From contig JAMPKV010000005.1 in assembly GCA_039962225.1 (NCBI GenBank), positions 1 to 64,000 of the forward strand: a stretch of 64,000 nt of DNA. The letters are read 5' to 3'. The notes below the pieces were generated by a model that was given only the letters and a program-made list of their open reading frames with translations, was not told where the DNA came from and made no database searches. Position numbers and translations under genes: made by a program. Shown here one piece after another: positions 1 to 64,000 of the stretch (positions within the stretch are counted from its first letter, which is position 1; every line of letters starts with the position of its first letter). The stretch comes from Microcoleus sp. AS-A8. Lineage in GTDB: Bacteria > Cyanobacteriota > Cyanobacteriia > Cyanobacteriales > Coleofasciculaceae.

Positions 1-310
1 ATAGAAAGTTACTTTTGGCTCCGAAAACTTTTGATTTCCGGAATCCTCTTCTTTTTTTCAGCCTTGGGGGTTAACCCAAAACTTGATTGATTTCTGACGA
101 GGATTGGTACTTAATTTTGGCTTTCAAACTATTGGTTTTTCTAGGTTCGGGCGCGGTCGGGGGCGTTGGCCTCTTTAGCGCGCATTTACCAATATATCGA
201 TAATCTCCCCTACTGTCAACCCCTTGACTCTATTTTTTCTCTAGCCCCCTACACCCCTTTCCCTTCCTTGCTTTGCTCCTTCTACCCTCCTCAATGCTCC
301 AGTGAGAGCA
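1..310. other. Intergenic region at window start
   Basis: This stretch is rich in A/T and C/T tracts. I see no convincing coding frame, tRNA or strong terminator. It lies downstream of the minus-strand gene that ends at 311. Confidence 0.4.
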
Positions 311-1486
311 TCAAGGTAGCAACTGTAATTCCTTGAGCGCTCGTTCTAGAGCGACTGTTTCAAAATTGAGATGCAGTACTCCGTGAAAGTTGGGTTTTAC
401 TGTAATATTGTCAATTGTGTAAACATTAACAAATCCAAACAGGGTGGCATTTATAGCAGTTTTTCGGGAAATGACTTCTATATAGCGCTTTAGATAACTT
501 GAACTCAGACTCAGGGCTACATCAACGCGATGGTAGTTTCCCACATTAACAAATCCAAGCATTTTTATATGAACTTTCGATTCTTCTTCATCCATCACCT
601 CTTTAATGCTTAGTATTCCTGTACTAATAATTTCCTCTATTTGGCTGGAATCAGTTAAATTCTTTTTAAATAAAGCAAGTAAGCGAACTAAAGTTGCCTC
701 ATCTTTATCTTTTAAAATCTGATCTAAATTACCTTCCAGTTTTTCTTCATTGACCGTAGTTTTAAGGAAAGCGATGATAGCTGTAGTAGTTTGTAAATCT
801 GCTGTATCAGATTTAGCATTATTTTTATCGCCAATTTTCTTACTTAAAATTTGGCTTTGACGTTCGCTATGTTCCACCAAACCAGATTTAACGAGTAGTT
901 TATCAATTTTTAATATTTTCTTATCTATAGCTAACAAAAGCATTCTTTTTAAATTAAAACTAAATTCTCCAATTGGATTAAATAACCACCAATACTTATA
1001 ACTCGGAGAAGTGTTGTTGAAATGTTTTCCTTGGTTCCAAAGATTTTTTATATCCTGGCAAGAAAGCCTAGTATTCAAAAACCTTAATTTTAGATAAGGA
1101 ATCTGAATTAGTAATTTACCAGATTCAAAGTGAAATAATTGCTTAATATTTTTACCAATTAAGATTTCTACTTCATAGAGATGAAAAAGTGCAGTAGACT
1201 GGCCTAGAACTCCAATTTGAAAATCTTTGATGAAATAAACAATCTCATCAATTTGTTGTAGAATTTTCTTTTCTATCTGTTCTAAGGGAACAAAACTGCT
1301 AAGTTTACAGTAAATTCTATAAGTGTCCTCTAGACCTGGAAGATTTTCAGTTTTAATATGCCTGCGACTCAAGGCTTCACTGACTTCTCGATTTTGTTTT
1401 TTTAATAATTCAAACGCATATTGCTGAAAATAAGCAAGTAAGTCTTCAGCATTTTTAGATACATTAACAGATTGAGTCATCATCAA
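311..1486 (-). CDS. Hypothetical protein, 391 aa
   Basis: I do not recognise the family. The protein is mostly soluble, with no signal peptide and no clear membrane segment. The first ~270 residues are predicted helical and rich in Lys, Leu and Ile. The last ~120 look beta-rich and contain two similar strands that share the string GFVNV (MLGFVNVGNY and LFGFVNVYTI), which hints at a duplicated small beta unit. The gene is visibly richer in A/T than the genes to its right, so recent acquisition is possible. Several Met codons sit at the N-terminus (MMMTQ), so the exact start is uncertain by a few codons. The next gene runs divergently. No function is proposed. Confidence 0.7.
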   Translation of the reverse strand: MMMTQSVNVSKNAEDLLAYFQQYAFELLKKQNREVSEALSRRHIKTENLPGLEDTYRIYCKLSSFVPLEQIEKKILQQIDEIVYFIKDFQIGVLGQSTALFHLYEVEILIGKNIKQLFHFESGKLLIQIPYLKLRFLNTRLSCQDIKNLWNQGKHFNNTSPSYKYWWLFNPIGEFSFNLKRMLLLAIDKKILKIDKLLVKSGLVEHSERQSQILSKKIGDKNNAKSDTADLQTTTAIIAFLKTTVNEEKLEGNLDQILKDKDEATLVRLLALFKKNLTDSSQIEEIISTGILSIKEVMDEEESKVHIKMLGFVNVGNYHRVDVALSLSSSYLKRYIEVISRKTAINATLFGFVNVYTIDNITVKPNFHGVLHLNFETVALERALKELQLLP

Positions 1487-1609
1487 AATAATATGAGTTT
1501 TGAGTAAGGGCAGTGATTGGTCTGCTCTTGAACTACAATAGCCGTAGCCGACATTCCAGATGTTTGTAATTTTTGATGTCTCTTGAATTTATAAGTAACG
1601 AGATCATTC

Positions 1610-2083
1610 GTGCTAAACCTTCATTCTTCTCATCTTCAGGATATTCAGACCCATGCAGAAAGCACATACCCTGAAGAGTGCTGTGGATTACTCTTAGGTC
1701 ATTTGAGTGGGGACGCCAGAACCCTGCTTGAAGTCTTACCGACAGAGAATAGCTGGGATGAACAGACGGCTGATGCTTTCCAATCAATTGATGGTTTATC
1801 GAAACGAAAGTCTAGTAAACGCAATCGATTCACTATTGCGCCGCAAGTGATGCTGAGGGTGCAAAAAGAGGCACGCGATCGCAACCTTAACATCATTGGC
1901 ATTTATCACTCTCACACCGATCATCCAGCCGTTCCTTCGGAATTTGATCGGGTGATCGCTTGGCCGCAATACTCTTATATTATTGTTTCTGTGCGACAAG
2001 GATTAGCTTGTGACCTCAAAAGCTGGAGCCTGGATGACAACCAGCAATTTCAGCCTGAGGAAATTCATACAATCGGGTGTTAG
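1610..2083 (+). CDS. M67-family (JAMM/MPN+) zinc metallopeptidase
   Basis: The 157-residue protein carries a complete JAMM motif: an early Glu (PEECCG, about residue 22), then H100-S-H102, seven residues, S110 and D113. These residues bind zinc and activate water in the Mov34/PAD-1 fold. Bacterial family members remove C-terminal adducts from ubiquitin-like sulfur carriers; the Mycobacterium enzyme Mec+ frees cysteine from CysO. The start used is GTG and no strong ribosome site is visible. The gene lies 89 bp before a MoeZ-like E1/rhodanese gene on the same strand, the partner expected for a sulfur-carrier pathway. No sulfur-carrier gene is visible in the window, so the substrate is unknown. 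Confidence 0.9.
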   Translation: MLNLHSSHLQDIQTHAESTYPEECCGLLLGHLSGDARTLLEVLPTENSWDEQTADAFQSIDGLSKRKSSKRNRFTIAPQVMLRVQKEARDRNLNIIGIYHSHTDHPAVPSEFDRVIAWPQYSYIIVSVRQGLACDLKSWSLDDNQQFQPEEIHTIGC

Positions 2084-2172
2084 CTTAATCAAAAATTTAT
2101 ATTAACCCCCCTACAGACAGATGGAAAGCATTTAGCTAGGATATAGGTCGTGTTCGCACTACCTAGACTACA

Positions 2173-3345
2173 ATGCTCAATCCCAATCTGGATGAAATCC
2201 AGCTAACCAAAGAAGAGTACGAACGTTACTCCCGACACCTGATTTTGCCACAAGTTGGACTGGAGGGGCAAAAACGCCTAAAAGCCGCTAGTGTGCTTTG
2301 CATTGGTAGTGGTGGACTGGGTTCACCCCTGCTGCTTTACTTGGCTGCCGCTGGCGTTGGACGCCTTGGTCTTGTAGACTTTGATGTCGTCGATAGCTCA
2401 AACCTGCAACGACAAGTGATTCACGGCACCTCCTGGGTGGGCAAGCCGAAAATTGAGTCAGCGAAAAATCGAATTCTAGAAATCAACCCCTCCTGCCAGG
2501 TAGATCTCTACGAAGATCTTCTGTGTTCAGAGAATGCTCTGGAGATTATGCAGCCCTACGACATTGTTGTCGATGGCACCGATAACTTCCCAACTCGTTA
2601 TCTGGTGAACGACGCTTGTGTGCTACTAGGCAAACCTAACGTCTATGGTTCAATCTTCGGATTTGAAGGTCAAGCTACCGTGTTTAACTACGAAGGTGGC
2701 CCGAACTACCGAGATCTGTATCCAGAACCCCCACCTCCTGGAATGGTTCCATCCTGTGCCGAAGGTGGTGTTTTGGGCATTCTGCCAGGAATCATTGGTT
2801 TAATTCAAGCAACGGAAACTGTCAAAATCATTATCCAGCAGGGCACAACCCTGAGTGGGCGTTTGTTGCTATACAACGCGCTAGAGATGACGTTCCGTCA
2901 ATTAAAACTGCGCCCTAACCCTGAGCGGCCTGTCATTGACAAGTTGATTGACTACGAACAATTCTGCGGCGTTACCCAAGCTAAAGAAGAAGAGGCAAAA
3001 CGGCAGAAGGAAATGCAAGAAATCACAGTTCAGGAACTCAAGCAGCTACTGGATGGTGACGCGAAGGATTTTGTCCTACTCGATGTTCGCAATCCTAATG
3101 AATACGAAATTGCCAAGCTTCCTGGCTCAGTCCTCATCCCGCTATCAGAAATTGAAAATGGTCAGGGTGTAGAAAAAGTTAAGCAAGTGCTTAATGGTTC
3201 TCGGTTAATTGCCCATTGTAAATTTGGCAGTCGCTCTGCAAAAGCATTGGGAATCTTGAAAGACGCGGGCATTGATGGCACCAATGTGAAAGGTGGAATT
3301 TCTGCATGGAGCAAGGAAGTCGATCCATCTGTGCCTGAGTATTAA
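2173..3345 (+). CDS. moeB: MoeZ-like adenylyltransferase/sulfurtransferase (ThiF/MoeB domain plus rhodanese)
   Basis: The 390-residue protein joins an E1-like ThiF/MoeB domain (residues ~15-260) to a C-terminal rhodanese domain (~290-385). The ATP-binding loop GSGGLGSPLL lies near residues 45-54, the conserved SCAEGGVLG carries the E1 cysteine, and the rhodanese active-site loop is CKFGSRS. It should adenylate the C-terminal glycine of a sulfur-carrier protein such as MoaD, ThiS or CysO and then transfer sulfur to it. The paired CxxC zinc ligands of E. coli MoeB are absent; YRDLYPEPPPPGMVP stands in that region, as in actinobacterial MoeZ. The preceding JAMM peptidase is probably functionally linked. 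Which carrier it serves cannot be read here. Confidence 0.9.
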   Translation: MLNPNLDEIQLTKEEYERYSRHLILPQVGLEGQKRLKAASVLCIGSGGLGSPLLLYLAAAGVGRLGLVDFDVVDSSNLQRQVIHGTSWVGKPKIESAKNRILEINPSCQVDLYEDLLCSENALEIMQPYDIVVDGTDNFPTRYLVNDACVLLGKPNVYGSIFGFEGQATVFNYEGGPNYRDLYPEPPPPGMVPSCAEGGVLGILPGIIGLIQATETVKIIIQQGTTLSGRLLLYNALEMTFRQLKLRPNPERPVIDKLIDYEQFCGVTQAKEEEAKRQKEMQEITVQELKQLLDGDAKDFVLLDVRNPNEYEIAKLPGSVLIPLSEIENGQGVEKVKQVLNGSRLIAHCKFGSRSAKALGILKDAGIDGTNVKGGISAWSKEVDPSVPEY

Positions 3346-3507
3346 TAAAGGATGATAGGGGATGAGGTTAATCTCGTCCCATCATGCCATCACTCTACTC
3401 AGCAAAAAAAGGTATGGAGTATGAAAAAAGGCTGAACCCTTCAGTAGTGAGTTTGATGCCCAAAGCCAACAAGGTTGTTTCATACTTCATCCTTCCTCCT
3501 TAAGCTT

Positions 3508-3708
3508 TTACTTTACTGCCTCTAACCTGCTGCTACTCGCCACGAAAATTGCTGCAACCAAAAATGCAGCAGCAGCAAGCAATGCTCCAACAATAGGAGT
3601 CAGGCTGCCTGACTGACTAAATAAAGCACCAAACAAACTAGAAGCAACCGCTCCACCACTGAAATAAATACCCGTTCCTAAGCCTGCCTTATCGGGTGGT
3701 ACCATTGA
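3508..3708 (-). pseudogene. C-terminal fragment of an MFS transporter next to an IS
   Basis: On the minus strand this fragment reads MVPPDKAGLGTGIYFSGG followed by two hydrophobic helices, which looks like the last two membrane segments of a major facilitator permease. The open frame continues into the IS end, so the first residues of any longer reading (including YPDLIS) come from the IS terminal repeat. Rejoining the sequence across the IS gives an in-frame stop within about 25 codons, so the N-terminal part of the transporter is missing, not merely split. A non-functional remnant is the best reading. Confidence 0.6.
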
Positions 3709-3710
3709 TA

Positions 3711-4848
3711 TCAAGTCCGGATAAATACTTACAATTAGACACCTAACTGAACCCACCAATGAAAACCAGTTAATCCCCGAATCAAATCTTGTTGTTGGAG
3801 TAAAACTTGACAACGAGCCAATAAAACTTCTTCTAACTGTGCCAGAGTATCAAAGGAACGATTGGCAATTGGTTCATCAACTAAAGTCCACAATCGCTCT
3901 GCTGGCTGTAATTCTGGAGAATGAGAGGGTAAAAAGATTAAATCTAGTCCTTCGGGAATTTCTAAACCATCACGCTTTATGCCATCCGGCTTGGTCAACA
4001 GCTAAAAGAATGCGCTTATTCTTGCCCAAACCAAACTCTTGGGCAAAGTCGGCTAAGACTCGGCTAAACAATTGCGTGTTGACATAAGGGAGAATCCACC
4101 AATAAGTTTCTCTGCTATTGAGGATGTACAAATGCATACAACCATAACCACTGAAATCTCCAGTTAACATTGGCAATGGGTGATACTCCTTCATGTACAT
4201 AAATTCGCCTCAGCAGAGGTTTAAGCCCTAAACGATGCTCGTCCTCACACCACAGTTGAATTTCTGCTTTTGGATAAGTGGTTTGCACCTGTGCCACTTG
4301 TGCTGCTAGTTTTTTTTCCAAGCTTCTTGTTCAACTGGGTCGGCTTCCGTATGTGCTGGACGAGGAACTCGCAGCCGGAAGGACATCTGTCGCAATATTT
4401 CCCATCCTCTTTGTCGGCTAATCTGTTGCTGCGTGAGTTCACTTAACCAGTCTGCGACTTTCCGACCGTTCCATAGCCCACCATCGGGTGCTGGTGTTTG
4501 TAAGACTTGCCACAATTGGGCTTGATGGATGTCTTCAACTAATGGTTTGGCTCCTTGATTATCCCGACGCTGATCGCCAAGTGCGGTAGCGCCTGATTGG
4601 TTATATCTTTTCACTAAAGCATAAATCCAAGTCCGGCTATATCCTGTAATTACCATGACTTCTGCCGTTGTTTTACCTTGTGCCAGCAGCCAAATAATTT
4701 GATACTGACGGCTGTCTACTCCGTTTTTTGCCTGACGATAACCAAGTTCAAGTTCAGAGACACTCAGATGCGGAATAATTGTTAACTGTTTTGGCATTAA
4801 CTACGTTTGTACAGTCTGTCTTTATCATAAGTGATTATCCGGACTTGA
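3711..4848 (-). mobile_element. IS630-family insertion sequence, about 1138 bp
   Basis: The element is bounded by terminal inverted repeats: tcaagtccggataa at 3711-3724, and its reverse complement ending at 4848. Both ends are flanked by TA (3709-3710 and 4849-4850), the target duplication typical of the IS630/Tc1/mariner group. Including the TA, the match is 16 bp (TATCAAGTCCGGATAA). The single transposase gene inside is split into four frames. Insertion lies beside an MFS transporter remnant. Confidence 0.88.
3735..4797 (-). pseudogene. IS630-family DDE transposase, frameshifted
   Basis: The first part (4797 down to ~4310) is a helix-turn-helix DNA-binding region. The catalytic part follows in other frames: CEDEHRLGLKPLLRR, then LAVDQAGWHKA, then LPSHSPELQPAERLW, which together give the DDE/D core. 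The change from the first to the second frame falls on an A8 run in the coding strand (4310-4317), where a -1 slip would give a fused protein; such runs are used for recoding in some IS630 elements. The next two breaks, near 4115-4130 and 3970-3998, have no such slippery run and look like mutations. The copy is probably inactive by itself. Confidence 0.85.
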
Positions 4849-5056
4849 TAGGATATCGAATTCGTGGTGTATTTGTTTGGGATTCTCTTGACGATTTGAC
4901 CTAAGGTTACCCGCGAACGTCCGCAACCAGATAGCATATCCTGTGACATCTTTAAAAAGAACAATCATGAGCAGGCAAAGTGACATCGGTTGCCGTTCCA
5001 GCCTTAAAAATTCTATCTTCCTACCCTTATTCCCATTCTCTAAAGGTCAGCTAGCG

Positions 5057-5629
5057 ATGACAAAAAGGGCTGCGCCATTTGTAGCCATCGCCAGTCTGTT
5101 GGCCCTGGTAATCCCCAATCGTCCTGCCGTAGCCTTGAACGAGTTCCAACTCTGCACGGCTCAGTTAGTGCGTTTGGCTGGAGTTTCTCCAGAAGGGGCG
5201 GTAGCAGCTTGTTCGGATGCCCTGAATCCCAAAGACATATCAAGATGCGTTGTTACAATTCATAAACTAACACCAACCTTGACACAGGACGCTCTAGTGG
5301 CTTGTCAACGAGTGAGACGCCCTGTGGAATTATCTCGTTGTATGTTTGATATCACGGATAACACCCGCGACTCACAGCCCATTACGGTACTAGATTACTG
5401 TCGTCGTAGTCTTCTACCTCTTCGTTATGCACAATGTGTGGTCGGTTTAAGCCGCGAAACCGATTTTTCTTCTGGTCAAGTGATGGAGAGTTGTATCAAA
5501 GCTGAGGATTTTCCTGGTAACTTGTACCCTAATGTGGCACCGCTCCCGCCACAAAATCCAACACCGCCAGTAGCTGTCCCTAAGATCCCATCGACCCCCC
5601 CGGCTAAGCCCATGAACTTTAACTCTTAA
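5057..5629 (+). CDS. Secreted Cys-containing protein, cyanobacterial, unknown function
   Basis: I chose the ATG at 5057 because a ribosome site (aaaggtcag) lies just upstream and because it opens directly with a signal peptide: MTKRAAPF, a hydrophobic core, then a likely cleavage after PAVA. A longer frame back to 4943 has no such support. The mature part of about 165 residues contains regularly spaced cysteines (FQLCTAQL, VAACSDAL, ISRCVV, VACQRV, LSRCMF, DYCRRS, AQCVVG, ESCIKA), suggesting a repeated helical unit with disulfides. The C-terminal ~35 residues are a Pro-rich tail. It is likely periplasmic or extracellular. No named domain is recognised. Confidence 0.75.
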   Translation: MTKRAAPFVAIASLLALVIPNRPAVALNEFQLCTAQLVRLAGVSPEGAVAACSDALNPKDISRCVVTIHKLTPTLTQDALVACQRVRRPVELSRCMFDITDNTRDSQPITVLDYCRRSLLPLRYAQCVVGLSRETDFSSGQVMESCIKAEDFPGNLYPNVAPLPPQNPTPPVAVPKIPSTPPAKPMNFNS

Positions 5630-5649
5630 GAATTTGTTGACACCCCCAA

Positions 5650-5668
5650 CCCCCCTTATTCAGGGGGG
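5650..5668. terminator. C6/G6 hairpin between convergent genes
   Basis: Six C and six G residues flank the loop ttattca. It sits between the plus-strand secreted protein and the minus-strand TrpD-like gene, so it could end transcription from either side. No long T run follows, so efficiency is uncertain. Confidence 0.45.
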
Positions 5669-5720
5669 AGCAAGAGGGTTATCTTGAGCAAACATCTTAG
5701 GATATGGCTCATGATTCAGA

Positions 5721-6848
5721 TTAAGACTGATGAGCCAGTTGCATGGAGGCGATCGCATGACGGATGTCATGTAGCTTCTGGAGAGCATAACCTTCGGTAA
5801 GGAAAGATTCCGCTTTGGTAAAACCTGTGGCTAGATCGGGGCAGACGCCACAACGCCATAAGTAAAATCCGCCGTTCCAGATGGCAACAGACATTAATTC
5901 AGAAGATTTGCCATTTAGGACATGGTGCATCTGTTCTATCAACTCACGAGTGGAGTCAAGAGGCAGTTCTGGGTGGGCAAAACCGTAGTCACGAGGATGG
6001 AGCAGAAGACGTTCAAACCCTTCACTAACCTTTGGTTGACTGATGGCAATAATCGCTGTGCGATCGCGCGGTAAATCGCAGCTACCCTCTAATCCCTTAA
6101 CCAGGGTGAACTTTCTGACTCCCCGCATCTCCAGTGTTTCTCGAAAGCGAAGTTCGGTGGGAGGATGAACATACCCCGCCACCATATGCACATCTCCCCC
6201 ATAGGGCGACCAGATGAGTTCCATTGTTGCAAAGGGCGGACGTTTGCCAATTTGGTCGCGGTAGGGTACCAATGCTTGTGCTTCAGGAAAGTGCTGCGGC
6301 AAATAGATAAATCCCAAACCCGTTGTCTTGAATAATTGCTCAATCTGCGTCAAGGTGACGCTGGAAAAGTCCACGCCTAATCCTTGCCAAATCTCAATCA
6401 GGGGGACGCCATACTTCGTCGGCATACAATCTCCCCCATGCATGATCACACGTACTCCAGCCGTCGCTAAAATCAGAGCCGTTAGGGGAGTTACGGGGGC
6501 AGTACGCGATCGCCCATCATAAGGCGTCCCCAATACTGTTACGGGTTGGGACAACAATGACGTTGTTCCAGCATCTTCTCCATTCTCAATTCCCGATTGC
6601 CGATTCCCCATGTCCTCTACTTGCAGCTTGGGGCCAATCTGCTCATACGCATCCAGCATCCCTACCAATTCTTGACTGGTAGGCCGTTTAATCCGGTGGG
6701 CAATCATAAACGCGCCAATCTGAGCAGGCGTTGCCTCTTGCAACAACATCATCCGGGTAGCTGCTGCCGCTTCCTCACGACTTAAGTCTTCACCTGTGTG
6801 GACGCCACTACCGACTTTCTTTAACAATTCTCTGAAAGCATTACTCAT
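5721..6848 (-). CDS. Anthranilate phosphoribosyltransferase-like protein (TrpD2 type)
   Basis: The 375-residue protein has the N-terminal helical domain of the TrpD/nucleoside phosphorylase class III fold (LSREEAAAATRMMLL, PAQIGAFMIAHRIK) and an alpha/beta C-terminal domain. True TrpD carries GTGGD and KHGNR motifs for phosphoribosyl pyrophosphate and anthranilate. Here the matching places read VLGTPYDGRSRTAP and MHGGDCMPTKYG, so those motifs are lost or altered. That points to the TrpD2/YbiB group, whose known members bind nucleic acid rather than make tryptophan. No other trp gene is nearby. The fold assignment is firm; the biochemical role is open. Confidence 0.75.
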   Translation of the reverse strand: MSNAFRELLKKVGSGVHTGEDLSREEAAAATRMMLLQEATPAQIGAFMIAHRIKRPTSQELVGMLDAYEQIGPKLQVEDMGNRQSGIENGEDAGTTSLLSQPVTVLGTPYDGRSRTAPVTPLTALILATAGVRVIMHGGDCMPTKYGVPLIEIWQGLGVDFSSVTLTQIEQLFKTTGLGFIYLPQHFPEAQALVPYRDQIGKRPPFATMELIWSPYGGDVHMVAGYVHPPTELRFRETLEMRGVRKFTLVKGLEGSCDLPRDRTAIIAISQPKVSEGFERLLLHPRDYGFAHPELPLDSTRELIEQMHHVLNGKSSELMSVAIWNGGFYLWRCGVCPDLATGFTKAESFLTEGYALQKLHDIRHAIASMQLAHQS

Positions 6849-6943
6849 GGTAGGTTTCCTCGGTGATTCTCAGTTTTGTGAGGACAAAAAATTATAGATA
6901 CAAAGCCAGCTTATAGTTCCTAATTTTACGGAAAATACGGGAA

Positions 6944-7090
6944 TCAGTTTGTAAGTGTGACCTTAACTGGGTGAGCTACTACACTCTTTATCCCGTTGCC
7001 GAAGGCGTTCGAGACTACTTTTCTCATGATGTTGTAACTACCATTTACGTCGGCGTTAAACTTAATGCCGAGTTTAGTATTATCTGTTAA
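6944..7090 (-). pseudogene. C-terminal relic of a TnpB (IS200/IS605 OrfB) protein
   Basis: The minus strand reads TDNTKLGIKFNADVNGSYNI followed by MRKVVSNAFGNGIKSVV and a TGA at 6944-6946. The string NADVNGSYNIMRKV is the last RuvC-like segment of TnpB, including its catalytic Asp, and the rest is the usual TnpB tail. The frame has no upstream body: it runs into the 3' end of the LysR gene. It is therefore a short decayed remnant of an IS605-type element, too short for standard gene calling. Confidence 0.7.
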
Positions 7091-8145
7091 CCGCTAACCC
7101 TTAAGGGCTGACTGTCAAACGGTATGTGAGGCTGAGCGATGGAATCCTGGCCAGTAATCGCATTTGCTGCCGACTTTTCCAATTGACGCACGAGTTGACA
7201 GAAGTGCTGAATGGGGGGGATTTGGATACGGTCTTGGGTGGTAACCAAAACGACCTGGCGCATCAAGATGCCATCAGAGTTTGGGACATCGCTAACCATA
7301 TTACCGACCGCCGTCATTGATGGGGGAAGACTGGTGAGCGAACCTCGCTCAGTGTTAAAGGCGATCGCTCGAATGGCTAGGGTTGAGTCTGTGCGAGCTT
7401 CTACTAAAGCCGACTCAGGCAGTAGAGCAATCAGTTCTCCCTGCCGGACAACGCCTCGAAACGCATCAAGGGTATTTAACTCCATAACAGCGCGTAGCTT
7501 GGCTCCCTGTCGCGCAAACCTCTCTTGTACCAACCGCTGCATCCCATAGCCGTCTTTAAATACTACTTGTGGATATTTGATCAGTTCTGACCAAGGCACC
7601 TGTTCATACTGAGTCAGGGGATGATTTGACGCCATCAAGACTTCAACCCGTTCCTCGTAGAGGACATTGACGACCATTTCCGGACTAGCGGTTAAAAAGC
7701 GGTTGTTCATGACGATCGCCACATCCACTAAGCCATCTCGGAGAACTTTCAGTGCGCGATCGCTTCCCAACGCCGTTACCCGCAACTGGACGTCTGGGTA
7801 GTCGCGGCAAAATTTCTGTAACACTGGAGGCAAATAATGAGCACAGACCGAGTGAATGGCTGCCACACAGAGTTCTGGCTGTTTTCCAGCCATCAAATCG
7901 GCTAATTCTTGTGTTGCCGATTCCCACTCTTGACAAATTTTGCGTGCGCGAGGTAGAAGATGTTCACCTCCCAACGTTAGTTTGGCCTGGGCCGTGCGAT
8001 GAAACAGTGGCAAACCCAACTCGGCTTCCAATGACTGGATTTGGCGACTGACTGTAGACTGAGTGATTTCACACTTGCGTGCGGCTTGTCCAAAGCTGCC
8101 CGTTTCAGCAACAGCCAGAAAGGCTTGTAACTGCTCAATCCGCAT
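7087..8145 (-). CDS. LysR-family transcriptional regulator
   Basis: The N-terminal ~60 residues form the LysR winged helix-turn-helix (FLAVAETGSFGQAARKCEIT, then QSTVSRQIQSLEAELGLPLF), followed by a linker helix and the two-lobed effector-binding domain to about residue 300. A further ~50 residues extend the C-terminus. LysR proteins bind as tetramers near divergent promoters and respond to small metabolites. The upstream side (8146-8579) is a long intergenic region rather than a divergent gene, so the target is not evident, and autoregulation is the only local option. The effector cannot be inferred. It is not the RbcR or CmpR type by its N-terminal sequence. Confidence 0.9.
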   Translation of the reverse strand: MRIEQLQAFLAVAETGSFGQAARKCEITQSTVSRQIQSLEAELGLPLFHRTAQAKLTLGGEHLLPRARKICQEWESATQELADLMAGKQPELCVAAIHSVCAHYLPPVLQKFCRDYPDVQLRVTALGSDRALKVLRDGLVDVAIVMNNRFLTASPEMVVNVLYEERVEVLMASNHPLTQYEQVPWSELIKYPQVVFKDGYGMQRLVQERFARQGAKLRAVMELNTLDAFRGVVRQGELIALLPESALVEARTDSTLAIRAIAFNTERGSLTSLPPSMTAVGNMVSDVPNSDGILMRQVVLVTTQDRIQIPPIQHFCQLVRQLEKSAANAITGQDSIAQPHIPFDSQPLRVSG

Positions 8146-8579
8146 GATTATGTAAATTAATTTACATTCTTAATAATTCAATGACCATAACGGATTTATG
8201 GTTCTAGTTTGGTAGAGTTTGATACAGCCTGCACAGAAGTTTTCAGGAATTAGGCAGACGACCCGATGGAGAAAAATGATTGAGTTCGGTGGCTAAAGCG
8301 CAAGGCTATTGCGTTTGCTCCGCTCATAGATTCTTGGTTTCTAGTGGCTAAGAGCTATTTGAGCATTGAGGAGAAAAATACTTAAAGTTACCCCTGTTAA
8401 AGCAGGGGTAACGCCAACTGATAGGACAGCAAGCTAATATCCAAAGTTAAGAGCTTTTTCCCTACCTATCCCCTACTTTAAGACTTATGTCTAAATAGGT
8501 ATCTCATGGCTTCGTTGTTTAATTGACCATAGTTGATTAAGGCTAAACTAATGTTTTTTGGCCTTTGCAAAACTTTATT
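8146..8579. other. Intergenic region with one strong hairpin
   Basis: No coding frame is supported here. It holds the LysR promoter side and the hairpin at 8387-8412, listed separately. Confidence 0.4.
8387..8412. repeat. Perfect 10-bp inverted repeat
   Basis: gttacccctg, loop ttaaag, caggggtaac. There is no T run, so it is not a standard terminator. Hairpins like this occur at the ends of IS200/IS605 elements in cyanobacteria and in small mobile repeats; a TnpB relic lies 1.3 kb away, but no direct link is seen. Confidence 0.55.
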
Positions 8580-9077
8580 TTATGCTTGTCCGTACCTTTC
8601 TATATGTGTTTTTAAAAGCAGAAGATATTTATCATGAGTCTTGGCTTGCTGCCATTTTTGCTTAAAGATTTCCGCACATTCAGCTTTGACCGGGTCTACT
8701 TCATTCGGTAAAATATCGTTCCTCGCTTGGATTTGAGCTTCTTTCGAGCTTTCTTTTTGAGGATTATTCTTATATTTTCTGCCGCTCTTGTGATTGGCGT
8801 ATCGACGCGATCGGGTATAACCCATTTGTAAAAACTTCCGAGCCATATCTGCTCCGACAAAATCATCTTCATGGAGATAGTCCAGAAACATGTTGTATAT
8901 TTTCTGGCTAGATTCTCTTGCTACCTCTGGAGTTTTGAAGCGCCAATGGGGAAGAATTTCAGATTTATAAGGTTCTACTAATAGCACTCCTTGTTCACCC
9001 TTACCGACTCGATAAAGTTCGGGCGATGAGCGAAAATCGATAGTCTTAAAATCTAAAGAGTAATCAAACGGAGTCAC
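8580..9077 (-). CDS. DUF4385 family protein
   Basis: The 165-residue soluble protein matches the DUF4385 family from memory: an N-terminal FDYSLDFKTIDFR, then ELYRVGKGEQGVLLVEPYKS, ILPHWRFKTP and MARKFLQMGYTRSRRYANHK. The family is widespread in bacteria and of unknown function. The many conserved Arg, Lys and His residues in the second half could suit nucleic acid or phosphate binding, but this is only a guess. The gene is followed closely by gmk on the same strand; the short gap of 67 bp downstream of the gmk stop would allow cotranscription. Confidence 0.85.
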   Translation of the reverse strand: MTPFDYSLDFKTIDFRSSPELYRVGKGEQGVLLVEPYKSEILPHWRFKTPEVARESSQKIYNMFLDYLHEDDFVGADMARKFLQMGYTRSRRYANHKSGRKYKNNPQKESSKEAQIQARNDILPNEVDPVKAECAEIFKQKWQQAKTHDKYLLLLKTHIERYGQA

Positions 9078-9144
9078 TTATTATCCATCCAAGCTGCAAC
9101 AACTTCTGAATGAAACGGTGGATGAGAGCATAAGATGGTCTGGC

Positions 9145-9705
9145 TTAGTTTGTCCGTGCAAAAATTATAGATTCTAAACGAAAAAGGGCTGTTTTCAGGT
9201 CATCGTTCACCATTTGCACATCAAATTCATCAGCCGCATTGATTTCTGCTTTGGCTTGCGCTAGGCGTCGAGCGATCGCTTCTTCCGTATCTTGACCCCG
9301 ATCGCGAATCCGCCGCTCTAGTTCGGCTAAACTGGGAGGCAAAATAAAAATACGTAAGGCTGTGGGGAAGGTTTGGTTAATCTTCCTAGCGCCCACTACT
9401 TCAATTTCTAAAATAACGATCCGACCCTGTTGAATTTGCTGTTGGACTTGCCTGCGGGGCGTCCCATAACAGTTGCCAGCATACTCCGCCCACTCCAGAA
9501 GCTCATCAGCCGCCACCATTTGTTCAAACTTGTCTCGGGTGACAAAGTAGTAGTGCTGCCCCTCAATTTCACCGGGACGGGGTTGGCGTGTCGTCGCGGA
9601 GATGGAAAAATACAATTCTGGGTGGCGTTGAATGAGCGATCGCAGCAATGTCCCTTTACCAACACCACTGGGACCTGTTACGACGATGAGCTTGCCTGCT
9701 TGCAT
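9145..9705 (-). CDS. gmk: Guanylate kinase
   Basis: Guanylate kinase phosphorylates GMP to GDP with ATP. The 186-residue protein has the P-loop GPSGVGKGT near residues 10-18, the GMP-binding segment SISATTRQPRPGEIEGQHYY, and the LID-region arginines RRIRDRGQDTEEAIARRL. Length and motif spacing are normal. It follows remA with an 18-bp gap, the same remA-gmk order seen in Bacillus and many other bacteria, which suggests one operon. The start ATG follows a plausible purine-rich site. Confidence 0.96.
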   Translation of the reverse strand: MQAGKLIVVTGPSGVGKGTLLRSLIQRHPELYFSISATTRQPRPGEIEGQHYYFVTRDKFEQMVAADELLEWAEYAGNCYGTPRRQVQQQIQQGRIVILEIEVVGARKINQTFPTALRIFILPPSLAELERRIRDRGQDTEEAIARRLAQAKAEINAADEFDVQMVNDDLKTALFRLESIIFARTN

Positions 9706-9723
9706 GTTGATGGGAGAGATGGT

Positions 9724-9990
9724 TTAACTAGGGCTGCTTTGACCATCTTTGCTGATCACGAAGCGATGAGCAACTGTTTCCGGTTGAATCGCCGAGAGAA
9801 TGATGTGACTCGAATCTGTAATAATCACAGCTCTAGTACGACGACCGTAAGTTGCATCAATGAGCTGTCCGCGATCGCGTGCATCGGTAATGATCCGCTT
9901 GATCGGGGCAGACTCTGGAGAAACAATCGCAACGACTCGGTTTGCCGACACGATATTACCAAAACCGATATTAATCAGTTGTATGTCCAT
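9724..9990 (-). CDS. remA: RemA/DUF370 family protein
   Basis: The 88-residue protein opens with [20 protein letters not shown] and contains [18 protein letters not shown], then [17 protein letters not shown], all typical of the DUF370/RemA family. In Bacillus RemA is a DNA-binding regulator of biofilm matrix and osmoprotection genes that forms ring-like oligomers. Its role in cyanobacteria is unclear. It lies 18 bp upstream of gmk, a conserved pairing. A perfect 24-bp palindrome at 10058-10081 lies in its upstream region and might be an operator. Confidence 0.92.
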
Positions 9991-10490
9991 GAAGAACTAG
10001 CGGGAAGAGCCGCATAAGGAGCGATTTTCAGGATTCACTTTCCATGGTATCTACAATAATTTAGCCTTACAAGGCTAAATTCCACAGAAAACCGTGATTT
10101 TAGCTTTTATTCTCCGCGATTTACCTTTTGCACAGAACCAGTCTGGAGATAGATCTGTAGGCTGCATCCCACTCTCCTTGTTCCCCTAAAGCGTGTTATC
10201 TATCGTGTTTAACGACCCAAAACTCCTAATATTTAATGTCGGCTTGGCCTGTAAGAGTCAGTAATCTTCACTATAAATTTATAAAAATTCCCTTAGAATC
10301 AAGCTTTTGTAAAACCGTGTCTCAGGTAACGCCCATGAACAGAAACCCAGTTTATGCTAACTAGAGAAAAATCTTAAAATAATTAAACAATTGCAAGTCT
10401 TGGAAAAATTACGTTCACAAAATTTTCACTTATATAAGTTTAAATTAAGAATAAGATTTTGCAGATTTTGTGTCAAACAAGAGTGAAGTT
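9991..10490. other. Divergent intergenic region between remA and a secreted protein
   Basis: About 0.5 kb without a supported gene. It contains the palindrome at 10058-10081 and an A/T-rich stretch before 10470 that could hold the promoter of the plus-strand gene. No riboswitch or tRNA was recognised. Confidence 0.4.
10058..10081. repeat. Perfect 24-bp palindrome upstream of remA
   Basis: aatttagcctt-ac-aaggctaaatt: 11-bp arms with a 2-nt centre, 68 bp before the remA start codon. It is either a dimer-type operator or a hairpin; there is no T run. Confidence 0.6.
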
Positions 10491-11210
10491 ATGGGTGTAT
10501 GTCAATCATTTTTTACAATCGTTTTTGTAGCAGTGGGGCTATCTTTGTCACCCAGTGCTCATGCAATCGGGTTAAGCACGATATCTTCAGAAACTGAGCT
10601 GAAGGCATTGATGAGCCAACCTACCTTTGTTGCGGGAGGTCAGCTTGGCAGCCTTGTCTTGGAAAATGATGCTCAGGCTAATCACAACGTTGATTTTGTC
10701 TGGTCTAAGGGAGAAAAGCAACCGTTTTCTTTAAGTTACGACGGTTCAATTGTCAAGTATACGGTTGGAGAAACAACCCTAGAAACTCAAAGCGAGGGCT
10801 TTTTTCAAGATCTGTTCATTTACACAAAAGCAACAGCCGATAGAACCAGCGTTCTCCTGAATAACTTAGTACTCACCGACTCATCCACGACTCTATCAAT
10901 TTCTGGGATTGGAGCCTCATCTCCTAACAACGAAGTAAATATTTTTTGGATTCACGATATTCAAGAGAGTTTTACCCTGACTGGTAATGCTACGCTAAAT
11001 TGGCTGAACCAGCCACAAAATCCAAACAAACTGGTCTATCAAATTCAAGTTGGAAATGTTAATTCTGTAACCGCTCCGCCCAACACAAATCCAACCCCAG
11101 CAGACCCAATTCATTCTTCACCACCTGAGCCAGAAGCTAATACAGGCAACGATTGGTGGCAGTGGTTTCCCAGTCCTGGAGCGGGAAACTATTGTACTAG
11201 CCCTGAGTGA
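10491..11210 (+). CDS. Secreted protein of unknown function
   Basis: The protein of about 239 residues starts with a signal peptide (MGVCQSFFTIVFVAVGLSLS, cleavage likely after SAHA). The mature part is rich in Ser, Thr, Asn and Val, looks beta-stranded, and ends with a Pro-rich linker and a Trp-rich tail (NDWWQWFPSP). A GTG at 10470 would add seven residues; I prefer the ATG at 10491 because a weak purine-rich site (aagag) precedes it. The beta-rich body resembles small exported cyanobacterial proteins but no domain is recognised. No membrane anchor is seen beyond the signal. Confidence 0.65.
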   Translation: MGVCQSFFTIVFVAVGLSLSPSAHAIGLSTISSETELKALMSQPTFVAGGQLGSLVLENDAQANHNVDFVWSKGEKQPFSLSYDGSIVKYTVGETTLETQSEGFFQDLFIYTKATADRTSVLLNNLVLTDSSTTLSISGIGASSPNNEVNIFWIHDIQESFTLTGNATLNWLNQPQNPNKLVYQIQVGNVNSVTAPPNTNPTPADPIHSSPPEPEANTGNDWWQWFPSPGAGNYCTSPE

Positions 11211-11313
11211 GGTAACCCCCTCAAGAAGGAGTTCGGAAAACTCTTACAGAGTTCTACTCTGGATCTGAGAGGATGGTACTGATGCCTAATTGTGATTACT
11301 GAAAAGACAGCTT

Positions 11314-13116
11314 GTGCAACCCGTTGACTTTACCACCCTAACAGCAGCTTGTGATGAACTGCGTTCTGACTGGGTACCAGGACGTGCAGAACAAGTGTAT
11401 CAGCGCGATCGCTACACTATTGCGCTCTGCTTACGCACCCTTAAGCGTCGGGGTTGGCTCACCATCTCCTGGCATCCCCAAGCCGCTCGAATTTATCTGG
11501 GTGATCCACCCCCTCGGACTCCCGATACATTTACCTTTAGCGACCAACTGCGGCACCAATTAAGCGGACTGGCTCTAGTAGCCATAGAAGTCATTGCACC
11601 GTGGGAGCGCGTATTAGATTTGCGCTTTGCCCAACGACCCGGAGACCCCGTGAGCTATCACCTCTACGTCGAAATTATGGGCAAATACAGTAATGTCATC
11701 CTGGCGGGTGCTGACAATGTCATGATCACGGCAGCCCATCAAGTAAGTTCTCAGCAATCGAGTGTCCGTCCCATTCAAACCGGCCAGCCTTACGAAAAAC
11801 CACCCGCGCTCATGGGTACAGCCCCTAGCTTGAGCGAATCCCTAGAACGCTGGCAAGAACGAGTCAGTTTGGTACCGGGGGCATTGCAGCGTCAGTTGCT
11901 CAAAAGTTACCGGGGTTTGAGTCCAGCACTGGTGCGCTCCATGGCGCAAGCGGCTGGGCTTGATTCTGACCAATCCACGGAAAGCCTGAGCGCTTCTGAT
12001 TGGCAACGCTTGTTTCAATGCTGGCAACAATGGCTGCAAACTTTGGGGATTCAGAATTGGGAGCAAGGGTTCAAAAGTGAGCCGTCCACAGTTGAAGGTT
12101 CTAACCTGCCATTACGTTTTCAACCCGGTTGGACAGAGCAAGGCTATACAGTCATGGGTTGGGGTGCTGTTCAATCAGCAAAGAATGTCCAAACTTTACT
12201 CAATGACTACTACACCGCCGAGCTAAACCAGCAAGACTTTAGTCAGCTACATCACCAACTCAGTCAAAAACTGGGCAATGTCCTTGGGAAACTGCGTCAG
12301 AAAGCCTCGTCCTTTCAAGAACGTTTGCAGCAATCTGACCAAGCCGACCAATATCGGCAACAAGCTGACCTGTTGATGGCGCACCTCCAGGACTGGCAAC
12401 CGGGAATGAAGTCGATTGCACTGCTTGACTTTGATACTGATCAACCCGTGACGATTCCTTTAAACCCAGAGAAAAACGCTGTCCAAAATGCTCAATTGCT
12501 CTACAAGCGTCACCAAAAGCTGAAACGTGCTCGTCATGCCGTGGAGCCGTTACTCCAAGAGGTACAGGGAGAAGTTCAGTATTTAGAACAAGTAGAAGCT
12601 TCCTTAACTCAGCTAGATGCTTACAAGTCCTCAGACGATTTACAAACACTCCAGGAAATTCGCGAGGAACTGATTCAGCAAAAGTATTTAGACTCCCCCG
12701 ATCAACGGAATCGAGAGGTTACGGATGTTTCTGTGCCTTACCGCTATCGGACACCGAGTGGATTTGAATTGTTGATTGGTCGCAACAATCGCCAGAATGA
12801 CCAACTGACGTTTCGGACGGCAGGAGACTATGACCTCTGGTTTCACACTCAAGAGATTGCAGGTAGCCATGTTCTCCTCCGCTTAGAGCCAGGATCTGTG
12901 CCCGATGAAGCGGATTTGCAGTTTGCTGCTGATCTAGCGGCTCACTACAGCCGGGGGCGTCAAAGCGACCAAGTTCCGGTTGTATATACCAAGCCTAAAC
13001 ACGTCTATAAGCCCAAAGGAGCTAAACCGGGTATGACGGTTTATAAACATGAGCGTGTGCTTTGGGGGCATCCACAGCAAGGTAGCAACTATCTTAGGGG
13101 AGAGGCTAACCTCTAA
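11314..13116 (+). CDS. rqcH: RqcH/NFACT-family ribosome quality control protein
   Basis: The 600-residue protein has the NFACT layout: an N-terminal nucleic-acid-binding NFACT-N domain (PGRAEQVYQRDRYTIAL and on), a central long coiled coil (~300-450), and a C-terminal NFACT-R domain (TPSGFELLIGRNNRQND, then DYDLWFHTQEIAGSHVLLRL). RqcH binds obstructed 50S subunits, recruits tRNA-Ala and adds alanine tails to stalled nascent chains. It has often been annotated as a fibronectin-binding protein (FbpA). The start is GTG at 11314. Its 3' side carries a terminator at 13252-13286. Confidence 0.92.
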   Translation: MQPVDFTTLTAACDELRSDWVPGRAEQVYQRDRYTIALCLRTLKRRGWLTISWHPQAARIYLGDPPPRTPDTFTFSDQLRHQLSGLALVAIEVIAPWERVLDLRFAQRPGDPVSYHLYVEIMGKYSNVILAGADNVMITAAHQVSSQQSSVRPIQTGQPYEKPPALMGTAPSLSESLERWQERVSLVPGALQRQLLKSYRGLSPALVRSMAQAAGLDSDQSTESLSASDWQRLFQCWQQWLQTLGIQNWEQGFKSEPSTVEGSNLPLRFQPGWTEQGYTVMGWGAVQSAKNVQTLLNDYYTAELNQQDFSQLHHQLSQKLGNVLGKLRQKASSFQERLQQSDQADQYRQQADLLMAHLQDWQPGMKSIALLDFDTDQPVTIPLNPEKNAVQNAQLLYKRHQKLKRARHAVEPLLQEVQGEVQYLEQVEASLTQLDAYKSSDDLQTLQEIREELIQQKYLDSPDQRNREVTDVSVPYRYRTPSGFELLIGRNNRQNDQLTFRTAGDYDLWFHTQEIAGSHVLLRLEPGSVPDEADLQFAADLAAHYSRGRQSDQVPVVYTKPKHVYKPKGAKPGMTVYKHERVLWGHPQQGSNYLRGEANL

Positions 13117-13135
13117 ACTTGTAAATTTTGGTTAC

Positions 13136-13286
13136 AAAAAATTCGTATTCTCTGTTACAATTAAGGAAATAAAGAAATCTTCTTGCTGCCGATTGGGAAC
13201 GCGCAGCTTGGATTTCCCCAATGTAGAGCAACAACGAAATTATTACTTGTACAAAGACCAGCTACGCCGATAGTTGGTCTTTTTTA
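13136..13286 (+). ncRNA. Candidate small RNA or structured 3' UTR after rqcH
   Basis: A possible promoter (ttacaa, 18 bp, tacaat) precedes a stretch of about 120 nt with a hairpin built on attggg/cccaat, ending in a T-rich terminator. No coding frame fits. It could equally be the 3' UTR of rqcH. Confidence 0.35.
13252..13286 (+). terminator. Rho-independent terminator
   Basis: The arms aagacca and tggtctt enclose a loop of about 14 nt and are followed by a T run. It would end rqcH or the candidate small RNA upstream. Confidence 0.7.
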
Positions 13287-13317
13287 AGCTAATGGAAAAA
13301 TTAACGGCTCATCCCAG

Positions 13318-14091
13318 TTAAGCAGCAGCGATCGCCTCCTGTCCATGTCTCCGCATCAGCTCCATGAGTTCATCCCGATAGTCGTGAAATGTAGAGTGTC
13401 GCTTCACGGTATGGGTACGATGGGGCAGCTTGATCGAGATTTCCTTCCTCACCGTGCCAGGACGAGTACCTAACGCGTAGATTCGATTCGAGAGGAATAC
13501 TGCTTCCTCTACGTCATGGGTGATCATGAAGATTGTAATATTAGTGCGCTGCCACAGATCCAGCATAAATTGGTGCATCGACTCTTTGGTGTGGATGTCT
13601 AATGCACCGAAAGGTTCGTCCATCAACAGCACTTTGGGTTCCGAGGTGAGCGCACGAGCGATCGCTACTCGTTGCTTCATGCCACCGGATAGCTCTTTCG
13701 GCAAGGATTGGGCAAACTCAGTCAACCCCACCACAGTGAGGTAGTAGCTAGCTTGTTCGCGTCGTTGTTTTTTGGGTACGCCTTGAAGCTTCAATCCAAA
13801 CTCAGCATTTTCTTGTACACTCATCCAAGGATAGAGCGTGTAGTGCTGAAACACCATGCCCCGATCCGGTCCAGGTCCGGTGACACACTGACCATCAATG
13901 CTAACTTCCCCCAAAGTAGGAGTATCAAGTCCGGCAATCTGCCGCAGTAGAGTCGATTTACCCGATCCTGATGCACCCACAGCACAGATAAATTCTCCCT
14001 GTTCAATCGTCATATTAATGTCCTTTAGGACAACTAAAGTTCCATTTTTTGTATCGAAGTGCTTATGTAAATTGGTTATTTGCAGATACAT
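13318..14091 (-). CDS. ABC importer ATP-binding protein (NitT/TauT type), guanidine module
   Basis: The 257-residue ATPase has Walker A GASGSGKST, Q-loop region MVFQHYTLYPW, signature LSGGMKQRVAIARAL and Walker B VLLMDEPFGALD. It belongs to the nitrate/sulfonate/taurine importer class (NrtD, SsuB, TauB). It is the last gene of a three-gene minus-strand unit (binding protein, permease, ATPase) with gaps of 62 and 100 bp. The unit adjoins hypB-hypA-gdmH, the same set as Synechocystis sll1077-sll1082, where the transporter imports guanidine. The substrate is therefore inferred from context, not from the ATPase sequence. Confidence 0.9.
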   Translation of the reverse strand: MYLQITNLHKHFDTKNGTLVVLKDINMTIEQGEFICAVGASGSGKSTLLRQIAGLDTPTLGEVSIDGQCVTGPGPDRGMVFQHYTLYPWMSVQENAEFGLKLQGVPKKQRREQASYYLTVVGLTEFAQSLPKELSGGMKQRVAIARALTSEPKVLLMDEPFGALDIHTKESMHQFMLDLWQRTNITIFMITHDVEEAVFLSNRIYALGTRPGTVRKEISIKLPHRTHTVKRHSTFHDYRDELMELMRRHGQEAIAAA

Positions 14092-14191
14092 GGGTTAAAC
14101 CTCTAAATAGAAAATGCGTATTCTTTATCAATTCACGTAGAGTTAATGCTGTAAAATAGGTAACATTTTTATGGATGCCGCCTAAAAAAGG

Positions 14192-15037
14192 TTATCGCTT
14201 CTGGTTAGCCCATTTACAAGAAACCCTTAACATGTACTGAAAGAGTAGGTCGAAGGCTAGTCCAATCACCCCAATTACGATTAAACCCACAAAAATTTCA
14301 TCAGTTCTCAAAAATCGACCTGCCACACTAATCCGACGCCCTAAACCTTCCGTTGCTGCAATCAGTTCTGAGACAATCACTAATTGCCAAGCAGCGGCTA
14401 AGTTGATGCGACAAGCATCAATAATTCCCGGCAAGACATGGGGAAAAATCACCTGAAATAAAGTTTGTAGGCGGTTCCCTCCTAACATGTAGGTTGATTC
14501 AATCAGGTCTTTGGGCACGAACTTTACCGTATCCATGACCATCAAAGAGTTGAAGAAAAAGACTCCGATGAAGATGAGGGTAATTTTTGGTTCTTCTCCA
14601 ATACCGAGATACAGGATAAGTAGGGGAATGAAGGCGGGCGCAGGCATATAACGCATCAACCCGAAGATAGGTTCGAGCAAGGCGCGGATACTGGCAAAAC
14701 TGCCCATCAGCACTCCAACGGGGATGGAAAAAAGGGCTGCCAACAGGAATCCAACACCAACCCGCCATAGACTTGCCACAGTATCCTTGAGGAGTTCGCG
14801 AGTACTCCACAGCCGTCCAAACGCTTCCACAACTTTACCCGGTGACGGCAAGAACTTAGGGTCTATGTTGCCAAATGTGGTCACCAACCACCACAGCAGT
14901 AAGGGAACTCCAATGGAGGTAATCACTAATGCCGTGTTCAGGGGTTTGGGGATGTCTTCGGCAATTTGCCAGAAAACAGTGGGTTTTAGTGTTGTCGGTC
15001 GGATCAAGGAGCGAATCGATCCAGGACTTTGGTTCAT
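14192..15037 (-). CDS. ABC importer permease (NitT/TauT type), guanidine module
   Basis: The 281-residue protein has about six membrane helices and the cytoplasmic coupling loop of binding-protein-dependent permeases (ESTYMLGGNRLQTLFQVIFP, then HVLPGIIDACRINLAAAW). It would form a homodimeric channel in the plasma membrane. The first ~30 residues are a cytoplasmic lead. The gene lies between the ATPase and the lipoprotein binding protein and is probably cotranscribed with them. Sequence alone says only that it belongs to the nitrate/sulfonate/taurine class; proximity to gdmH suggests guanidine. Confidence 0.9.
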   Translation of the reverse strand: MNQSPGSIRSLIRPTTLKPTVFWQIAEDIPKPLNTALVITSIGVPLLLWWLVTTFGNIDPKFLPSPGKVVEAFGRLWSTRELLKDTVASLWRVGVGFLLAALFSIPVGVLMGSFASIRALLEPIFGLMRYMPAPAFIPLLILYLGIGEEPKITLIFIGVFFFNSLMVMDTVKFVPKDLIESTYMLGGNRLQTLFQVIFPHVLPGIIDACRINLAAAWQLVIVSELIAATEGLGRRISVAGRFLRTDEIFVGLIVIGVIGLAFDLLFQYMLRVSCKWANQKR

Positions 15038-15099
15038 GGTTGAATTCCATCAACGGTAAAGAAGAAGACTTATTACAAACATTTTTCTAGTTCGCCAAT

Positions 15100-16152
15100 T
15101 TAAGATGATTTATTAAATTTCTTGGCGTATGCCTGGACAAAGCGATCATCCAATAAACGGCTGGTGTTGGGTTGAGTGTTCGTTAGACCAACTTCTGTGA
15201 GAAATTTGCTCATTTCGTGGGCTGCAAAGTGTAAGGAAGTCATGGTATTGCTCGGTTTGAAAGCTTTTAGATTTTCCTCTAATGTGAATAGTTGAGTGCC
15301 GTCAGCATACTCTTGATATTCGTTAACCGTGACACCCGCACGTTTTGCCATCATCTTGTATGATTTGTCCCGATTTGTTTTTAGATAGTCCAACGTGACA
15401 AACCAGGAATCAACGATGGCCTGCACCTGTTCAGGATGTTCGTCCACAAACTTGCGCGTAAATACTAAGTGGTCGGAAATCGCTCCCGGAAAGTTCTTGG
15501 AACTGAAGAGTTCCTTACTCCCGGAACGCCTCAATGCCTGAGTGGTGAATGGGGCAAATACTGCCACTGCATCCACTTGACCTCCCACAAATGCCGCTGC
15601 GGCTTTACCAGTTTCTAGAGGGATAAATTGAATATCTTGTGGCGATAAACCTGCTTTTTTGAGTCCTAACAAGAGTAGAAAGTGATCTACAGTCCCTTCC
15701 TCGGCGGCGACTTTTTTTCCTTTTAAGTCGACAACTGAGTTAATCCCTTCGCGGACAATCACCTTATCATTGCCTGTGGAGTTGTCGTTGACCAACACAA
15801 CCACTTGGTCTGCCCCCCCCGCTACGGAATTAACCGTGTCGCCTAGGGTTTGGCTATTGGAATCGATCTGTCCTGCTGTGAGAGTACTGATCGATTCCAG
15901 ATATCCATCAAACCACTTCAGGTCTACTTGAACGTTATTGGCTTTAAATATCCCTTCGTCTTGAGCCACTTGCCACGGAAACCAACCAGGCCACGCACTG
16001 AAACCCAAACGAACAGAATCAACACTGGCTGAGGAGGCAGAATCGCTTTGATTGGTTGTTTTGATGTATATTGCGGGGTTGACGCAGCCTATAGTAAATG
16101 CCCATGTGACCAGAAAAAGAATAATGTAGGAGAAGAGTGAGCGGATTTTCAT
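15100..16152 (-). CDS. ABC importer substrate-binding lipoprotein (NMT1/SsuA-like), guanidine module
   Basis: The 350-residue protein begins with a lipoprotein signal; Cys follows FTIG, giving a lipobox. The mature protein is a two-lobed binding protein (VRLGFSAWPGWFPWQVAQDE, LTAGQIDSNSQTLGD, AAAFVGGQVDAVAVFAPF). The aromatic and acidic residues in WPGWFPW and in EEGTVD lie where substrate usually binds, which suits a small cation, but I cannot read specificity. It is the first gene of the transporter unit. A perfect GTA-N8-TAC palindrome lies 109 bp upstream, suggesting NtcA control. The homologue in Synechocystis is sll1080 by position. Confidence 0.88.
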   Translation of the reverse strand: MKIRSLFSYIILFLVTWAFTIGCVNPAIYIKTTNQSDSASSASVDSVRLGFSAWPGWFPWQVAQDEGIFKANNVQVDLKWFDGYLESISTLTAGQIDSNSQTLGDTVNSVAGGADQVVVLVNDNSTGNDKVIVREGINSVVDLKGKKVAAEEGTVDHFLLLLGLKKAGLSPQDIQFIPLETGKAAAAFVGGQVDAVAVFAPFTTQALRRSGSKELFSSKNFPGAISDHLVFTRKFVDEHPEQVQAIVDSWFVTLDYLKTNRDKSYKMMAKRAGVTVNEYQEYADGTQLFTLEENLKAFKPSNTMTSLHFAAHEMSKFLTEVGLTNTQPNTSRLLDDRFVQAYAKKFNKSS

Positions 16153-16260
16153 GGCACATGTCTCGTAAGGTGATTGACAGCAAGCTGCCAGCGTCTCACA
16201 GCGGTGATTTTTGTCGAGGGGTTACCTATTGGGTGTAGCGGATAGAGCGATCGCTAATCC

Positions 16261-16274
16261 GTAACGTATGTTAC
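16261..16274. promoter_or_regulatory. Candidate NtcA-binding site (palindromic GTA-N8-TAC)
   Basis: gtaacgtatgttac fits the NtcA consensus and is a full palindrome. It lies between the divergent transporter unit and the DUF2267 gene, 109 bp from the transporter start. A good TAN3T -10 box at the usual 20-24 bp is not present on either side, which lowers confidence. Confidence 0.5.
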
Positions 16275-16423
16275 ATAGCGTTCCGGCTGAGGTTGAATTT
16301 TAAATCTATAACTTTTGGATAATGGCATCTCGAACTTCTGGGTGATACTAAAGGTTTTTAAGTTGTGCGATCTTACGAAAGTGAGCATAATTGCTCAAAT
16401 TTTAAGAAGCACAAGAAAAAACA

Positions 16424-16969
16424 ATGGCAGATAAAACATACAGGACAAACATTCCAGAAATTGACCCAACTGAGATTGAAGATTCTCGGACTGCGATTGC
16501 CGATGAACATCGCTCATTTCTGGAAAAGGTGATGGTCAGAAGCGGATTTGCCGATCTGTACGACACCAGAGATTTTACCGAAGTTGTGTTTCGCGTCATG
16601 CGCGACTTAATGACCACAGAAACTATCGATCGCGTTGAGGCAGAACTGCATCAAGAAGCGGTGCCGACTGAGGAGAAAGCCCTTCAAATGGAAGTCGCAG
16701 ATCTGTGGAAAGACACCAATCCAATCGTGGGATTTTTGAGTCGCATCCGTAAACCTTTAACAGGGCCGGCTCCGATGGGAATTGATTCCAAGCTATTTCT
16801 CACGCGAGTTGCCAATGAAGCAGGACTGCCAGGAACAATCGAGCGAGAGCAGGCCGTTAAAGCGGTATTTTCTGCCACCAAAGATCAACTGTCCGAGGAG
16901 CGGATTCAGGAAATTGCTGGCTGCCTCCCTGACTATGTGCGTGAGCTTTGGGAGCAGGCTGACGCCTAA
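16424..16969 (+). CDS. DUF2267 family protein
   Basis: The 181-residue protein holds two related helical units of the DUF2267 type: one from about residue 30 (HRSFLEKVMVRSGF ... VFRVMRDLMT) and one from about residue 120 (LFLTRVANEAGLPGTIEREQ ... LPDYVRELW). The family is widespread in bacteria and of unknown function. The gene runs opposite to its neighbours and separates the transporter unit from hypB. It shares its upstream region, including the NtcA-like palindrome, with the transporter unit, so coregulation is possible. I see no link to guanidine in the sequence itself. Confidence 0.85.
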   Translation: MADKTYRTNIPEIDPTEIEDSRTAIADEHRSFLEKVMVRSGFADLYDTRDFTEVVFRVMRDLMTTETIDRVEAELHQEAVPTEEKALQMEVADLWKDTNPIVGFLSRIRKPLTGPAPMGIDSKLFLTRVANEAGLPGTIEREQAVKAVFSATKDQLSEERIQEIAGCLPDYVRELWEQADA

Positions 16970-16988
16970 ATAGAAGCTTAGAAAAGTC

Positions 16989-17023
16989 AAGTCTGTTCGA
17001 GGATGCTCATGGCGAACAGACTT
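16989..17023. terminator. 11-bp hairpin between convergent DUF2267 and hypB genes
   Basis: aagtctgttcg and cgaacagactt enclose a 13-nt loop. The T run is weak on both strands; a bidirectional terminator is likely from its position. Confidence 0.55.
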
Positions 17024-17075
17024 TGTACCCATTGCGATTTGCACGATCTTCACCACCCATACAGAGATTTTAGGG

Positions 17076-17783
17076 TTAATGGATAACCGATAGGTGCTGC
17101 TCGGGAAGAGACGAGTGTTCGATGTGAGAACAGATCCAATCAAACCAAGCCTCTAATCCTTCACCAGTCTTCGCAGAAACAGGAATAATTGTGACATCAG
17201 GATTCATTTGCCGCACATTGGCGACAATCCGATTTACGTCAGTATCCAGATGAAGGGCTAAGTCCATCTTGGTAATTAGCAAACAATCGGCTTCTTGAAA
17301 CATCACCGGATATTTCAGAGGTTTGTCTTCTCCTTCTGTTAAACTCAGCAGAGCGACTTTGGCGTGTTCGCCCACTTCAAATTCAGCCGGACACACCAAG
17401 TTCCCAACGTTTTCCACGAGTACCAGATCGAAATCAGAAGGGTTGTACTGATGCTCTAGCTGATGGATACCCCCTGCAACCATTTTGGAATCTAAGTGAC
17501 AGGAACGTCCGGTGTTGATGGCAATCACAGGCACCCCATATTGACGAAGGCGATCGGCATCGAGTTCAGTTGTCATATCGCCTTCAATGACAGCAATCTT
17601 TACTTTATTACTGAGGGCGGCTAGTGTCTGTTCTAAGAGAACAGTTTTACCCGCACCGGGACTACTCATGATATTGAAGCAAGTAATGCCCCACTCATCG
17701 AAATGGGCGCGATTGTGGTCGGCTCCTGCCTGATTGGCATGGAGTAAGTTAATTCCTAGAGCGGCGTCAAATGTTTGGTGCAT
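17076..17783 (-). CDS. hypB: Nickel-insertion GTPase HypB
   Basis: The 235-residue protein is a SIMIBI-class GTPase: P-loop SSPGAGKT, switch region [14 protein letters not shown], metal-binding [10 protein letters not shown] (Cys and His), and ITKMDL for guanine recognition. It lacks the N-terminal CxxCGC motif of E. coli HypB and any His-rich nickel store. HypB drives nickel delivery together with HypA. No hydrogenase gene lies in the window. Position next to gdmH and hypA, as in Synechocystis sll1077-sll1079, indicates that it loads nickel into the guanidine hydrolase. The gap to hypA is 104 bp. Confidence 0.93.
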
Positions 17784-17887
17784 CGTTTAATAATGGGTAA
17801 TGGATCATTGGGGAGTAAGGGCGGGTTTTGAACAATCGTTATCCTCAAAAAGTAAAAAGTGATCGTTAAACCCACCCCTACTAAGTT

Positions 17888-18280
17888 TTATGAGATATGG
17901 GTATCTTGTCCGCCCGCAACCACTACGTCGGGTTGTGCGTATTGAACGCGCTCGATTTTCAGCTCTCGCCCAGAACGGATGTCTTCCATCGGTGAACTAC
18001 AATCTGGGCAAGCATATTGAATGCCGATTTCGGGGCGATATTCCTGTTGGCAGCGATGACAAAAGGCAATTAATGGAGTTTCCTGAATTACCAGTTTTGC
18101 GCCATCTAAAAAGGTGTTGCGGGTCTGAACTTCAAATGCGAATTGTAAGCTTGCGGGTTCTACACAAGTGAACTGACCTACTGTGAGATAAACATGAGAA
18201 ATTTTGGGGTGTTCCGGTTGTGCTTCCCACCAATCCCGCACGGTTACAATTAGCGCCTTGGTCATGTCAGTCTCGTGCAT
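17888..18280 (-). CDS. hypA: Nickel chaperone HypA
   Basis: The 130-residue protein starts MHETD, so His2 is available for nickel binding as in all HypA proteins. A zinc site of two CxxC pairs follows (FCHRCQQEY and YACPDCSSP). HypA accepts and passes nickel to target enzymes with HypB. Its start codon lies 3 bp after the gdmH stop codon, so translation is probably coupled. This tight coupling supports GdmH as the client. The C-terminus carries a short extra tail (~20 residues). Confidence 0.94.
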   Translation of the reverse strand: MHETDMTKALIVTVRDWWEAQPEHPKISHVYLTVGQFTCVEPASLQFAFEVQTRNTFLDGAKLVIQETPLIAFCHRCQQEYRPEIGIQYACPDCSSPMEDIRSGRELKIERVQYAQPDVVVAGGQDTHIS

Positions 18281-18283
18281 TGT

Positions 18284-19489
18284 TTAAGTCCACGCTACGA
18301 GTTCGGGTTGGGATTCTGGATGAATATAGGCGGGTTTCTCTTTGCGCGGAAGCTGACCGGATAGCACCAAATGCGCCATCGCATCACAGATTACGCGAGT
18401 TGCCATCAGAGAGGTAATATCACTGATGTCGTAGGGTGGGGAAACTTCCACGACTTCCAAACCACAAACAGGAGCCTTTTGCACAATCTTGCCCAGCAGA
18501 TGGAGGGCTTCGCGGGGGAGGAGTCCACCGGGTTCGGGCCAGCCTGTACCAGGGACAAAGCCTGCATCAATGCAGTCAATATCAAAGCTGATGTAGACAC
18601 AATCGGTGCCATCTAATGCCCGTTCGAGGGCAAAATCTACAGCGGCATCCAACCCCATTTCGGTAATATCGGTCACGGTTAAGATATTATGACTTGCCCG
18701 TTCTCGGTAAAATTTGATGCCCTCGCGGGGACATTGCCAGCCGCCAATCCCTAATTGCACTAAGTTCTTGGCTGGGGCGTTCTTCATGTTCGTGGCATGA
18801 AACCAAGGACAGGTGTGCATCCGCTCATCTAGGTCGGTTTCTTGGGTATCGACGTGGCGATCAAAGTGAATGATGCCCACTTTCTTGTCGCCCAAGTGCC
18901 GACAAATGCCCCGAACAGTGGGGAAACCAATGGAATGGTCACCCCCTAGAATAATCGGAAATGCTCCAGAGCTAAAGATGTGAGCAATACCTTTGGAAAT
19001 CTGGTCAAATGACTTTTCGTTGTTGGCGGGAATAGTGAAGATATCGCCCACATCACAGAGTTTGATTTGCTCGCGCAAGTCAATTCCCAACTCAAAATTG
19101 TAGGGCGTATACAAGGCAGAAATGCGGCGAATACCTTGGGGACCAAAGCGAGTACCGGGTCGATAGGTTGTTCCAGAATCGTGAGGAACGCCCACGATCG
19201 CCACATCATACTCCCCAACCTTGCGAACATCCTCTACATACGGTGCTTTCATAAAGGTGTTGATGCCAGCGTAGTGAGGGAGTTCACCGCGTGAGAAAGT
19301 GGGAATGCTGCGATCGCGAATACTTTCTGCCGCTTCTAAACCGTATTCCAGCCCTTTGGATACCTCCTGCTGCCAACCCGTCTTCGGCAGTCGAGCTTCC
19401 AACTCCAGCGCCCGTTGCGCCTGAGTCGGATAATGCCCATTCCCATCTGGACTCTGAAACAGAGGGTTTTCAGAATTATTTTCAGTCAT
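18284..19489 (-). CDS. gdmH: Ni-dependent guanidine hydrolase homologue (GdmH; ureohydrolase family)
   Basis: The 401-residue protein belongs to the arginase/agmatinase fold and would hydrolyse guanidine to urea and ammonia. Metal ligands are visible: H185 in GGDHS, D210, H212 and D214 in FDRHVD, D303 and D305 in SFDIDCID. It differs from ordinary agmatinase (~310 aa) by an N-terminal extension of ~80 residues and by FDRHVD and DAGFVPGTGWPEPGG around the active site, features I associate with Synechocystis Sll1077. The start at 19489 is preceded by an excellent aggag site; a longer frame to 19645 runs into the riboswitch and is not real. hypA follows within 3 bp. Agmatinase activity cannot be excluded from sequence alone. 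Confidence 0.88.
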   Translation of the reverse strand: MTENNSENPLFQSPDGNGHYPTQAQRALELEARLPKTGWQQEVSKGLEYGLEAAESIRDRSIPTFSRGELPHYAGINTFMKAPYVEDVRKVGEYDVAIVGVPHDSGTTYRPGTRFGPQGIRRISALYTPYNFELGIDLREQIKLCDVGDIFTIPANNEKSFDQISKGIAHIFSSGAFPIILGGDHSIGFPTVRGICRHLGDKKVGIIHFDRHVDTQETDLDERMHTCPWFHATNMKNAPAKNLVQLGIGGWQCPREGIKFYRERASHNILTVTDITEMGLDAAVDFALERALDGTDCVYISFDIDCIDAGFVPGTGWPEPGGLLPREALHLLGKIVQKAPVCGLEVVEVSPPYDISDITSLMATRVICDAMAHLVLSGQLPRKEKPAYIHPESQPELVAWT

Positions 19490-19559
19490 TTGCACTCCTG
19501 AGAAGTTTTCAAAACAATTGACGCCAGCGAGTTGGATCGAACCACATTCGGAATCAATA

Positions 19560-19618
19560 CAAAAAGCCCAGGAGAGGACACAATCAGTTTGAGCAACTGA
19601 TGTTTCTCCCGGGCTTTT
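19560..19618 (-). terminator. Riboswitch-controlled terminator (expression platform)
   Basis: On the minus strand AAAAGCCCGGGAGA (19618-19605) can pair with TCTCCTGGGCTTTT, followed by a short U run. The 5' arm is the last conserved strand of the guanidine aptamer, so ligand-bound aptamer and terminator exclude each other. Confidence 0.85.
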
Positions 19619-19735
19619 CTCCCGCCGTGTAACCGACTCATCCAATACACAAGAAAGCAGAGCGCTTAGATCAGCCAGCTTGCTTCTCTCGGACCAGCAT
19701 TTGAATGATGCAAACCGGAACCCTAGAAGCTGTTA
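19604..19735 (-). promoter_or_regulatory. Guanidine-I (ykkC) riboswitch aptamer
   Basis: The minus strand shows the conserved ykkC blocks in order: CTAGGGTTCCGG, then GGTCCGAGAG, then ACACGGCGGGAGAAAAGCCC and GGGAGA. A variable stem lies between the second and third. It sits 115 bp upstream of the gdmH start. Binding of guanidine should protect the last strand and prevent the terminator at 19560-19618, turning the operon on. Confidence 0.92.
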
Positions 19736-20071
19736 ATTTTTCCTTTCGCTCTGTACTTTGAACGACTTCAAAACAGTTTAAGGTTGTCACCCAATTAGGA
19801 ATCCGTCTAGGAAACCTTTAAACTTTACAGAGGATTATCCTGGGTCTTCACTTCTGGAAGAGTAGCAATGAATCCATCGAGAAAATGTAGTGAAAGCTAC
19901 AAAAAAACGGACAGATTCGCCAGTTTTTGTGGAAAATATGAATTTTTCTTGACAAATTCACTCAACTCTCAGGACGGCTAAACTCCACATTCCATTCACT
20001 GCCTAGTTCTGCGAGTAGAGGCAGCCCGGTGTCACACCTCTAGAGTGCCGATCACCCGCTTCAAGCCTGGT
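19736..20071. other. Intergenic region upstream of the guanidine riboswitch
   Basis: It must hold the promoter of the gdmH operon (minus strand), but no consensus box stands out. No gene, tRNA or NtcA box was seen. Confidence 0.4.
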
Positions 20072-21016
20072 CTAGTTCGCTCGTTGTCTAATTTTATTCC
20101 TTTCCTCGGCACAATTCCGACCTTTGTCTTCACTACCGTTATCGATTCGGTTTTGGTTTCTGCACTGTTCGTAGGTGATTTGTGCAGCGGAATAATTAGG
20201 CAATTGATCTAGTTTTTGCCCTGCTTGATTAAAAAAATTCTGAGCTTCTTTATTCTTACCCTGATTTCTCAAAATTTGTGCTTTCAGGTATAAAACCTCT
20301 GGGTTATTCGGTGTCAATGCCAGGGCACGATCCACAAATTCCATCGCTTTAGAATACTTTTTCAAATCACGATATCCCACAGCAATACCGCGATAAGCTA
20401 AATAAGAAGGAGCTGCATACTTTTCTAATTTCTCAACGGCCTGAGCTGGGTCAGAAAACGGTAAATTGACGGCTAACATTAAATCCATGTAGCCTGTCAA
20501 TAAATTTAGCTCTGGGTCTTTAGGATCAATTTTTTTGGCTTCATCTAGATATTGAAAAACTTTCTGCAATTTGCTCACAGCTCCGACAGGGCCATCTTTT
20601 TTGAACTCGTAAGTTCCTTCTAAAAAATGACCAACTGCGGTGTAAAGATTTCCCCGTAAAGGGTCAGTGGATTTTAGCTGTTGAGCCGTTTGCTGAGTTT
20701 TGGTGGCATAGCTTTTCATGGTGTCCCAGTCTTGAGTCGTGAAAGCTAGAGAAGCTAACATGGCATAAGTTAGGGGTTCATTTGGCTCACTCTGTTCTGC
20801 TTTCTGTAGGTAGCCTTTGGCAGCTTTGTAGTTTCCCGCTTTGAAGATATATTCAAAAGCCGCTTCTGTATTATCCCCAATGGGGCGAGAATTATTGGTG
20901 CGAAAGGGATCTTTTGCCAATGTGGGTGACACCCACAAACTGAGTACCACAGCCGCAGCACTGGCAAGAGCTGTCACCGTCCGTTTTGGCGCAGGTAACC
21001 AAGTCGTCATTGTCAT
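20072..21016 (-). CDS. Exported TPR-repeat protein (Sll0314-like)
   Basis: The 314-residue protein has an N-terminal signal peptide (hydrophobic VTALASAAAVVLSLWV, likely cleavage after TLA). The rest is helical with several tetratricopeptide repeats: residues ~45-110, and clear ones at AYRGIAVGYRDLKKYSKAME and PEVLYLKAQILRNQGKNKEA. Such proteins act as scaffolds. Similar exported TPR proteins are common in cyanobacteria without assigned roles. A second Met three codons in is an alternative start. It transcribes away from the guanidine riboswitch region in tandem, not divergently. Confidence 0.8.
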   Translation of the reverse strand: MTMTTWLPAPKRTVTALASAAAVVLSLWVSPTLAKDPFRTNNSRPIGDNTEAAFEYIFKAGNYKAAKGYLQKAEQSEPNEPLTYAMLASLAFTTQDWDTMKSYATKTQQTAQQLKSTDPLRGNLYTAVGHFLEGTYEFKKDGPVGAVSKLQKVFQYLDEAKKIDPKDPELNLLTGYMDLMLAVNLPFSDPAQAVEKLEKYAAPSYLAYRGIAVGYRDLKKYSKAMEFVDRALALTPNNPEVLYLKAQILRNQGKNKEAQNFFNQAGQKLDQLPNYSAAQITYEQCRNQNRIDNGSEDKGRNCAEERNKIRQRAN

Positions 21017-21038
21017 CCTTAATAAAAATGATGCTTAA

Positions 21039-21415
21039 TAAAAGTCTGACGTTGCAATTGATTGAATGTTCCAGTTTTAAGAGTTGGGACTATCAGTGTT
21101 ATGTTTGTCACAATTGAGAAGAACTCATTGCTTTCTTAAGTTAGCAGCTACCCAGCTCGGTTAACGTTCTCAGTCAAGGAGGTAAATCAACCTTGACATC
21201 AATAGATTTTCGCGATGAGAGTTATCACATTCGCACGGTGTGCGGCTTAGCATGAGCTGAGCGGGGAGGCAAGGAGCTAGCAGTAACGACTGAATAGAGC
21301 GTTGGATAGCACCACAGCGATTGCCAAATTGGCGGCAGCGCCAGAGACGCAGAACGCTAGCCAAGAGCGCTAGTATCCTAACTTCCAAACAGCCCTTTTT
21401 TTTGTACGAACCTTA
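21039..21415. other. Intergenic region between the TPR gene and an ABC ATPase
   Basis: A 72-residue open frame on the minus strand (21170-21388) has no ribosome site or recognisable domain and is not called. Both flanking promoters must lie here. Confidence 0.4.
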
Positions 21416-22090
21416 ATGCTATATCTTAGAAACTTAACTTACCACCCTCCTGCTACCCCCCTAGCCATTTTAAAATCTCTGAATCTACAACTGGCACCAC
21501 AACAACTAGGACTGGTCATTGGTCCTAGTGGCTCAGGTAAAAGTACATTATTGGAAATTTTGGCAGGGTTAGCGCAACAAACGACAGGGGGTGTCTTCTG
21601 GCGAGACCAGGAACTTACGCCGGAACATTTGCAACAGCTAGGAGGGCTCGTCTTTCAATTTCCTGAACGGCATTTTTGTGGTAGTACAATTCTAGAGGAA
21701 TTGCGGCTGGGGCATCCAGAGTTAGGGTCAGAGAAGGTTTATGAGGCGCTTGGGGAAGTCGGACTGGCTAATTTGTCGTTACATACGTCACCCCATGCAC
21801 TCAGCGGAGGTCAGCAGCGACGCCTTGCCTTAGCTGTGCAGTTGATTCGCCAACCCCATATTCTCATGTTGGATGAACCGACAGCGGGTCTAGATTGGTC
21901 GATGCGGCGACAACTAGTGAGTCTTTTGGCAAAGCTCAAAACCCATTGGACACTCTTTGTTGTGACTCACGATGCTGGTGAATTATTGCAAATTTCTGAT
22001 CGATGCTGGACGCTGAATCATGGGGAATTGCAAGAAGTTGATCCAGTGACTCTAAAACCTAGAAGTACCACCCCCGAGCTAGTCACTTGA
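21416..22090 (+). CDS. ABC ATPase of the energy-coupling-factor type
   Basis: The 224-residue protein is a stand-alone ATPase with Walker A GPSGSGKST, Q-loop VFQFPERHF, signature LSGGQQRRLALA and Walker B LMLDEPTAGLD. The FQFPE Q-loop is typical of ECF/CbiO-type ATPases, which drive vitamin or metal importers. No partner transmembrane gene is next to it. Plant chloroplasts have a similar orphan (ABCI11/NAP14), so a metal-homeostasis role is possible but inferred. Confidence 0.85.
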   Translation: MLYLRNLTYHPPATPLAILKSLNLQLAPQQLGLVIGPSGSGKSTLLEILAGLAQQTTGGVFWRDQELTPEHLQQLGGLVFQFPERHFCGSTILEELRLGHPELGSEKVYEALGEVGLANLSLHTSPHALSGGQQRRLALAVQLIRQPHILMLDEPTAGLDWSMRRQLVSLLAKLKTHWTLFVVTHDAGELLQISDRCWTLNHGELQEVDPVTLKPRSTTPELVT

Positions 22091-22297
22091 AGCTATTCTT
22101 CATCCATCATAGGATGTCCTGTTTGATTGATTACCCTTGATTAAGGCATGTTTGTCGTGATCATTTCATAGCGCCCACTCCCAGAAAAATCGCATTCCTC
22201 CCTAGCAATTTTTCTATCATGTGGTTCTCTGACGGGACATGATATCAAATATGATGCATCTCCAGAAGGATTAATTGTGTTAATTGATTAAAATTGA

Positions 22298-22328
22298 GAA
22301 GCTGAAAAAGCCTTAGCTTTTCAGCTTC
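22298..22328. repeat. 11-bp hairpin upstream of rsmG
   Basis: gaagctgaaaa and ttttcagcttc flank agccttagc. It may end the ABC ATPase transcript, although only T4 lies in the arm and no T run follows. Confidence 0.5.
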
Positions 22329-22391
22329 AACCGTTTGACCCTTGATCAAAAAACACAGACGATTAACGAAGTAATTCAACGAATTTGATCG

Positions 22392-23162
22392 ATGAGCGCA
22401 AGTGAGACATTAATACTACCTCAGATGGTAGACATGTGGCAGCTAACTCTAGGATGGCAGCCAATGGACGAACAGCAGGGGCTATTTCAACAGTTTTATG
22501 AAGGCATTTTAGAAGGAAATCGGCGGTTGAATTTGACTCGAATCACTGAACCGATTGATTTCTGGGAGAAACATTTGTGGGATTCTTTGCGGGGGGTTTG
22601 GAATCAAGAGTCGGGCATCCTAGGGGCGACGCCTGCATCACCCGTACAAGATTTAGAAGCTAACAGTGAAATTCAGGCACAATCTTTGAAGCTGATTGAT
22701 ATAGGAACAGGCGCAGGATTTCCAGGAATACCAATAGCGATCGCCTTTCCCCATCATTCTGTTACGTTACTGGATTCCACCCGAAAAAAAATCACCTATC
22801 TGAACGCTTTAATTGCCCAGTTAGGGATTCAAAATGTTACTACTTTAATCGGTAGAGCTGAAGCACTGACTCATCAGCTTCAACATCGGCAAACTTATGA
22901 TATTGCTCTCCTCCGAGCTGTTGCACCAGCTTCAGTGTGTGCTGAGTATGCCCTGCCCTTGTTACAAACAGGGGGTTTAGCCATTCTTTATCGAGGTAAT
23001 TGGACAGACGAAGAGACCGAATCTCTTAAGCCGATTCTAGAAAAATTAGGTGGGGTAATCGAATCGATTGAAGGGTTCACGACACCGATTAGTAAAAGTG
23101 TCCGTCACTGCATTTACTTACGCGCTTGTGCACCGCTCAAAGAGCTACCTCTAAAAAAATAA
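22392..23162 (+). CDS. rsmG: 16S rRNA (guanine-N7)-methyltransferase RsmG
   Basis: RsmG methylates G527 of 16S rRNA. The 256-residue protein shows the SAM-binding motif DIGTGAGFPGIPIAI near the middle, preceded by the family N-terminal part RRLNLTRITEPIDFWEKHLW and followed by LLDSTRKKITYLNA and the RAVAP segment. It is slightly longer than E. coli RsmG because of an insert of about 20 residues before the SAM motif (residues ~80-105). The ATG at 22392 is used; no strong ribosome site precedes it. Confidence 0.95.
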   Translation: MSASETLILPQMVDMWQLTLGWQPMDEQQGLFQQFYEGILEGNRRLNLTRITEPIDFWEKHLWDSLRGVWNQESGILGATPASPVQDLEANSEIQAQSLKLIDIGTGAGFPGIPIAIAFPHHSVTLLDSTRKKITYLNALIAQLGIQNVTTLIGRAEALTHQLQHRQTYDIALLRAVAPASVCAEYALPLLQTGGLAILYRGNWTDEETESLKPILEKLGGVIESIEGFTTPISKSVRHCIYLRACAPLKELPLKK

Positions 23163-23242
23163 TAGGAACAAGGAAACAAAATACTTGAAGTCGTAAAAAT
23201 TATTCAATCCCAATTGGAATAGAGCCGTACAAACCAAGAGGG

Positions 23243-24430
23243 TTATTGTTGGGATAAACGCTTAACTTTCTCGCCACCTAAAAGCTGATGAGCATCTTCC
23301 AGCAAGGCGGGAATTTTGTCTGCATGAGGACTATGACGCAAACAATATCGTAAGTCTAATTCTCTAACTCGGTCTGCTCGGCTACCAGGAAACCAGTGAC
23401 TTGCACCATCTAACAGGTTATAGCGCCCTTTGGCATATTCCACCAGGTCGTAGGCCAGAGCGAGATTTCTCAGCCACAAGATAACAGGGATATTCATCAG
23501 TCCTGGCGTTTCTTCATGGGTTGGTAAGCCAATCTGCCATGTTTTGACCCACTCTTCTCCCAAAACAGCGATCGCTTCTTGTTCCAGACGCACGAGAATC
23601 GGTGATAAGAGTTCATCGGCTCTATCCAGCAATTCAACGGCCTTCAGGTGTTCATCAAAATCCGTTGGGTTGAATGCTCCTATACTCAAAGTATTGACTT
23701 GAGGATGGGAGAGACAAAATAAATCATTAAACACCATCGGACTCAGAGGGGCACACAATTCTACTAACTTCTGGGATGGTTTTTGTAACATTCCCCCTTT
23801 GTCCGAAGGGCTGATGATAAAAACCCCCATGTCGTGGCGTCTGGCAGCCTCGATCGCAGGCCAGTTGGACTGGTTAATGTAGTACCAGTGCAGGTTCACA
23901 TAATCGAATTGGTTTGTTTCTATGGCCTTAACAATTACATCCGATGGGCCATGGGTAGAAAAGCCTACGAATCTGACTTTCCCTTGCTCTTGTAGCTGCC
24001 GTACCACATCCAAAAAGCCACCAGGGCGGATAGTATCATGAAGCAGCCAGTGTGTATTAATGCCGTGCAGCCCTAACAAGTCAACGTAGTCTAGCTTGAG
24101 ATTCGCCAACGACTTGTCAAACTCACGCCGAAATTCTTTCGGACTGCATTCCAGCATCACTTTAGTCTGGACAATGATTTGCTCACGGGGAAGCCTCGCC
24201 AGAATTGGTCCTAATTGCAGCTCAGACGTACCATAAGCACGAGCTGTTTCAAAGTGGTTAATGCCAACTTCTAGAGACCGATGAACAATCGCTTCCAAAT
24301 TCTGCTGACTACGCCGACGAACCCGCCACATCGGTCGATCTTTCCAGCTATATTGGTATCTCATGCCACCACAAGAAAAAATCGGCATCTGTAATTGGGT
24401 TCGCCCAAATCTTCGATATTGCATAGCCAT
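23243..24430 (-). CDS. Aldo/keto reductase
   Basis: The 395-residue protein has the (beta/alpha)8 aldo/keto reductase fold with N-terminal MQYRRFGRTQLQMP. The catalytic residues read E in HFETARAYG (usually Asp), Tyr in the same motif, Lys in QTKV and His in LGLHGINTH. The Asp-to-Glu change is common in a large AKR subgroup that often carries a C-terminal ferredoxin-like part, but no CxxC cluster is present here. An extra C-terminal region of ~90 residues is helical. The substrate is unknown. It is convergent with rsmG and in tandem after rpiA. Confidence 0.88.
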   Translation of the reverse strand: MAMQYRRFGRTQLQMPIFSCGGMRYQYSWKDRPMWRVRRRSQQNLEAIVHRSLEVGINHFETARAYGTSELQLGPILARLPREQIIVQTKVMLECSPKEFRREFDKSLANLKLDYVDLLGLHGINTHWLLHDTIRPGGFLDVVRQLQEQGKVRFVGFSTHGPSDVIVKAIETNQFDYVNLHWYYINQSNWPAIEAARRHDMGVFIISPSDKGGMLQKPSQKLVELCAPLSPMVFNDLFCLSHPQVNTLSIGAFNPTDFDEHLKAVELLDRADELLSPILVRLEQEAIAVLGEEWVKTWQIGLPTHEETPGLMNIPVILWLRNLALAYDLVEYAKGRYNLLDGASHWFPGSRADRVRELDLRYCLRHSPHADKIPALLEDAHQLLGGEKVKRLSQQ

Positions 24431-24602
24431 AAAATTTTCTCGCTCATCAATTAATCTTCAGTCAATAGTCATCAGTCACCCATTACTAGTATGGCTAATG
24501 ACTAACGACTGAGGAAAGATGATTCATCCTCAAAAAGAAAGCAAATTAAATCGGCGCTCGCTTAGTCGCTAATGGCAATCAATTCGCTGACAATTAGCGA
24601 TT

Positions 24603-25313
24603 TCACATTTCTCGGACAATGGGCTGACCGTCTTTGACTTCGCCAATGAGAACCTTATCGGCAACGCCGACAAATAAGCCATTTTCTAAGACACCTGGAA
24701 TATTATTCAAGGTCTTTTCGAGTTCAGCCGGATTATCGATGGAATCAAATTTCACATCAATTACCATATTCCCTTGGTCAGTAATCACGGGGCCTGCTTT
24801 TTTCACACCCATACGTAACTCTGGCTTTCCACCTAGCTTTTCAATCGCCCGCATTACAGGCGTGAGCGCCATGGGAATAACTTCTACAGGCAACAGGAAA
24901 GTAGAACCTAAGCGGTCAACTAATTTATTGCCATCCACAACAACAATAAACTGGTCAGCCAAAGCATCAACAACTTTCTCACGAGTATGAGCCGCACCAC
25001 CGCCTTTGATCAAATTTTTCTGCGGATCGACTTCATCCGCGCCATCAATGGCAATATCAATGTGATCAACAGCATCGAGTGTGGTTAAAGGAATTCCATA
25101 CTTTTTCGCCAAGACTTCTGCTTGGAATGATGTGGGAATGCCTTGGATATCTGTGAGTTCACCCGACTTGAGGCGATTTCCCAAATACTCGATCGCATAG
25201 GCAGTGGTTGAACCTGTACCTAGCCCGACAATCGTACCTGACTGTACAAGAGCAGCAGCCGCTTTACCAACTTCCTGCTTCATCACTATAACGGGATCAA
25301 TTTCTCCGGTCAT
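24603..25313 (-). CDS. rpiA: Ribose-5-phosphate isomerase A
   Basis: RpiA interconverts ribose 5-phosphate and ribulose 5-phosphate in the pentose phosphate and Calvin cycles. The 236-residue protein shows [16 protein letters not shown], the catalytic DGADEVD loop and the [11 protein letters not shown] segment with the general base Glu. Its length is normal for the family. Downstream, an 8-bp inverted repeat (tcgctaat/attagcga, 24566-24600) abuts the stop codon. The upstream region of ~540 bp is non-coding and structured. Confidence 0.96.
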
Positions 25314-25850
25314 GACAAAAACTCCTTTGAGGTCACACCCAAGGTTTATGGGTTAGGATGGCGTGAGGCTGAATATGCCCCGACACCCCACTAATTAATC
25401 TACTATCCGAAGGTTATTCTCTCATGAGCCGGGAGCGAGACTCTTAAAGGACTGTCGTTCGTTAGGACGAAGTCCAGGAAAGTTCGTCTGACGGCGATAA
25501 TCCCTGTTGAAATTAGTCGTTATTGAAGACCCAAAGTGCAAGGCTCTGAAATCAAATTAATGCCAGATTAAATAAAAAATACAGAAGTTTTAGGATTTAA
25601 AATTATTTTCTAAACCCCTTTAAAGAACTATTTATTATTTGTTTGGGCGTCCGCTAAATATGAAAAACAATAAATATCAAATTAATAGCTTACGGGTACT
25701 TTAACCCCAAACCTCTCAGGAGACTAAGAGTTACAGTACCCGTTGCGAGAGTTCAACCTGATGAGCTCCTTAAAATCAGTAAGCCTATATCGCGGTTCAC
25801 TCAGATTATCGAAAAGAGTAATCTGAGTGAGTGCAACATTTCGACAGCAG
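25314..25850. other. Structured intergenic region between rpiA and rbp
   Basis: No gene is supported. It holds several inverted repeats: gacgaa/ttcgtc near 25472-25490, a 9-bp pair acgggtact/agtacccgt (25692-25743) and an 11-bp hairpin at 25798-25830. A structured RNA is possible but no known family is recognised. Confidence 0.4.
25798..25830. terminator. 11-bp hairpin downstream of rbp
   Basis: cactcagatta and taatctgagtg enclose tcgaaaagag, just past the rbp stop. There is no T run; it may stabilise the 3' end. Confidence 0.55.
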
Positions 25851-26318
25851 CTAGGGATTGCTAGCTTGAGCTGATAAGAGCTCTTTTAGTTTCGCCAACT
25901 CACCAGCCCAACGCGGATCAGGTTGAAATCCGCCTGCATCAGAGGAGGATGCTGTTGTACGTTGGTCGTTACCACGCTTGGACTTTTTATTGCCTGTACG
26001 ACGAGTCGGAGGAGTGTGATTGCTTGCTGAGCGTTGGGGTTCCTCTTCCTCTTGTTGTTGGCTCTTTGAGCGTGGTAGAGCTTTTTCGATTTTTAGGGCG
26101 CTCTCTTGGAACATGTGACCATTGTATTTCTCAATGATCTCATCAGCTAATTCATCTGTTGGTACAGTGACAAAGGCAAACCCCCGACATTTGCCGGTTT
26201 TGCGGTCTTTAATGACCTTTGTGGAAACAGACTCACCGGCGTCTGCAAAGACAGCGTGCAGTTCATCGCGGTTTACTTCTTCTTTTGGTAAATTGCCTAC
26301 GTAGAGACGAACGGACAT
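25851..26318 (-). CDS. RRM-type RNA-binding protein (cyanobacterial Rbp)
   Basis: The 155-residue protein begins with one RNA-recognition motif: RNP2 RLYVGNLP near the start and RNP1 KCRGFAFVTV. A charged, Gln/Glu-rich and Lys/Arg-rich low-complexity tail follows. Cyanobacterial Rbps are often cold-induced and can localise mRNA of photosynthesis proteins. I chose ATG 26318 because ggagg lies upstream and the RRM starts at once; a longer frame to 26420 adds non-conserved residues in what is probably a long 5' UTR. The C-terminal ~25 residues (DPRWAGELAKLKELL) form a separate helix. Confidence 0.92.
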   Translation of the reverse strand: MSVRLYVGNLPKEEVNRDELHAVFADAGESVSTKVIKDRKTGKCRGFAFVTVPTDELADEIIEKYNGHMFQESALKIEKALPRSKSQQQEEEEPQRSASNHTPPTRRTGNKKSKRGNDQRTTASSSDAGGFQPDPRWAGELAKLKELLSAQASNP

Positions 26319-27106
26319 GAGAAATACCTCCAGACTTGGATTCAAATAAACTTGTTCGCAGGAGCAGTCATCCTTGCTAAGGATGGATTGGATTGACGAA
26401 CGGTTCCCACGTCCAGACAATCTCTGACGATCCTTACCAAGCTCAACACAACAGACTGATGTAATAAAGCCAAACTCCTATATACCATCCATCCAGGACA
26501 ATTACGACCCGCATGTAGACCTTGGGTTCATAAGTGGCAGGATTAAGGTTAATGGTTTTCCCTTATTCTGATTATTACAGAATGTTTACACTATTCATAA
26601 CGTACCACGCTCTCCTGTAGGCAAGCTAGTATAACAGACAGATTTCCGTCTTTAGCTGTAGCTTGCTGAAAACCTATGTAACTAAGGGGGTAGCTAAAGA
26701 AAGAGATCGAGGCTCGAACTCACCCTTTGTAAATGTTAACCCAGTAGCGACTAAATGACCTTAATAGTAATTGACACAATGGTCAACTGATTTGTTTCAA
26801 TGCGGCGCTCTCTTGGGGAGGGGAAAAGGTTCGTTGCTCTGTTTGCCTGATGATTGTGCCGCTAGAGTGCCTAAAAATTGAAATGCGTAATACCGCCGTT
26901 TTGCCTTTTCGATTCATCAAGCCGCTCTACTAACGTGTTAGGCATCTAAACTGGATACGAGTAAAACGCAAAACCCTTATGCCTGAATGTTGAGAGCGAA
27001 TCGGGCTAAGTCATTTAAATGCTCAACAGCTTATACTTTGAGCATAACTTGGCATCAATCATCATTTGCATCTTGACGAATAAAACAAATAGTGTATATT
27101 GAGGCT
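26319..27106. other. Long intergenic region between rbp and a Yfr2-like RNA
   Basis: It includes the rbp promoter and long leader. No coding frame, tRNA or repeat is supported. Confidence 0.4.
27073..27100 (+). promoter_or_regulatory. Sigma-70-type promoter of the Yfr2-like RNA
   Basis: ttgacg and tatatt are separated by 16 bp. Transcription would start near 27107, giving an RNA of ~70 nt ending at the T run at 27171-27176. Confidence 0.75.
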
Positions 27107-27176
27107 GTGAGTGTGAGAAGAAAGGAAGAAAAAGCGTTTAGGGTCGAAACACGGAAAGACTCCTGGGCGCTTTTTT
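27107..27176 (+). ncRNA. Small RNA resembling the Yfr2 family
   Basis: A 14-bp perfect stem (27129-27142 with 27162-27175, allowing G-U pairs) is extended by gtc/gac around the open loop gaaacacggaaa. The stem is followed by U6 and so acts as terminator. The loop with paired GAAAC/GGAAA-like motifs is what I remember of the cyanobacterial Yfr2/Cyano-1 RNAs. Family name is from memory; the RNA structure itself is direct. Confidence 0.7.
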
Positions 27177-27731
27177 AGTTGAAATAAATTTTACGGATGA
27201 GAAACAATGACTTAGAGTAACCCGTTAATCTAATCAGTGAGGGTTTTTCTATTAATAACCTACAAAATATCGCTGGTCAGCACTCTACATTTTTCTCAAA
27301 AAGCAAAATGTCAATCCGAAAACTCTTTGTCCGACTACGACTTGAAGTTTTAATTTTGTGGAACAAAATTAAGTTATTGGCGAAATACAGGCAGAAGTTC
27401 TATTGGAAGCTCATCTGGGTACAGCTGCTTAATTTTCCTAGTCGATTGTTAGGTTAGGGAAATTTGCCGTTTTTTGGAGAGTGAATTTGAACGGACTCGC
27501 CAGACTACCAGACTACCTAGGGTATTCCAGCTTGGACGGCTTAGCGACAAACTGTATCGGTGCAGAAAAACGGTGTAGTAATATTAGGGCGCGACGTTCG
27601 CCTACCACCTCACCTCAAGGAAACAAAGATTTATCGGCTATTAATAGAATTTTTTTATCAATTCACCCCTACAAGAGGTCAATGCCTAATTTCTGTGTCT
27701 ATCCTGTAAAAGGTAGACGAACACAGACCCG
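27177..27731. other. Intergenic region upstream of tex
   Basis: An 85-residue open frame at 27481-27738 overlaps the tex start and lacks a ribosome site or domain; it is not called. The tex promoter should lie here. Confidence 0.4.
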
Positions 27732-29987
27732 ATGCTGAATATCCCTCAAACACTGGCAGAGGAACTTTCCCTCAGACCTTCTCAGGTACAAAATACCCTC
27801 GAACTCTTCGCTGAGGGTGCCACGGTTCCCTTCATCGCACGTTACCGTAAAGAGCGTACAGGCTCGCTTGACGAAATTCAACTGCGTGACCTTTCCGAGA
27901 GATATACCTACCTGACGGAACTGGAAAATAGGAGGGCGTCAATTTTGGAGGCAATCGCATCCCAAGGTAAACTTAGTGATGAGCTCAAAAGCAAAATTGA
28001 AGGCTGCTTACAGAAAAACGAATTAGAAGACCTTTATCTACCCTACAAACCCAAGCGGCGTACAAGAGCAACGATTGCTAGGGAAAAAGGGTTAGAACCC
28101 CTCGCAGAATTTATCAAATCCCTAAATACTCCCACTGCCAAACCTGCCTCATTAGAGCAAGAAGCGGCTAAATATATTTCCGATGAGAAGGGAGTCAAGA
28201 CCGTAGAGGATGCACTCAAAGGGGCTTCTGATATCCTCGCAGAAGAAGTTTCCGAGAAAGCAGATTTGCGTGCTTACCTGCGAGACTATTTGATGCAGAA
28301 TGGAGTCTTCATATCGCGGATTAAAGATGATTATCCGGAAGGTTCCACCAAATTTGAAATGTACCGGAACTTCCAGGTTAAGGCGAAAGATATTGTCCCC
28401 CATAATATGCTGGCCTTATTTCGAGGTGAGACTGAGGGGATATTGAATCTTGACCTTTCTTTTGATGAAGATGCAGTGCAGTCTTACTTGGAGTCAGAGG
28501 AGATTCGGACTAAGATTCCAACCGTGCGAGATTTTTATCGGGGAATGCTTAAAGATGCCTTCAATCGTCTGATGAAAACTTCCCTCACCACTGAAGTTCG
28601 CGCCGATAGGAAAGCTTACGCTGATATCGAGTCAATTAAGACGTTTGAAACCAATCTCCGCGAGTTGTTACTGTCTGCGCCTGCGGGAATGAAGCCAACA
28701 TTAGCCATTGATCCAGGTTTTCGGACCGGCTGTAAGGTAACGGTCCTGAATGAAACGGGAAAATTTCTGGAATACCAAACGATATTTCCCCATACAGGTG
28801 CGGGTCAACGTGTACAAGCGGCTAGTATAATCAAGAATTTGATTGAGAAGTACAACATTCAGCTAATTGCGATCGGTAACGGTACAGCTTCCCGCGAGAC
28901 GGATGAGTTTGTAGCTGAAGTACTTAAAACAAGCGATCGCCAGCCGATTAAGGTCATCGTCAATGAATCAGGTGCCTCGATTTATTCAGCCAGCGATGTG
29001 GCACGAGAAGAGTTTCCCGACCAAGATGTTACAGTCCGAGGTTCAATTAGTATTGGACGCCGATTACAAGACCCACTAGCTGAGTTAGTGAAAATTGACC
29101 CTAAATCGATTGGTGTGGGGCAGTACCAGCATGATGTCGATCAAAAGTTGCTCAAGAAGAAGCTGGATGACACGGTAGAAAGTTGTGTGAATTATGTGGG
29201 TGTAGATTTAAATACTGCGTCTAAAGAACTCCTGACGTTTGTTTCTGGCATGACACCAACGATTGCCAAAAATATTGTTAATTATCGCAATGAGCATGGC
29301 GCATTTACCAATCGTCGCAAACTCCTAAAAGTTGCTAAATTGGGACCAAAAGCGTTTGAACAGGCGGCAGGATTTCTGAGAATTCGGAATGGAGAGAACC
29401 CGTTAGATAATACCGCTGTACACCCTGAGAGTTATCCGGTTGTGGAAGCGATCGCATCGGATTTAAAAGTCCCCTTGACTAAGATTTCTCAAGCAGCGGA
29501 TCAACTGAAGTCGATTGATTTAAAGAAATACGTGACCGATACAGTTGGCTTACCTACCCTGCGCGATATTATCAGCGAACTAGAAAAGCCAGGAAGAGAC
29601 CCACGGGCTGAGTTTAAATATGCCACCTTTAAAGAGGGAGTCAAGGAAATTTCTGACTTGCAAATCGGCATGGAACTCGAAGGTAGTGTCACAAATGTTG
29701 CTAATTTTGGGGCATTTGTTGACATCGGTGTGCATCAAGATGGCTTGGTCCATATTTCACAATTAGCAGACCGATTTGTTAAAGACCCCAAAGAAATTGT
29801 CAAAGTGGGACAGGTAGTGAAAGTCCGGGTGTTGGAAGTGGATGAGAAATTAAAGCGAATTAGCTTGTCTATGAGGTCACCCGATCCAGCCAGTGGTGAA
29901 GGCAATAGCAAAAAGATTAGCAAGCGCATGGACCCGAAATCGCCAACGATAGAAGACTTAAAGGCAAAGTTTGGGAAGAAGAAATAA
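27732..29987 (+). CDS. tex: Tex-family RNA-binding transcription accessory protein
   Basis: The 751-residue protein follows the Tex layout: N-terminal helical region (ATVPFIARYRKERTGSLDE), the YqgF/RuvX-like domain (TLAIDPGFRTGCKVTVLNE), a helix-hairpin-helix part (LNTASKELLTFVSGM, then PTIAKNIVNYRNEHG) and a C-terminal S1 RNA-binding domain (LEGSVTNVANFGAFVDIGVH). Bacterial Tex acts in transcription and RNA metabolism and is related to Spt6. Length is near normal. No close operon partner exists. Confidence 0.95.
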   Translation: MLNIPQTLAEELSLRPSQVQNTLELFAEGATVPFIARYRKERTGSLDEIQLRDLSERYTYLTELENRRASILEAIASQGKLSDELKSKIEGCLQKNELEDLYLPYKPKRRTRATIAREKGLEPLAEFIKSLNTPTAKPASLEQEAAKYISDEKGVKTVEDALKGASDILAEEVSEKADLRAYLRDYLMQNGVFISRIKDDYPEGSTKFEMYRNFQVKAKDIVPHNMLALFRGETEGILNLDLSFDEDAVQSYLESEEIRTKIPTVRDFYRGMLKDAFNRLMKTSLTTEVRADRKAYADIESIKTFETNLRELLLSAPAGMKPTLAIDPGFRTGCKVTVLNETGKFLEYQTIFPHTGAGQRVQAASIIKNLIEKYNIQLIAIGNGTASRETDEFVAEVLKTSDRQPIKVIVNESGASIYSASDVAREEFPDQDVTVRGSISIGRRLQDPLAELVKIDPKSIGVGQYQHDVDQKLLKKKLDDTVESCVNYVGVDLNTASKELLTFVSGMTPTIAKNIVNYRNEHGAFTNRRKLLKVAKLGPKAFEQAAGFLRIRNGENPLDNTAVHPESYPVVEAIASDLKVPLTKISQAADQLKSIDLKKYVTDTVGLPTLRDIISELEKPGRDPRAEFKYATFKEGVKEISDLQIGMELEGSVTNVANFGAFVDIGVHQDGLVHISQLADRFVKDPKEIVKVGQVVKVRVLEVDEKLKRISLSMRSPDPASGEGNSKKISKRMDPKSPTIEDLKAKFGKKK

Positions 29988-30087
29988 TGAAATCATCCTT
30001 TCCAGGTCGCCCAATATAATCAGACGTGCGGAACTATATCATCTAACGGTGTATATCTATTGAGCCCATCACGTTCCAAGTCATGTT

Positions 30088-30693
30088 ATGAAAACTTATC
30101 GCTCGTTGTTTTGGCTCAATAGTTTATCTTTTTTGCTGGTTTTGGCGCTGATTTTCTATGCGAAATTCTTTGGCTCATCGGTAGAAGAGTTATTCCGTCA
30201 CCCTCCTTTTGCAGCATCTTTGGATGTCGGGTTTTTAACGAATACGTTCCAAATTTTGTGTGCTGTCCCCCCCGTTGTTTGTGCGTTTTGTTTTGCCTTG
30301 CTCAGAACAATTAAGCCTCGCCGTCAAGAGAACCTGTTTATTCTATGTTCTACACTTTTAACGGGAGGTTTTCTGTTCAACGAAATTTATCGACTTCACA
30401 TCGTCCTTAGTATTGCAGGGATTCCCAAGCTTGTTACTATTTCCGCTTACGCTATTATTCTCGTGGGATACGGATTAGCTTTTAAGCGACGAATTCAATC
30501 TACTCCCTACTATATCTTACTGATTGGATTGAGTTTATTAGCAATTGGTATTACGGTAGACTCACTACACTTGAAAAGTGGGGCAATTTCTAGCCTTTTA
30601 GAGGGTTTTCCTAAGTTGTTCAGCGAAATCAATATTACACTCTATTTTTGGTCCGTCTGCTATAAGGAGATTATGCGTACAGCGTTAACGTAA
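30088..30693 (+). CDS. Membrane protein, unknown function, 201 aa
   Basis: The protein has about six hydrophobic segments: SLSFLLVLALIFYAKFF near the start, then helices at ~50-70, 78-98, 105-125, 135-155 and the last near 175-190. Loops are short with a few Arg/Lys clusters. No family is recognised. A helical bundle of this size could be a small sensor or transporter part, but nothing in the sequence shows it. The gene lies alone, 100 bp after tex. The ATG at 30088 is the only good start. Confidence 0.65.
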   Translation: MKTYRSLFWLNSLSFLLVLALIFYAKFFGSSVEELFRHPPFAASLDVGFLTNTFQILCAVPPVVCAFCFALLRTIKPRRQENLFILCSTLLTGGFLFNEIYRLHIVLSIAGIPKLVTISAYAIILVGYGLAFKRRIQSTPYYILLIGLSLLAIGITVDSLHLKSGAISSLLEGFPKLFSEINITLYFWSVCYKEIMRTALT

Positions 30694-30858
30694 GACGGAG
30701 AATTTAGGCAAGATACGTTACTAGCCTAGCTATCTAACCGTGAATCTCTCAATTATTCCAATCCTTCACTTTGTTCTTCAAACAATTCAGCTTTATTTGG
30801 GATAGTCCAATAGGTAGTATACATCTACCAACCACACATTAAGACATTTCTAACTGAC

Positions 30859-31620
30859 TCATTGCTCCCTGGGTTTCTGGAAAATCATTATGTGTTGTTG
30901 AGGCAGGAAGTTTTTAGTTTCTAGCCATTGTAACCCTACTACTTTCATTTCTTTACGCGCTTGCTTTTGAGTCATTTTGTGCAGGGCTTTAATCAGAATC
31001 AACGGATTTTCACGCTTGTATTCAACCAGTACCACCCGTCCACCGGGTTTAAGCGATCGCACAATGCCTGCCATCATCTCTTTGGGATACTCAAACTCAT
31101 GGTAAGCATCTACCATCAGCGCTAAGTCAACACTCTCTTGGGGTAGATTAGGGTCGGTTACACGCCCTAAAATCGATGCAACGTTGCTAATCTTATTCTC
31201 TTTTTTGAGAAAATCCAGGATATCGACCATTTCTGGCTGAATATCAACCGCTAGCACCTTCCCCTGCGGTACTGATGGACTGATGCGAAAGCTAAAATAG
31301 CCAGTACCTGCGCCAATGTCCGCCACGACATCCGTTGGTTTCAGGTCAAGGGCGTCTACCACTTGTTGCGGTTGCTCAGTCATCTCTCGACTGGGTCGTT
31401 CCAGCCAGAGCGCTTCTGTATGCCCCATCACTTTAGCGATTTCTCGACCCAGGTAAAATTTACCAATGCCGTCTGCGCTATGAAAAATGTGTTGCTGATA
31501 TTCAGCCGCCGCCAGGGGACGTTGAATTCTCCAGCCGCTGAGTGTCAGCCAAAGCAAGATAACCAAGATAACAATTACCAGACGTAACGGCAGGGATAGA
31601 TTATTTTCTTTCATGCCCAT
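30859..31620 (-). CDS. Membrane-anchored class I SAM-dependent methyltransferase
   Basis: An N-terminal membrane segment (LRLVIVILVILLWLTLSGW) precedes a Rossmann methyltransferase domain with motif I VVADIGAGTGYFSFRIS, the acidic LAVDIQPEM after strand 2, and VDLALMVDAYHEFEYP. About 253 residues. The start at 31620 is chosen for the ggagag site upstream; a longer frame to 31653 adds 11 residues. The catalytic part probably faces the periplasm or lumen if the anchor is a signal anchor, which is unusual because SAM is cytoplasmic. The substrate is unknown. Confidence 0.8.
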   Translation of the reverse strand: MGMKENNLSLPLRLVIVILVILLWLTLSGWRIQRPLAAAEYQQHIFHSADGIGKFYLGREIAKVMGHTEALWLERPSREMTEQPQQVVDALDLKPTDVVADIGAGTGYFSFRISPSVPQGKVLAVDIQPEMVDILDFLKKENKISNVASILGRVTDPNLPQESVDLALMVDAYHEFEYPKEMMAGIVRSLKPGGRVVLVEYKRENPLILIKALHKMTQKQARKEMKVVGLQWLETKNFLPQQHIMIFQKPREQ

Positions 31621-31759
31621 TGTGGCTCTCCCTAACTTGTCTGATCCTGACAAAAATATCCATATTTTTGTAAATAGTTAAGTTATCTCAGCCTTTTGTC
31701 CAGATCGATATAAGCTTTTTGGCACTATTAAACAGAAGGGCATCACCGTTGGTAGTAAA

Positions 31760-32794
31760 ATGACTCAACCCTATCAAAAGCCGATTGCTAACACTCCTCT
31801 GAGTGAGCGGAATCACTCCGACCCCCCAGGGCTGTGGGCGATTGTTATTTTAAGCTCTCTAGTGATCCATTTATTTGTCTTTGGGATGCTGCGTTTCTGG
31901 CTGATGGCACGTCTTAATAGCTTTCTGGCGGCTAGACTTTTCATGCCTGTAGATGTGATTGCCGTCGCCTCCGAAGGCCAAATTCCACTCCCACCGACGC
32001 CAGCGACGACCTCAACCATCACCCAAAATCCGCCATCAGCAAACACGGCTACAAGCCCAGTTCCTGACACTCCAGCGTCTTCCACTTCAGTCCGCACCAA
32101 CTCACAGCCGACGAGAGACACAGCCGCATCCGATACAACGAACCCATCCCCATCCAAAGGGGTGCCGATGGCGACGAACTCGCCCACAACCAACCCAACT
32201 CAAAATTCGTCCAAGGCAACACCAACGCCGAGCCGATCTCCTACGCCCAATCCTGCCAACAATCAGCCATCTGGGGCACAGACTCCCTCCACCAACCCTA
32301 ACTCATCCGGTAATCAGGGTAATCAAACGAATGCCTCAACGCCCTCTCCCTCTCCCAGTTCCGTTCCTTCTACGGGTTCACCACCAGCCCAAAACTCATC
32401 TAACTCTAACCAAGCGGGCGGATTCATTGTCGCTCTAGGCAGGCTGGAGCCAGTGAGTAATGCAAAAGATATTCTCCACTTTAATGATGGCGACGAGTTG
32501 GCTACCTGCCCATCAGACAGCAATCCACTCCCTAGCGATTATTTAACCCCTTTGGGTATTACTTTAGATAAAGCTTTGCTGTTGAAAGTGGAAGTGTTGG
32601 TTGATGACCTTGGGAAAGCAACTCTGCTACGCCTCCCTCCTCAAGCACTACCTGGAAATCTGAGTGCAGTTCAAGCTGAGCAACTGGCAAAGAAGCTTGT
32701 CGAGCAGCAAGAATGTAGTCCAACCAAGATAGCGGGTCAACGTGTTGACCGAGACTACAACCTCACCCTGACAATTAGTCCGACGCAAAATTGA
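31760..32794 (+). CDS. Membrane-anchored Pro/Ser/Thr-rich protein
   Basis: The 344-residue protein has one membrane helix near residues 28-50 (LWAIVILSSLVIHLFVFGM), then a low-complexity stretch of ~140 residues made of Thr, Ser, Pro, Asn and Gln, and a C-terminal domain of ~110 residues (GGFIVALGRLEPVSNAKDIL to the end) that looks globular. This resembles TonB-like or cell-wall-spanning layouts, where a flexible linker lets a C-terminal domain reach across the periplasm. No TonB motif is visible. The family looks restricted to cyanobacteria. The gene is divergent from the methyltransferase, with 139 bp between starts. Confidence 0.65.
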   Translation: MTQPYQKPIANTPLSERNHSDPPGLWAIVILSSLVIHLFVFGMLRFWLMARLNSFLAARLFMPVDVIAVASEGQIPLPPTPATTSTITQNPPSANTATSPVPDTPASSTSVRTNSQPTRDTAASDTTNPSPSKGVPMATNSPTTNPTQNSSKATPTPSRSPTPNPANNQPSGAQTPSTNPNSSGNQGNQTNASTPSPSPSSVPSTGSPPAQNSSNSNQAGGFIVALGRLEPVSNAKDILHFNDGDELATCPSDSNPLPSDYLTPLGITLDKALLLKVEVLVDDLGKATLLRLPPQALPGNLSAVQAEQLAKKLVEQQECSPTKIAGQRVDRDYNLTLTISPTQN

Positions 32795-32869
32795 GTGGGG
32801 TTGACTCTTGCCAATTTAGGCAACAGTTGTGCTAAACTCGGTAAAGTGAAATTTCATACACAAGCCTTT

Positions 32870-32940
32870 GCGGGCGTAGTTTAGTGGTAAAACCTTAGCC
32901 TTCCAAGCTAATGATGCGAGTTCGATTCTCGCCGCCCGCT
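32870..32940 (+). tRNA. tRNA-Gly (anticodon TCC)
   Basis: A complete cloverleaf can be folded: acceptor stem gcgggcg/cgcccgc, D arm agtttagtggt, anticodon stem ttagc/gctaa around loop cttccaa (anticodon tcc), and T arm with gttcgattc. Discriminator base is T and CCA is not encoded. Confidence 0.95.
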
Positions 32941-33092
32941 TCGTTAAATTCATGTCTATCTAGCCAGCGTAGGGTGAAGCGTGGGCGCTAAGTCTCTCGT
33001 GATTGTGTTCTAGCCTGCCAGCCAATGCCCTAATCTGCGATCGCTGTGCAAATCTTCAGGATTACACCAAACAAGGAATTAGGCATGAATTG

Positions 33093-33947
33093 TCAAGCAA
33101 ATACTACTGTCCGATTACTATAAACCAGTACCTGATGGCGCAAGTGTAAGCGTACTGCCCTAGCTAAAACGACTCGTTCTAAATCCTTACCTTTACGAAT
33201 AAGGTCAGCAACACTATCCCGATGGCTGACTCGTGCCACATCTTGCTCAATAATCGGGCCTGCATCCAGTTCAGGTGTGACATAGTGAGCTGTAGCACCA
33301 ATGATTTTAACGCCTCGCTCATGAGCTTTGTGGTAAGGTTTAGCACCCACAAACGCGGGAAGAAATGAATGGTGAATGTTGATAATTTTGGGAAATTGGG
33401 TAATAAATTCTGGACTAATAACTTGCATATACTTAGCCAGAATCACCAGGTCAATGTTGTACTGACGCAAGAGTTCTAACTGTTTTGCTTCTTGCTCAAC
33501 TTTAGTTTCTTTAGTGATGGGAATGTGTTTAAAATCTGCCCCAAATTGTTCACTAATCAATTGAAGATTAGGGTGATTGCTAATAATCAATGGAATTTCT
33601 GTTAAAAATTCTTTAGCCTGTTGTCGCCAAAGTAAGTCTAATAAGCAGTGGTCTTGTTGGCTCACCCATATAGCAATTCGAGGGATGGTATCAGAAAAGT
33701 GAAGCTGCCATTCTGCCTGTAGAGGTTGTGCGATCGCATTAAAGGCTGGCCCAATCAATTCACGGGGTAAATTAAAGCCATCTAACTGCCATTCAAGGCG
33801 GGTTAGAAACAATCCGGCAGCAAAATCTGTATGTTGGTCGGCATGGATAATATTACCGCCGTTAGAGTAGATAAAATTGGCAATTTTGGCGACAAGTCCT
33901 TTTTCATCGGGGCAAGAAATCAGTAGTGTAGCCGTAGAGCTTGTCAT
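33093..33947 (-). CDS. purU: Formyltetrahydrofolate deformylase
   Basis: PurU hydrolyses 10-formyltetrahydrofolate to formate and tetrahydrofolate, balancing one-carbon pools. The 284-residue protein has an N-terminal ACT domain (LLISCPDEKGLVAKIANFIY, residues ~8-80) and a C-terminal formyltransferase-like domain with the active-site segment INIHHSFLPAFVGAKPYHKA and a conserved Asp in ELDAGPII. Length is standard. Neighbours are a tRNA and a small unknown protein, so no operon is implied. Confidence 0.95.
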   Translation of the reverse strand: MTSSTATLLISCPDEKGLVAKIANFIYSNGGNIIHADQHTDFAAGLFLTRLEWQLDGFNLPRELIGPAFNAIAQPLQAEWQLHFSDTIPRIAIWVSQQDHCLLDLLWRQQAKEFLTEIPLIISNHPNLQLISEQFGADFKHIPITKETKVEQEAKQLELLRQYNIDLVILAKYMQVISPEFITQFPKIINIHHSFLPAFVGAKPYHKAHERGVKIIGATAHYVTPELDAGPIIEQDVARVSHRDSVADLIRKGKDLERVVLARAVRLHLRHQVLVYSNRTVVFA

Positions 33948-34006
33948 GATTTGATCAGCGGTAAGACGAGGAAGAAAACACTTTGGGGAATGGCAGTGCC
34001 TAAAAA

Positions 34007-34375
34007 TTAGGGTTCTATAAAGTCAGACAAAATTTCGTCTGGTTCATCTTCTCCCTCTTCAAAACTGGTACTTTCCAAACTGTATTCGTTGCTTTCTTGA
34101 TATATAGTTCTAGCTGCTGCGTTTGGAGCAGAACTAGCCATAAGTTGCCTGAGTTGTACAATTTGTTGACTTAGGTGAGTAACTTTTCCCTTTAGGGTTT
34201 CCAACTGATCAACGGTCGCATACCGCTGCCCTTCATTGCCTTTATTAAAAAATTGGGATAAGATTTCCACTGTAGCATCGGAAGCTGTCTCAAATTCTCG
34301 TTGATCTTGATAAGAAATAAGAACTTGGTAGAGTTTTTCGGGTAGGTATACACTCACTTTTCTGTGATTAATCAT
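34007..34375 (-). CDS. Small protein with ribbon-helix-helix-like N-terminus
   Basis: The 122-residue protein starts with a short strand and two helices (HRKVSVYLPEKLYQVLISYQ), which resemble ribbon-helix-helix DNA-binding or antitoxin folds. A coiled coil follows (VDQLETLKGKVTHLSQQIVQ). The C-terminal ~35 residues are very acidic (EEGEDEPDEILSDF). No toxin gene is adjacent. DNA binding is suggested by fold resemblance only. It lies in tandem before purU, 59 bp upstream of its start. Confidence 0.6.
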   Translation of the reverse strand: MINHRKVSVYLPEKLYQVLISYQDQREFETASDATVEILSQFFNKGNEGQRYATVDQLETLKGKVTHLSQQIVQLRQLMASSAPNAAARTIYQESNEYSLESTSFEEGEDEPDEILSDFIEP

Positions 34376-34641
34376 AGTTCATCTTTTTGACAATTAACGT
34401 GCCAACTATAGGAAAATTGAGATTCGCTCAGAACTCATCTTTCACACAAACTTCTACGATATTCGGCGACCCAGCGCGCCAAATCATCTACCTCCTCGTA
34501 TGAACTCCGGTGCCTTTTGCCATATCACGATTCTCAGTTGAATACAATAGATCATTCTCCCTTGTCTTCCTTAAAATATTTTTCTCAGCAAAAAGCTCCC
34601 CACAACTGTGAGGAGCCATTGACATTAAGGCTTAAATCTGG
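34376..34641. other. Intergenic region
   Basis: A short minus-strand open stretch at 34437-34515 reads HRSSYEEVDDLARWVAEYRR and ends with a stop; it could be the tail of a decayed gene. Otherwise no feature is seen. Confidence 0.3.
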
Positions 34642-35151
34642 TTATGCCAGCCGACGGGAATCGCGGTAGCACCAGCCAAGCACTGTGGCACCTGCCACTA
34701 ACTTGACAACTTCTAGCAGCCAATATCCGCCCTGCATGGAAATCATGCCGGCAGGGATCTCAGTAGTTGGCTCAAAGAGATTCAGTTGTACTGCCAGGGC
34801 GCTCATCTGCGGTGTCATGAAATAGGTATAAATGATTGCAATTGTCAACAAGAGCGCGGATAAGAAAATCGCCCAGCGTCTTACCTGATGATAAAGATTT
34901 GACGTACCACGAAGCGCTAAAAGGCTAACTAATACCAGAGCAGCACACAACAGCTCGATGCGATTAAAAATCCAGAAAATAGAATAACCAACTGTTGCAA
35001 AACTTGATTGACTCATCATGCCAGCCCCATAAAGACCGGGCATGAGTACAAAATCGACAATTAGGCTACCACTCAGCCAAAACCCCAAAGCAAACATGGC
35101 AATCGTTTGCCATGAGGGTTGCTTTGATTTAGTGGCAAAAACAGCGTTCAT
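34642..35151 (-). CDS. Membrane protein, DUF4149-like
   Basis: The protein of about 169 residues has four hydrophobic segments: IAMFALGFWLSGSLIVDFVL, then ~45-70, 80-105 and the last at ~135-155. The arrangement and an FVLMPGLYGAGMM segment recall the DUF4149 membrane family of cyanobacteria. The start at 35151 is chosen because agaggg lies 6 bp upstream; a longer frame adds residues with no support. Function is unknown. Confidence 0.7.
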   Translation of the reverse strand: MNAVFATKSKQPSWQTIAMFALGFWLSGSLIVDFVLMPGLYGAGMMSQSSFATVGYSIFWIFNRIELLCAALVLVSLLALRGTSNLYHQVRRWAIFLSALLLTIAIIYTYFMTPQMSALAVQLNLFEPTTEIPAGMISMQGGYWLLEVVKLVAGATVLGWCYRDSRRLA

Positions 35152-35453
35152 AGAACTCCCTCTAAATCTCTGTCCTGCTTTTAGCTTAACGAATACTATT
35201 GGCAATAACTATGAAGTATTTTTTCAATCTAATGCCAAAACAATTAAATAATATCTACTAGAAACTGCAATTGGGTTTTATTACTAAGATTTATTAAGAA
35301 ACCTCACATTTTCATCGCCCATTGGTAAGTAATTTTGCTTAAGCTTGACGGCGTGAGAACTGACTCTGGAGGCTAAGGGATAGTTTGGTGATGTACAACC
35401 AAAGGTAGGGGCAAAGTTGAGTATTGGGTTAAGCACCTCATCCCGATTAGAGT

Positions 35454-36020
35454 ATGCGCGTTTCATCAATATTTGCAGCAACGTTAGCGGCTTTAGCAAG
35501 CATTGGGAATCTTGCTTGCTCATCGTCGCTAGCTCTTGAGTTAGCCAATAGCAGAACTTCTTTTAAAAAGGCTCTCGGCTTCATGGGGGCAACAACTACT
35601 TACAACGAGACGGATGTATGGGGAGCAAGATACTATTTCACCCTATCCATTCCTGAAAATGCTGGTGAAGCCCTGGGACGGGTCACTATTAACCAGCGCC
35701 AAGGATTCGAGACGATTGACTTTAAACTGAAAAACACTCAGGCATTTGTAGGTACGCCCCGGAATCAAGGTGAAAGGTTGACCCTCAAAGCCGTGACCCA
35801 AGACCCACAGTCTCCAACAATTTTGGTGACCTTCGCTCCCCCCGTACAGCCAGGAACAACCGTAACCATTGAGCTTCGCCCTGTCCGCAACCCTTCGTTA
35901 AGCGGCGTCTATATTTTCGGGGTCACCGCTTTTCCTGCGGTTGAGAATCCCTACGGTTTGTATCTGGGGGTTGGGCGTCTACAGTTTTACGATAGTCGTC
36001 CAGACTTCTTCCTCCGGTGA
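35454..36020 (+). CDS. DUF2808 family exported protein
   Basis: The 188-residue protein has a signal peptide (RVSSIFAATLAALASIGNLA) and the DUF2808 core: DVWGARYYFTLSIPENAGEA, the RQGFETIDF segment and the ending NPYGLYLGVGRLQFYDS. DUF2808 proteins are typical of cyanobacteria, mostly exported, and of unknown function. The mature part is a compact beta sandwich by prediction. It is a single gene, convergent with the MraY-like gene. Confidence 0.88.
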   Translation: MRVSSIFAATLAALASIGNLACSSSLALELANSRTSFKKALGFMGATTTYNETDVWGARYYFTLSIPENAGEALGRVTINQRQGFETIDFKLKNTQAFVGTPRNQGERLTLKAVTQDPQSPTILVTFAPPVQPGTTVTIELRPVRNPSLSGVYIFGVTAFPAVENPYGLYLGVGRLQFYDSRPDFFLR

Positions 36021-36089
36021 ACTAAAGGGTCGTTTGAACGGCGATCGGGTAAAATTTACATTCCGCATCCTCAGTGGCACATCACCCCT

Positions 36090-37184
36090 TTAGGGAGACT
36101 TCGAGGCTAAATTCCGCATCCTTTGCCAAACCGTAAAGCTTAATAGCATAACGATGCTGGCCATGGTCGCATGAATCACGATGGGAGTCATGCCTTGCAG
36201 TTTCATCGCCAACCAGTTGGCGACCCCAGTCAACCCCCAAAGAGTTATGGCGGTACGGCGTTGGGATAATCCCAAGGCTAACAAGCGGTGATGTAAGTGG
36301 TCTTTCCCAGGGGTACTGAGGGGATTTTTTCCCGCCATCAGTCGCCGGATAAAGACCTGGGTGGTATCCAGTACGGGCAACAGCAAAAACAGAACTGGGG
36401 GCACCAGAGCAAATACTGTAGTCACTTTTAGGTTGCCTAAGATACTAGTTGCCGCCAGCACGTAACCGAAGAAGTAAGCTCCCGCATCTCCCATAATGAT
36501 GTGGGACGGATGGAAATTATGCCGCAAAAAGCCGAGTGCTGCCCCTCCCAGTGCGGCTAAAAGCAAGGTAGCGGCGGCACGCGTGGGAAATTGGGCTGAA
36601 ACCGCCAAAAGGCTCATGGCGGTGATAAAGCTCACTCCCCCAGCTAATCCGTCCATCCCATCCATTAAATTGATGGCGTTGGTAATTCCCACAACCCAAA
36701 GTACGGTGAGAACCACGGAGAACAAGGGGTCTATTGGAGTACCCAAGGTGGCTTCAATACCACTGTGATTGGCGACTAGCAAAAGTGCCGAAAGAATCTG
36801 AGTCAACAGGCGAAATAGGGGGGGTAGCCCAAATTGGTCATCAATGAAGCCCACTAGTACCAAGATTGAGCCGCCCAGAAGAATGCTCAGGACTTCAGCT
36901 AAGACCCCTTCAATCACAATAGGTCTTAACAGGCTTGCCAGTATCAGTGCAGCAACGACTCCGGCGTAGATAGCTAATCCACCTGCATTGGGTAAAGGCT
37001 CTCGGTTCAGTCGCCTAGCGTTAGGTTGGTCAGCCCAACCAACCCGTAAGGCAAAAGAGCGAACTGCTGGAATAAAACGCCAAGTTACCCCCCAAGCTAA
37101 CGCAAAGGTGAAAACCACCGCCAGCCAGCCAGTTCCACTGGGGTCGGCGATGCCGAGAGACCGAAGCAAGTCGTAAAAATTCAT
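36090..37184 (-). CDS. MraY-family UDP-sugar:undecaprenyl-phosphate transferase (WecA/TagO type)
   Basis: The 364-residue integral membrane protein has about ten helices. It carries the family motifs: GFIDDQFGLPP (catalytic Asp pair), NLMDGMDGLAGG, MGDAGAYFFGY and the DHLHHRLLALG loop. The HLHHR loop places it with WecA/TagO/RfbT-type enzymes rather than MraY itself, so it starts the lipid-linked sugar of a surface polysaccharide, or cell-wall glycan, on the cytoplasmic face. The sugar donor cannot be read. It stands alone. Confidence 0.88.
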   Translation of the reverse strand: MNFYDLLRSLGIADPSGTGWLAVVFTFALAWGVTWRFIPAVRSFALRVGWADQPNARRLNREPLPNAGGLAIYAGVVAALILASLLRPIVIEGVLAEVLSILLGGSILVLVGFIDDQFGLPPLFRLLTQILSALLLVANHSGIEATLGTPIDPLFSVVLTVLWVVGITNAINLMDGMDGLAGGVSFITAMSLLAVSAQFPTRAAATLLLAALGGAALGFLRHNFHPSHIIMGDAGAYFFGYVLAATSILGNLKVTTVFALVPPVLFLLLPVLDTTQVFIRRLMAGKNPLSTPGKDHLHHRLLALGLSQRRTAITLWGLTGVANWLAMKLQGMTPIVIHATMASIVMLLSFTVWQRMRNLASKSP

Positions 37185-37401
37185 CTCCCAATTCCCGCCA
37201 GACTGCCAATAATTAACATTAGCCTCAACAGTACACGAATCAATCCGCTAAAGTGTGACCGAAGTTTTGTCGCTTTGGTGAAGGCTTCAGCCACATCGCG
37301 CAGGCCGACGCATCCACACCCCCAGTGGATTGAAGACAGAGGTAAAATGACGGTGTCACCTTATTTGTCTACAAATTTATGCACAAACTGGGCATAGCGC
37401 A

Positions 37402-37674
37402 TTAAGTTTCGGAGGATTCTGGTAGCGGCTCATGCTTTTGGGGAGTTGTTGAGGCGGCATCGACCGACTCAATGTACTGACTTTCCATCAGAAACGCCCC
37501 TTTGGTAAAGCGAACACCCCAGTATCCCCCAGGACGCCGATCAAGAATGACACCCTCTTCCCCGATCTGAATGACATTTGGGGGTCGTAGCATCGGCATG
37601 GATTCAGCCGTCTTGACGTAGCGTGGTAGTGCGATCACCCGAACGCGATCGCCAACAGCAAATTCCTTAGACAT
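37402..37674 (-). CDS. sipA: SipA-like protein (DUF3148)
   Basis: The 90-residue protein has an SH3-like barrel: FAVGDRVRVIALPRYVKT, then PMLRPPNVIQIGEEGVILD, then GGYWGVRFTKGAFLM. This is the DUF3148/SipA family. In Synechococcus SipA binds the histidine kinase NblS and affects light- and nutrient-stress responses. The name is from memory of the sequence pattern. An extra ~15-residue C-terminal tail is not conserved. It is a lone gene. Confidence 0.75.
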   Translation of the reverse strand: MSKEFAVGDRVRVIALPRYVKTAESMPMLRPPNVIQIGEEGVILDRRPGGYWGVRFTKGAFLMESQYIESVDAASTTPQKHEPLPESSET

Positions 37675-37965
37675 AAGCTACAGGCAAACTATTTCACCTA
37701 CAGTCTAAAGTGTGATGGAGAAGCGGGCGTATCCCAAGTCTTCATCCTTCAACCTTCATCCTTTAGCTTTTAAATAAGCGCTGATTGCGTCTCTTAGTTA
37801 TATCTTCTCGCCTCAATGGGCAATTCAGGACGGCCTTGGAGACACCATCCTGAAAAGTTTTAGCCTTCCCAATAACACACAGATGGAGAGAAGTAGGATT
37901 CCTTAACTCAAACTTAAGACTATTAATCAGCCTCCTTCCCCTTCCCTGCCACCCTCTCATCCTGA

Positions 37966-39027
37966 TTAAGGAGCTTTCCAAATCCGTTGGTGATATTGCC
38001 CCAAATCAGCATAAGGGTCTGGAGCTGGGTGGGAGTGGTGATGGTCGTGATGATGGTGATGACCATGTTGGTGATTATGGTCATGGGAGTGACCCTGAGC
38101 TGCATCTTGATCTTTCTCAACCACTGCCAGACGGAACTTGCACATCTCACAATTCATCTGCACCTGCCCTAGTTGAGTCTCAATTTCTCGCTCCCGTAGA
38201 ATCGCTAATAGCTGAGACTGAATGCCCATTTCTGGCAAACAGGTCATAGAAATTTCTGGATATTGTTCCTGCTGCTGGGCGGTGATGTCAAAAATCTTCT
38301 TGACTAGGGCACCTGTAAACAGGAAGTACGGCAGAACAATAATCCGCTTGGGTTGGTACAAGCGAGCACGACGAAAGCCTTCTTCTAAACGAGGATGGGT
38401 AATGCCGATAAAGCAAGTTTCAACCGTTTGGTAGCCGCTTCCTTCCCAGAGAATGCGAGCCATTTTATACACATCCCCATTGGCATCGGGGTCGCTAGAC
38501 CCTCGACCGACAAAGAGCAAGACGGTATCTTTTCTTAAGATGGAAGGTTGAAGGTTAGAACTTTCAACATCCAATGGGTTAATTTGCCCCTTTTGTGGTA
38601 TGCCATCCAATGCGGCAAGGCGATCGCGCCATAATTCCAGTATTCCTGGAGTAATGCCGAAATGCCGCCCATAGTGAAATTTAACTTGTGGATGTTTGGC
38701 TCTGGCTCGGTCTAACTCATTGGTGACGTCAAACTTATTGTGTCGTGCAGCAAACAACAGAATCGGTAAAACTGAGAGTTCAGTGTAGCCCTGTGCCACA
38801 CACTGATCTACTCCCTCCTGAATGGTTGGGCCAGTTAGTTCCAAAAAACACGGCAGAACAGGGCGGGAGGTATCTAAAGCTTGGTAAGCCTGGACAAAAT
38901 CCAGAAAGGCTTGACGCCCATCCTCATCTCTAGTGCCATGACCAATCATCAACAAAGGTCGTTGTAGCGGTAGAGGGGGTAACAACAGGGAGTCAGGGGT
39001 GAAATCAATAGTATTGGCGGTAGACAT
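37966..39027 (-). CDS. cbiX: Sirohydrochlorin/cobalt chelatase with His-rich tail (CbiX type)
   Basis: The 353-residue protein has two CbiX domains in tandem (first from [17 protein letters not shown], second from [16 protein letters not shown]), the long arrangement of class II chelatases. Catalytic His lies in GHGT; the second repeat has GRGSS. A striking His-rich stretch ([20 protein letters not shown]) near the C-terminus could store metal. A cobalamin riboswitch lies upstream, so cobalt insertion for B12 is the better guess than iron for siroheme. The final ~20 residues after the His tract are conserved-looking. Confidence 0.9.
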
Positions 39028-39194
39028 TAATGTTCAAGCTTCTTCCCGTGCGAGGCAGGAGATAGAGTGGACAGGCAACAATAGGCGTTCTGGCTTAAGG
39101 AAGTATGAAGTATGAAATGTAATTGTGACAACAGGTACTTCATCGTAGTTTTCGGTTTGAGCTTTTACAAGTCAACTTTTTTTCATCCTTCATC

Positions 39195-39295
39195 CTTCAT
39201 GCTTTCCTCTGACAGCTGCCGCACAGCCCCGGACTTGCACCGGTGTTTCCCTAAGTTGTTGCGGTTTACGGATGCCTTGATATATTAGCGGATTC
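39195..39295 (-). promoter_or_regulatory. Cobalamin riboswitch
   Basis: The minus strand reads TAGGGAAACACCGGTGCAAG, TCCGGGGCTGTGCGGCAGCT and GTCAGAGGAAAGC, matching the conserved core of B12 riboswitches (GGGAA, GGTGCAAGTCC, CTGTGCGGCAGC). It lies ~170 bp before the cbiX start. A stretch near 39047-39057 could pair with GTGCGGCAG and might be the switching arm. Confidence 0.88.
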
Positions 39296-39299
39296 TACT

Positions 39300-39610
39300 C
39301 AGCCGCAAAATACAGGGGAGGGGGTTTCCTGACTCTCAATCTGGCCATCCCAACTTTTAGACACTCACAGGTTCCTTCTACTAATTCTTGACCATCAGGA
39401 GTTTGCTGCACACGCTCAAGGCATTTCTCGGCTTTGGAGTAGTTATCATGCGGCAATACCTAGGACAGAATAATTTAAGGCTTCGAGAGAACCGGAGGGC
39501 TGTGTCTTCAACCACTGAAGGAACTTTTGGCCGTTTCCAGGCTTTGCGCTAAGGGAGCCTGAATTCCTGTCATTTCATCAATGCAGACAGTTGTCTCAAA
39601 GTGTTTGGCT
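39300..39610 (-). pseudogene. Decayed gene fragments, including a probable IS630 transposase piece
   Basis: Near 39553-39606 the minus strand reads [18 protein letters not shown], which looks like the catalytic DEMTGIQA segment of an IS630-type transposase. Lower down two other frames contain [20 protein letters not shown] and DNYSKAEKCLERVQQTPDGQ. All are broken by stops or frame changes. No intact gene is present. Confidence 0.4.
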
Positions 39611-39634
39611 GTCTGTATGTTGGCTGTCTGTATG
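39605..39634. repeat. Perfect 15-bp tandem duplication
   Basis: ttggctgtctgtatg occurs twice in a row, next to the IS630 remnant. It may be a slippage product or target-site trace. Confidence 0.7.
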
Positions 39635-39663
39635 GCGCTGAGATACGAGCGATCGCCCCCTTA

Positions 39664-39698
39664 AAACAAGCACCCACTTCAGATAAAAGTGAGTGCTT
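39664..39698 (-). terminator. Terminator of ndhCKJ
   Basis: Arms aagcac/gtgctt and cactt/aagtg around cagata, followed on the minus strand by a short T run, just past the ndhJ stop. Confidence 0.65.
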
Positions 39699-39735
39699 TC
39701 TTACACAAAATTAGAATTCAAGGGCGCTGCCTGAT

Positions 39736-40260
39736 TTAATAAGCATCTTGTAACTCGTAAAAATCAGGCGAGATGTAATCCTTGCGTAAAGGCCAACCCA
39801 CCCAATCTTCCGGCATCAAAATCCGCTTTAAATTCGGGTGCCCTTCATAGACAATGCCATACATATCGTAGGTTTCTCGCTCTTGCCAATCGGCGGCTTT
39901 CCAAATCCAGTAAACGGAGGGCACCGTAGGATTATCTCGCGGTAGGAATACCTTCAGCCGCAGTTCCTCAGGTCGGTCAGCATTATCACTGAGTTTAATC
40001 AAGTGATAAAAGCTCACTAACTCACCACCCGGCCCTGTATCATAGCCACCTTGGCACTGTAAATAGTTAAACCCATAGGCATAGAGAGCAGTTGCGACGG
40101 GTATCAAGACTTCTGAGTCAACTTTGATTACCTCAACACCTAGGTGATCAGGCTCCATTAACTCATTGTCAAAGCCGTTTTCCTGTAACCAACCAGAAAC
40201 CTTACCCGTCTGTACTATTTCCGAGGCTTCTTGAGTTGCTGGTTTTGATTCTTCAGCCAC
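39736..40260 (-). CDS. ndhJ: NDH-1 subunit J
   Basis: NdhJ is the 30-kDa-type peripheral-arm subunit of thylakoid NDH-1, which feeds electrons from ferredoxin into plastoquinone. The 174-residue protein contains the family segment [20 protein letters not shown] and ends with the [15 protein letters not shown] tail. It overlaps the end of ndhK by 8 bp, so it is translated in the ndhC-ndhK-ndhJ operon. The order is conserved in cyanobacteria and plastids. Confidence 0.97.
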
Positions 40261-41005
40261 GAGATACCTCCTGGTTTTGAGCAGATTTGAGGGCGGGTGG
40301 TACTGGCATTCCCATCGCTTCGCTCAACTCCTTGGGCGGAGTGTAACGAGTTTCCGACTGCAAGTACTTACCCGTCAAAATATCTGGCACTGCTTTCATT
40401 TTGTGGGTAGTACTGTAGTACCGATGAGTCTGCTTAAGCTGGGATCTTTCCTGGATAGAGTCGTTGGCGACCTTTTTACGCAGCTTAATAATCGCATCAA
40501 TGATGGCTTCTGGACGAGGAGGACAACCAGGGATATACACATCCACAGGAATTAATTTATCCACTCCGCGCACGGCGGTTGGGGAATCCACGCTGAACAT
40601 ACCACCCGTGATGGTACAAGCACCCATGGCAATCACATATTTGGGGTCTGGCATTTGCTCGTAAAGACGAACGAGAGCCGGTGCCATTTTCATGTTGATT
40701 GTGCCAGCCGTAATGATTAAGTCAGCTTGGCGAGGGCTAGAACGAGGCACCAAACCAAACCGATCAAAGTCAAAGCGAGAGCCAATCAGAGCGGCAAATT
40801 CAATGAAGCAGCAGGCTGTTCCATACAGCATAGGCCACAGGCTGGAAAGCCGCGCCCAGTTGTAGAGGTCATCTACTGTGGTCAAAATGACATTTTCTGA
40901 AAGCTCTTGAGTGACGGTCGGTCGCTCAATTGGGTTGATAATTCGTTCGTTTGGCTGCTTGCCTAAAGCAGCGCCGTTCGTTGTTGGATTGGGGTTCATG
41001 ACCAT
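40253..41005 (-). CDS. ndhK: NDH-1 subunit K (iron-sulfur cluster N2)
   Basis: NdhK (NuoB/PSST homologue) binds the last 4Fe-4S cluster before quinone. Visible ligands are the two cysteines in [10 protein letters not shown], Cys in [10 protein letters not shown] and Cys in PGCPPRPEA. The 250-residue protein has a cyanobacteria-type C-terminal extension. The start overlaps ndhC by 10 bp and its end overlaps ndhJ by 8 bp. A start two codons later (MNPN) is possible. Confidence 0.97.
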
Positions 41006-41358
41006 TCAAGGGCTCCTTTGCGCCATGCGTAAACAAGAGCAACCACAAGAATTGCTATAAAAATTAAAGCTTCAATGAAAGCCAGCAGTCCGAGACGACT
41101 GAAGGCGACAGCCCAAGGATACAAAAATACCGTTTCCACATCGAATATCACGAAGACCAGCGCAAACATGTAGTAACGGATGTTGAACTGAATCCACGCT
41201 CCCCCTATGGGTTCCATTCCGGATTCGTATGTGGTACGTCGCTCAGGACCCCCTGTGCTGGGTCGCAAAAGCTTAGATGCAGTCAGTGCTAAAAGGGGGA
41301 CTAAACTGCAAGCTAGTAAGAAGCCTAGGAGATACTCGTAGCCGCTAAGAACAAACAC
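40996..41358 (-). CDS. ndhC: NDH-1 subunit C
   Basis: NdhC (NuoA homologue) is a membrane subunit with three helices. The 120-residue protein has the characteristic loop [20 protein letters not shown] and the third-helix region [15 protein letters not shown]. It opens the ndhC-ndhK-ndhJ operon, so the operon promoter lies in the 41359-41911 intergenic region. The coding overlap with ndhK suggests coupled translation. Confidence 0.97.
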
Positions 41359-41911
41359 AATGGGTAACTGCCACTAAAAACTTGCGTTATTAATTCTTTA
41401 ACCTTCTTAATTATAGGGGTTCGGTTGTTTTGTCCTAATTTGAGGAACTTAGCGGGAGCATTATAAAAAGCAATCGTACCCTTTCGGCCAATCTATTTAC
41501 CTTGTCCTAATTTTTCAGAGTCCCAGCCCACTTAGGCTATTGCAGGGAGTGGGGCACAAAGTGGGGAGTCGGCTTCACCCGATGGGGCTTACAGCTAGAG
41601 ATTAGCTTTTCGCTATTATCATTTCATGGTTTATTTGTAAAGTATTGTTCTACAGCTAGATTATGAGAATTATTTTTCAGGAACGCGATGGGTCGCGGCC
41701 TCCGGCTTAGGGTTTTCATTTCGTAACCTACAAGTATCTCCCAGTTAGGATCATGGGCGCGGCGCTAGCGGCTAGCGGTGCCAGGAATTTCTTCCCTGTG
41801 ACTGTAACGCTATATACAGAAGTTCTCACTTAGGTAGTAAAGTTGTCCATCTGTGCGATAATTTTTTTAACAAACATTTTAAGATTTGCGTCCTGATTGT
41901 ATCTGTGAGCG
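41359..41911. other. Divergent intergenic region between ndhC and rubredoxin
   Basis: About 550 bp without a supported gene. It must carry promoters for ndhCKJ and for the rubredoxin gene. The inverted motif gctagcggctagc near 41766 is short. No riboswitch or NtcA box was recognised. Confidence 0.4.
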
Positions 41912-42259
41912 ATGAGCGAGCAAGCCAAAGAGCAAACCCTTGCTGAGACAGCGCCAAGTCGTTATGAATGCCGCTCTTGCGGCTACGTCTATGAGCCTAG
42001 CAAGGGAGACAGTAATCGTGATGTTCCTCCAGGGACGCCTTTTGAAGAGTTGCCCAATGACTGGCGTTGTCCTGTCTGCGGTGTTCGAACTTCTCAGTTT
42101 GAGAATATTGGTTCGAGTGGAGCGCCTTCTGGCTTTCAAGAGAACCTGAACTATGGCTTAGGGGTCAACCGTTTGACCCCAGGGCAAAAAAATCTCTTAA
42201 TTTTTGGTGCCTTGGCTTTAGGCTTCTTGTTCTTTCTCAGTCTCTATGGTTTGCGCTGA
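41912..42259 (+). CDS. rubA: Membrane-anchored rubredoxin
   Basis: The 115-residue protein has the rubredoxin iron site with two CxxC pairs ([10 protein letters not shown] and [10 protein letters not shown]), then a linker and a C-terminal membrane helix ([20 protein letters not shown]). Thylakoid RubA is needed for photosystem assembly. It is followed by ycf48 and psbEFLJ, a conserved cyanobacterial order that points to photosystem II assembly. The N-terminal ~15 residues are a variable lead. Confidence 0.95.
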
Positions 42260-42355
42260 TGGGGGCACAGTTGGTGACCGTCTTGGGACTGGGAATCGGG
42301 GAGCAATGACTTGTGAGTTTTGACTTTTGTCTGACCATTGACAGTTCTGGAGGTT

Positions 42356-43360
42356 ATGAGCGATTTGATGAAAGCGCTGAAACAAATTGTAATATTGCTG
42401 GGAATCGCCCTATTTTGTGTTAGCTGTAGTAAAGTTCCATCTGTAAGTTATAATCCCTGGCAGGTTGTTTCCACGTCAACGGAATCTACCTTACAGGATG
42501 TTGGTTTTACCGATGACCTCAATCATGGATGGGCAGTAGGGAGTAATGCTACTCTTTTAGAAACAAAAGATGGCGGTAAAACCTGGCAAGAAAAAGGGCT
42601 GGAGCTGGGAGAGACAAACTATCGCTTCACGTCTGTTAGCTTTGCTGGTGACGAAGGCTGGATTGTGGGTGAACCCTCAATCCTTCTACATACGACAGAT
42701 AGCGGAGCTTCTTGGTCTCGCATCCCCTTGAGCGAAAAGTTACCCGGTTCGCCTAATACCATTTTGGCTCTTGGCCCCAAATCCGCCGAGATGACGACCA
42801 CAGTGGGAGCGATTTATCAAACAAAAGATAACGGTCAGACTTGGAAAGCTCTGGTTGAAGAAGCCGTGGGTGTTGTCCGGAATATTTCCCGTTCAGAAGA
42901 TGGCAAATACATTGCTGTTTCCGCTAGAGGGAACTTCTTCTCGACTTGGGAACCCGGTCAGAGTGCTTGGGTACAGCATAACCGCAACAGTTCCAGGCGT
43001 CTTCAGAGTATGGGATATGGAAAAGATGGGCGTCTTTGGTTGTTGGCGCGGGGAGGGCAAGTGCAGTTTAGTCGCGCTGAAGACCTAGAAACCTGGGATG
43101 AGTCTCAAAATCCGGAATTTTCGACGAGCTGGGGCTTCCTCGACCTAGCCTACCGTACACCTGAAGAAATTTGGGTCGCTGGTGGTAGTGGAAATTTGCT
43201 TTGTAGCTTCGATGGTGGCAAAACCTGGCAAAAAGACCGCGAAATTGAAAATGTGCCCGCCAACTTTTACAAAATTGTCTTTGTAACGCCAGAGCGGGGA
43301 TTTATCATTGGTCAGAAGGGTGTTTTACTCAGGTACGAGCCACCTTCAGAAGCGGCTTAA
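42356..43360 (+). CDS. ycf48: Photosystem II assembly factor Ycf48 (HCF136)
   Basis: Ycf48 binds newly made D1 and helps build the PSII reaction centre on the lumen side. The protein of ~334 residues has a lipoprotein signal (LLGIALFCVSC) and a seven-bladed beta-propeller with repeats such as TKDGGKTWQEK, TTDSGASWSR, TKDNGQTWKA and SFDGGKTWQK. An Arg-rich patch (NSSRRLQSM) fits the D1-binding surface described for the family. The start is uncertain: ATG 42356 or 42368 behind a ggagg site, or a TTG at 42338. Confidence 0.95.
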   Translation: MSDLMKALKQIVILLGIALFCVSCSKVPSVSYNPWQVVSTSTESTLQDVGFTDDLNHGWAVGSNATLLETKDGGKTWQEKGLELGETNYRFTSVSFAGDEGWIVGEPSILLHTTDSGASWSRIPLSEKLPGSPNTILALGPKSAEMTTTVGAIYQTKDNGQTWKALVEEAVGVVRNISRSEDGKYIAVSARGNFFSTWEPGQSAWVQHNRNSSRRLQSMGYGKDGRLWLLARGGQVQFSRAEDLETWDESQNPEFSTSWGFLDLAYRTPEEIWVAGGSGNLLCSFDGGKTWQKDREIENVPANFYKIVFVTPERGFIIGQKGVLLRYEPPSEAA

Positions 43361-43448
43361 AACAAGTGAAATTGCTTGAAGTGAGCGAAGCCAATTTCGT
43401 ATTATAGTTATTGAGTTTTCAAATGTTGAAAGGAAGGAGTAAATAGCT

Positions 43449-43697
43449 GTGTCAGGTTCAACTGGAGAACGTCCGTTTGGGGACATTATTACAAGTGTTC
43501 GTTACTGGGTAATTCACAGTATCACTATCCCGGCTTTATTTATTGCTGGCTGGCTATTTGTTAGCACGGGTCTGGCCTATGATGTGTTTGGCACACCCCG
43601 CCCTAATGAATATTTCACCCAAGACCGTGTAGAAGCACCCATTCTAAGCGATCGCTACGAAGCCAAACAGCAAATCCAGCAATTCTCTGGTAAGTAG
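43449..43697 (+). CDS. psbE: Cytochrome b559 alpha subunit
   Basis: PsbE is one of two heme-binding subunits of cytochrome b559 in the PSII core. The 82-residue protein has its single membrane helix with the heme ligand His in [11 protein letters not shown], and a lumenal C-terminal part ([16 protein letters not shown]). The start is GTG behind a ggaagga site. It heads the psbE-psbF-psbL-psbJ operon. Length and sequence are fully typical. Confidence 0.98.
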
Positions 43698-43718
43698 TTC
43701 TAAAACAGGTTTAAGACA

Positions 43719-43853
43719 ATGACAGGTAATACTCCGAATCAACCCATTTCTTATCCAATTTTTACAGTTAGATGGCTAGCTGTTCATACACTGGGTGTGC
43801 CTACCGTTTTCTTCTTGGGCGCGATCGCAGCTATGCAGTTTATCCAACGATAG
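43719..43853 (+). CDS. psbF: Cytochrome b559 beta subunit
   Basis: The 44-residue protein ([19 protein letters not shown] onward) has one membrane helix and the heme ligand His in [11 protein letters not shown]. With PsbE it binds the b559 heme of PSII. It lies 21 bp after psbE and 11 bp before psbL. It is too short for routine gene callers with a 60-residue limit, but the identity is clear. Confidence 0.98.
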
Positions 43854-43864
43854 GAGAAACAACG

Positions 43865-43987
43865 ATGCCAGAAAGATCTCCCAATCCGAATAACCAACCG
43901 GTTGAACTTAACCGGACTTCGCTCTACTTAGGTCTATTACTCGTTTTTGTTCTCGGTATTTTGTTTTCCAGTTATTTCTTCAATTAA
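43865..43987 (+). CDS. psbL: Photosystem II protein L
   Basis: The 40-residue protein begins [20 protein letters not shown] and ends in a single helix and FSSYFFN. PsbL lies at the PSII dimer interface and supports electron flow at the acceptor side. Third gene of psbEFLJ. A longer frame upstream is only a readthrough. Confidence 0.97.
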
Positions 43988-44035
43988 CTGGATCTGATGG
44001 TAATCTTTTTTGTTGTGAATTAGGAGGTAGAAGTT

Positions 44036-44155
44036 ATGGCTGGAACAGGAAAAATTCCCTTGTGGATTGTTGCCACAGTTGCGGGAACAGGTGTCATCGT
44101 AATTCTTGGTATTTTCTTTTATGGTGCTTACGCAGGGCTAGGTTCCTCGCTGTAG
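44036..44155 (+). CDS. psbJ: Photosystem II protein J
   Basis: The 39-residue protein starts [20 protein letters not shown] and ends with [13 protein letters not shown], the PsbJ pattern. It has one membrane helix, near cytochrome b559, and affects plastoquinone exchange. A strong taggagg site precedes the ATG. It closes the operon and is followed by a terminator. Confidence 0.97.
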
Positions 44156-44229
44156 GTTCCTAACCAAACTGAGGTTAATGAACAATTAATTTGATGCTTA
44201 TTTGACATCAAAATAGTCATCAAAAGCAT

Positions 44230-44262
44230 ATACCGCCAACTTTACTCAAGTCGGCGGTATTT
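44230..44262 (+). terminator. Terminator of psbEFLJ
   Basis: ataccgcc and ggcggtat form an 8-bp stem, extended inside by actt/aagt, and are followed by a short T run. Confidence 0.8.
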
Positions 44263-44296
44263 TAATAACTCATGATTGTTTAGTTAGGGGTTGGCT

Positions 44297-47200
44297 TCAC
44301 ATCTCAAACTCATCGACAGAGAAGCTAGGTAAACCCGAAGGAACCACCACACAATCAACGGCTACTTTGCGACTCTCCCGTTGACTATCAATATCAACCG
44401 CGATCGCTTCAAACCGGATTTCCACACTGCCAAAAGGAACCGTTAACTGAGTCAGCGCCTCTTGCTCCCCGGTGCGATCAGGAATTAGATCCATTAACCA
44501 GCGTGGCCCATCCAACAGAGAGCGGCTTTGACGGTCTTGAATCCACAGCTTGACACACAGACGAGCTGGATGAGGTGGCAATGTGACCCGGATAGTGACC
44601 AGTTCTCCAGCCGCCAGTTTGCTGGTGGGTATGGAGAGTTCGGGTGTAGGGATGGGTTGCGCCAATTGGCGTGGGGAGACAATCTCCCGTTGAAGCTGAA
44701 GTGTCGGCGGCAAAACTGAAGAAACGGTTTGTACTACCTCAGCCGTCGCCTTAACTTCAGGTGCAACCATCGGTTTTTCCGGTACGGCTAGCTCTTCATC
44801 GTCTACGACAAATTCAAATGATTGATGAGACCAATCTGTCTCCGTGATATCGACCACCGCTGACGGCTCAAAGGATTCTGCCTGTGGAAAAAGAGTCTCG
44901 TCCAAGGGAGGCGGTTGTAGGGATTGAGTCTCGGTAATCTCTTCTGGCGGGGTACCCAAAGCCATCGCTTCGTCAAATCCATCGCTCTCTTCTTCCCACA
45001 TCCCCTCATCAAAATCAGTGAGCAATATGTTAGAAGTCAGTGGTTGTGTCACTTCTTCCACATTAATTCCTACTGGCTCAGGCTCTGAGAGTTGATTGAC
45101 CGCCTCATTGGCCTGATTTTCGACCAAATGGCTAGGAGGTGATGACTCCCTATTCAACCACTGGGACAAGGCAGAATCTGCCGCTATAGAATTAAGCCGC
45201 GACCAAAAACGGTCTTGTATGTTTAACGATTGGAAGGCATTATCCACAACTGCCGGCTCAGATTCAGGGTCACTAGGTTCCTTGGCTGGTGCTAGTTCTG
45301 AGCTTAAGGCTTCCTTCTGACTAGCGCTATCCGGAACTACGGCTCTACCCTGATCAGCAACTGGCTCAGACCTTAAAGGAACTTTGGTGGATAGCCTCTG
45401 TGTTCCCTCAACATCTGAGTCAGTGAGTGAGGAATCAGAATTATAGATAGAGATAGCCCATTCATCAATTTCCTCCGCTTCTTCCAGGGGAGATTCTCCA
45501 GTAAAATCTACATTCTCAGTTCCTTCTAAAGCCTCTGGTGACGGCTCCTGAGCAGGGGGTTGCGATGCAAACGCCACATTTTTTAAAAAGTCAGCGTTAA
45601 ACATGCCAAGAGAATCTTGGGTACCCGCCTTAGCGAGTTCGCTCTCATCAGCGGAACCATCCTCTGGTGCTCCATTGTTTGGAGACTCAACTACCGGAAT
45701 GGGAGAGTCTGATATCTCTGGAGTAGACGGCAATGCCTGTACACCTGGAGAAATTGCCTTTGGCGGTGCGCTTTGGCTTGATAAAGAACCTGCGCTTTGT
45801 ATTTGTGAAATTGCCTCTTCCAACTGTTGGAGGGCATTCTGAAGTTGTGGCTCTGGAACCGTATCTTGAGGTGTATCGAATACCAAAGACTTGGGTACTG
45901 TAGACGAAAGATCTTGCGGCCAAGCCAGCGGTTGCATCGGCTCTACAGCGTTCTCAGAAGGAAGTTGAACCTGCTCAAGCTCACTGAGAATCACAATAGG
46001 TGATTCCGACTGCTCAATCAAGGATTCAGCGCTTTGGGTAATGGGGCGCACTTTAGGTAATTTTGGCAGTTGGGGAGCTCTTGAGGGTTTGGAGGTGACT
46101 GTTGGTTGGTAAAGTTGTGGCGGTAAGGGACTCGCCGAAGAAGGTTTGAGATAAAGAGGCGGCTGACTTTGGGTCACGTCTACCAGGTCAAGCACAGGCG
46201 GCTGTATAGAAGGACTAGATGCTTCTAGCCATTCTTCCTGAGATTCTGCTAGGGGCGCGAGGTTCTTAGCGAGTACCAGCACCTTGGCTACAGGCATAGC
46301 CTGGGTTCCTGGAATAATCGCTCCCAATAACTCTTCTAAATCAGCCGTGACACTAAACGGTTGACTGGCTAAAGCGGCTGATGTTGACGAGTTGGACAAG
46401 TGTCCTTGCCTGTCGTAAACTGTAACTTTTCCTAAAATCAGACGGGTCGGGCAATCTAAAGGAATCTCTAGGGTATGGTTAAATGCGATCGGAAGCGCCT
46501 GTTCGGGTAGAGGATGTTGGACTTCCAGCAAGACTTGTGAGGTTTGAGGGTCGCGCAGCTCATAGCGCAGGCTCCCTTGAAAAGCTCTCTGGAAATCCCT
46601 AGATACTTCACCGCCATGAAAGTGATGAACATCTAAGACATCCACTTGACCCGAAATGCTCAAACACTCTCCTCGTCGTGCGACTAAGGATTCTTCGTCT
46701 AGAGTTAATAGAAGTCCTTGCTGATTGGTGGCGCTCTCGACAAACTCCTCTGACTCCGGCACGAGCAACGGTTCGGAAGGTTCAGGCCGTTCAAACTCAT
46801 GCATGACTGGTTCAAGCACCTGTTGCAGGATTTGCTCCAGCATTTGCAGGGATTGATCCAAAATGGGGTTGGTCGATGTTGCAACTTCAAGCGATCGCGC
46901 AGTGAGCGTCTTGTTGTTCTTTTCTGACTCAGCCGGTTCAGGGCGAACGGCTTGGTTTGCGAAAAAGGCCAACACAACGTCAGTCTCCACAATCTCCTCG
47001 CTATCTGAGGTAGAGACTGCTGGCAGGGGTTGAAGGGGTGATACCTCGGCAGGAAGTTCGGGGACTATTTCTGGACTTGGTTGAGTGTTTTGGAGTTGTG
47101 TGACGATCTCACTCTCCAATTCAGGCATTGGCTCATCAAACGTCATTGCCTCTTGCTGAACTTCATCCTGCTGCCCTAAGGGAGTTGCTGCCCAGGAATT

Positions 47201-47815
47201 TGCTGGATGTGCAGGGGACCGGGTGTTTTCCTGATCTTCCTCTCTCATCTTTACACCCCAATCCTGTTCGCTCGCGAGCGCGTCTGAAGCCAGTATTGGG
47301 GTAGACTCAGGAATCTCAGTTTCTATTGGGGTCGGTTCAACGAGGGGACTTTCAGATGTGGAGGGGGACTTTTCATTTTCACCTGAATCCGCCTCAATCT
47401 CGGTTTTAGCTGGGGCGAGCAGCGCTGATGGAGGTTCAGGTAGCGTAATTTGAATTTGTGTGACTTCTGCCAAGACCACCAATTGAACCGAGTGCTGCCA
47501 GGAGTTACCTAAAAAATCGGACATGATATCGCCACAGCAACGGAATTCCCAGAATCCGGGTCTGAGGTAAGTAAAGGGAATTACTACCATTAACCCTTCT
47601 GGGTTAGTACGGCGAGATCGCTTCTGAGACCGTCGTTTCGGCGGAACTTCTTCGGTGCTGTCATGAATGATGCAAATTTCCACATCCGTATTGATCCGGG
47701 ATGAGTGAGCCACGACGCGATACCGACCCGCTTCGATTTCAGTCTTTGAGTTTATGGGCAGCCAAGTGCGATCGCCCTCTTTTTGTAGTAGAAATTCCCA
47801 ATATTCCATAGCCAT
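44297..47815 (-). CDS. Very large acidic, Pro/Glu-rich protein, unknown function
   Basis: The 1172-residue protein has no signal peptide or membrane helix. A folded N-terminal part (~1-130, starting MAMEYWEFLLQKEGDRTWLP) looks beta-rich. A second folded patch near residues 365-475 (LTLDEESLVARRGECLSISG) and a C-terminal one (~1070-1172, TIRVTLPPHPARLCVKLWIQ) also look like beta sandwiches. Between them lie hundreds of residues of acidic low-complexity sequence full of Pro, Glu, Ser and Ala. This suggests a flexible cytoplasmic scaffold. I do not recognise a named family. Its place next to psbEFLJ is convergent. Confidence 0.75.
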   Translation of the reverse strand: MAMEYWEFLLQKEGDRTWLPINSKTEIEAGRYRVVAHSSRINTDVEICIIHDSTEEVPPKRRSQKRSRRTNPEGLMVVIPFTYLRPGFWEFRCCGDIMSDFLGNSWQHSVQLVVLAEVTQIQITLPEPPSALLAPAKTEIEADSGENEKSPSTSESPLVEPTPIETEIPESTPILASDALASEQDWGVKMREEDQENTRSPAHPANSWAATPLGQQDEVQQEAMTFDEPMPELESEIVTQLQNTQPSPEIVPELPAEVSPLQPLPAVSTSDSEEIVETDVVLAFFANQAVRPEPAESEKNNKTLTARSLEVATSTNPILDQSLQMLEQILQQVLEPVMHEFERPEPSEPLLVPESEEFVESATNQQGLLLTLDEESLVARRGECLSISGQVDVLDVHHFHGGEVSRDFQRAFQGSLRYELRDPQTSQVLLEVQHPLPEQALPIAFNHTLEIPLDCPTRLILGKVTVYDRQGHLSNSSTSAALASQPFSVTADLEELLGAIIPGTQAMPVAKVLVLAKNLAPLAESQEEWLEASSPSIQPPVLDLVDVTQSQPPLYLKPSSASPLPPQLYQPTVTSKPSRAPQLPKLPKVRPITQSAESLIEQSESPIVILSELEQVQLPSENAVEPMQPLAWPQDLSSTVPKSLVFDTPQDTVPEPQLQNALQQLEEAISQIQSAGSLSSQSAPPKAISPGVQALPSTPEISDSPIPVVESPNNGAPEDGSADESELAKAGTQDSLGMFNADFLKNVAFASQPPAQEPSPEALEGTENVDFTGESPLEEAEEIDEWAISIYNSDSSLTDSDVEGTQRLSTKVPLRSEPVADQGRAVVPDSASQKEALSSELAPAKEPSDPESEPAVVDNAFQSLNIQDRFWSRLNSIAADSALSQWLNRESSPPSHLVENQANEAVNQLSEPEPVGINVEEVTQPLTSNILLTDFDEGMWEEESDGFDEAMALGTPPEEITETQSLQPPPLDETLFPQAESFEPSAVVDITETDWSHQSFEFVVDDEELAVPEKPMVAPEVKATAEVVQTVSSVLPPTLQLQREIVSPRQLAQPIPTPELSIPTSKLAAGELVTIRVTLPPHPARLCVKLWIQDRQSRSLLDGPRWLMDLIPDRTGEQEALTQLTVPFGSVEIRFEAIAVDIDSQRESRKVAVDCVVVPSGLPSFSVDEFEM

Positions 47816-47948
47816 TAGCGATTCTTCTAGGAGCTATCAGTTTGGACTGTGGAAGAGGCTTCCGTCTAGAGTTTAATCTCTAACATCCAATTCTTTAATT
47901 TCTTTAGTTTAATGGTTGCTAGAAGTTCGCTCACAAATCAGTCAGCAG

Positions 47949-49250
47949 CTATTTCAAGTGATCGATCTGGCCTCGGATCTCATCCACTTTTTCCAATAAG
48001 TCAGCGATGGCGATCGCACTTTGTTCCTTTGATGCCATCCACTTGAGCTGAACCGTTTCGGTTTGAGCCTCCTCATCACCCAGAATTAGGCACGCCACGG
48101 CACCACTGCGAACGGCTCGTGCAAATTGTTTTTTAAAGGCACTGCCGCTTAGGTCTAATTCAACGCTAAACCCAGCCTGACGTAGCTGTTGCGCGAGTTT
48201 GAGCGATTGAGCTTCGGCGGCCTCGCCTCTGGATACCACATAAAAATCCACTCCTTGGCGAGGAGGTTCCTGCATTTGTTGCAACAGTATAATCAAACGC
48301 TCCAGACCAATAGCCCATCCGACCGCAGGCGTCGGGGCACCTCCCAATTCCTGAACCAGTCCATCGTAGCGACCCCCCCCACAAACCGTAGCCTGTGCCC
48401 CCAAGTCATCGGAGATAATTTCAAAAGCCGTATGGGTATAGTAATCTAAACCGCGCACTAAGCGAGGATTGAGCTGATAGGAAATCCCTAGGTTACTCAA
48501 CAACTGCTGCACTTGTTCAAAATGACGCTTGGAATCTGAGCCGAGATAGTCCAAAATACTGGGAGCATCCTGGGTAATTTTCTGGGTGCGCTCCTCCTTA
48601 CTGTCCAAAATCCTCATGGGATTGCGAGTGAGACGTTCCTGAGAGTCTTTGTCTAACTCATCTTTGTAAGGTAGCAGGTAATTCACCAGTGCCTCTCGAT
48701 ACTGATGCCTATCTTCTAAATTTCCTACAGAGTTGAGGTCGAAACGGAGGTTTTTGAGTCCCAGGGTTTGCAGGATATCTGTGGCGATCGCAATCACCTC
48801 AGCATCCGCCCTCGGATCAGCGCTCCCAATCACCTCAACTCCCAATTGATGAAATTGCCGCTGACGCCCAGCTTGAGGATTTTCATAGCGAAACATTGGC
48901 CCGGTGTACCAGAGGCGTTGTACCCCTCCACTGGCGTAGAGATTGTTTTGAATCAAAGCCCGGACTACACCGGCTGTTCCTTCTGGGCGTAAAGTCACAG
49001 AACGAGGCGGAGTGGCTCGATCATTGAAGGTGTACATTTCCTTGCCCACGATATCGGTCGCTTCACCAATACCCCGTGCAAATAGCTCCGTCCGCTCAAA
49101 GATTGGGGGACGAATTTCCTGGTAAGCGGCTCTGTCAAGAATTTGCCGTGCGCTCGCCTCAACCCACTGCCAATACCGAACTTCCTCCGGCAAAATGTCC
49201 CGTGTTCCTCGTAAAGCCTGAATTGAACCCATTAAACTTTCGCTTCCCAT
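47949..49250 (-). CDS. hisS: Histidyl-tRNA synthetase
   Basis: HisRS charges tRNA-His. The 433-residue class II enzyme has motif 1 region with ALRGTRDILPEE, motif 2 GPMFRYENPQAGRQRQFHQL, the histidine-binding LVRGLDYYTHTAFE and motif 3 AVGWAIGLERLIILL, plus the C-terminal anticodon domain. ATG 49232 (MGSIQAL) is a possible shorter start. It lies 6 bp after a small unknown gene, so both are likely in one transcript. Confidence 0.96.
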   Translation of the reverse strand: MGSESLMGSIQALRGTRDILPEEVRYWQWVEASARQILDRAAYQEIRPPIFERTELFARGIGEATDIVGKEMYTFNDRATPPRSVTLRPEGTAGVVRALIQNNLYASGGVQRLWYTGPMFRYENPQAGRQRQFHQLGVEVIGSADPRADAEVIAIATDILQTLGLKNLRFDLNSVGNLEDRHQYREALVNYLLPYKDELDKDSQERLTRNPMRILDSKEERTQKITQDAPSILDYLGSDSKRHFEQVQQLLSNLGISYQLNPRLVRGLDYYTHTAFEIISDDLGAQATVCGGGRYDGLVQELGGAPTPAVGWAIGLERLIILLQQMQEPPRQGVDFYVVSRGEAAEAQSLKLAQQLRQAGFSVELDLSGSAFKKQFARAVRSGAVACLILGDEEAQTETVQLKWMASKEQSAIAIADLLEKVDEIRGQIDHLK

Positions 49251-49256
49251 GATGTT

Positions 49257-49538
49257 CTACGGCATTTCCTGAGAAGTTTCTGCTTCCCAGGCACCATAGC
49301 GGTTTTGATAGTATGCCAAAATTTGGTTCACTCGTTCTCGGCTCACGGTATCAGAAGCGTTAGCATACTGAATCCACAATCCACCGACTTGACTTTGGTG
49401 GTAATCAAACGACGCCGCCGTCTGAGAAATCAGACCCGCGTCCACCCCTGACACTTGCCGCAAATGAGCCGTTATCTCCCGATAGACGGCCAAGGGTAAT
49501 CCAGGACAGCGCATTTGATAGCGCAGCAGCTCAACCAC
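49257..49538 (-). CDS. Small conserved-looking protein upstream of hisS
   Basis: The 93-residue soluble protein (MVELLRYQMRCPGLPLAVYR and on) is mainly helical with a middle segment containing FDYHQSQVGGLWIQY. I do not recognise the family, though such short proteins occur beside hisS in cyanobacteria. It lies 6 bp before hisS and 39 bp after the lipoprotein gene, so the three probably form one transcript. No catalytic motif is seen. Confidence 0.65.
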   Translation of the reverse strand: MVELLRYQMRCPGLPLAVYREITAHLRQVSGVDAGLISQTAASFDYHQSQVGGLWIQYANASDTVSRERVNQILAYYQNRYGAWEAETSQEMP

Positions 49539-49577
49539 GATTTTTTGTACTCCTTCTCGACAAACTATCCAATCGGG

Positions 49578-50615
49578 TCAAGCTTGAGAAGACACAGCGG
49601 TATGGCTTGGCGTCGAGGCGGGTGGCAGAGAAGCTGTTGGGGGTGGTGGGGGTTGTCCAGGCCCACCAGGAGATGTGGATGGCGCATCACCAACGCCTCT
49701 GGCCACCTCAACACCATACTGTTCCAGAATCACTACCGGATTCGGGCCTCGATTGGTCTCAATTCGCTTGACCAGAACTTGCCCGTTGGCGATGCGTTGT
49801 CCTTCCCGGACATAGCGATCGGGTTCATTAGGGACTTTCACAATTGCCATCTGCACACCACCCACTTCAACAACTCCTGTGACTTGAACTCCTTGAGCTT
49901 GGATTGGTTCTGGCAGTTTCGGCAATTCGGGTACGGCTTTGAGAGGAGGAGTTACTGGAGGAAGCAATTTTGCCGTCGGACTTGGTTTCAACACGGAAGG
50001 AGCAGGAGAACGTAAAGGAGAAGGAGAACGTAAAGGAGAGCGTAAGGGAGAACGTGAAGGAGAAGCAGAGCGATTTGTCCCTCTTGCTCTGGGAATCGGC
50101 GGCAGCTTGAGGCGATTCGGCAAAGGTCTGGCGGCGACCACATCTCTCTTGCGAGTCTGTGGAACCCTATTTTTGGCTTGTGGAGCCAATGGGATCTTGG
50201 GTAGTTGTGGTGCAGGAAGTGGAGGTACGGTTGGCACAGGTCTATTGTTGCCACCCGGATTGGCCCCCTGACCGGCACCCGGATTGGGCGACACTGTCAC
50301 TTGCGGTTGCACGGGAACTGCTGAAAAAGGATCGCTTTTCTGTCCTAGAGGAACTCGTTTTACTGCATTTTCAGGGAGTTCAGGCTGAATCAAACCAGGT
50401 ACTGCTGAGCTAGTTCCGGGTTGCTGGGCGACCAAAGGCTTACTTCCGAAAGGAGTTGAAGTTGCAGTGGGTGAGGGCTTGGGAGGGCTTACAGAGGCAG
50501 CCGGCTGAGGCGAGGGGCTTTCTTTCGCGGCCTGATCTTCCTGCTGGCCAATCATACACCCGCTTGTTGACAGAGCGAGCACACTCACCAATGCAATTAA
50601 TGAAACTTGACGCAT
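49578..50615 (-). CDS. Pro-rich lipoprotein with Ser-Pro-Leu-Arg repeats
   Basis: The 345-residue protein has a lipoprotein signal (VLALSTSGC lipobox). It is followed by a long Pro/Ser/Gln-rich region, including a repeated SPLRSPLRSPSPLRSP block around residues 190-215. A compact segment near residues 240-315 (VQVTGVVEVGGVQMAIVKVP, then YVREGQRIANGQVLVKRIE) looks like a small beta domain of the kind found in pilus or secretion accessory proteins. The last part is again Pro-rich. Anchored in a membrane, it could span the periplasm. Function is unknown. Confidence 0.7.
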   Translation of the reverse strand: MRQVSLIALVSVLALSTSGCMIGQQEDQAAKESPSPQPAASVSPPKPSPTATSTPFGSKPLVAQQPGTSSAVPGLIQPELPENAVKRVPLGQKSDPFSAVPVQPQVTVSPNPGAGQGANPGGNNRPVPTVPPLPAPQLPKIPLAPQAKNRVPQTRKRDVVAARPLPNRLKLPPIPRARGTNRSASPSRSPLRSPLRSPSPLRSPAPSVLKPSPTAKLLPPVTPPLKAVPELPKLPEPIQAQGVQVTGVVEVGGVQMAIVKVPNEPDRYVREGQRIANGQVLVKRIETNRGPNPVVILEQYGVEVARGVGDAPSTSPGGPGQPPPPPTASLPPASTPSHTAVSSQA

Positions 50616-50963
50616 GACCAGTTCCCCAAGGGTTTACCAGAAGACACCGCCGACCTTATCAATCTCAGAACTCGATCCGATGTGTAGATATTTTTAGTAT
50701 ATCGAAACAGTTGTTGGAACTTCCCAGGCAAAAGCAGGAGTGAGCCGAGATATTTTCGTCAAAAGTTGCGGCCAATCCGTTATCATACCTGATTGGAAAA
50801 CAGAACGGCATTGATGAAGCAAATTGCTTTCGGCGAGTTCTTCAAGAGATGAGGGAACATTTGCCAGAGTTTAGCTCTCGAGCTAAATTTTAGTTAAAAT
50901 ATCGCTGACTTGCTCTATACTCTTCAAATTCCTTAAGTTTTTGCTCATAAAGTTTTCAGTTAA
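50616..50963. other. Divergent intergenic region before the MORN gene
   Basis: No gene is supported. The A/T-rich part near 50885-50950 is a likely promoter area for the plus-strand gene. Confidence 0.4.
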
Positions 50964-51035
50964 ATGGGTCTGCGTCGCGACAGCCTCGCTAAACCTACCC
51001 CCATTAAAAAAGATGAAACAGGAGTTGTATTACCG

Positions 51036-51797
51036 ATGATTCCTTCAATTCAACGACTAGGGATAGCCGTGTTAGTGGCCTCTAGTGTGGAGATTGCCTT
51101 AAGTTGTATTCAGCCCCTACCCTCGCAGGCCGCCCTGTTTAAACTGAATGATGGCACCACCTGCGAAGGACAGTTCCAAGGACGCAACGGTAGAGGGCTA
51201 TGCGTTTTCTCAGAGGCAGGAGGCGGTAGTGCTTATGACTACTACGAGGGAGAGATCCGCAACGGTCAGCCTAACGGTAGGGGGATCTTTGTGTATAACA
51301 ATGATGACCGATATGAGGGACAGGTTACCAACGGTAAGCCTAACGGTAGGGGAATGTTTTTGTTTGCCAATAATGACCGCTATGAAGGAAGCATCCGCAA
51401 CGGTCAGCCTAACGGCACGGGAACATTTACATTCGCGACAGGTGATCGTTATGTAGGAAGTGTCCGCAACGGTGTACCCCACGGTCAGGGAACGTTTACG
51501 TTTGCGAATGGACAACGCTACACAGGAGGCTTTTATCTCGGTCAAGTCAAGGGTAGCGGTACATTAATACACGCTAATGGCGTTCGCTGCCAAGCGATTT
51601 TTTACAATAGCAAATTTACAGGGAAAGGAACTTGCACTTACCCGTCAGGTTCCCCATATCGAAGCTACACGGGAGAATTGCGCGATGGTCAACCCGAAGG
51701 CAGAGGAGTATTGACTTTCGCGAACGGGCAAATCTACAGCGGAGAAGTACGCGATGGTAAGCCTTTTAGCCCCAATAGCCGGGATAACCCACAGTAA
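51036..51797 (+). CDS. Exported MORN-repeat protein
   Basis: After a signal-like N-terminus (IPSIQRLGIAVLVASSVEIA) the protein has about eight MORN repeats, each with the pattern Y-x-G-x-x-x-x-G-x-x-x-G-x-G (YEGEIRNGQPNGRGIF, YEGQVTNGKPNGRGMF, YEGSIRNGQPNGTGTF and so on). MORN repeats form a beta meander that can bind lipids or act as a spacer. The start is taken at ATG 51036 because aggag lies upstream and the signal begins there; a longer frame begins at 50964. Repeats are very alike at DNA level as well. Role unknown. Confidence 0.85.
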   Translation: MIPSIQRLGIAVLVASSVEIALSCIQPLPSQAALFKLNDGTTCEGQFQGRNGRGLCVFSEAGGGSAYDYYEGEIRNGQPNGRGIFVYNNDDRYEGQVTNGKPNGRGMFLFANNDRYEGSIRNGQPNGTGTFTFATGDRYVGSVRNGVPHGQGTFTFANGQRYTGGFYLGQVKGSGTLIHANGVRCQAIFYNSKFTGKGTCTYPSGSPYRSYTGELRDGQPEGRGVLTFANGQIYSGEVRDGKPFSPNSRDNPQ

Positions 51798-51899
51798 ACT
51801 ATTCAATAAGTCGTAACGATTATTGGTGCAGAGTCTACTGCGGTTCAAGGTATGTTTACCCAGGTTTTTTATAGTCACTTAACCTGCTCAAGGACGGGC

Positions 51900-52676
51900 T
51901 TAATGCTCTGCTCCACTCATGAACTTTTTCAAGGCATCTAGTCCTTTTTTCACACGCCGAGAAACCGTCACGACACTAATGTCCAAGCGTTCTGCCACCT
52001 CTCTTTGAGTCAAGTCGTGTAAAAAAACAAATTCTAGAACATCACGAGTCCGTTTTTCTAGGAGAGCCAAAGCTTGTTGCAGGCGAATTTGATCTTCTTG
52101 GGCTAACTGAAAACTGCGATATCGCGGATCGGGTACCAGTTCACCCAAGCTGGAAGTGCCTTCTTCGGCATCTCCCACGGGTGTATCTAAACTCAGCGGT
52201 TCACGATTTTGGTGAGCTAGTTTGATTTCTTGCCATTCGGCGAGGGAAATGTGTAGTGCTAAGGCAACTTCAGAATCGGTCGGTTGTCGATTAAGTTTTA
52301 CCCGTAATTCTTGGATCATCTCCACAGATTGTTGCCGTAGCGCCAGCCAACGTCGAGGAATGCGAACCGAGCAACCGCGATCGCGCAAATAGTGCTGAAT
52401 TTCCCCACGAATGTAAGGAATCGCAAAGGAGCTAAACGCAGTCCCTTTGGTTGTGTCAAACCGTTCAATAGCACGAATTAAGCCAAGACAGCCTACTTGC
52501 AGTAAGTCTTCATAACTTTCGGTACACTGATTGACCCAGTGATGAGCCTCTTTTCTAACCAGTCCGAAATTGAGGTGAACAAGTCGGTTGCGAATCTCTG
52601 ACGAGCCAACTTGCTGGTACTCCCGCAATAATTGTAGGCTCTCGTGCTTCAGTTCATGGGTGATGGAGGTGGACAT
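51900..52676 (-). CDS. sigF: Group 3 RNA polymerase sigma factor SigF
   Basis: The 258-residue protein contains regions 2 (YEDLLQVGCLGLIRAIERF, then AFSSFAIPYIRGEIQHYLRD), 3 and 4 (LEKRTRDVLEFVFLHDLTQ, then QREVAERLDISVVTVSRRVK) of a group 3 sigma factor. This matches the SigF type, which in Synechocystis controls type IV pili, motility and the salt response. No anti-sigma gene is adjacent. The region upstream (52677-53100) is long and may hold its promoter. Confidence 0.88.
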   Translation of the reverse strand: MSTSITHELKHESLQLLREYQQVGSSEIRNRLVHLNFGLVRKEAHHWVNQCTESYEDLLQVGCLGLIRAIERFDTTKGTAFSSFAIPYIRGEIQHYLRDRGCSVRIPRRWLALRQQSVEMIQELRVKLNRQPTDSEVALALHISLAEWQEIKLAHQNREPLSLDTPVGDAEEGTSSLGELVPDPRYRSFQLAQEDQIRLQQALALLEKRTRDVLEFVFLHDLTQREVAERLDISVVTVSRRVKKGLDALKKFMSGAEH

Positions 52677-53107
52677 GGCAGGCTTGGTGATGGTAGAGCA
52701 CGTCTGATGTGCGACTCTAAACTTAGTTTGAGTTTTCCTGAAGGGTCGCCACTGTGATTTGGAACACAGGCGTTAGATTTTCTAAACTACTTTGCACCCA
52801 TTACGACAACCGCATGTAAGCTAGACAAAGACTGATAGCTTGTTTAAAGTGTTCAATCCTGTCATCCGTAGATCTGCTGTTGTTAGAGCCTTTATATTAT
52901 CAGTTCACTGAGATTTTTCAAAATAGTATTTTCACTGAAATAACGGGTTAGGAGAGGCCGTAGTTTCACTGAGGCATTCCCATGACTCTAATCTCACTGG
53001 GACTGATTTTTTCAGGCTGAGGGAATAATACTTCCTATGATAGAGGCTCTTTGAGGATTCCTATATTCTTGGATAGCAAAACCCGGTTTTCAGGTTGACC
53101 GAACTCT
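52677..53107. other. Intergenic region between sigF and psbO
   Basis: It contains the sigF promoter side and, at its right end, the psbO terminator. No gene, riboswitch or repeat is recognised. Confidence 0.4.
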
Positions 53108-53136
53108 ACAAAAAAAAGGGGCGTGTGCCCCTTTTG
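53108..53136 (-). terminator. Terminator of psbO
   Basis: aaaaggggc and gccccttt(t) pair around gtgt; on the minus strand a run of eight T follows the stem. Confidence 0.88.
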
Positions 53137-53197
53137 TCAAATTCTTACCAAGTCTCTCATGGCTTTACCTCAGGCTCAGCCAAGAGAACGAAGAACA

Positions 53198-54031
53198 CTA
53201 AGCTTGCCCGGGTTCAACGCGACCATAAAAGATGCCGCGCACCAATACTTCTTCGGGGTCATCAGCACCCAAGTCAGTATCAGAGGGCTGTTCGCTCTCA
53301 AATGTACCGGCAATTTCGCCAGTGCTGCTATCTACCTTGGCAATCTGGAGGGAGATATGACCGGGGAGGGTAGTCACTCGCTTAACGTTGGCACGGGTGA
53401 TGTCTGTCTTATCCGCTTGGGAAGGGATGGCAACCGCATTGTCATAACCAGAAGCAACACCTCGTCCTTTCGGATCGAGGAAAACAGAACCCCGGTAAGA
53501 GGGTACTTTGAACTCGCCTTTAAAATCAGTCGATGTGTTGATGCTATCCAGACCGGGCTGAGATGTAGCGACTAAACTTTTGATGGTGAAGAGGAAGGGA
53601 ACTAACTCGCCTCCAGGCAACTTAACGGTGATGGGTTGAAAGTCAATTCCTTCTTCTTCAACAAACGTCAGACTTCCATCTTGGCCCGCTTTTAAGGGGC
53701 CACGAATTTGGTCAAGGGATGACGTGAGCCGTGTCACTAACTTTCCGGGAATATATTCGGCCTGTTGACGCTTATTAGCCGGTTCTTCCTTGACAAAGAA
53801 GGTCGTTGGTTGTAAGCACACATCTGTAAGTACATAGGACTGGCTGGAGTCTATAGCAATAGCACCGCGAGTCGTTTCTGCCAGTTGTGGGCAGTTATTG
53901 GCTAGACCAGTACCTCTGATCTGGTCATAACTGAGCGGAGCATCGGTCGCACTAGCTGGACCTTCACTACAAGCTGTTAATACCCCCAGACACAAAGCCA
54001 GGAAGGCAACAATAAAAGCACGATACCTCAT
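53198..54031 (-). CDS. psbO: Photosystem II manganese-stabilising protein PsbO
   Basis: PsbO caps the Mn4CaO5 cluster on the lumen side of PSII. The protein of 277 residues has a signal/lipid-type leader (ALCLGVLTACS), the conserved start of the mature part (LSYDQIRGTGLANNCPQL), the disulfide partner Cys in LTDVCLQPTTFF, and the segments FLFTIKSLVA and YRGSVFLDPKGRG. ATG 54031 is preceded by gagg at a good distance; a TTG at 54043 is less likely. A strong terminator follows. Confidence 0.97.
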   Translation of the reverse strand: MRYRAFIVAFLALCLGVLTACSEGPASATDAPLSYDQIRGTGLANNCPQLAETTRGAIAIDSSQSYVLTDVCLQPTTFFVKEEPANKRQQAEYIPGKLVTRLTSSLDQIRGPLKAGQDGSLTFVEEEGIDFQPITVKLPGGELVPFLFTIKSLVATSQPGLDSINTSTDFKGEFKVPSYRGSVFLDPKGRGVASGYDNAVAIPSQADKTDITRANVKRVTTLPGHISLQIAKVDSSTGEIAGTFESEQPSDTDLGADDPEEVLVRGIFYGRVEPGQA

Positions 54032-54497
54032 GGTCAACCTCAATCGTCAATATCTAAATCTGAAAATTTCTCTTATGTGATGCGTGAATTGGACTCCAAT
54101 AATGTTAAGAGTGCAACAACTGCTGTCCTCAAGACATCGACAAGAGATGCCCACAATTCACAAAAAACTTAGGGCTGTTTGGATGCCCACTCCCTGACTA
54201 GGGAGGGAAACTACGCGGCACCTTACGGTGCCAGGTAGAGAAAGAACAGTATGAGATTCCCACGACTACAAGTAGTGGGAATTCCTGACTATCTACCCAT
54301 GCTATAGTTTGAGGCAAACAAACACTTGCGGTGAAAAATTCCATCAGTTGAACTGCTGCCTGGTCGAGAACAGTCCATGAGATGGCACCGGATGCGTAAG
54401 CCTCTGCTCTTGTTTAAGAGCATTGTACACTCCGAAGGGTCGCCTTTAATCTGAACAAAGCTCTCACATTGCATCTAGCAAATTTTTAAGTCAATCC
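54032..54497. other. Intergenic region with clustered hairpins
   Basis: It holds the psbO promoter and a set of hairpins at 54190-54285, listed separately. No gene is supported; a minus-strand frame at 54289-54474 has no domain or ribosome site. Confidence 0.4.
54190..54285. repeat. Cluster of three hairpins, probably an IS200/IS605-type end
   Basis: Three successive inverted repeats occur: ctccct/agggag, ggcacc/ggtgcc and an 11-bp arm pair attcccac..gtagtgggaat with one mismatch. Such arrays mark IS200/IS605 ends and TnpB guide-RNA regions. A TnpB relic lies 600 bp to the right. Confidence 0.5.
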
Positions 54498-54827
54498 ATG
54501 AACCGTGAAAAAGATTCAGATTTAAGGCAGCTAGAGATCGAACTGCCATCCCTGACAGCCGAGATTCAGACGATAGCGCATCGCCACCGAGGGAATAGTA
54601 GAGCGCTGTTGGCCTTGCTACGAGCCTTGGAGCAGACGCATCGAGAAATTCATGAGGGATTGTTCCAAGCCTCGCTACCGAGTAATCGGCAGGAGCTTTA
54701 TGCTCTCTTGAAAGATATCGAAGAGTCAGGGGGCTGGCCTTATATCGAGCGCATGAGGTTGCGAGCGCTCCTGTCCCATCTTCCCGATTGTGGCATCGAG
54801 CCGCCTGAGACCAACATCGAAGAGTGA
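54498..54827 (+). CDS. Small helical protein, unknown function
   Basis: The 109-residue protein is helical and charged, with a repeated heptad-like pattern (LRQLEIELPSLTAEIQTIAH) and a second helix pair (RALLALLRALEQTHREIHEG). It ends with an acidic tail. I do not recognise the family. No ribosome site is clear before the ATG. It lies between hairpins of a probable IS end and a TnpB relic, so it could be passenger or host DNA. Confidence 0.6.
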   Translation: MNREKDSDLRQLEIELPSLTAEIQTIAHRHRGNSRALLALLRALEQTHREIHEGLFQASLPSNRQELYALLKDIEESGGWPYIERMRLRALLSHLPDCGIEPPETNIEE

Positions 54828-54885
54828 GTCATCTTGAGGACTGACGTGCTAGAAGCAACACAAGAGAAACAACCCTCTTGACGGT

Positions 54886-55121
54886 AGCAAGACACTGAGC
54901 CTGACCGAAATGAATGGGATTTAAGCCCTGTCCTAAAGGAATTATCTAAGCAAGTCCACTCATGCCAACATTGCGGCTACACGACCGATAGGGACGTTGC
55001 AGCAGCGCAAGTAGTTCTCATAAGAGGGCTTGCAGCCGTGGGACATATGGTCAAGATGTTTTCTGTTAGCAAAGCGGGCCCGCCTTTGGCGCGACGGGTA
55101 AAGCGGTTGCGCTCCTTGTAA
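54886..55121 (+). pseudogene. C-terminal relic of a second TnpB protein
   Basis: The frame contains VHSCQHCGYTTDRDVAAAQV and IRGLAAVGHMVKM and ends at 55119-55121. This is the zinc-ribbon and last RuvC segment (DRDVAAAQ) of TnpB. Upstream a TAG closes the frame at 54883, so the main body is missing. It is different from the relic at 6944-7090 in sequence and strand. Confidence 0.72.
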
Positions 55122-55214
55122 AGAAAGAATCCTCGCGCCTTTAGGCCGAGCAGTGTCAAAAGTGCTAAGATCCTGCGGTCAGTATTGGAAATTGAAAAAT
55201 AAGACCATTGTATT

Positions 55215-56657
55215 ATGCCAATTGCCGCAGATTCAATTAAGTTTGGGACAGACGGTTGGCGAGGCGTTATTGCCGCCGATTTCACCTTTGAGCGCGTCGC
55301 TTTTGTCGCACCCATAGCTGCCAAAGTCCTGGCAGACGTTTATGGCGAAAGCACTGGTAGCAACACGATTATTGTGGGCTATGATCGGCGCTTCATGGCA
55401 GAAGAGTTCGCCAAAAAGACAGCAGAAGTCGTCCAAGCCGCTGGATTTGATGTCATGCTGTCTGAAAGCTACGCCCCAACACCCGCATTTAGTTGGGCCG
55501 CCAAGCAACAGAATGCCCTGGGAGCTTTGGTGTTGACGGCCAGTCACAATCCTGGAAGCTACCTGGGATTGAAAGTTAAGGGGTCTTTTGGGGGTTCGGT
55601 TTCCCCAGAAACCACACAAAAGATCGAAGCCCTACTCACTCAAGCCCCGGTAGCGGAGCGCACTCCTGGTAGCCTGAAAACCTTCAATCCCTGGCCGAGT
55701 TACTGTGATGAAATCCGATCCAAAGTGGATCTGGCTCGGATTCAGGAACTGATAACTCAGGGGAAATTGACTGTCTTCGCCGATGTGATGCACGGCGCAG
55801 CAGCGGGTGGCTTGAGTCAAATTCTCGGTGTGCCGATCACCGAAATCAATAGCTCTCGCGATCCCTTATTTGGGGGGGGTGCCCCAGAACCCTTGCCTCG
55901 CTACCTTTCTCAGCTATTCCGAGTGATGCGAACTCACCGCCGACAAAAGGATGCAGGTTTGCAAGTCGGTTTGGTGTTTGATGGGGATAGCGATCGCATT
56001 GCTGCTGTAGATGGTGAAGGCAACTTCCTCAGCTCGCAAATTCTCATCCCCGTTCTGATTGAACATTTAGCCGAACGGCGTCAATTTAGCGGGGAAGTGG
56101 TCAAAACGATCAGCGGCTCGGACTTAATGCCCCGTGTGGCAGCATTGTATCAATTGCCGATGTATGAAACTCCCATTGGCTATAAGTACATTGCTGACCG
56201 CATGTTATCCACTCCCGTCTTACTCGGTGGTGAGGAATCGGGAGGCATTGGTTATGGAAACCATATTCCAGAACGAGATGCCCTGCTATCTGCCCTTTAT
56301 GTCCTAGAGGCGATTGCTCAGTCTGGGATGGATTTGAGTGACCTCTACAAACGCCTACAACAACGCACTGGTTATACTTCGGCTTATGACCGCATCGATT
56401 TGCATCTAGCCAGCATGGATGTGCGATCGCGTCTGCTGGAACAATTACAATCTCAACCCTTGACAAAAATTGCCGATCAAAAAGTTGTGGATTGTTTGAC
56501 AATCGACGGGTATAAATTCCGCTTAGCCAATGACAGTTGGTTGTTAATTCGGTTCAGCGGCACTGAACCTGTCCTACGACTGTACTGCGAAGCCCCGACG
56601 CTGAAGCAGGTGCATCATACGCTCAACTGGGCGAAAGATTGGGCGAATTCCGTATAA
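55215..56657 (+). CDS. Phosphoglucomutase/phosphomannomutase family protein
   Basis: The 480-residue enzyme has the four-domain alpha-D-phosphohexomutase fold. The phosphoserine loop is TASHNPGSYLGLKVKG, the metal-binding loop is FDGDSDRIAAVD, the sugar-binding loop is GGEESGGIGYGNHIPERDA, and the C-terminal phosphate loop is RFSGTEPVLRLYCEA. It interconverts sugar 1- and 6-phosphates. Whether glucose, mannose or glucosamine is the main substrate cannot be said. It precedes rdgB by ~150 bp on the same strand. Confidence 0.93.
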   Translation: MPIAADSIKFGTDGWRGVIAADFTFERVAFVAPIAAKVLADVYGESTGSNTIIVGYDRRFMAEEFAKKTAEVVQAAGFDVMLSESYAPTPAFSWAAKQQNALGALVLTASHNPGSYLGLKVKGSFGGSVSPETTQKIEALLTQAPVAERTPGSLKTFNPWPSYCDEIRSKVDLARIQELITQGKLTVFADVMHGAAAGGLSQILGVPITEINSSRDPLFGGGAPEPLPRYLSQLFRVMRTHRRQKDAGLQVGLVFDGDSDRIAAVDGEGNFLSSQILIPVLIEHLAERRQFSGEVVKTISGSDLMPRVAALYQLPMYETPIGYKYIADRMLSTPVLLGGEESGGIGYGNHIPERDALLSALYVLEAIAQSGMDLSDLYKRLQQRTGYTSAYDRIDLHLASMDVRSRLLEQLQSQPLTKIADQKVVDCLTIDGYKFRLANDSWLLIRFSGTEPVLRLYCEAPTLKQVHHTLNWAKDWANSV

Positions 56658-56804
56658 AGCCGTTAGCTGTTAGCATTCAAGATGCTGGCTTTTGGCCTAC
56701 GGGATAAGACTAAATAGTTGGTGTTTTTCTACCCTTTGGGTCATCTACCCTTCCATCCAGCTCCATGCTCATCGCTAAATCGCTTAAACACGAGATTGAA
56801 AATT

Positions 56805-57377
56805 ATGACAGTGCTGGTTGTAGCTACAGGAAATCCCGGCAAGCTGCGTGAAATGCAGACTTACCTGTCAGATAAGGGGTGGGAATTGCAGTTAAAACCA
56901 CCCGAATTAGAAATTGAGGAAACCGAAGATACATTTGCGGCTAATGCTTGTCTTAAGGCGTCAGCCGTCGCTCAGGCAACTGGAGAATGGGCGATCGCAG
57001 ATGACTCTGGATTGGAAGTTGATGCTCTTGGTGGTGCCCCAGGTATCTACTCTGCACGTTATGGAAGCACAGACGCTGAGCGGATTGAACGACTGCTGAG
57101 GGAACTTGGTGAGCAACGCAACCGAGGAGCGCAGTTTGTGTGTGTTGTGGCGATCGCACGTCCGGATGGAGCGATCGCCCTTCAAGTCCAAGGCATCTGC
57201 CGAGGAGAAATTTTACAGACTCCTCGTGGAACTGGCGGCTTCGGCTACGATCCCATCTTCTATGTACCAGAACAAGCTTTGACGTTTGCCGAAATGACGC
57301 CGGAGATGAAGCGACGCTATAGTCATCGAGGGAAAGCGTTTGAAGCACTTCTCCCTCAGTTAAGCCAGTTAACTTAA
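56805..57377 (+). CDS. rdgB: XTP/dITP pyrophosphatase (RdgB/HAM1)
   Basis: The protein of about 190 residues removes non-canonical purine triphosphates. It begins at ATG 56805 with VLVVATGNPGKLREM; a longer frame to 56718 lacks conservation. Catalytic and binding residues lie in EETEDTFAANACLKA, IADDSGLEVDALGGAPGIYS, ARYGS and GTGGFGYDPIFYVPE. The C-terminal KRRYSHRGKAF is typical. Possibly cotranscribed with the preceding mutase. Confidence 0.95.
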   Translation: MTVLVVATGNPGKLREMQTYLSDKGWELQLKPPELEIEETEDTFAANACLKASAVAQATGEWAIADDSGLEVDALGGAPGIYSARYGSTDAERIERLLRELGEQRNRGAQFVCVVAIARPDGAIALQVQGICRGEILQTPRGTGGFGYDPIFYVPEQALTFAEMTPEMKRRYSHRGKAFEALLPQLSQLT

Positions 57378-57466
57378 TCCTTAGAGATACAGGAATTTGG
57401 AACTGAGGCACTAAGCCAGAGCAGCAGAGCCTCAGCCTTCCGATTGGGATATCAGAATGTCACAGG

Positions 57467-57817
<351 letters not shown>

Positions 57818-57885
57818 TCACGAATTTTTCTATCTATCTTTATAGACAGCATGACACTTTCTAGCACCGTCTAGATCGGTGTTTT

Positions 57886-57899
57886 GTAACTTTTAATAC
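57886..57899 (-). promoter_or_regulatory. NtcA-binding site upstream of glnB
   Basis: On the minus strand it reads GTATTAAAAGTTAC, a perfect GTA-N8-TAC. A near -10 box (TAGAAA) starts 22 bp after it, the normal spacing for NtcA-activated promoters. Confidence 0.8.
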
Positions 57900-58377
57900 A
57901 TTTTGTCCTGAGTCAGTACCTGGATGATTTATTTGCCTTTTGCAGCCAAATCAGCGGGATGCCAGAGTCAGCCCTTAGGATACATATCCGTCAGTCATTT
58001 TTAGTGCAAATGTACTACATCAGGCCATGAGGCCATGGCGAAACTTCAATTTTCATCATTAAAAATTATGAGCAAAGGCTTTATTTTTAAAAGATTTACT
58101 TAATAATTAGTTATTACAAAGATGTGTTATTAAAGGGACAAAATTCAACAACAATATATCAGAATTTATGCTAAAAAGTTCACTGTATAACAGACACCCT
58201 ACCTGGCTTTAAGGTTCAATTCTAGGCGTAATATTGTTTATTGGCAAATTTAAATATACACTAACATCACTTTTGTTGAGTTGTAAAGCCGAAGTGGCCT
58301 GCTTTAATCAGCCAATAACTACGCCTGGATAAGCTAAAAAGGGTGTAAAGTCTTGAAGATTCAGCAGGAGTGCATTT
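57900..58377. other. Intergenic region upstream of the GH31 gene
   Basis: A/T-rich, no gene supported. A weak caggag ribosome site before 58378 serves the GH31 gene. Confidence 0.4.
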
Positions 58378-60825
58378 GTGCAATACCAACTCATCGGCAA
58401 CAGCGTTATCTGTGGAACCGCTCGTTTTAGCGCCTTGAATCATGGCTTGGTGCGTCTAGAATGGTCTGCCACAGGTCAATTTGAAGACTCTCCTACGGTG
58501 ATAGTTTTAACTCGCCCCCAACCTGTACCCTTTAAGAGTATTGAGTGGGCTGAAACAGGAGTACTTCACCTGCATACGGAGTGGCTCCAAATCGTCTATC
58601 GACCTGATCGCGAACCCTTCAATGATGCCAACCTGAATATTTATGTAAATTGTGACAACAAGACTTGGAATTGGACGCCTTCAACCATTGACACAGAGAA
58701 TTTGGGCGGCACCTTTACCAGCTTAGACCTGCTCCACCGAGAGTTTCACCCCACTGGAGTGCATCCAGCTTCCGTGTTTCAAGAGTTCCCTCACACCCAA
58801 GAATGGCTCTACACGGCCTTGAAAGCCATTCACCAGAGTTTGCGCGATCGCGGGGAAATCACCGCTTTTGAAGATCCACCCCTGGGATATCTGAATCATT
58901 TCCGCCTGGATGAACTCCCCGAACCCATGCAAAAATTTTTGCAACAATGGCGGCACTATCCCCCTGGCTTACTGAGTCGCAGTGGTTACAGCATCCTGAA
59001 TGATTCCAGTAGCGCTCTTGTGAAACAGGGAGGGCTGAGTGAGAGATCGGACGCCAACGGTCAAGACTGGTACTTTTTCGGCTATGGTACCGACTACGCC
59101 CAAGTTTTACAAGACTTTGTCCACCTGTGCGGACGCATCCCCATGCTGCCACGTTGGGCTTTTGGGGTTTGGTTCTCTCTGTATGACCAAATGCATGATA
59201 CAGATTACCAACACCTTGCCCAGCAATTTGATCAACTCGAATTACCGTTAGATGTTCTCGTACTCGATGTCGATTGGCACGTAGCCGGTTGGTGTGGTTG
59301 GGACTGGAACGAGCAATTTTTCCCCAATCCCCAAGGGTTTCTGCAATGGGCACACAGTACTGGGTTACATATCGGTGCCAATGTCCACATTGAAGGCGTA
59401 TCCCCGCAGGAGAGTCAGTTCTCCGCTTTGTGTGCAGCACGGGGACTGAACCCGGATGAGGTAAAGGCGGGTAACGTCTTCCCTGTGAAAAATCCTACCA
59501 CTGGCTGGATTTTTGAGTCCTGGCAACCCGATGCGCCAACCCTCGAACTTTTGGCGAAGGCTAACGCGGACGAAGGTTGGTTGCTATTCAATTTGGCGTC
59601 TCAGTCAGAAGCTGATTTATTCATGCAGGCGTTACACAGCCCTCGTGAGGAAGATGGCATTGATTTTTGGTGGATTGATGGCGCTAACGCGAAGTATTCA
59701 GGTGTAAATTCCCAATTATGGACGAATCATGTTTATTTCACGCATCTAGAAGCGCATCACAAGCGACGTCCCTTGATTCTCTCTCGCACAGGTGGGGTTG
59801 GTTCTCATCGCTACCCCGTACAGTTCTCCGCGGATACCTATTCCCACTGGGAAGTCCTGCGGTTTTTAGTGGATTTCACGGCAAGAGCAGGTAATGTGGG
59901 AGTTAGTTATTGGTCGCACGATTTGGGGGGGTTTTTCGGTCATGTCCCCGGTGTACCCTTGATTGACCCGGAACTCTTTGTTCGGTGGATACAATTTGGC
60001 TGCTTTTCTCCCATTGTCCGCTTTCATTCCGATCATGGTCGGCGCGAACCTTGGAGTTATGGACAATGGGTACTCAATGCGATACGAAAGGCATTGCAGC
60101 TCAGGATGCAATTAGTACCTTACTTGTATCATCTGGGTCGGGTTGCCTATGAGACAGGTTTACCCTTGTGCCGTCCCTTGTACCTTGCCTATCCTAAAGA
60201 TGAACAAGCTTATCAAGTAACGACGCAGTTTTTATTAGGCGATCGCATTTTAGTCGCCCCAGTCGTTGAAGCCGGTGGTTACCGTTCGGTTTATTTGCCT
60301 GAAGGTAAATGGTGGGAACGCTCAACGGCTCAATTCTACACAGGTATTCAGCATTTAAACTTGTATATCCCGCTCGATCGCATACCCGTTTTTGTGCAAG
60401 CTGGAGCCATTTTACCCCTCGCGGAATTTTCCCGCCGTGTTGGAACGGCACCGCCAACCCATCTAATTCTAGAGGTCTATGCGGGGGCAGACGGTGAACT
60501 AGACTTTTACGAAGATGATGGGGAAAGCACCGCTTATCACACGGAAGCTGGTAGTCGTCGTCGTTTTACCCAACGTCGTGAGGGGGATTGTTATCTACTC
60601 ACAGGTGAACCCGTGCGGGGGAGTTATTCAGGAATGCTTCAAGAGCGAAGCTTCCAAATTTTCTGGACTGGCTTGGTATCTGGGAGTCGAGTAGAGGCAA
60701 GTGGTGTGGAGATTGGTGAGCAGGAATGGAGGCAAGATGTCTTGTCCCTTACTCTGGCAACCGTGCCGCAAACGGCGTTTTGGCAGATTACTGTGACACC
60801 ATCCGTCTCTTCCGATGGATTTTGA
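58378..60825 (+). CDS. Glycoside hydrolase family 31 (alpha-glucosidase-type)
   Basis: The 815-residue enzyme has the GH31 layout: N-terminal beta-sandwich (~1-230), the (beta/alpha)8 barrel (~250-590), then C-terminal beta domains. Barrel motifs include LDVDWHVAGWCGWDWNEQFF, the probable nucleophile Asp in DFWWIDGAN, and the acid/base region FSADTYSHW. The WWIDG form differs from WIDMNE of classical alpha-glucosidases and resembles a GH31 subgroup with a wide substrate range. No signal peptide is seen, so it acts in the cytoplasm, perhaps on glycogen-derived or sucrose-type oligosaccharides. The start is GTG. Confidence 0.88.
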   Translation: MQYQLIGNSVICGTARFSALNHGLVRLEWSATGQFEDSPTVIVLTRPQPVPFKSIEWAETGVLHLHTEWLQIVYRPDREPFNDANLNIYVNCDNKTWNWTPSTIDTENLGGTFTSLDLLHREFHPTGVHPASVFQEFPHTQEWLYTALKAIHQSLRDRGEITAFEDPPLGYLNHFRLDELPEPMQKFLQQWRHYPPGLLSRSGYSILNDSSSALVKQGGLSERSDANGQDWYFFGYGTDYAQVLQDFVHLCGRIPMLPRWAFGVWFSLYDQMHDTDYQHLAQQFDQLELPLDVLVLDVDWHVAGWCGWDWNEQFFPNPQGFLQWAHSTGLHIGANVHIEGVSPQESQFSALCAARGLNPDEVKAGNVFPVKNPTTGWIFESWQPDAPTLELLAKANADEGWLLFNLASQSEADLFMQALHSPREEDGIDFWWIDGANAKYSGVNSQLWTNHVYFTHLEAHHKRRPLILSRTGGVGSHRYPVQFSADTYSHWEVLRFLVDFTARAGNVGVSYWSHDLGGFFGHVPGVPLIDPELFVRWIQFGCFSPIVRFHSDHGRREPWSYGQWVLNAIRKALQLRMQLVPYLYHLGRVAYETGLPLCRPLYLAYPKDEQAYQVTTQFLLGDRILVAPVVEAGGYRSVYLPEGKWWERSTAQFYTGIQHLNLYIPLDRIPVFVQAGAILPLAEFSRRVGTAPPTHLILEVYAGADGELDFYEDDGESTAYHTEAGSRRRFTQRREGDCYLLTGEPVRGSYSGMLQERSFQIFWTGLVSGSRVEASGVEIGEQEWRQDVLSLTLATVPQTAFWQITVTPSVSSDGF

Positions 60826-61434
60826 GAAAGTCAACGAACACCATCCAGAAATACTTTTACAGTTTTTCTGGTATTAACTAAATACTTTTGCTCTACACAT
60901 TGATATTCCTCTTAAGATAGATGCTAAGTCAGTATTTAAGTATCAGCATATACAGTAGCGAGAGTCAAACTAAATATGATTCTGCAAGCCTTTAGACACA
61001 ATCTTTTGTGGCTTTTTTCAAAGGTTTTCTCCAAGTTGAAAGCACTGGAATGCTTCCATGATTCTTAATATATCTCAATAAAAATCAACTAGTTTCAGGA
61101 GGCGAAAACAAGGATTTTCTTCGGTCTCTTGCTTCAAATAAGGATTCTAGTGATCGGTTTGGAGAAATTTTACTCCCAGAAAAGAAACAAGTCTTGTACC
61201 GTCTGTAGCGGATAGGCTAGTACTTTGTCAGCGTAATTTTGAGGGGTTCGTAGTTATCTTTAGGGCTAAAGCCTAAGGAATAACTAACATCAACCCCTCA
61301 CTTGAGCATTGAAAAGCAATTAGTTGTCTCAAACATTCAGTATTCGCTTTCAAATTTGACGAGAGCGGCTGTTATGTTTGCACAGTCATATTCCCAAACG
61401 ACTCTCTCCAAAAGAGCATCTATTGGAGTTTGAG
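60826..61434. other. Intergenic region between GH31 and the ribose-type ABC unit
   Basis: No gene, riboswitch or strong terminator is recognised. It must contain the promoter for the ABC unit. Confidence 0.4.
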
Positions 61435-62412
61435 GTGAAACAAGTAGCGATCGCAGTCGGTCTTTTGAGTTTAGTCAGCAGCGCTCTTGCCAGTTGCGCC
61501 GCACCTCCCCAGAACACGCAAAGCAGCAATAAACCGGACACAAAAGTTTCATCCGTTGCTGTAACACTCCGTGACCTCGGCAACCCTTTCTTTGTGCAAG
61601 TGGGTAAGGGAGCGGAAGCTGAAGCCAAGAAACTTGGTGGTGCGAATGCGAGGACAACCATCGTTTCTAGTGGGGACGATTTAAATCAGCAATTCAACCA
61701 AATCGAAAACTTTATTGCCTCGAAGGTCAGCATGATCATACTCAATGCTGCCGACACTAAAGGGATTGCTCCTGCTGTAGAAAAAGTTAAGCAAGCAGGA
61801 ATTCCAATTATTGCAGTTGATACCGCTGCTGAGGGAGGTGTTGATGCCACCGTTACCTCCAATAACCTGCAAGCGGGTGAGGTGAGCTGTCAATACATAG
61901 CAGAGCGATTGAAGGGTCAAGGCAGTGTTGTGATTATCAACGGGCCTCCTGTCGCTTCAGTGGTAGAGCGCATCGAAGGGTGTCTGAGCGTATTCTCCAA
62001 ATATCCTGGCATCAAGATTCTTTCAAAAGATCAGAATGCAGAAGGTAGCCGTGATGGTGGGTTGAGAGTCATGAGCGATTTGCTCACCTCCTTCGGAAAA
62101 ATTGATGCAGTTTTTGCCATTAATGACCCTTGTGCTATTGGCGCAGAGCTAGCGGCTAAACAGGCGAAACGGGATGAGTTCTTTATTGTTGGCGTCGATG
62201 GTGCACCTGAGGCTCTAGATGCACTGAAGCAGAGCAATAGTTTATTCGTTGCGACGGCGGCTCAAGATCCATTTCGCATGGCAGCCAAGGCCGTTGAGGT
62301 TGGGAACGATATTCTCAAAGGGAATAAGCCTGCCAATCCCAACATTCTTATTCCAGTCAAACTCATCACTCGTGAAAATGTGAATCAGCATAAAGGCTGG
62401 ACAAGTGAATAA
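61435..62412 (+). CDS. Sugar ABC transporter substrate-binding lipoprotein (ribose type)
   Basis: The protein of ~325 residues begins at GTG 61435 behind a ggag site with a lipoprotein signal (LLSLVSSALASC). The mature part is a periplasmic-binding-protein-like domain of the RbsB type: VTLRDLGNPFFVQVGKGAEA, NAADTKGIAPAVEKVKQAGI, VDTAAEGGVDATVTSNN and FAINDPCAIGAELAAKQ. Likely ligands are pentoses or related sugars or autoinducer-like compounds; sequence does not decide. The ATPase gene follows after 258 bp. Confidence 0.9.
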   Translation: MKQVAIAVGLLSLVSSALASCAAPPQNTQSSNKPDTKVSSVAVTLRDLGNPFFVQVGKGAEAEAKKLGGANARTTIVSSGDDLNQQFNQIENFIASKVSMIILNAADTKGIAPAVEKVKQAGIPIIAVDTAAEGGVDATVTSNNLQAGEVSCQYIAERLKGQGSVVIINGPPVASVVERIEGCLSVFSKYPGIKILSKDQNAEGSRDGGLRVMSDLLTSFGKIDAVFAINDPCAIGAELAAKQAKRDEFFIVGVDGAPEALDALKQSNSLFVATAAQDPFRMAAKAVEVGNDILKGNKPANPNILIPVKLITRENVNQHKGWTSE

Positions 62413-62670
62413 ACGGGCTTGTGTTGTTAATTCCATACATTGATGGATTGATAATCTCTCTATGTTGCAGCCTACTTCTACCAATTTTATAAACCAATGC
62501 AACACTTAGGAGATTCCCCTAAATTTTCCTTAAAAAGAGGGACTTTAAATCCTCCATTTATTCTTCCCTTTTTAAGCAGAGCTTTAGTGAGGGGCGCTAG
62601 GGGGGATCTAATCTATAGCATCATCAAAAAAATTGGTACTACATAAACCTTACAATTACAGGGATTTCTG
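62413..62670. other. Intergenic region with a degenerate cyanobacterial repeat
   Basis: An imperfect inverted repeat (cttaaaaagaggga and tccctttttaag, about 62530-62577) is embedded in sequence resembling the C/T-rich palindromic repeats scattered through filamentous cyanobacteria. No gene is seen. Confidence 0.5.
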
Positions 62671-64000
62671 ATGGCAAGTAGCACTCAACCTTCAATAAAA
62701 ACTAAACCTGTACTCGAAATGCAAGGGATTACAAAAACCTTTCACGGTTTCACAGCCTTGCATGATGTCAATCTAACTATTTACCCAGGGGAAGTTCACG
62801 CCCTCATGGGTGAAAATGGTGCAGGCAAGAGTACGCTGATGAAAATTTTGGCTGGAGCCTACATAGCCGATGCAGGTGCCATCAAAATTGACGGTCAAAC
62901 GGTTAGGATGACAGACCCTGGTCAAGCTAGAGAATTGGGTATAGCTATTATCTATCAAGAGCTTAATCTTGCTCCCAATCTCACGGTTGCTGAAAACATT
63001 TTTATGGGTAGCGAAATTAGGAAAGGAGGTACCCTAATTGACCCAGACGGAATGCGACGTAAGGCGGCGGAGGTACTGGAAAACCTTGACGCGAGTTTTG
63101 ATGCAGGAGACTTGGTTTCCAGCCTTTCAATTGCAGAACAACAGCAAGTTGAAATAGCTAGGGCGCTCAAAGATAAGAGCCGCATCCTAGTAATGGATGA
63201 GCCAACAGCAGCGCTTTCAGACCGCGAGACAGAGAAGCTTTTCGAGGTTGTTCGCCGCTTACGGAATGAGGGTATTGCGATTATTTACATTAGCCATCGG
63301 ATGGAAGAGATTTATGCCCTTGCCGATCGCGTTAGTGTGATCCGAGATGGTGGGTACATTGGCTCTCTGGAAAAAAGTGAAATTTCTGCCGCTCGCCTCG
63401 TGGAAATGATGGTGGGTCGTCCTTTACAGGATTTGTACGAACATAAGCGTCAAACAACTCCTGGTCCAGTTGTCCTTGAGGTAACGCATTTAAGTGATGG
63501 GCGCAAGGTAAAATCTGCAAGTTTTCAACTTCATGCTGGCGAAATTGTTGGTTTAGCGGGCTTGGTTGGCGCAGGTAGAACTGAAATTGCTCGTCTTATT
63601 TTTGGTGCTGACCGAAAGGCTAGCGGTGAAATCAAACTGGAAGGTCGTTCACTAAATATCTCGACACCCGATGATGCAATTAAAGCGGGAATTGCCTATG
63701 TACCAGAAGATCGGAAGCATCTAGGTCTATTTCTAGAGATTAGTTCTGGTGAAAATATCACCATGAATGTCCTTGGTCGAGAGGCAAAAGCTGGCATTAT
63801 CAACTCGAAATCACTTTTTAGAATTGTGGCTGACGCCGTTAATAACTTGGGGATTCGTCTTGCCAGTCCAAGCATCAGGGCAATGGATTTATCTGGGGGA
63901 AATCAACAGAAGTTATTGCTAGCACGTTGGTTAGCGATTAACCCGAAGGTACTTTTACTAGATGAACCAACACGAGGGGTAGACATTGGTGCAAAAAGCG
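62671..64000 (+). CDS. Sugar ABC transporter ATP-binding protein (RbsA type), partial
   Basis: The reading frame is open to the window end, about 443 residues so far; a full RbsA is ~500. It is a duplicated ATPase: the first half has [17 protein letters not shown], signature [16 protein letters not shown] and [11 protein letters not shown]; the second has [19 protein letters not shown] and [15 protein letters not shown] with [14 protein letters not shown]. The second Walker A is degenerate (GLVGAGRTE), as usual. With the binding protein upstream it forms a ribose-type importer; the permease should lie just beyond the window. Confidence 0.93.

Follow-up and report, generated by a model that had tools for sequence, protein, structure and literature searches.

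Which signals decide whether the cyanobacterium Microcoleus sp. AS-A8 expresses its guanidine hydrolase gene, gdmH? The window, which is the whole 64,000-nucleotide stretch of DNA analysed here, carries gdmH on the minus strand, and the first-pass annotation had placed a guanidine-I riboswitch in its leader at 19735–19560.

19604–19737, minus strand: guanidine-I riboswitch aptamer (RF00442)
19605–19619, minus strand: terminator 5' arm, within the aptamer and including the 3' strand of helix P3 (fold; conserved overlap)
19561–19575, minus strand: terminator 3' arm, with the T-tract TTTTT at 19565–19561 and then GTATT (fold)

The Rfam Guanidine-I model (RF00442) matches 19737–19604 on the minus strand over model positions 1–107, that is, all 107, scoring 78.1 bits where the gathering score is 63, with an E value of 3.4e-12, and a whole-genome search finds this match as the only one in the 7.75-Mb genome. 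A search with this model had been proposed as the check on the riboswitch claim, and the significant, full-length match bears the claim out; the coordinates and direction given for the element are also right, with the aptamer proper starting at 19737. The three conserved ykkC blocks reported on the minus strand, CTAGGGTTCCG, CTGGTCCGAGAG and ACACGGCGGGAGAAAAGCCCGGGAGA, are all found both in the sequence and in the RF00442 alignment. Since ykkC-like variants sensing ppGpp, PRPP or nucleotides have much of the scaffold in common with the guanidine-I class, the aptamer could in principle belong to one of them and bind a ligand other than guanidine, but the strongly conserved guanidine-I core letters are all retained in the alignment and the gene directly downstream is a guanidine hydrolase gene, as the guanidine-I class expects, making such a variant very improbable. 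The window element is thus a genuine guanidine-I riboswitch with a terminator platform, of a class, with a gene and by a mechanism that are already known.

18284–19489, minus strand: gdmH, Ni-dependent guanidine hydrolase of 401 amino acids (PDB 7esr/7oi1; Pfam Arginase)
19495–19499, minus strand: AGGAG ribosome-binding site of gdmH (sequence)
17888–18280, minus strand: hypA-type nickel chaperone gene (GhaA; TIGR00100, above cut-off)
17076–17783, minus strand: hypB-type nickel GTPase gene (GhaB; TIGR00073, above cut-off)

The best PDB match of the GdmH protein is the Synechocystis guanidine hydrolase (7esr/7oi1; E value of 6.7e-230, 766 bits), followed at 587 bits by 9fek, a protein that likewise bears the name putative agmatinase 2; the next type of ureohydrolase reaches 172 bits. 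By PDB bit scores the solved GdmH structures are thus nearer to this protein than agmatinases and arginases are, which upholds the earlier naming of the gene. The start codon at 19489 given by the first-pass annotation is confirmed by AGGAG at 19499–19495 ahead of the ATG and by the N-terminus MTENNSENPLFQSP, which is conserved in the nearest relatives. The longer mechanical open reading frame from TTG 19645 is rejected as the gdmH start, as it would run through the aptamer and the terminator. Downstream lie the HypA- and HypB-type nickel chaperone genes, both above their family cut-offs, and the order of gdmH and the two chaperone genes is that of Synechocystis sll1077–1079, where the importer genes share the operon. 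Sll1077, the Synechocystis orthologue, degrades guanidine, and its operon is raised in guanidine-producing strains (PMC8390497); the usual partners of sll1077 are hypA, hypB and an SsuA-type ABC importer (PMC8390497, PMC12186494). GdmH of the window would convert guanidine to urea and ammonium, and urease would then cleave the urea; urease is encoded in the genome, and therefore the nitrogen of guanidine should be fully usable.

The conserved 3' end of the aptamer, AAAAGCCCGGGAGA, doubles as the 5' arm of the terminator and pairs downstream with TCTCCTGGGCTTTT. The arms GAAAAGCCCGGGAGA (19619–19605) and TCTCCTGGGCTTTTT (19575–19561) form a stem of 14 bp including one internal G·U pair, or 15 bp with a terminal G·U pair, capped by an inner stem ATCAGTT/AACTGAT, with TTTTTGTATT next. 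The fold has an energy of −31.7 kcal/mol with a z score of −4.9 (to −5.5), and none of 200 shuffled sequences is equally stable; the T-tract is short, with 5 T (19565–19561) followed by GTATT. The segment 19619–19605 is shared by aptamer and terminator. It contains CCC, the 3' strand of helix P3 in the aptamer, so the RNA can adopt only one of the two folds at a time, and aptamer and expression platform are mutually exclusive. The claims that the last ykkC block is the 5' arm of a 14-bp terminator and that this terminator excludes the aptamer therefore both stand, the former by the fold and the latter by fold, shuffles and conservation across loci. A generic promoter and terminator scan lists neither the terminator nor any −35/−10 promoter ahead of the aptamer; the terminator is unlisted because the scan rule wants a loop of 3–8 directly on a continuous stem, and the stem here is interrupted.

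Guanidine-I riboswitches are usually transcriptional ON switches that prevent a terminator (PMC12186494). Without guanidine, the 3' end of the aptamer would pair with TCTCCTGGGCTTTT to form the intrinsic terminator, and transcription would therefore halt about 70 nt ahead of gdmH; with guanidine, the 3' end would be kept in helix P3 of the aptamer, the terminator would not form, and GdmH and the nickel chaperones would be made. The leader resembles that of Synechocystis sll1077 in its RF00442 aptamer, downstream gene, hypA/hypB partners and terminator-type ON switch, but the part ahead of the aptamer is longer in the window, and the importer genes of the window lie outside the transcription unit. 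It also shares with the Bacillus subtilis ykkC leader the aptamer class and the overlap of the aptamer 3' end with the terminator, but it controls guanidine degradation and not an SMR exporter.

In a sample of the phylum, RF00442 is present in 93 of 292 genomes, and 62 guanidine-I loci from the taxonomic class to which the window belongs, the window locus included, form the comparative set. Of these 62 loci, 53 have a downstream arm that pairs with the 3' end of the aptamer, and 52 of these 53 hairpins have a joint shuffle p value for energy and T-content of at most 0.015, with 0.06 for the remaining one (G014). Just past the conserved aptamer letters, pairs switch among G-C, A-T, T-A and C-G between loci; such covariation beyond the aptamer columns argues for selection on the hairpin itself, bearing in mind that the pairing program picks the best partners. 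No significant overlapping hairpin is found in nine of the 62 loci, namely the eight loci of family f25, a small-genome family that appears from its genome sizes to be picocyanobacterial, and G123. A terminator-like alternative hairpin in f25 is rejected, being no better than shuffles. In f25 and G123 the start codon lies about 20–35 nt past the aptamer, and these riboswitches probably act at translation. The f25 loci with a gdmH start near the aptamer and no terminator are L072, L074, L077, L079, L080, L081, L082 and L085. Other cyanobacterial guanidine-I riboswitches precede apparent DUF1989-type carboxyguanidine deiminase genes, in most cases with a biotin-dependent carboxylase gene next in line, or an apparent sodium/solute symporter gene (G278_L062, G060_L069, G129_L050, G185_L075, L070, L078 and L071, with the translations judged by eye).

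The riboswitch is not kept everywhere. Five genomes of the same family (G293, G304, G305, G306 and G309) have gdmH at 84–91% identity and no riboswitch over threshold, suggesting that some lineages can do without the switch; in two of them, G306 and G309 (L171 and L172), gdmH is about 91% identical and there is no Rfam match to the aptamer. In relatives that lack guanidine-I, searches ahead of gdmH find no guanidine riboswitch of another class. In related genera (g117), loci L176 and L179 bear eroded guanidine-I remnants upstream of intact gdmH (for L176, the letters GCTTCCAGGGTTCCGATTCAAG ... GACTGGTCTAAGA), and so the switch is apparently being lost there. These eroded copies raise the alternative that the window riboswitch, too, has decayed and was left in place without function; yet the window copy scores above the cut-off, and the copy in L168, of the same genus, keeps aptamer and stem while the loop letters differ, so that decay is hardly credible here and a working riboswitch is the preferred reading. 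A 33-bit match ahead of gdmH in L170 is rejected as a variant aptamer because of the run of N in it. Loss of the terminator, as in the picocyanobacteria, and erosion of the aptamer in other lineages illustrate how the switch changes or disappears.

19887–19900, minus strand: NtcA-type site GTAGCTTTCACTAC; with flanks TGTA-N8-TACA, 19901–19886 (pattern search; enrichment across loci)
19859–19864, minus strand: putative −10 box TACTCT (TAN3T), 22 nt past the NtcA-type site (sequence; spacing peak across loci)

Promoters activated by NtcA have the consensus GTAN8TAC-N20–24-TAN3T. Upstream of the aptamer, 19901–19859 on the minus strand reads TGTAGCTTTCACTACA, followed by the −10-like TACTCT 22 nt past TAC, and this pattern, TGTA-N8-TACA-N22-TACTCT, which the first-pass annotation does not mention, has the NtcA form, with GTAN8TAC at 19900–19887 and TAN3T within 20–24 nt. 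In the 300 nt before the aptamer, GTAN8TAC occurs in 44 of the 62 loci against 2.4 expected from dinucleotide shuffles, and together with a −10 box in 25 of the same loci against 0.29 expected. The next-best palindromic triplet pattern occurs in 19 loci and the median pattern in 3; the spacing of 8 alone is enriched (44 loci, against 2–5 for other spacings), and the distance from TAC to TAN3T across loci peaks at 22 nt. In the distant family f31, GTAN8TAC is present at 3 of 23 guanidine-I loci.

The gene ntcA is present in the genome, which also encodes several other CRP-family proteins, and the latter allow for an alternative in which the leader is driven by a constitutive promoter, GTAN8TAC being incidental or serving another regulator of that family, and the riboswitch is the only control. 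This alternative is unlikely, though less so than a different ligand or decay, since the site fits the NtcA consensus, and the motif, its exact spacing and the −10 distance are all specific and recur outside f25, where GTAN8TAC is found in 44 of 54 loci and 30 of 33 genera. In addition, the eight f25 loci all have a position-matched weaker form, GTAN9AC, 47–51 nt before the aptamer against 0.25 expected, a count that is partly post hoc, as the pattern was first spotted by eye in five of these loci and then counted. The lowering of the Synechocystis sll1077–1082 operon by excess ammonium also fits control by NtcA (PMC10094980).

The reading that we favour, with a probability of roughly 0.88, is that the guanidine-I riboswitch is a transcriptional ON switch for gdmH–hypA–hypB and is read from the putative NtcA-type promoter; for this locus we infer guanidine binding, readthrough and NtcA binding from the DNA. 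NtcA at 19900–19887 would fire the promoter under nitrogen shortage, and the operon would then be under two inputs in series, nitrogen status and guanidine, forming an AND gate for which the comparative evidence gives good support. The window has the motif, spacing and −10 box of a cyanobacterial NtcA-activated promoter, as a putative site in series with a guanidine riboswitch. The NtcA-type site lies 163 nt ahead of the aptamer, against about 45–110 nt in many other loci, and hence a nearer second promoter is possible. NtcA control of the guanidine operon may already be published, and we claim no priority for it.

16424–16969, plus strand: DUF2267 gene between hypB and the importer genes (PF10025, E value of 7.6e-26; same order in L168)
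16261–16274, minus strand: second NtcA-like site GTAACATACGTTAC, ahead of the importer genes (pattern search; kept in L168 and L173)
15100–16152, minus strand: ABC substrate-binding protein gene (SsuA family), guanidine-importer type (TIGR01728; relatives preceded by guanidine-I riboswitches or located in gdmH operons)
14192–15037, minus strand: ABC permease gene (NCBIfam TauC/SsuC-like)
13318–14091, minus strand: ABC ATPase gene (NCBIfam taurine/nitrate-type)

The ABC genes of Synechocystis and many relatives lie after hypB in the same orientation, and those of others are preceded by a separate guanidine-I riboswitch. Here the importer genes come after hypB but are split off by the opposite-strand DUF2267 gene at 16424–16969, and the same-genus genome G292 (L168) has the same order with the intervening gene. 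The DUF2267 gene is arranged tail to tail with hypB and head to head with the importer; it also adjoins hypB in L170, where no importer is found further downstream. The idea that the importer genes have a concealed or weak riboswitch of their own is rejected, with none found at E values up to 5 and a single RF00442 match genome-wide. A perfect GTAN8TAC lies about 120 nt ahead of the importer start, at 16274–16261, but TAN3T is missing at 20–24 nt, where TACACC after 23 nt differs in its last base, and neither L168 nor L173 has a full TAN3T match. Because of this imperfect −10 and because GTAN8TAC is found at 13 places in the window, where 7.2 would be expected, the second NtcA-like site is moderately supported as a candidate.

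These observations lead to a broader proposal, which we regard as somewhat better than even, that cyanobacterial guanidine-I riboswitches lie almost uniformly behind NtcA promoters, forming a conserved AND gate, and that the importer in this genus has been taken off the riboswitch and now responds solely to the nitrogen input, uptake being induced on nitrogen shortage and the enzyme being made only once guanidine arrives. If this is true, uptake tracks nitrogen status alone, whereas degradation tracks nitrogen status and guanidine. The riboswitch itself is textbook, being one further instance of a published architecture, and the points that the locus would add are the conserved NtcA-type promoter and the rewired importer. 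The comparative result indicates that guanidine counts for cyanobacteria as a source of nitrogen, subject to global nitrogen control, and not mainly as a poison, and the locus offers a testable series AND gate with ready-made parts.

Two other RNAs are found in the window, both on the plus strand: a Cyano-1 RNA (RF01701) at 27107–27179, with 52.2 bits against a cut-off of 41, and a tRNA gene (RF00005) at 32870–32940, with 74.5 bits.

Follow-up and report, generated by a model that had tools for sequence, protein, structure and literature searches.

In this work, we have analysed a window of 64,000 nucleotides of DNA from Microcoleus sp. AS-A8, and in particular a small RNA gene of the Yfr2 (Cyano-1) family that occupies positions 27107 to 27179 of its plus strand, both ends being predicted. 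The nearest larger open reading frames are an RRM gene on the minus strand (25851-26420, the RRM protein itself probably starting near 26321) and, downstream of the RNA on the plus strand, tex (27732-29987), coding for a Tex/YqgF/S1 protein, so that the RNA lies in a gene-poor gap of about 1.3 kb, in agreement with the long gene-free region claimed by an earlier first-pass annotation of this DNA. The order of the RNA and tex is kept in a genome of the same genus (G001) and in a further genome (G010). A plasmid origin of the locus was rejected, positions 26900-27500 having no match in the plasmid collection. Upstream of the RRM-protein gene, positions 26322-26799 (minus strand) share 92-96% identity with the same-genus genome, a level that equals that of the coding part, and the next 200 bases are not conserved; this stretch folds no better than shuffles (z 0.35), and might represent a long conserved leader.

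The promoter, terminator stem and unpaired loop described by the first-pass annotation were all recovered. The -35 element TTGACG (27073-27078) and the -10 element TATATT (27095-27100, within the conserved stretch ATAGTGTATA) are separated by 16 nt and agree with the consensus at 10 of 12 positions; TTGAC is retained in five of the six upstream regions that were aligned for this promoter type, the sixth, from G009, reading TGGAC. Promoter-like matches alone occur near the RNA at chance level (5 observed, 3.5 expected), so the weight of the case is borne by the RNA itself. Folding gives a stem of 18 pairs, in which the 5΄ arm (27128-27145) pairs with 27158-27160 and 27162-27176, as three inner pairs, a one-base bulge at 27161 and 15 outer pairs, around the 12-nt apical loop GAAACACGGAAA (27146-27157). 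The 3΄ arm (27158-27176) has a U tract at its end, as in an intrinsic terminator, a T6 tail ends the hairpin, and the 5΄ tail is unpaired. The minimum free energy is -22.9 kcal/mol (z -3.5), and none of 200 shuffles was equally good. The hairpin is absent from the output of a generic terminator scan because that scan takes loops of 3-8 nt only, while the Yfr2 loop has 12.

The Rfam model RF01701 (Cyano-1, which we take to be the same family as Yfr2) matches 27107-27179 over its full length with 52.2 bits (E 3.5e-6), above the cut-off of 41. This was the search that the first-pass annotation had proposed for its Yfr2-like RNA, and its result, taken with the bulged stem, its loop, the 5΄ tail and the occurrence of copies in every genome searched, bears that identity out. 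The central loop has 12 nt with the conserved GAAACA.GG, the bulge stands at -4 from the loop, after the three inner pairs, and the unpaired 5΄ stretch GTGAGTGTGAGAAG holds nine of the ten bases of the motif GTGTGAGGAG; an unpaired 5΄ stretch, a 12-nt loop and a stem bulge at -4 are the features given for Yfr2 in the excerpts of PMC2662882, and Cyano-1 is listed in those of PMC2864571. The RNA thus shares with the family its unpaired 5΄ GTGTGAG tail, long bulged stem, terminator, 12-nt GAAACANGG loop and occurrence in several copies per genome, and differs in having A for G at 27118, within the anti-Yfr1 motif. This one changed base does not exclude membership, because the exact ten bases are found in only 85 of 101 copies. 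Other Rfam matches around the RNA (sR11, mir-BHRF1-2, MIR7729 and IS009) were dismissed, all lying far below their own cut-offs. We consider with confidence that it is an ordinary Yfr2 gene, a new member of a known family.

Three RF01701 matches were found in this genome: the window copy (52.2 bits), copy 2 (C5:124589, 51.8 bits) and copy 3 (C7:242399, 35.8 bits, below the cut-off). Matches at E up to 0.001 were obtained in every one of the 57 genomes searched (56 relatives besides this one), and 37 of these genomes exceed the cut-off; the 100 copies of this search were joined by one more from a more sensitive pass over the family's 20 genomes. By their inner stem, 52 of the 101 copies belong to class A (GTC/GAC, including the window copy), 47 to class B (GAC/GTC) and 2 to neither. 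Covariation was measured in an alignment (A1) of 51 class-A copies, which leaves out G006:C249, mis-registered at its 5΄ end, as well as the class-B copies and the two others. In this alignment 94.2% of stem cells are paired versus 79.3% after shuffling, double-change cells number 124 versus 31, and 15 of the 18 pairs show double changes; the covariation score was reached by none of 500 shuffles, and slid versions of the stem were at most 58.5% paired. The stem is therefore real, and the lack of covariance support in related genomes, named by the first-pass annotation as a ground for abandoning the RNA, was not what we found.

Several observations concern the family as a whole. Class B, e.g. 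copy 3 (L003 1501-1568, that is G000:C7:242399-242466), is a widespread subfamily with GCGAACCAG...GACGAAACACGGCCAGTC; 42 of its 47 copies fall below the Rfam cut-off of 41 bits, and default Rfam scans will miss it. Tandem arrays occur, with four copies in L022 (G036:C29), three in L012 (G053:C48) and two in L027 (G030:C9). Yfr2 has two promoter types. The first, with GTCAC or GGCAC at -60 to -36 from the match start, precedes 29 of the 52 copies of class A and none of the 47 of class B; the second, with TTGAC or TGACA at -40 to -25, precedes 12 class-A copies and 44 class-B copies. In the present genome copy 2 has GTCAC, and TTGAC/TGACA is found with the window copy and with copy 3. A regulator site may be involved.

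The unpaired anti-Yfr1 motif of the window copy (27111-27120) reads GTGTGAGAAG, with A at 27118 where the family has G. Among the 101 copies, GTGTGAGGAG is found in 85, GTGTGAGGAA in eight, and GTGTGAGAAG in the window copy only. Since GTGTGAGGAG is read in both orthologues that precede tex, those of G001 and G010, the change arose in the window lineage; it could also be a sequencing or assembly error. The first-pass annotation did not mention this unique substitution, and a Yfr2 copy with an altered anti-Yfr1 motif is not mentioned in the excerpts of the literature searched, a set that does not take in the principal paper on the family (Gierga et al. 2009) or the GntR paper.

The expected partner of this motif is Yfr1 (Rfam RF01116), a different RNA with a single-stranded core flanked by two hairpins. 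The genome has one Yfr1 match above the cut-off, which carries the CUCCUCACAC core, and two chance-level matches. The core CTCCTCACAC is intact in all 44 Yfr1 sequences extracted, this genome's included, out of 53 matches listed; as the other nine were left out, 81 of the 101 Yfr2 copies were paired with a Yfr1 of their own genome. The predicted core duplex with the Yfr1 of the same genome is -16.5 kcal/mol for the window copy, the weakest of the genome's three, -18.7 for copy 2 and -22.9 for copy 3, compared with -26.2 for the G001 orthologue and a median of -21.3 over the 81 copies, among which only one mis-registered copy is weaker than the window copy. Changing the base in silico (A27118G) gives -23.4 kcal/mol, the window copy as found being 6.9 kcal/mol weaker. 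Because 27118 interrupts the Yfr1-binding stretch, the window copy is probably a poorer Yfr1 sponge than either of the other two; binding may well persist, since the prediction for copy 2 is stronger by no more than 2.2 kcal/mol. Separately, TTTCCGT in hairpin 1 of this genome's Yfr1 (L004) is exactly complementary to ACGGAAA in the window loop (27146-27157) and has one mismatch with the loop of copy 2; it is buried in the Yfr1 stem and may mean nothing.

The first-pass annotation had also proposed looking for mRNAs complementary to the loop, and here the outcome was negative. With up to one mismatch, the loop complement TTTCCGTGTTTC has 34 sites in this genome (two of them Yfr2 genes) versus 69 for the reversed control, and 36 versus 53 in G001, fewer than the control in both, so that the loop is not matched above chance. 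The sole exact site that is not a Yfr2 gene (C10:97547) lies in no open frame of more than 84 codons, and when 15 of the 34 sites were compared with 15 of the 36 in G001, only the Yfr2 genes corresponded; we claim no target.

We propose, as very likely, that a genome of 7.75 Mb here carries three Yfr2 genes, of which this one makes an RNA of about 70 nt that would pair with Yfr1 through its 5΄ tail and is probably the weakest sponge. A sigma-70-type promoter would drive an RNA ending at its own hairpin; the unpaired 5΄ tail would anneal to the CUCCUCACAC core, so that Yfr1 is withheld from the mRNAs that it targets; and the 12-nt loop would be free to bind further RNAs. The base at 27118 would break the Yfr1-binding stretch, and the copy might then rely more on its loop or lose its sponge role. 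In Prochlorococcus, according to the excerpts of PMC6778093, Yfr2 pulled down Yfr1 and Yfr10, lifted the repression that Yfr1 exerts on a reporter in E. coli, and kept Yfr1 off the ppa mRNA, and in Nostoc gel shifts showed Yfr2-Yfr1 binding (excerpts of PMC6974561). From these data and the intact Yfr1 core we infer the same mechanism for the window copy, and its transcription, pairing and function are to be read in this way; by analogy with what has been shown for Yfr2 elsewhere, sequestration of Yfr1 together with binding of other RNAs by the loop is its most likely role.

Drift or specialisation may be taking the window copy away from Yfr1. A decaying paralogue, losing its function in this species and on its way to a pseudogene, is possible, though we think it improbable. 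The unique change in the motif would fit decay, as would the pattern of substitutions: between this genome and G001, copy 2 has none, copy 3 has two and the window copy has seven. Of these seven, one is ambiguous, and G010 allows the other six to be polarised, each of which is assigned to the window lineage. Over the first 397 codons of tex the polarised changes divide 37 to 41 and 26 are ambiguous; the contrast in rate with the RNA (6 to 0; Fisher p 0.026, two-sided) rests on six polarised sites, and promoter and RNA together give 8 to 2. However, pairing is preserved at all three stem substitutions, loop and promoter are both undamaged, and the orthologue has a shorter T run, which argues against decay. 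Among drift, specialisation or nothing at all as the meaning of the odd base, we prefer none.

A second reading adds to the Yfr2 identity: through incomplete termination, the Yfr2 cassette might also serve as promoter and 5΄ leader of tex, forming an actuaton of the sort reported for Yfr2b and Yfr2c of Synechocystis. We judge this unlikely. In the window, G001 and G010 alike, tex lies downstream with the orientation of the RNA, as protein genes follow Yfr2b and Yfr2c in the actuatons of Synechocystis (excerpts of PMC5386190), and shared start sites are described in those of PMC2662882. The likeness to Yfr2b and Yfr2c is one of gene order; unlike them, the window RNA is separated from tex by a long spacer of 553 nt, with a strong hairpin and a T6 run intervening, and this spacing is not conserved, being about 309 nt in G010.

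Less likely still, Yfr2 paralogues could have split into sponges and loop-only regulators, the window copy being released from Yfr1 while keeping promoter, stem and loop. In a search of the phylum, a non-G pattern at this position was found in 2 of 386 genomes versus 121 of 386 for the canonical form, the effective denominator being narrower than 386 since both patterns detect almost nothing in small marine genomes. In a collection of 84,980 species the non-G variant occurs in three stretches, from SU2, the endosymbiont of Epithemia clementina and a Thermosynechococcaceae MAG, the last with C at the corresponding position; at this frequency, the G to A change was rejected as the mark of a wide Yfr2 class. 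Within the SU2/endosymbiont group, four copies, those of SU2, E. clementina, G186 and G221, read GTGTGAGAA, and G147 has T in what is probably the counterpart. To judge from these sequences, the position has changed more than once, and the SU2/diatom-endosymbiont change is independent. The copies of this group and the probable G147 counterpart have predicted pairings of -19.6 to -22.3 kcal/mol, calculated against the Yfr1 core of Microcoleus sp. AS-A8 and not their own; further upstream pairing keeps the prediction strong, and these copies thus give no clear support for a loop-only class. Finally, it is hardly credible that the hairpin and its T run are a plain intrinsic terminator or a cis-regulatory leader with no free RNA, as this would leave the promoter, the conserved 5΄ tail and the conserved loop unexplained, along with the RF01701 match and the copies in all the genomes searched.

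What would a weak Yfr1 binder mean? If our proposal of a weakest sponge is true, a natural variant stands beside two intact paralogues in one genome, and it could separate Yfr1 capture from loop-mediated RNA binding within one organism; separating these two proposed jobs of Yfr2 would help to explain the retention of one to nine Yfr2 genes by cyanobacteria.

A second RNA element lies elsewhere in the window, a guanidine-I riboswitch (19604-19737, minus strand, 78.1 bits) upstream of the open reading frame 18284-19645 and of two further ones. The first presumably codes for a ureohydrolase-like protein, and the other two look to us like HypA and HypB. A guanidine hydrolase cluster is known from cyanobacteria, and the order riboswitch, ureohydrolase, HypA, HypB fits it.
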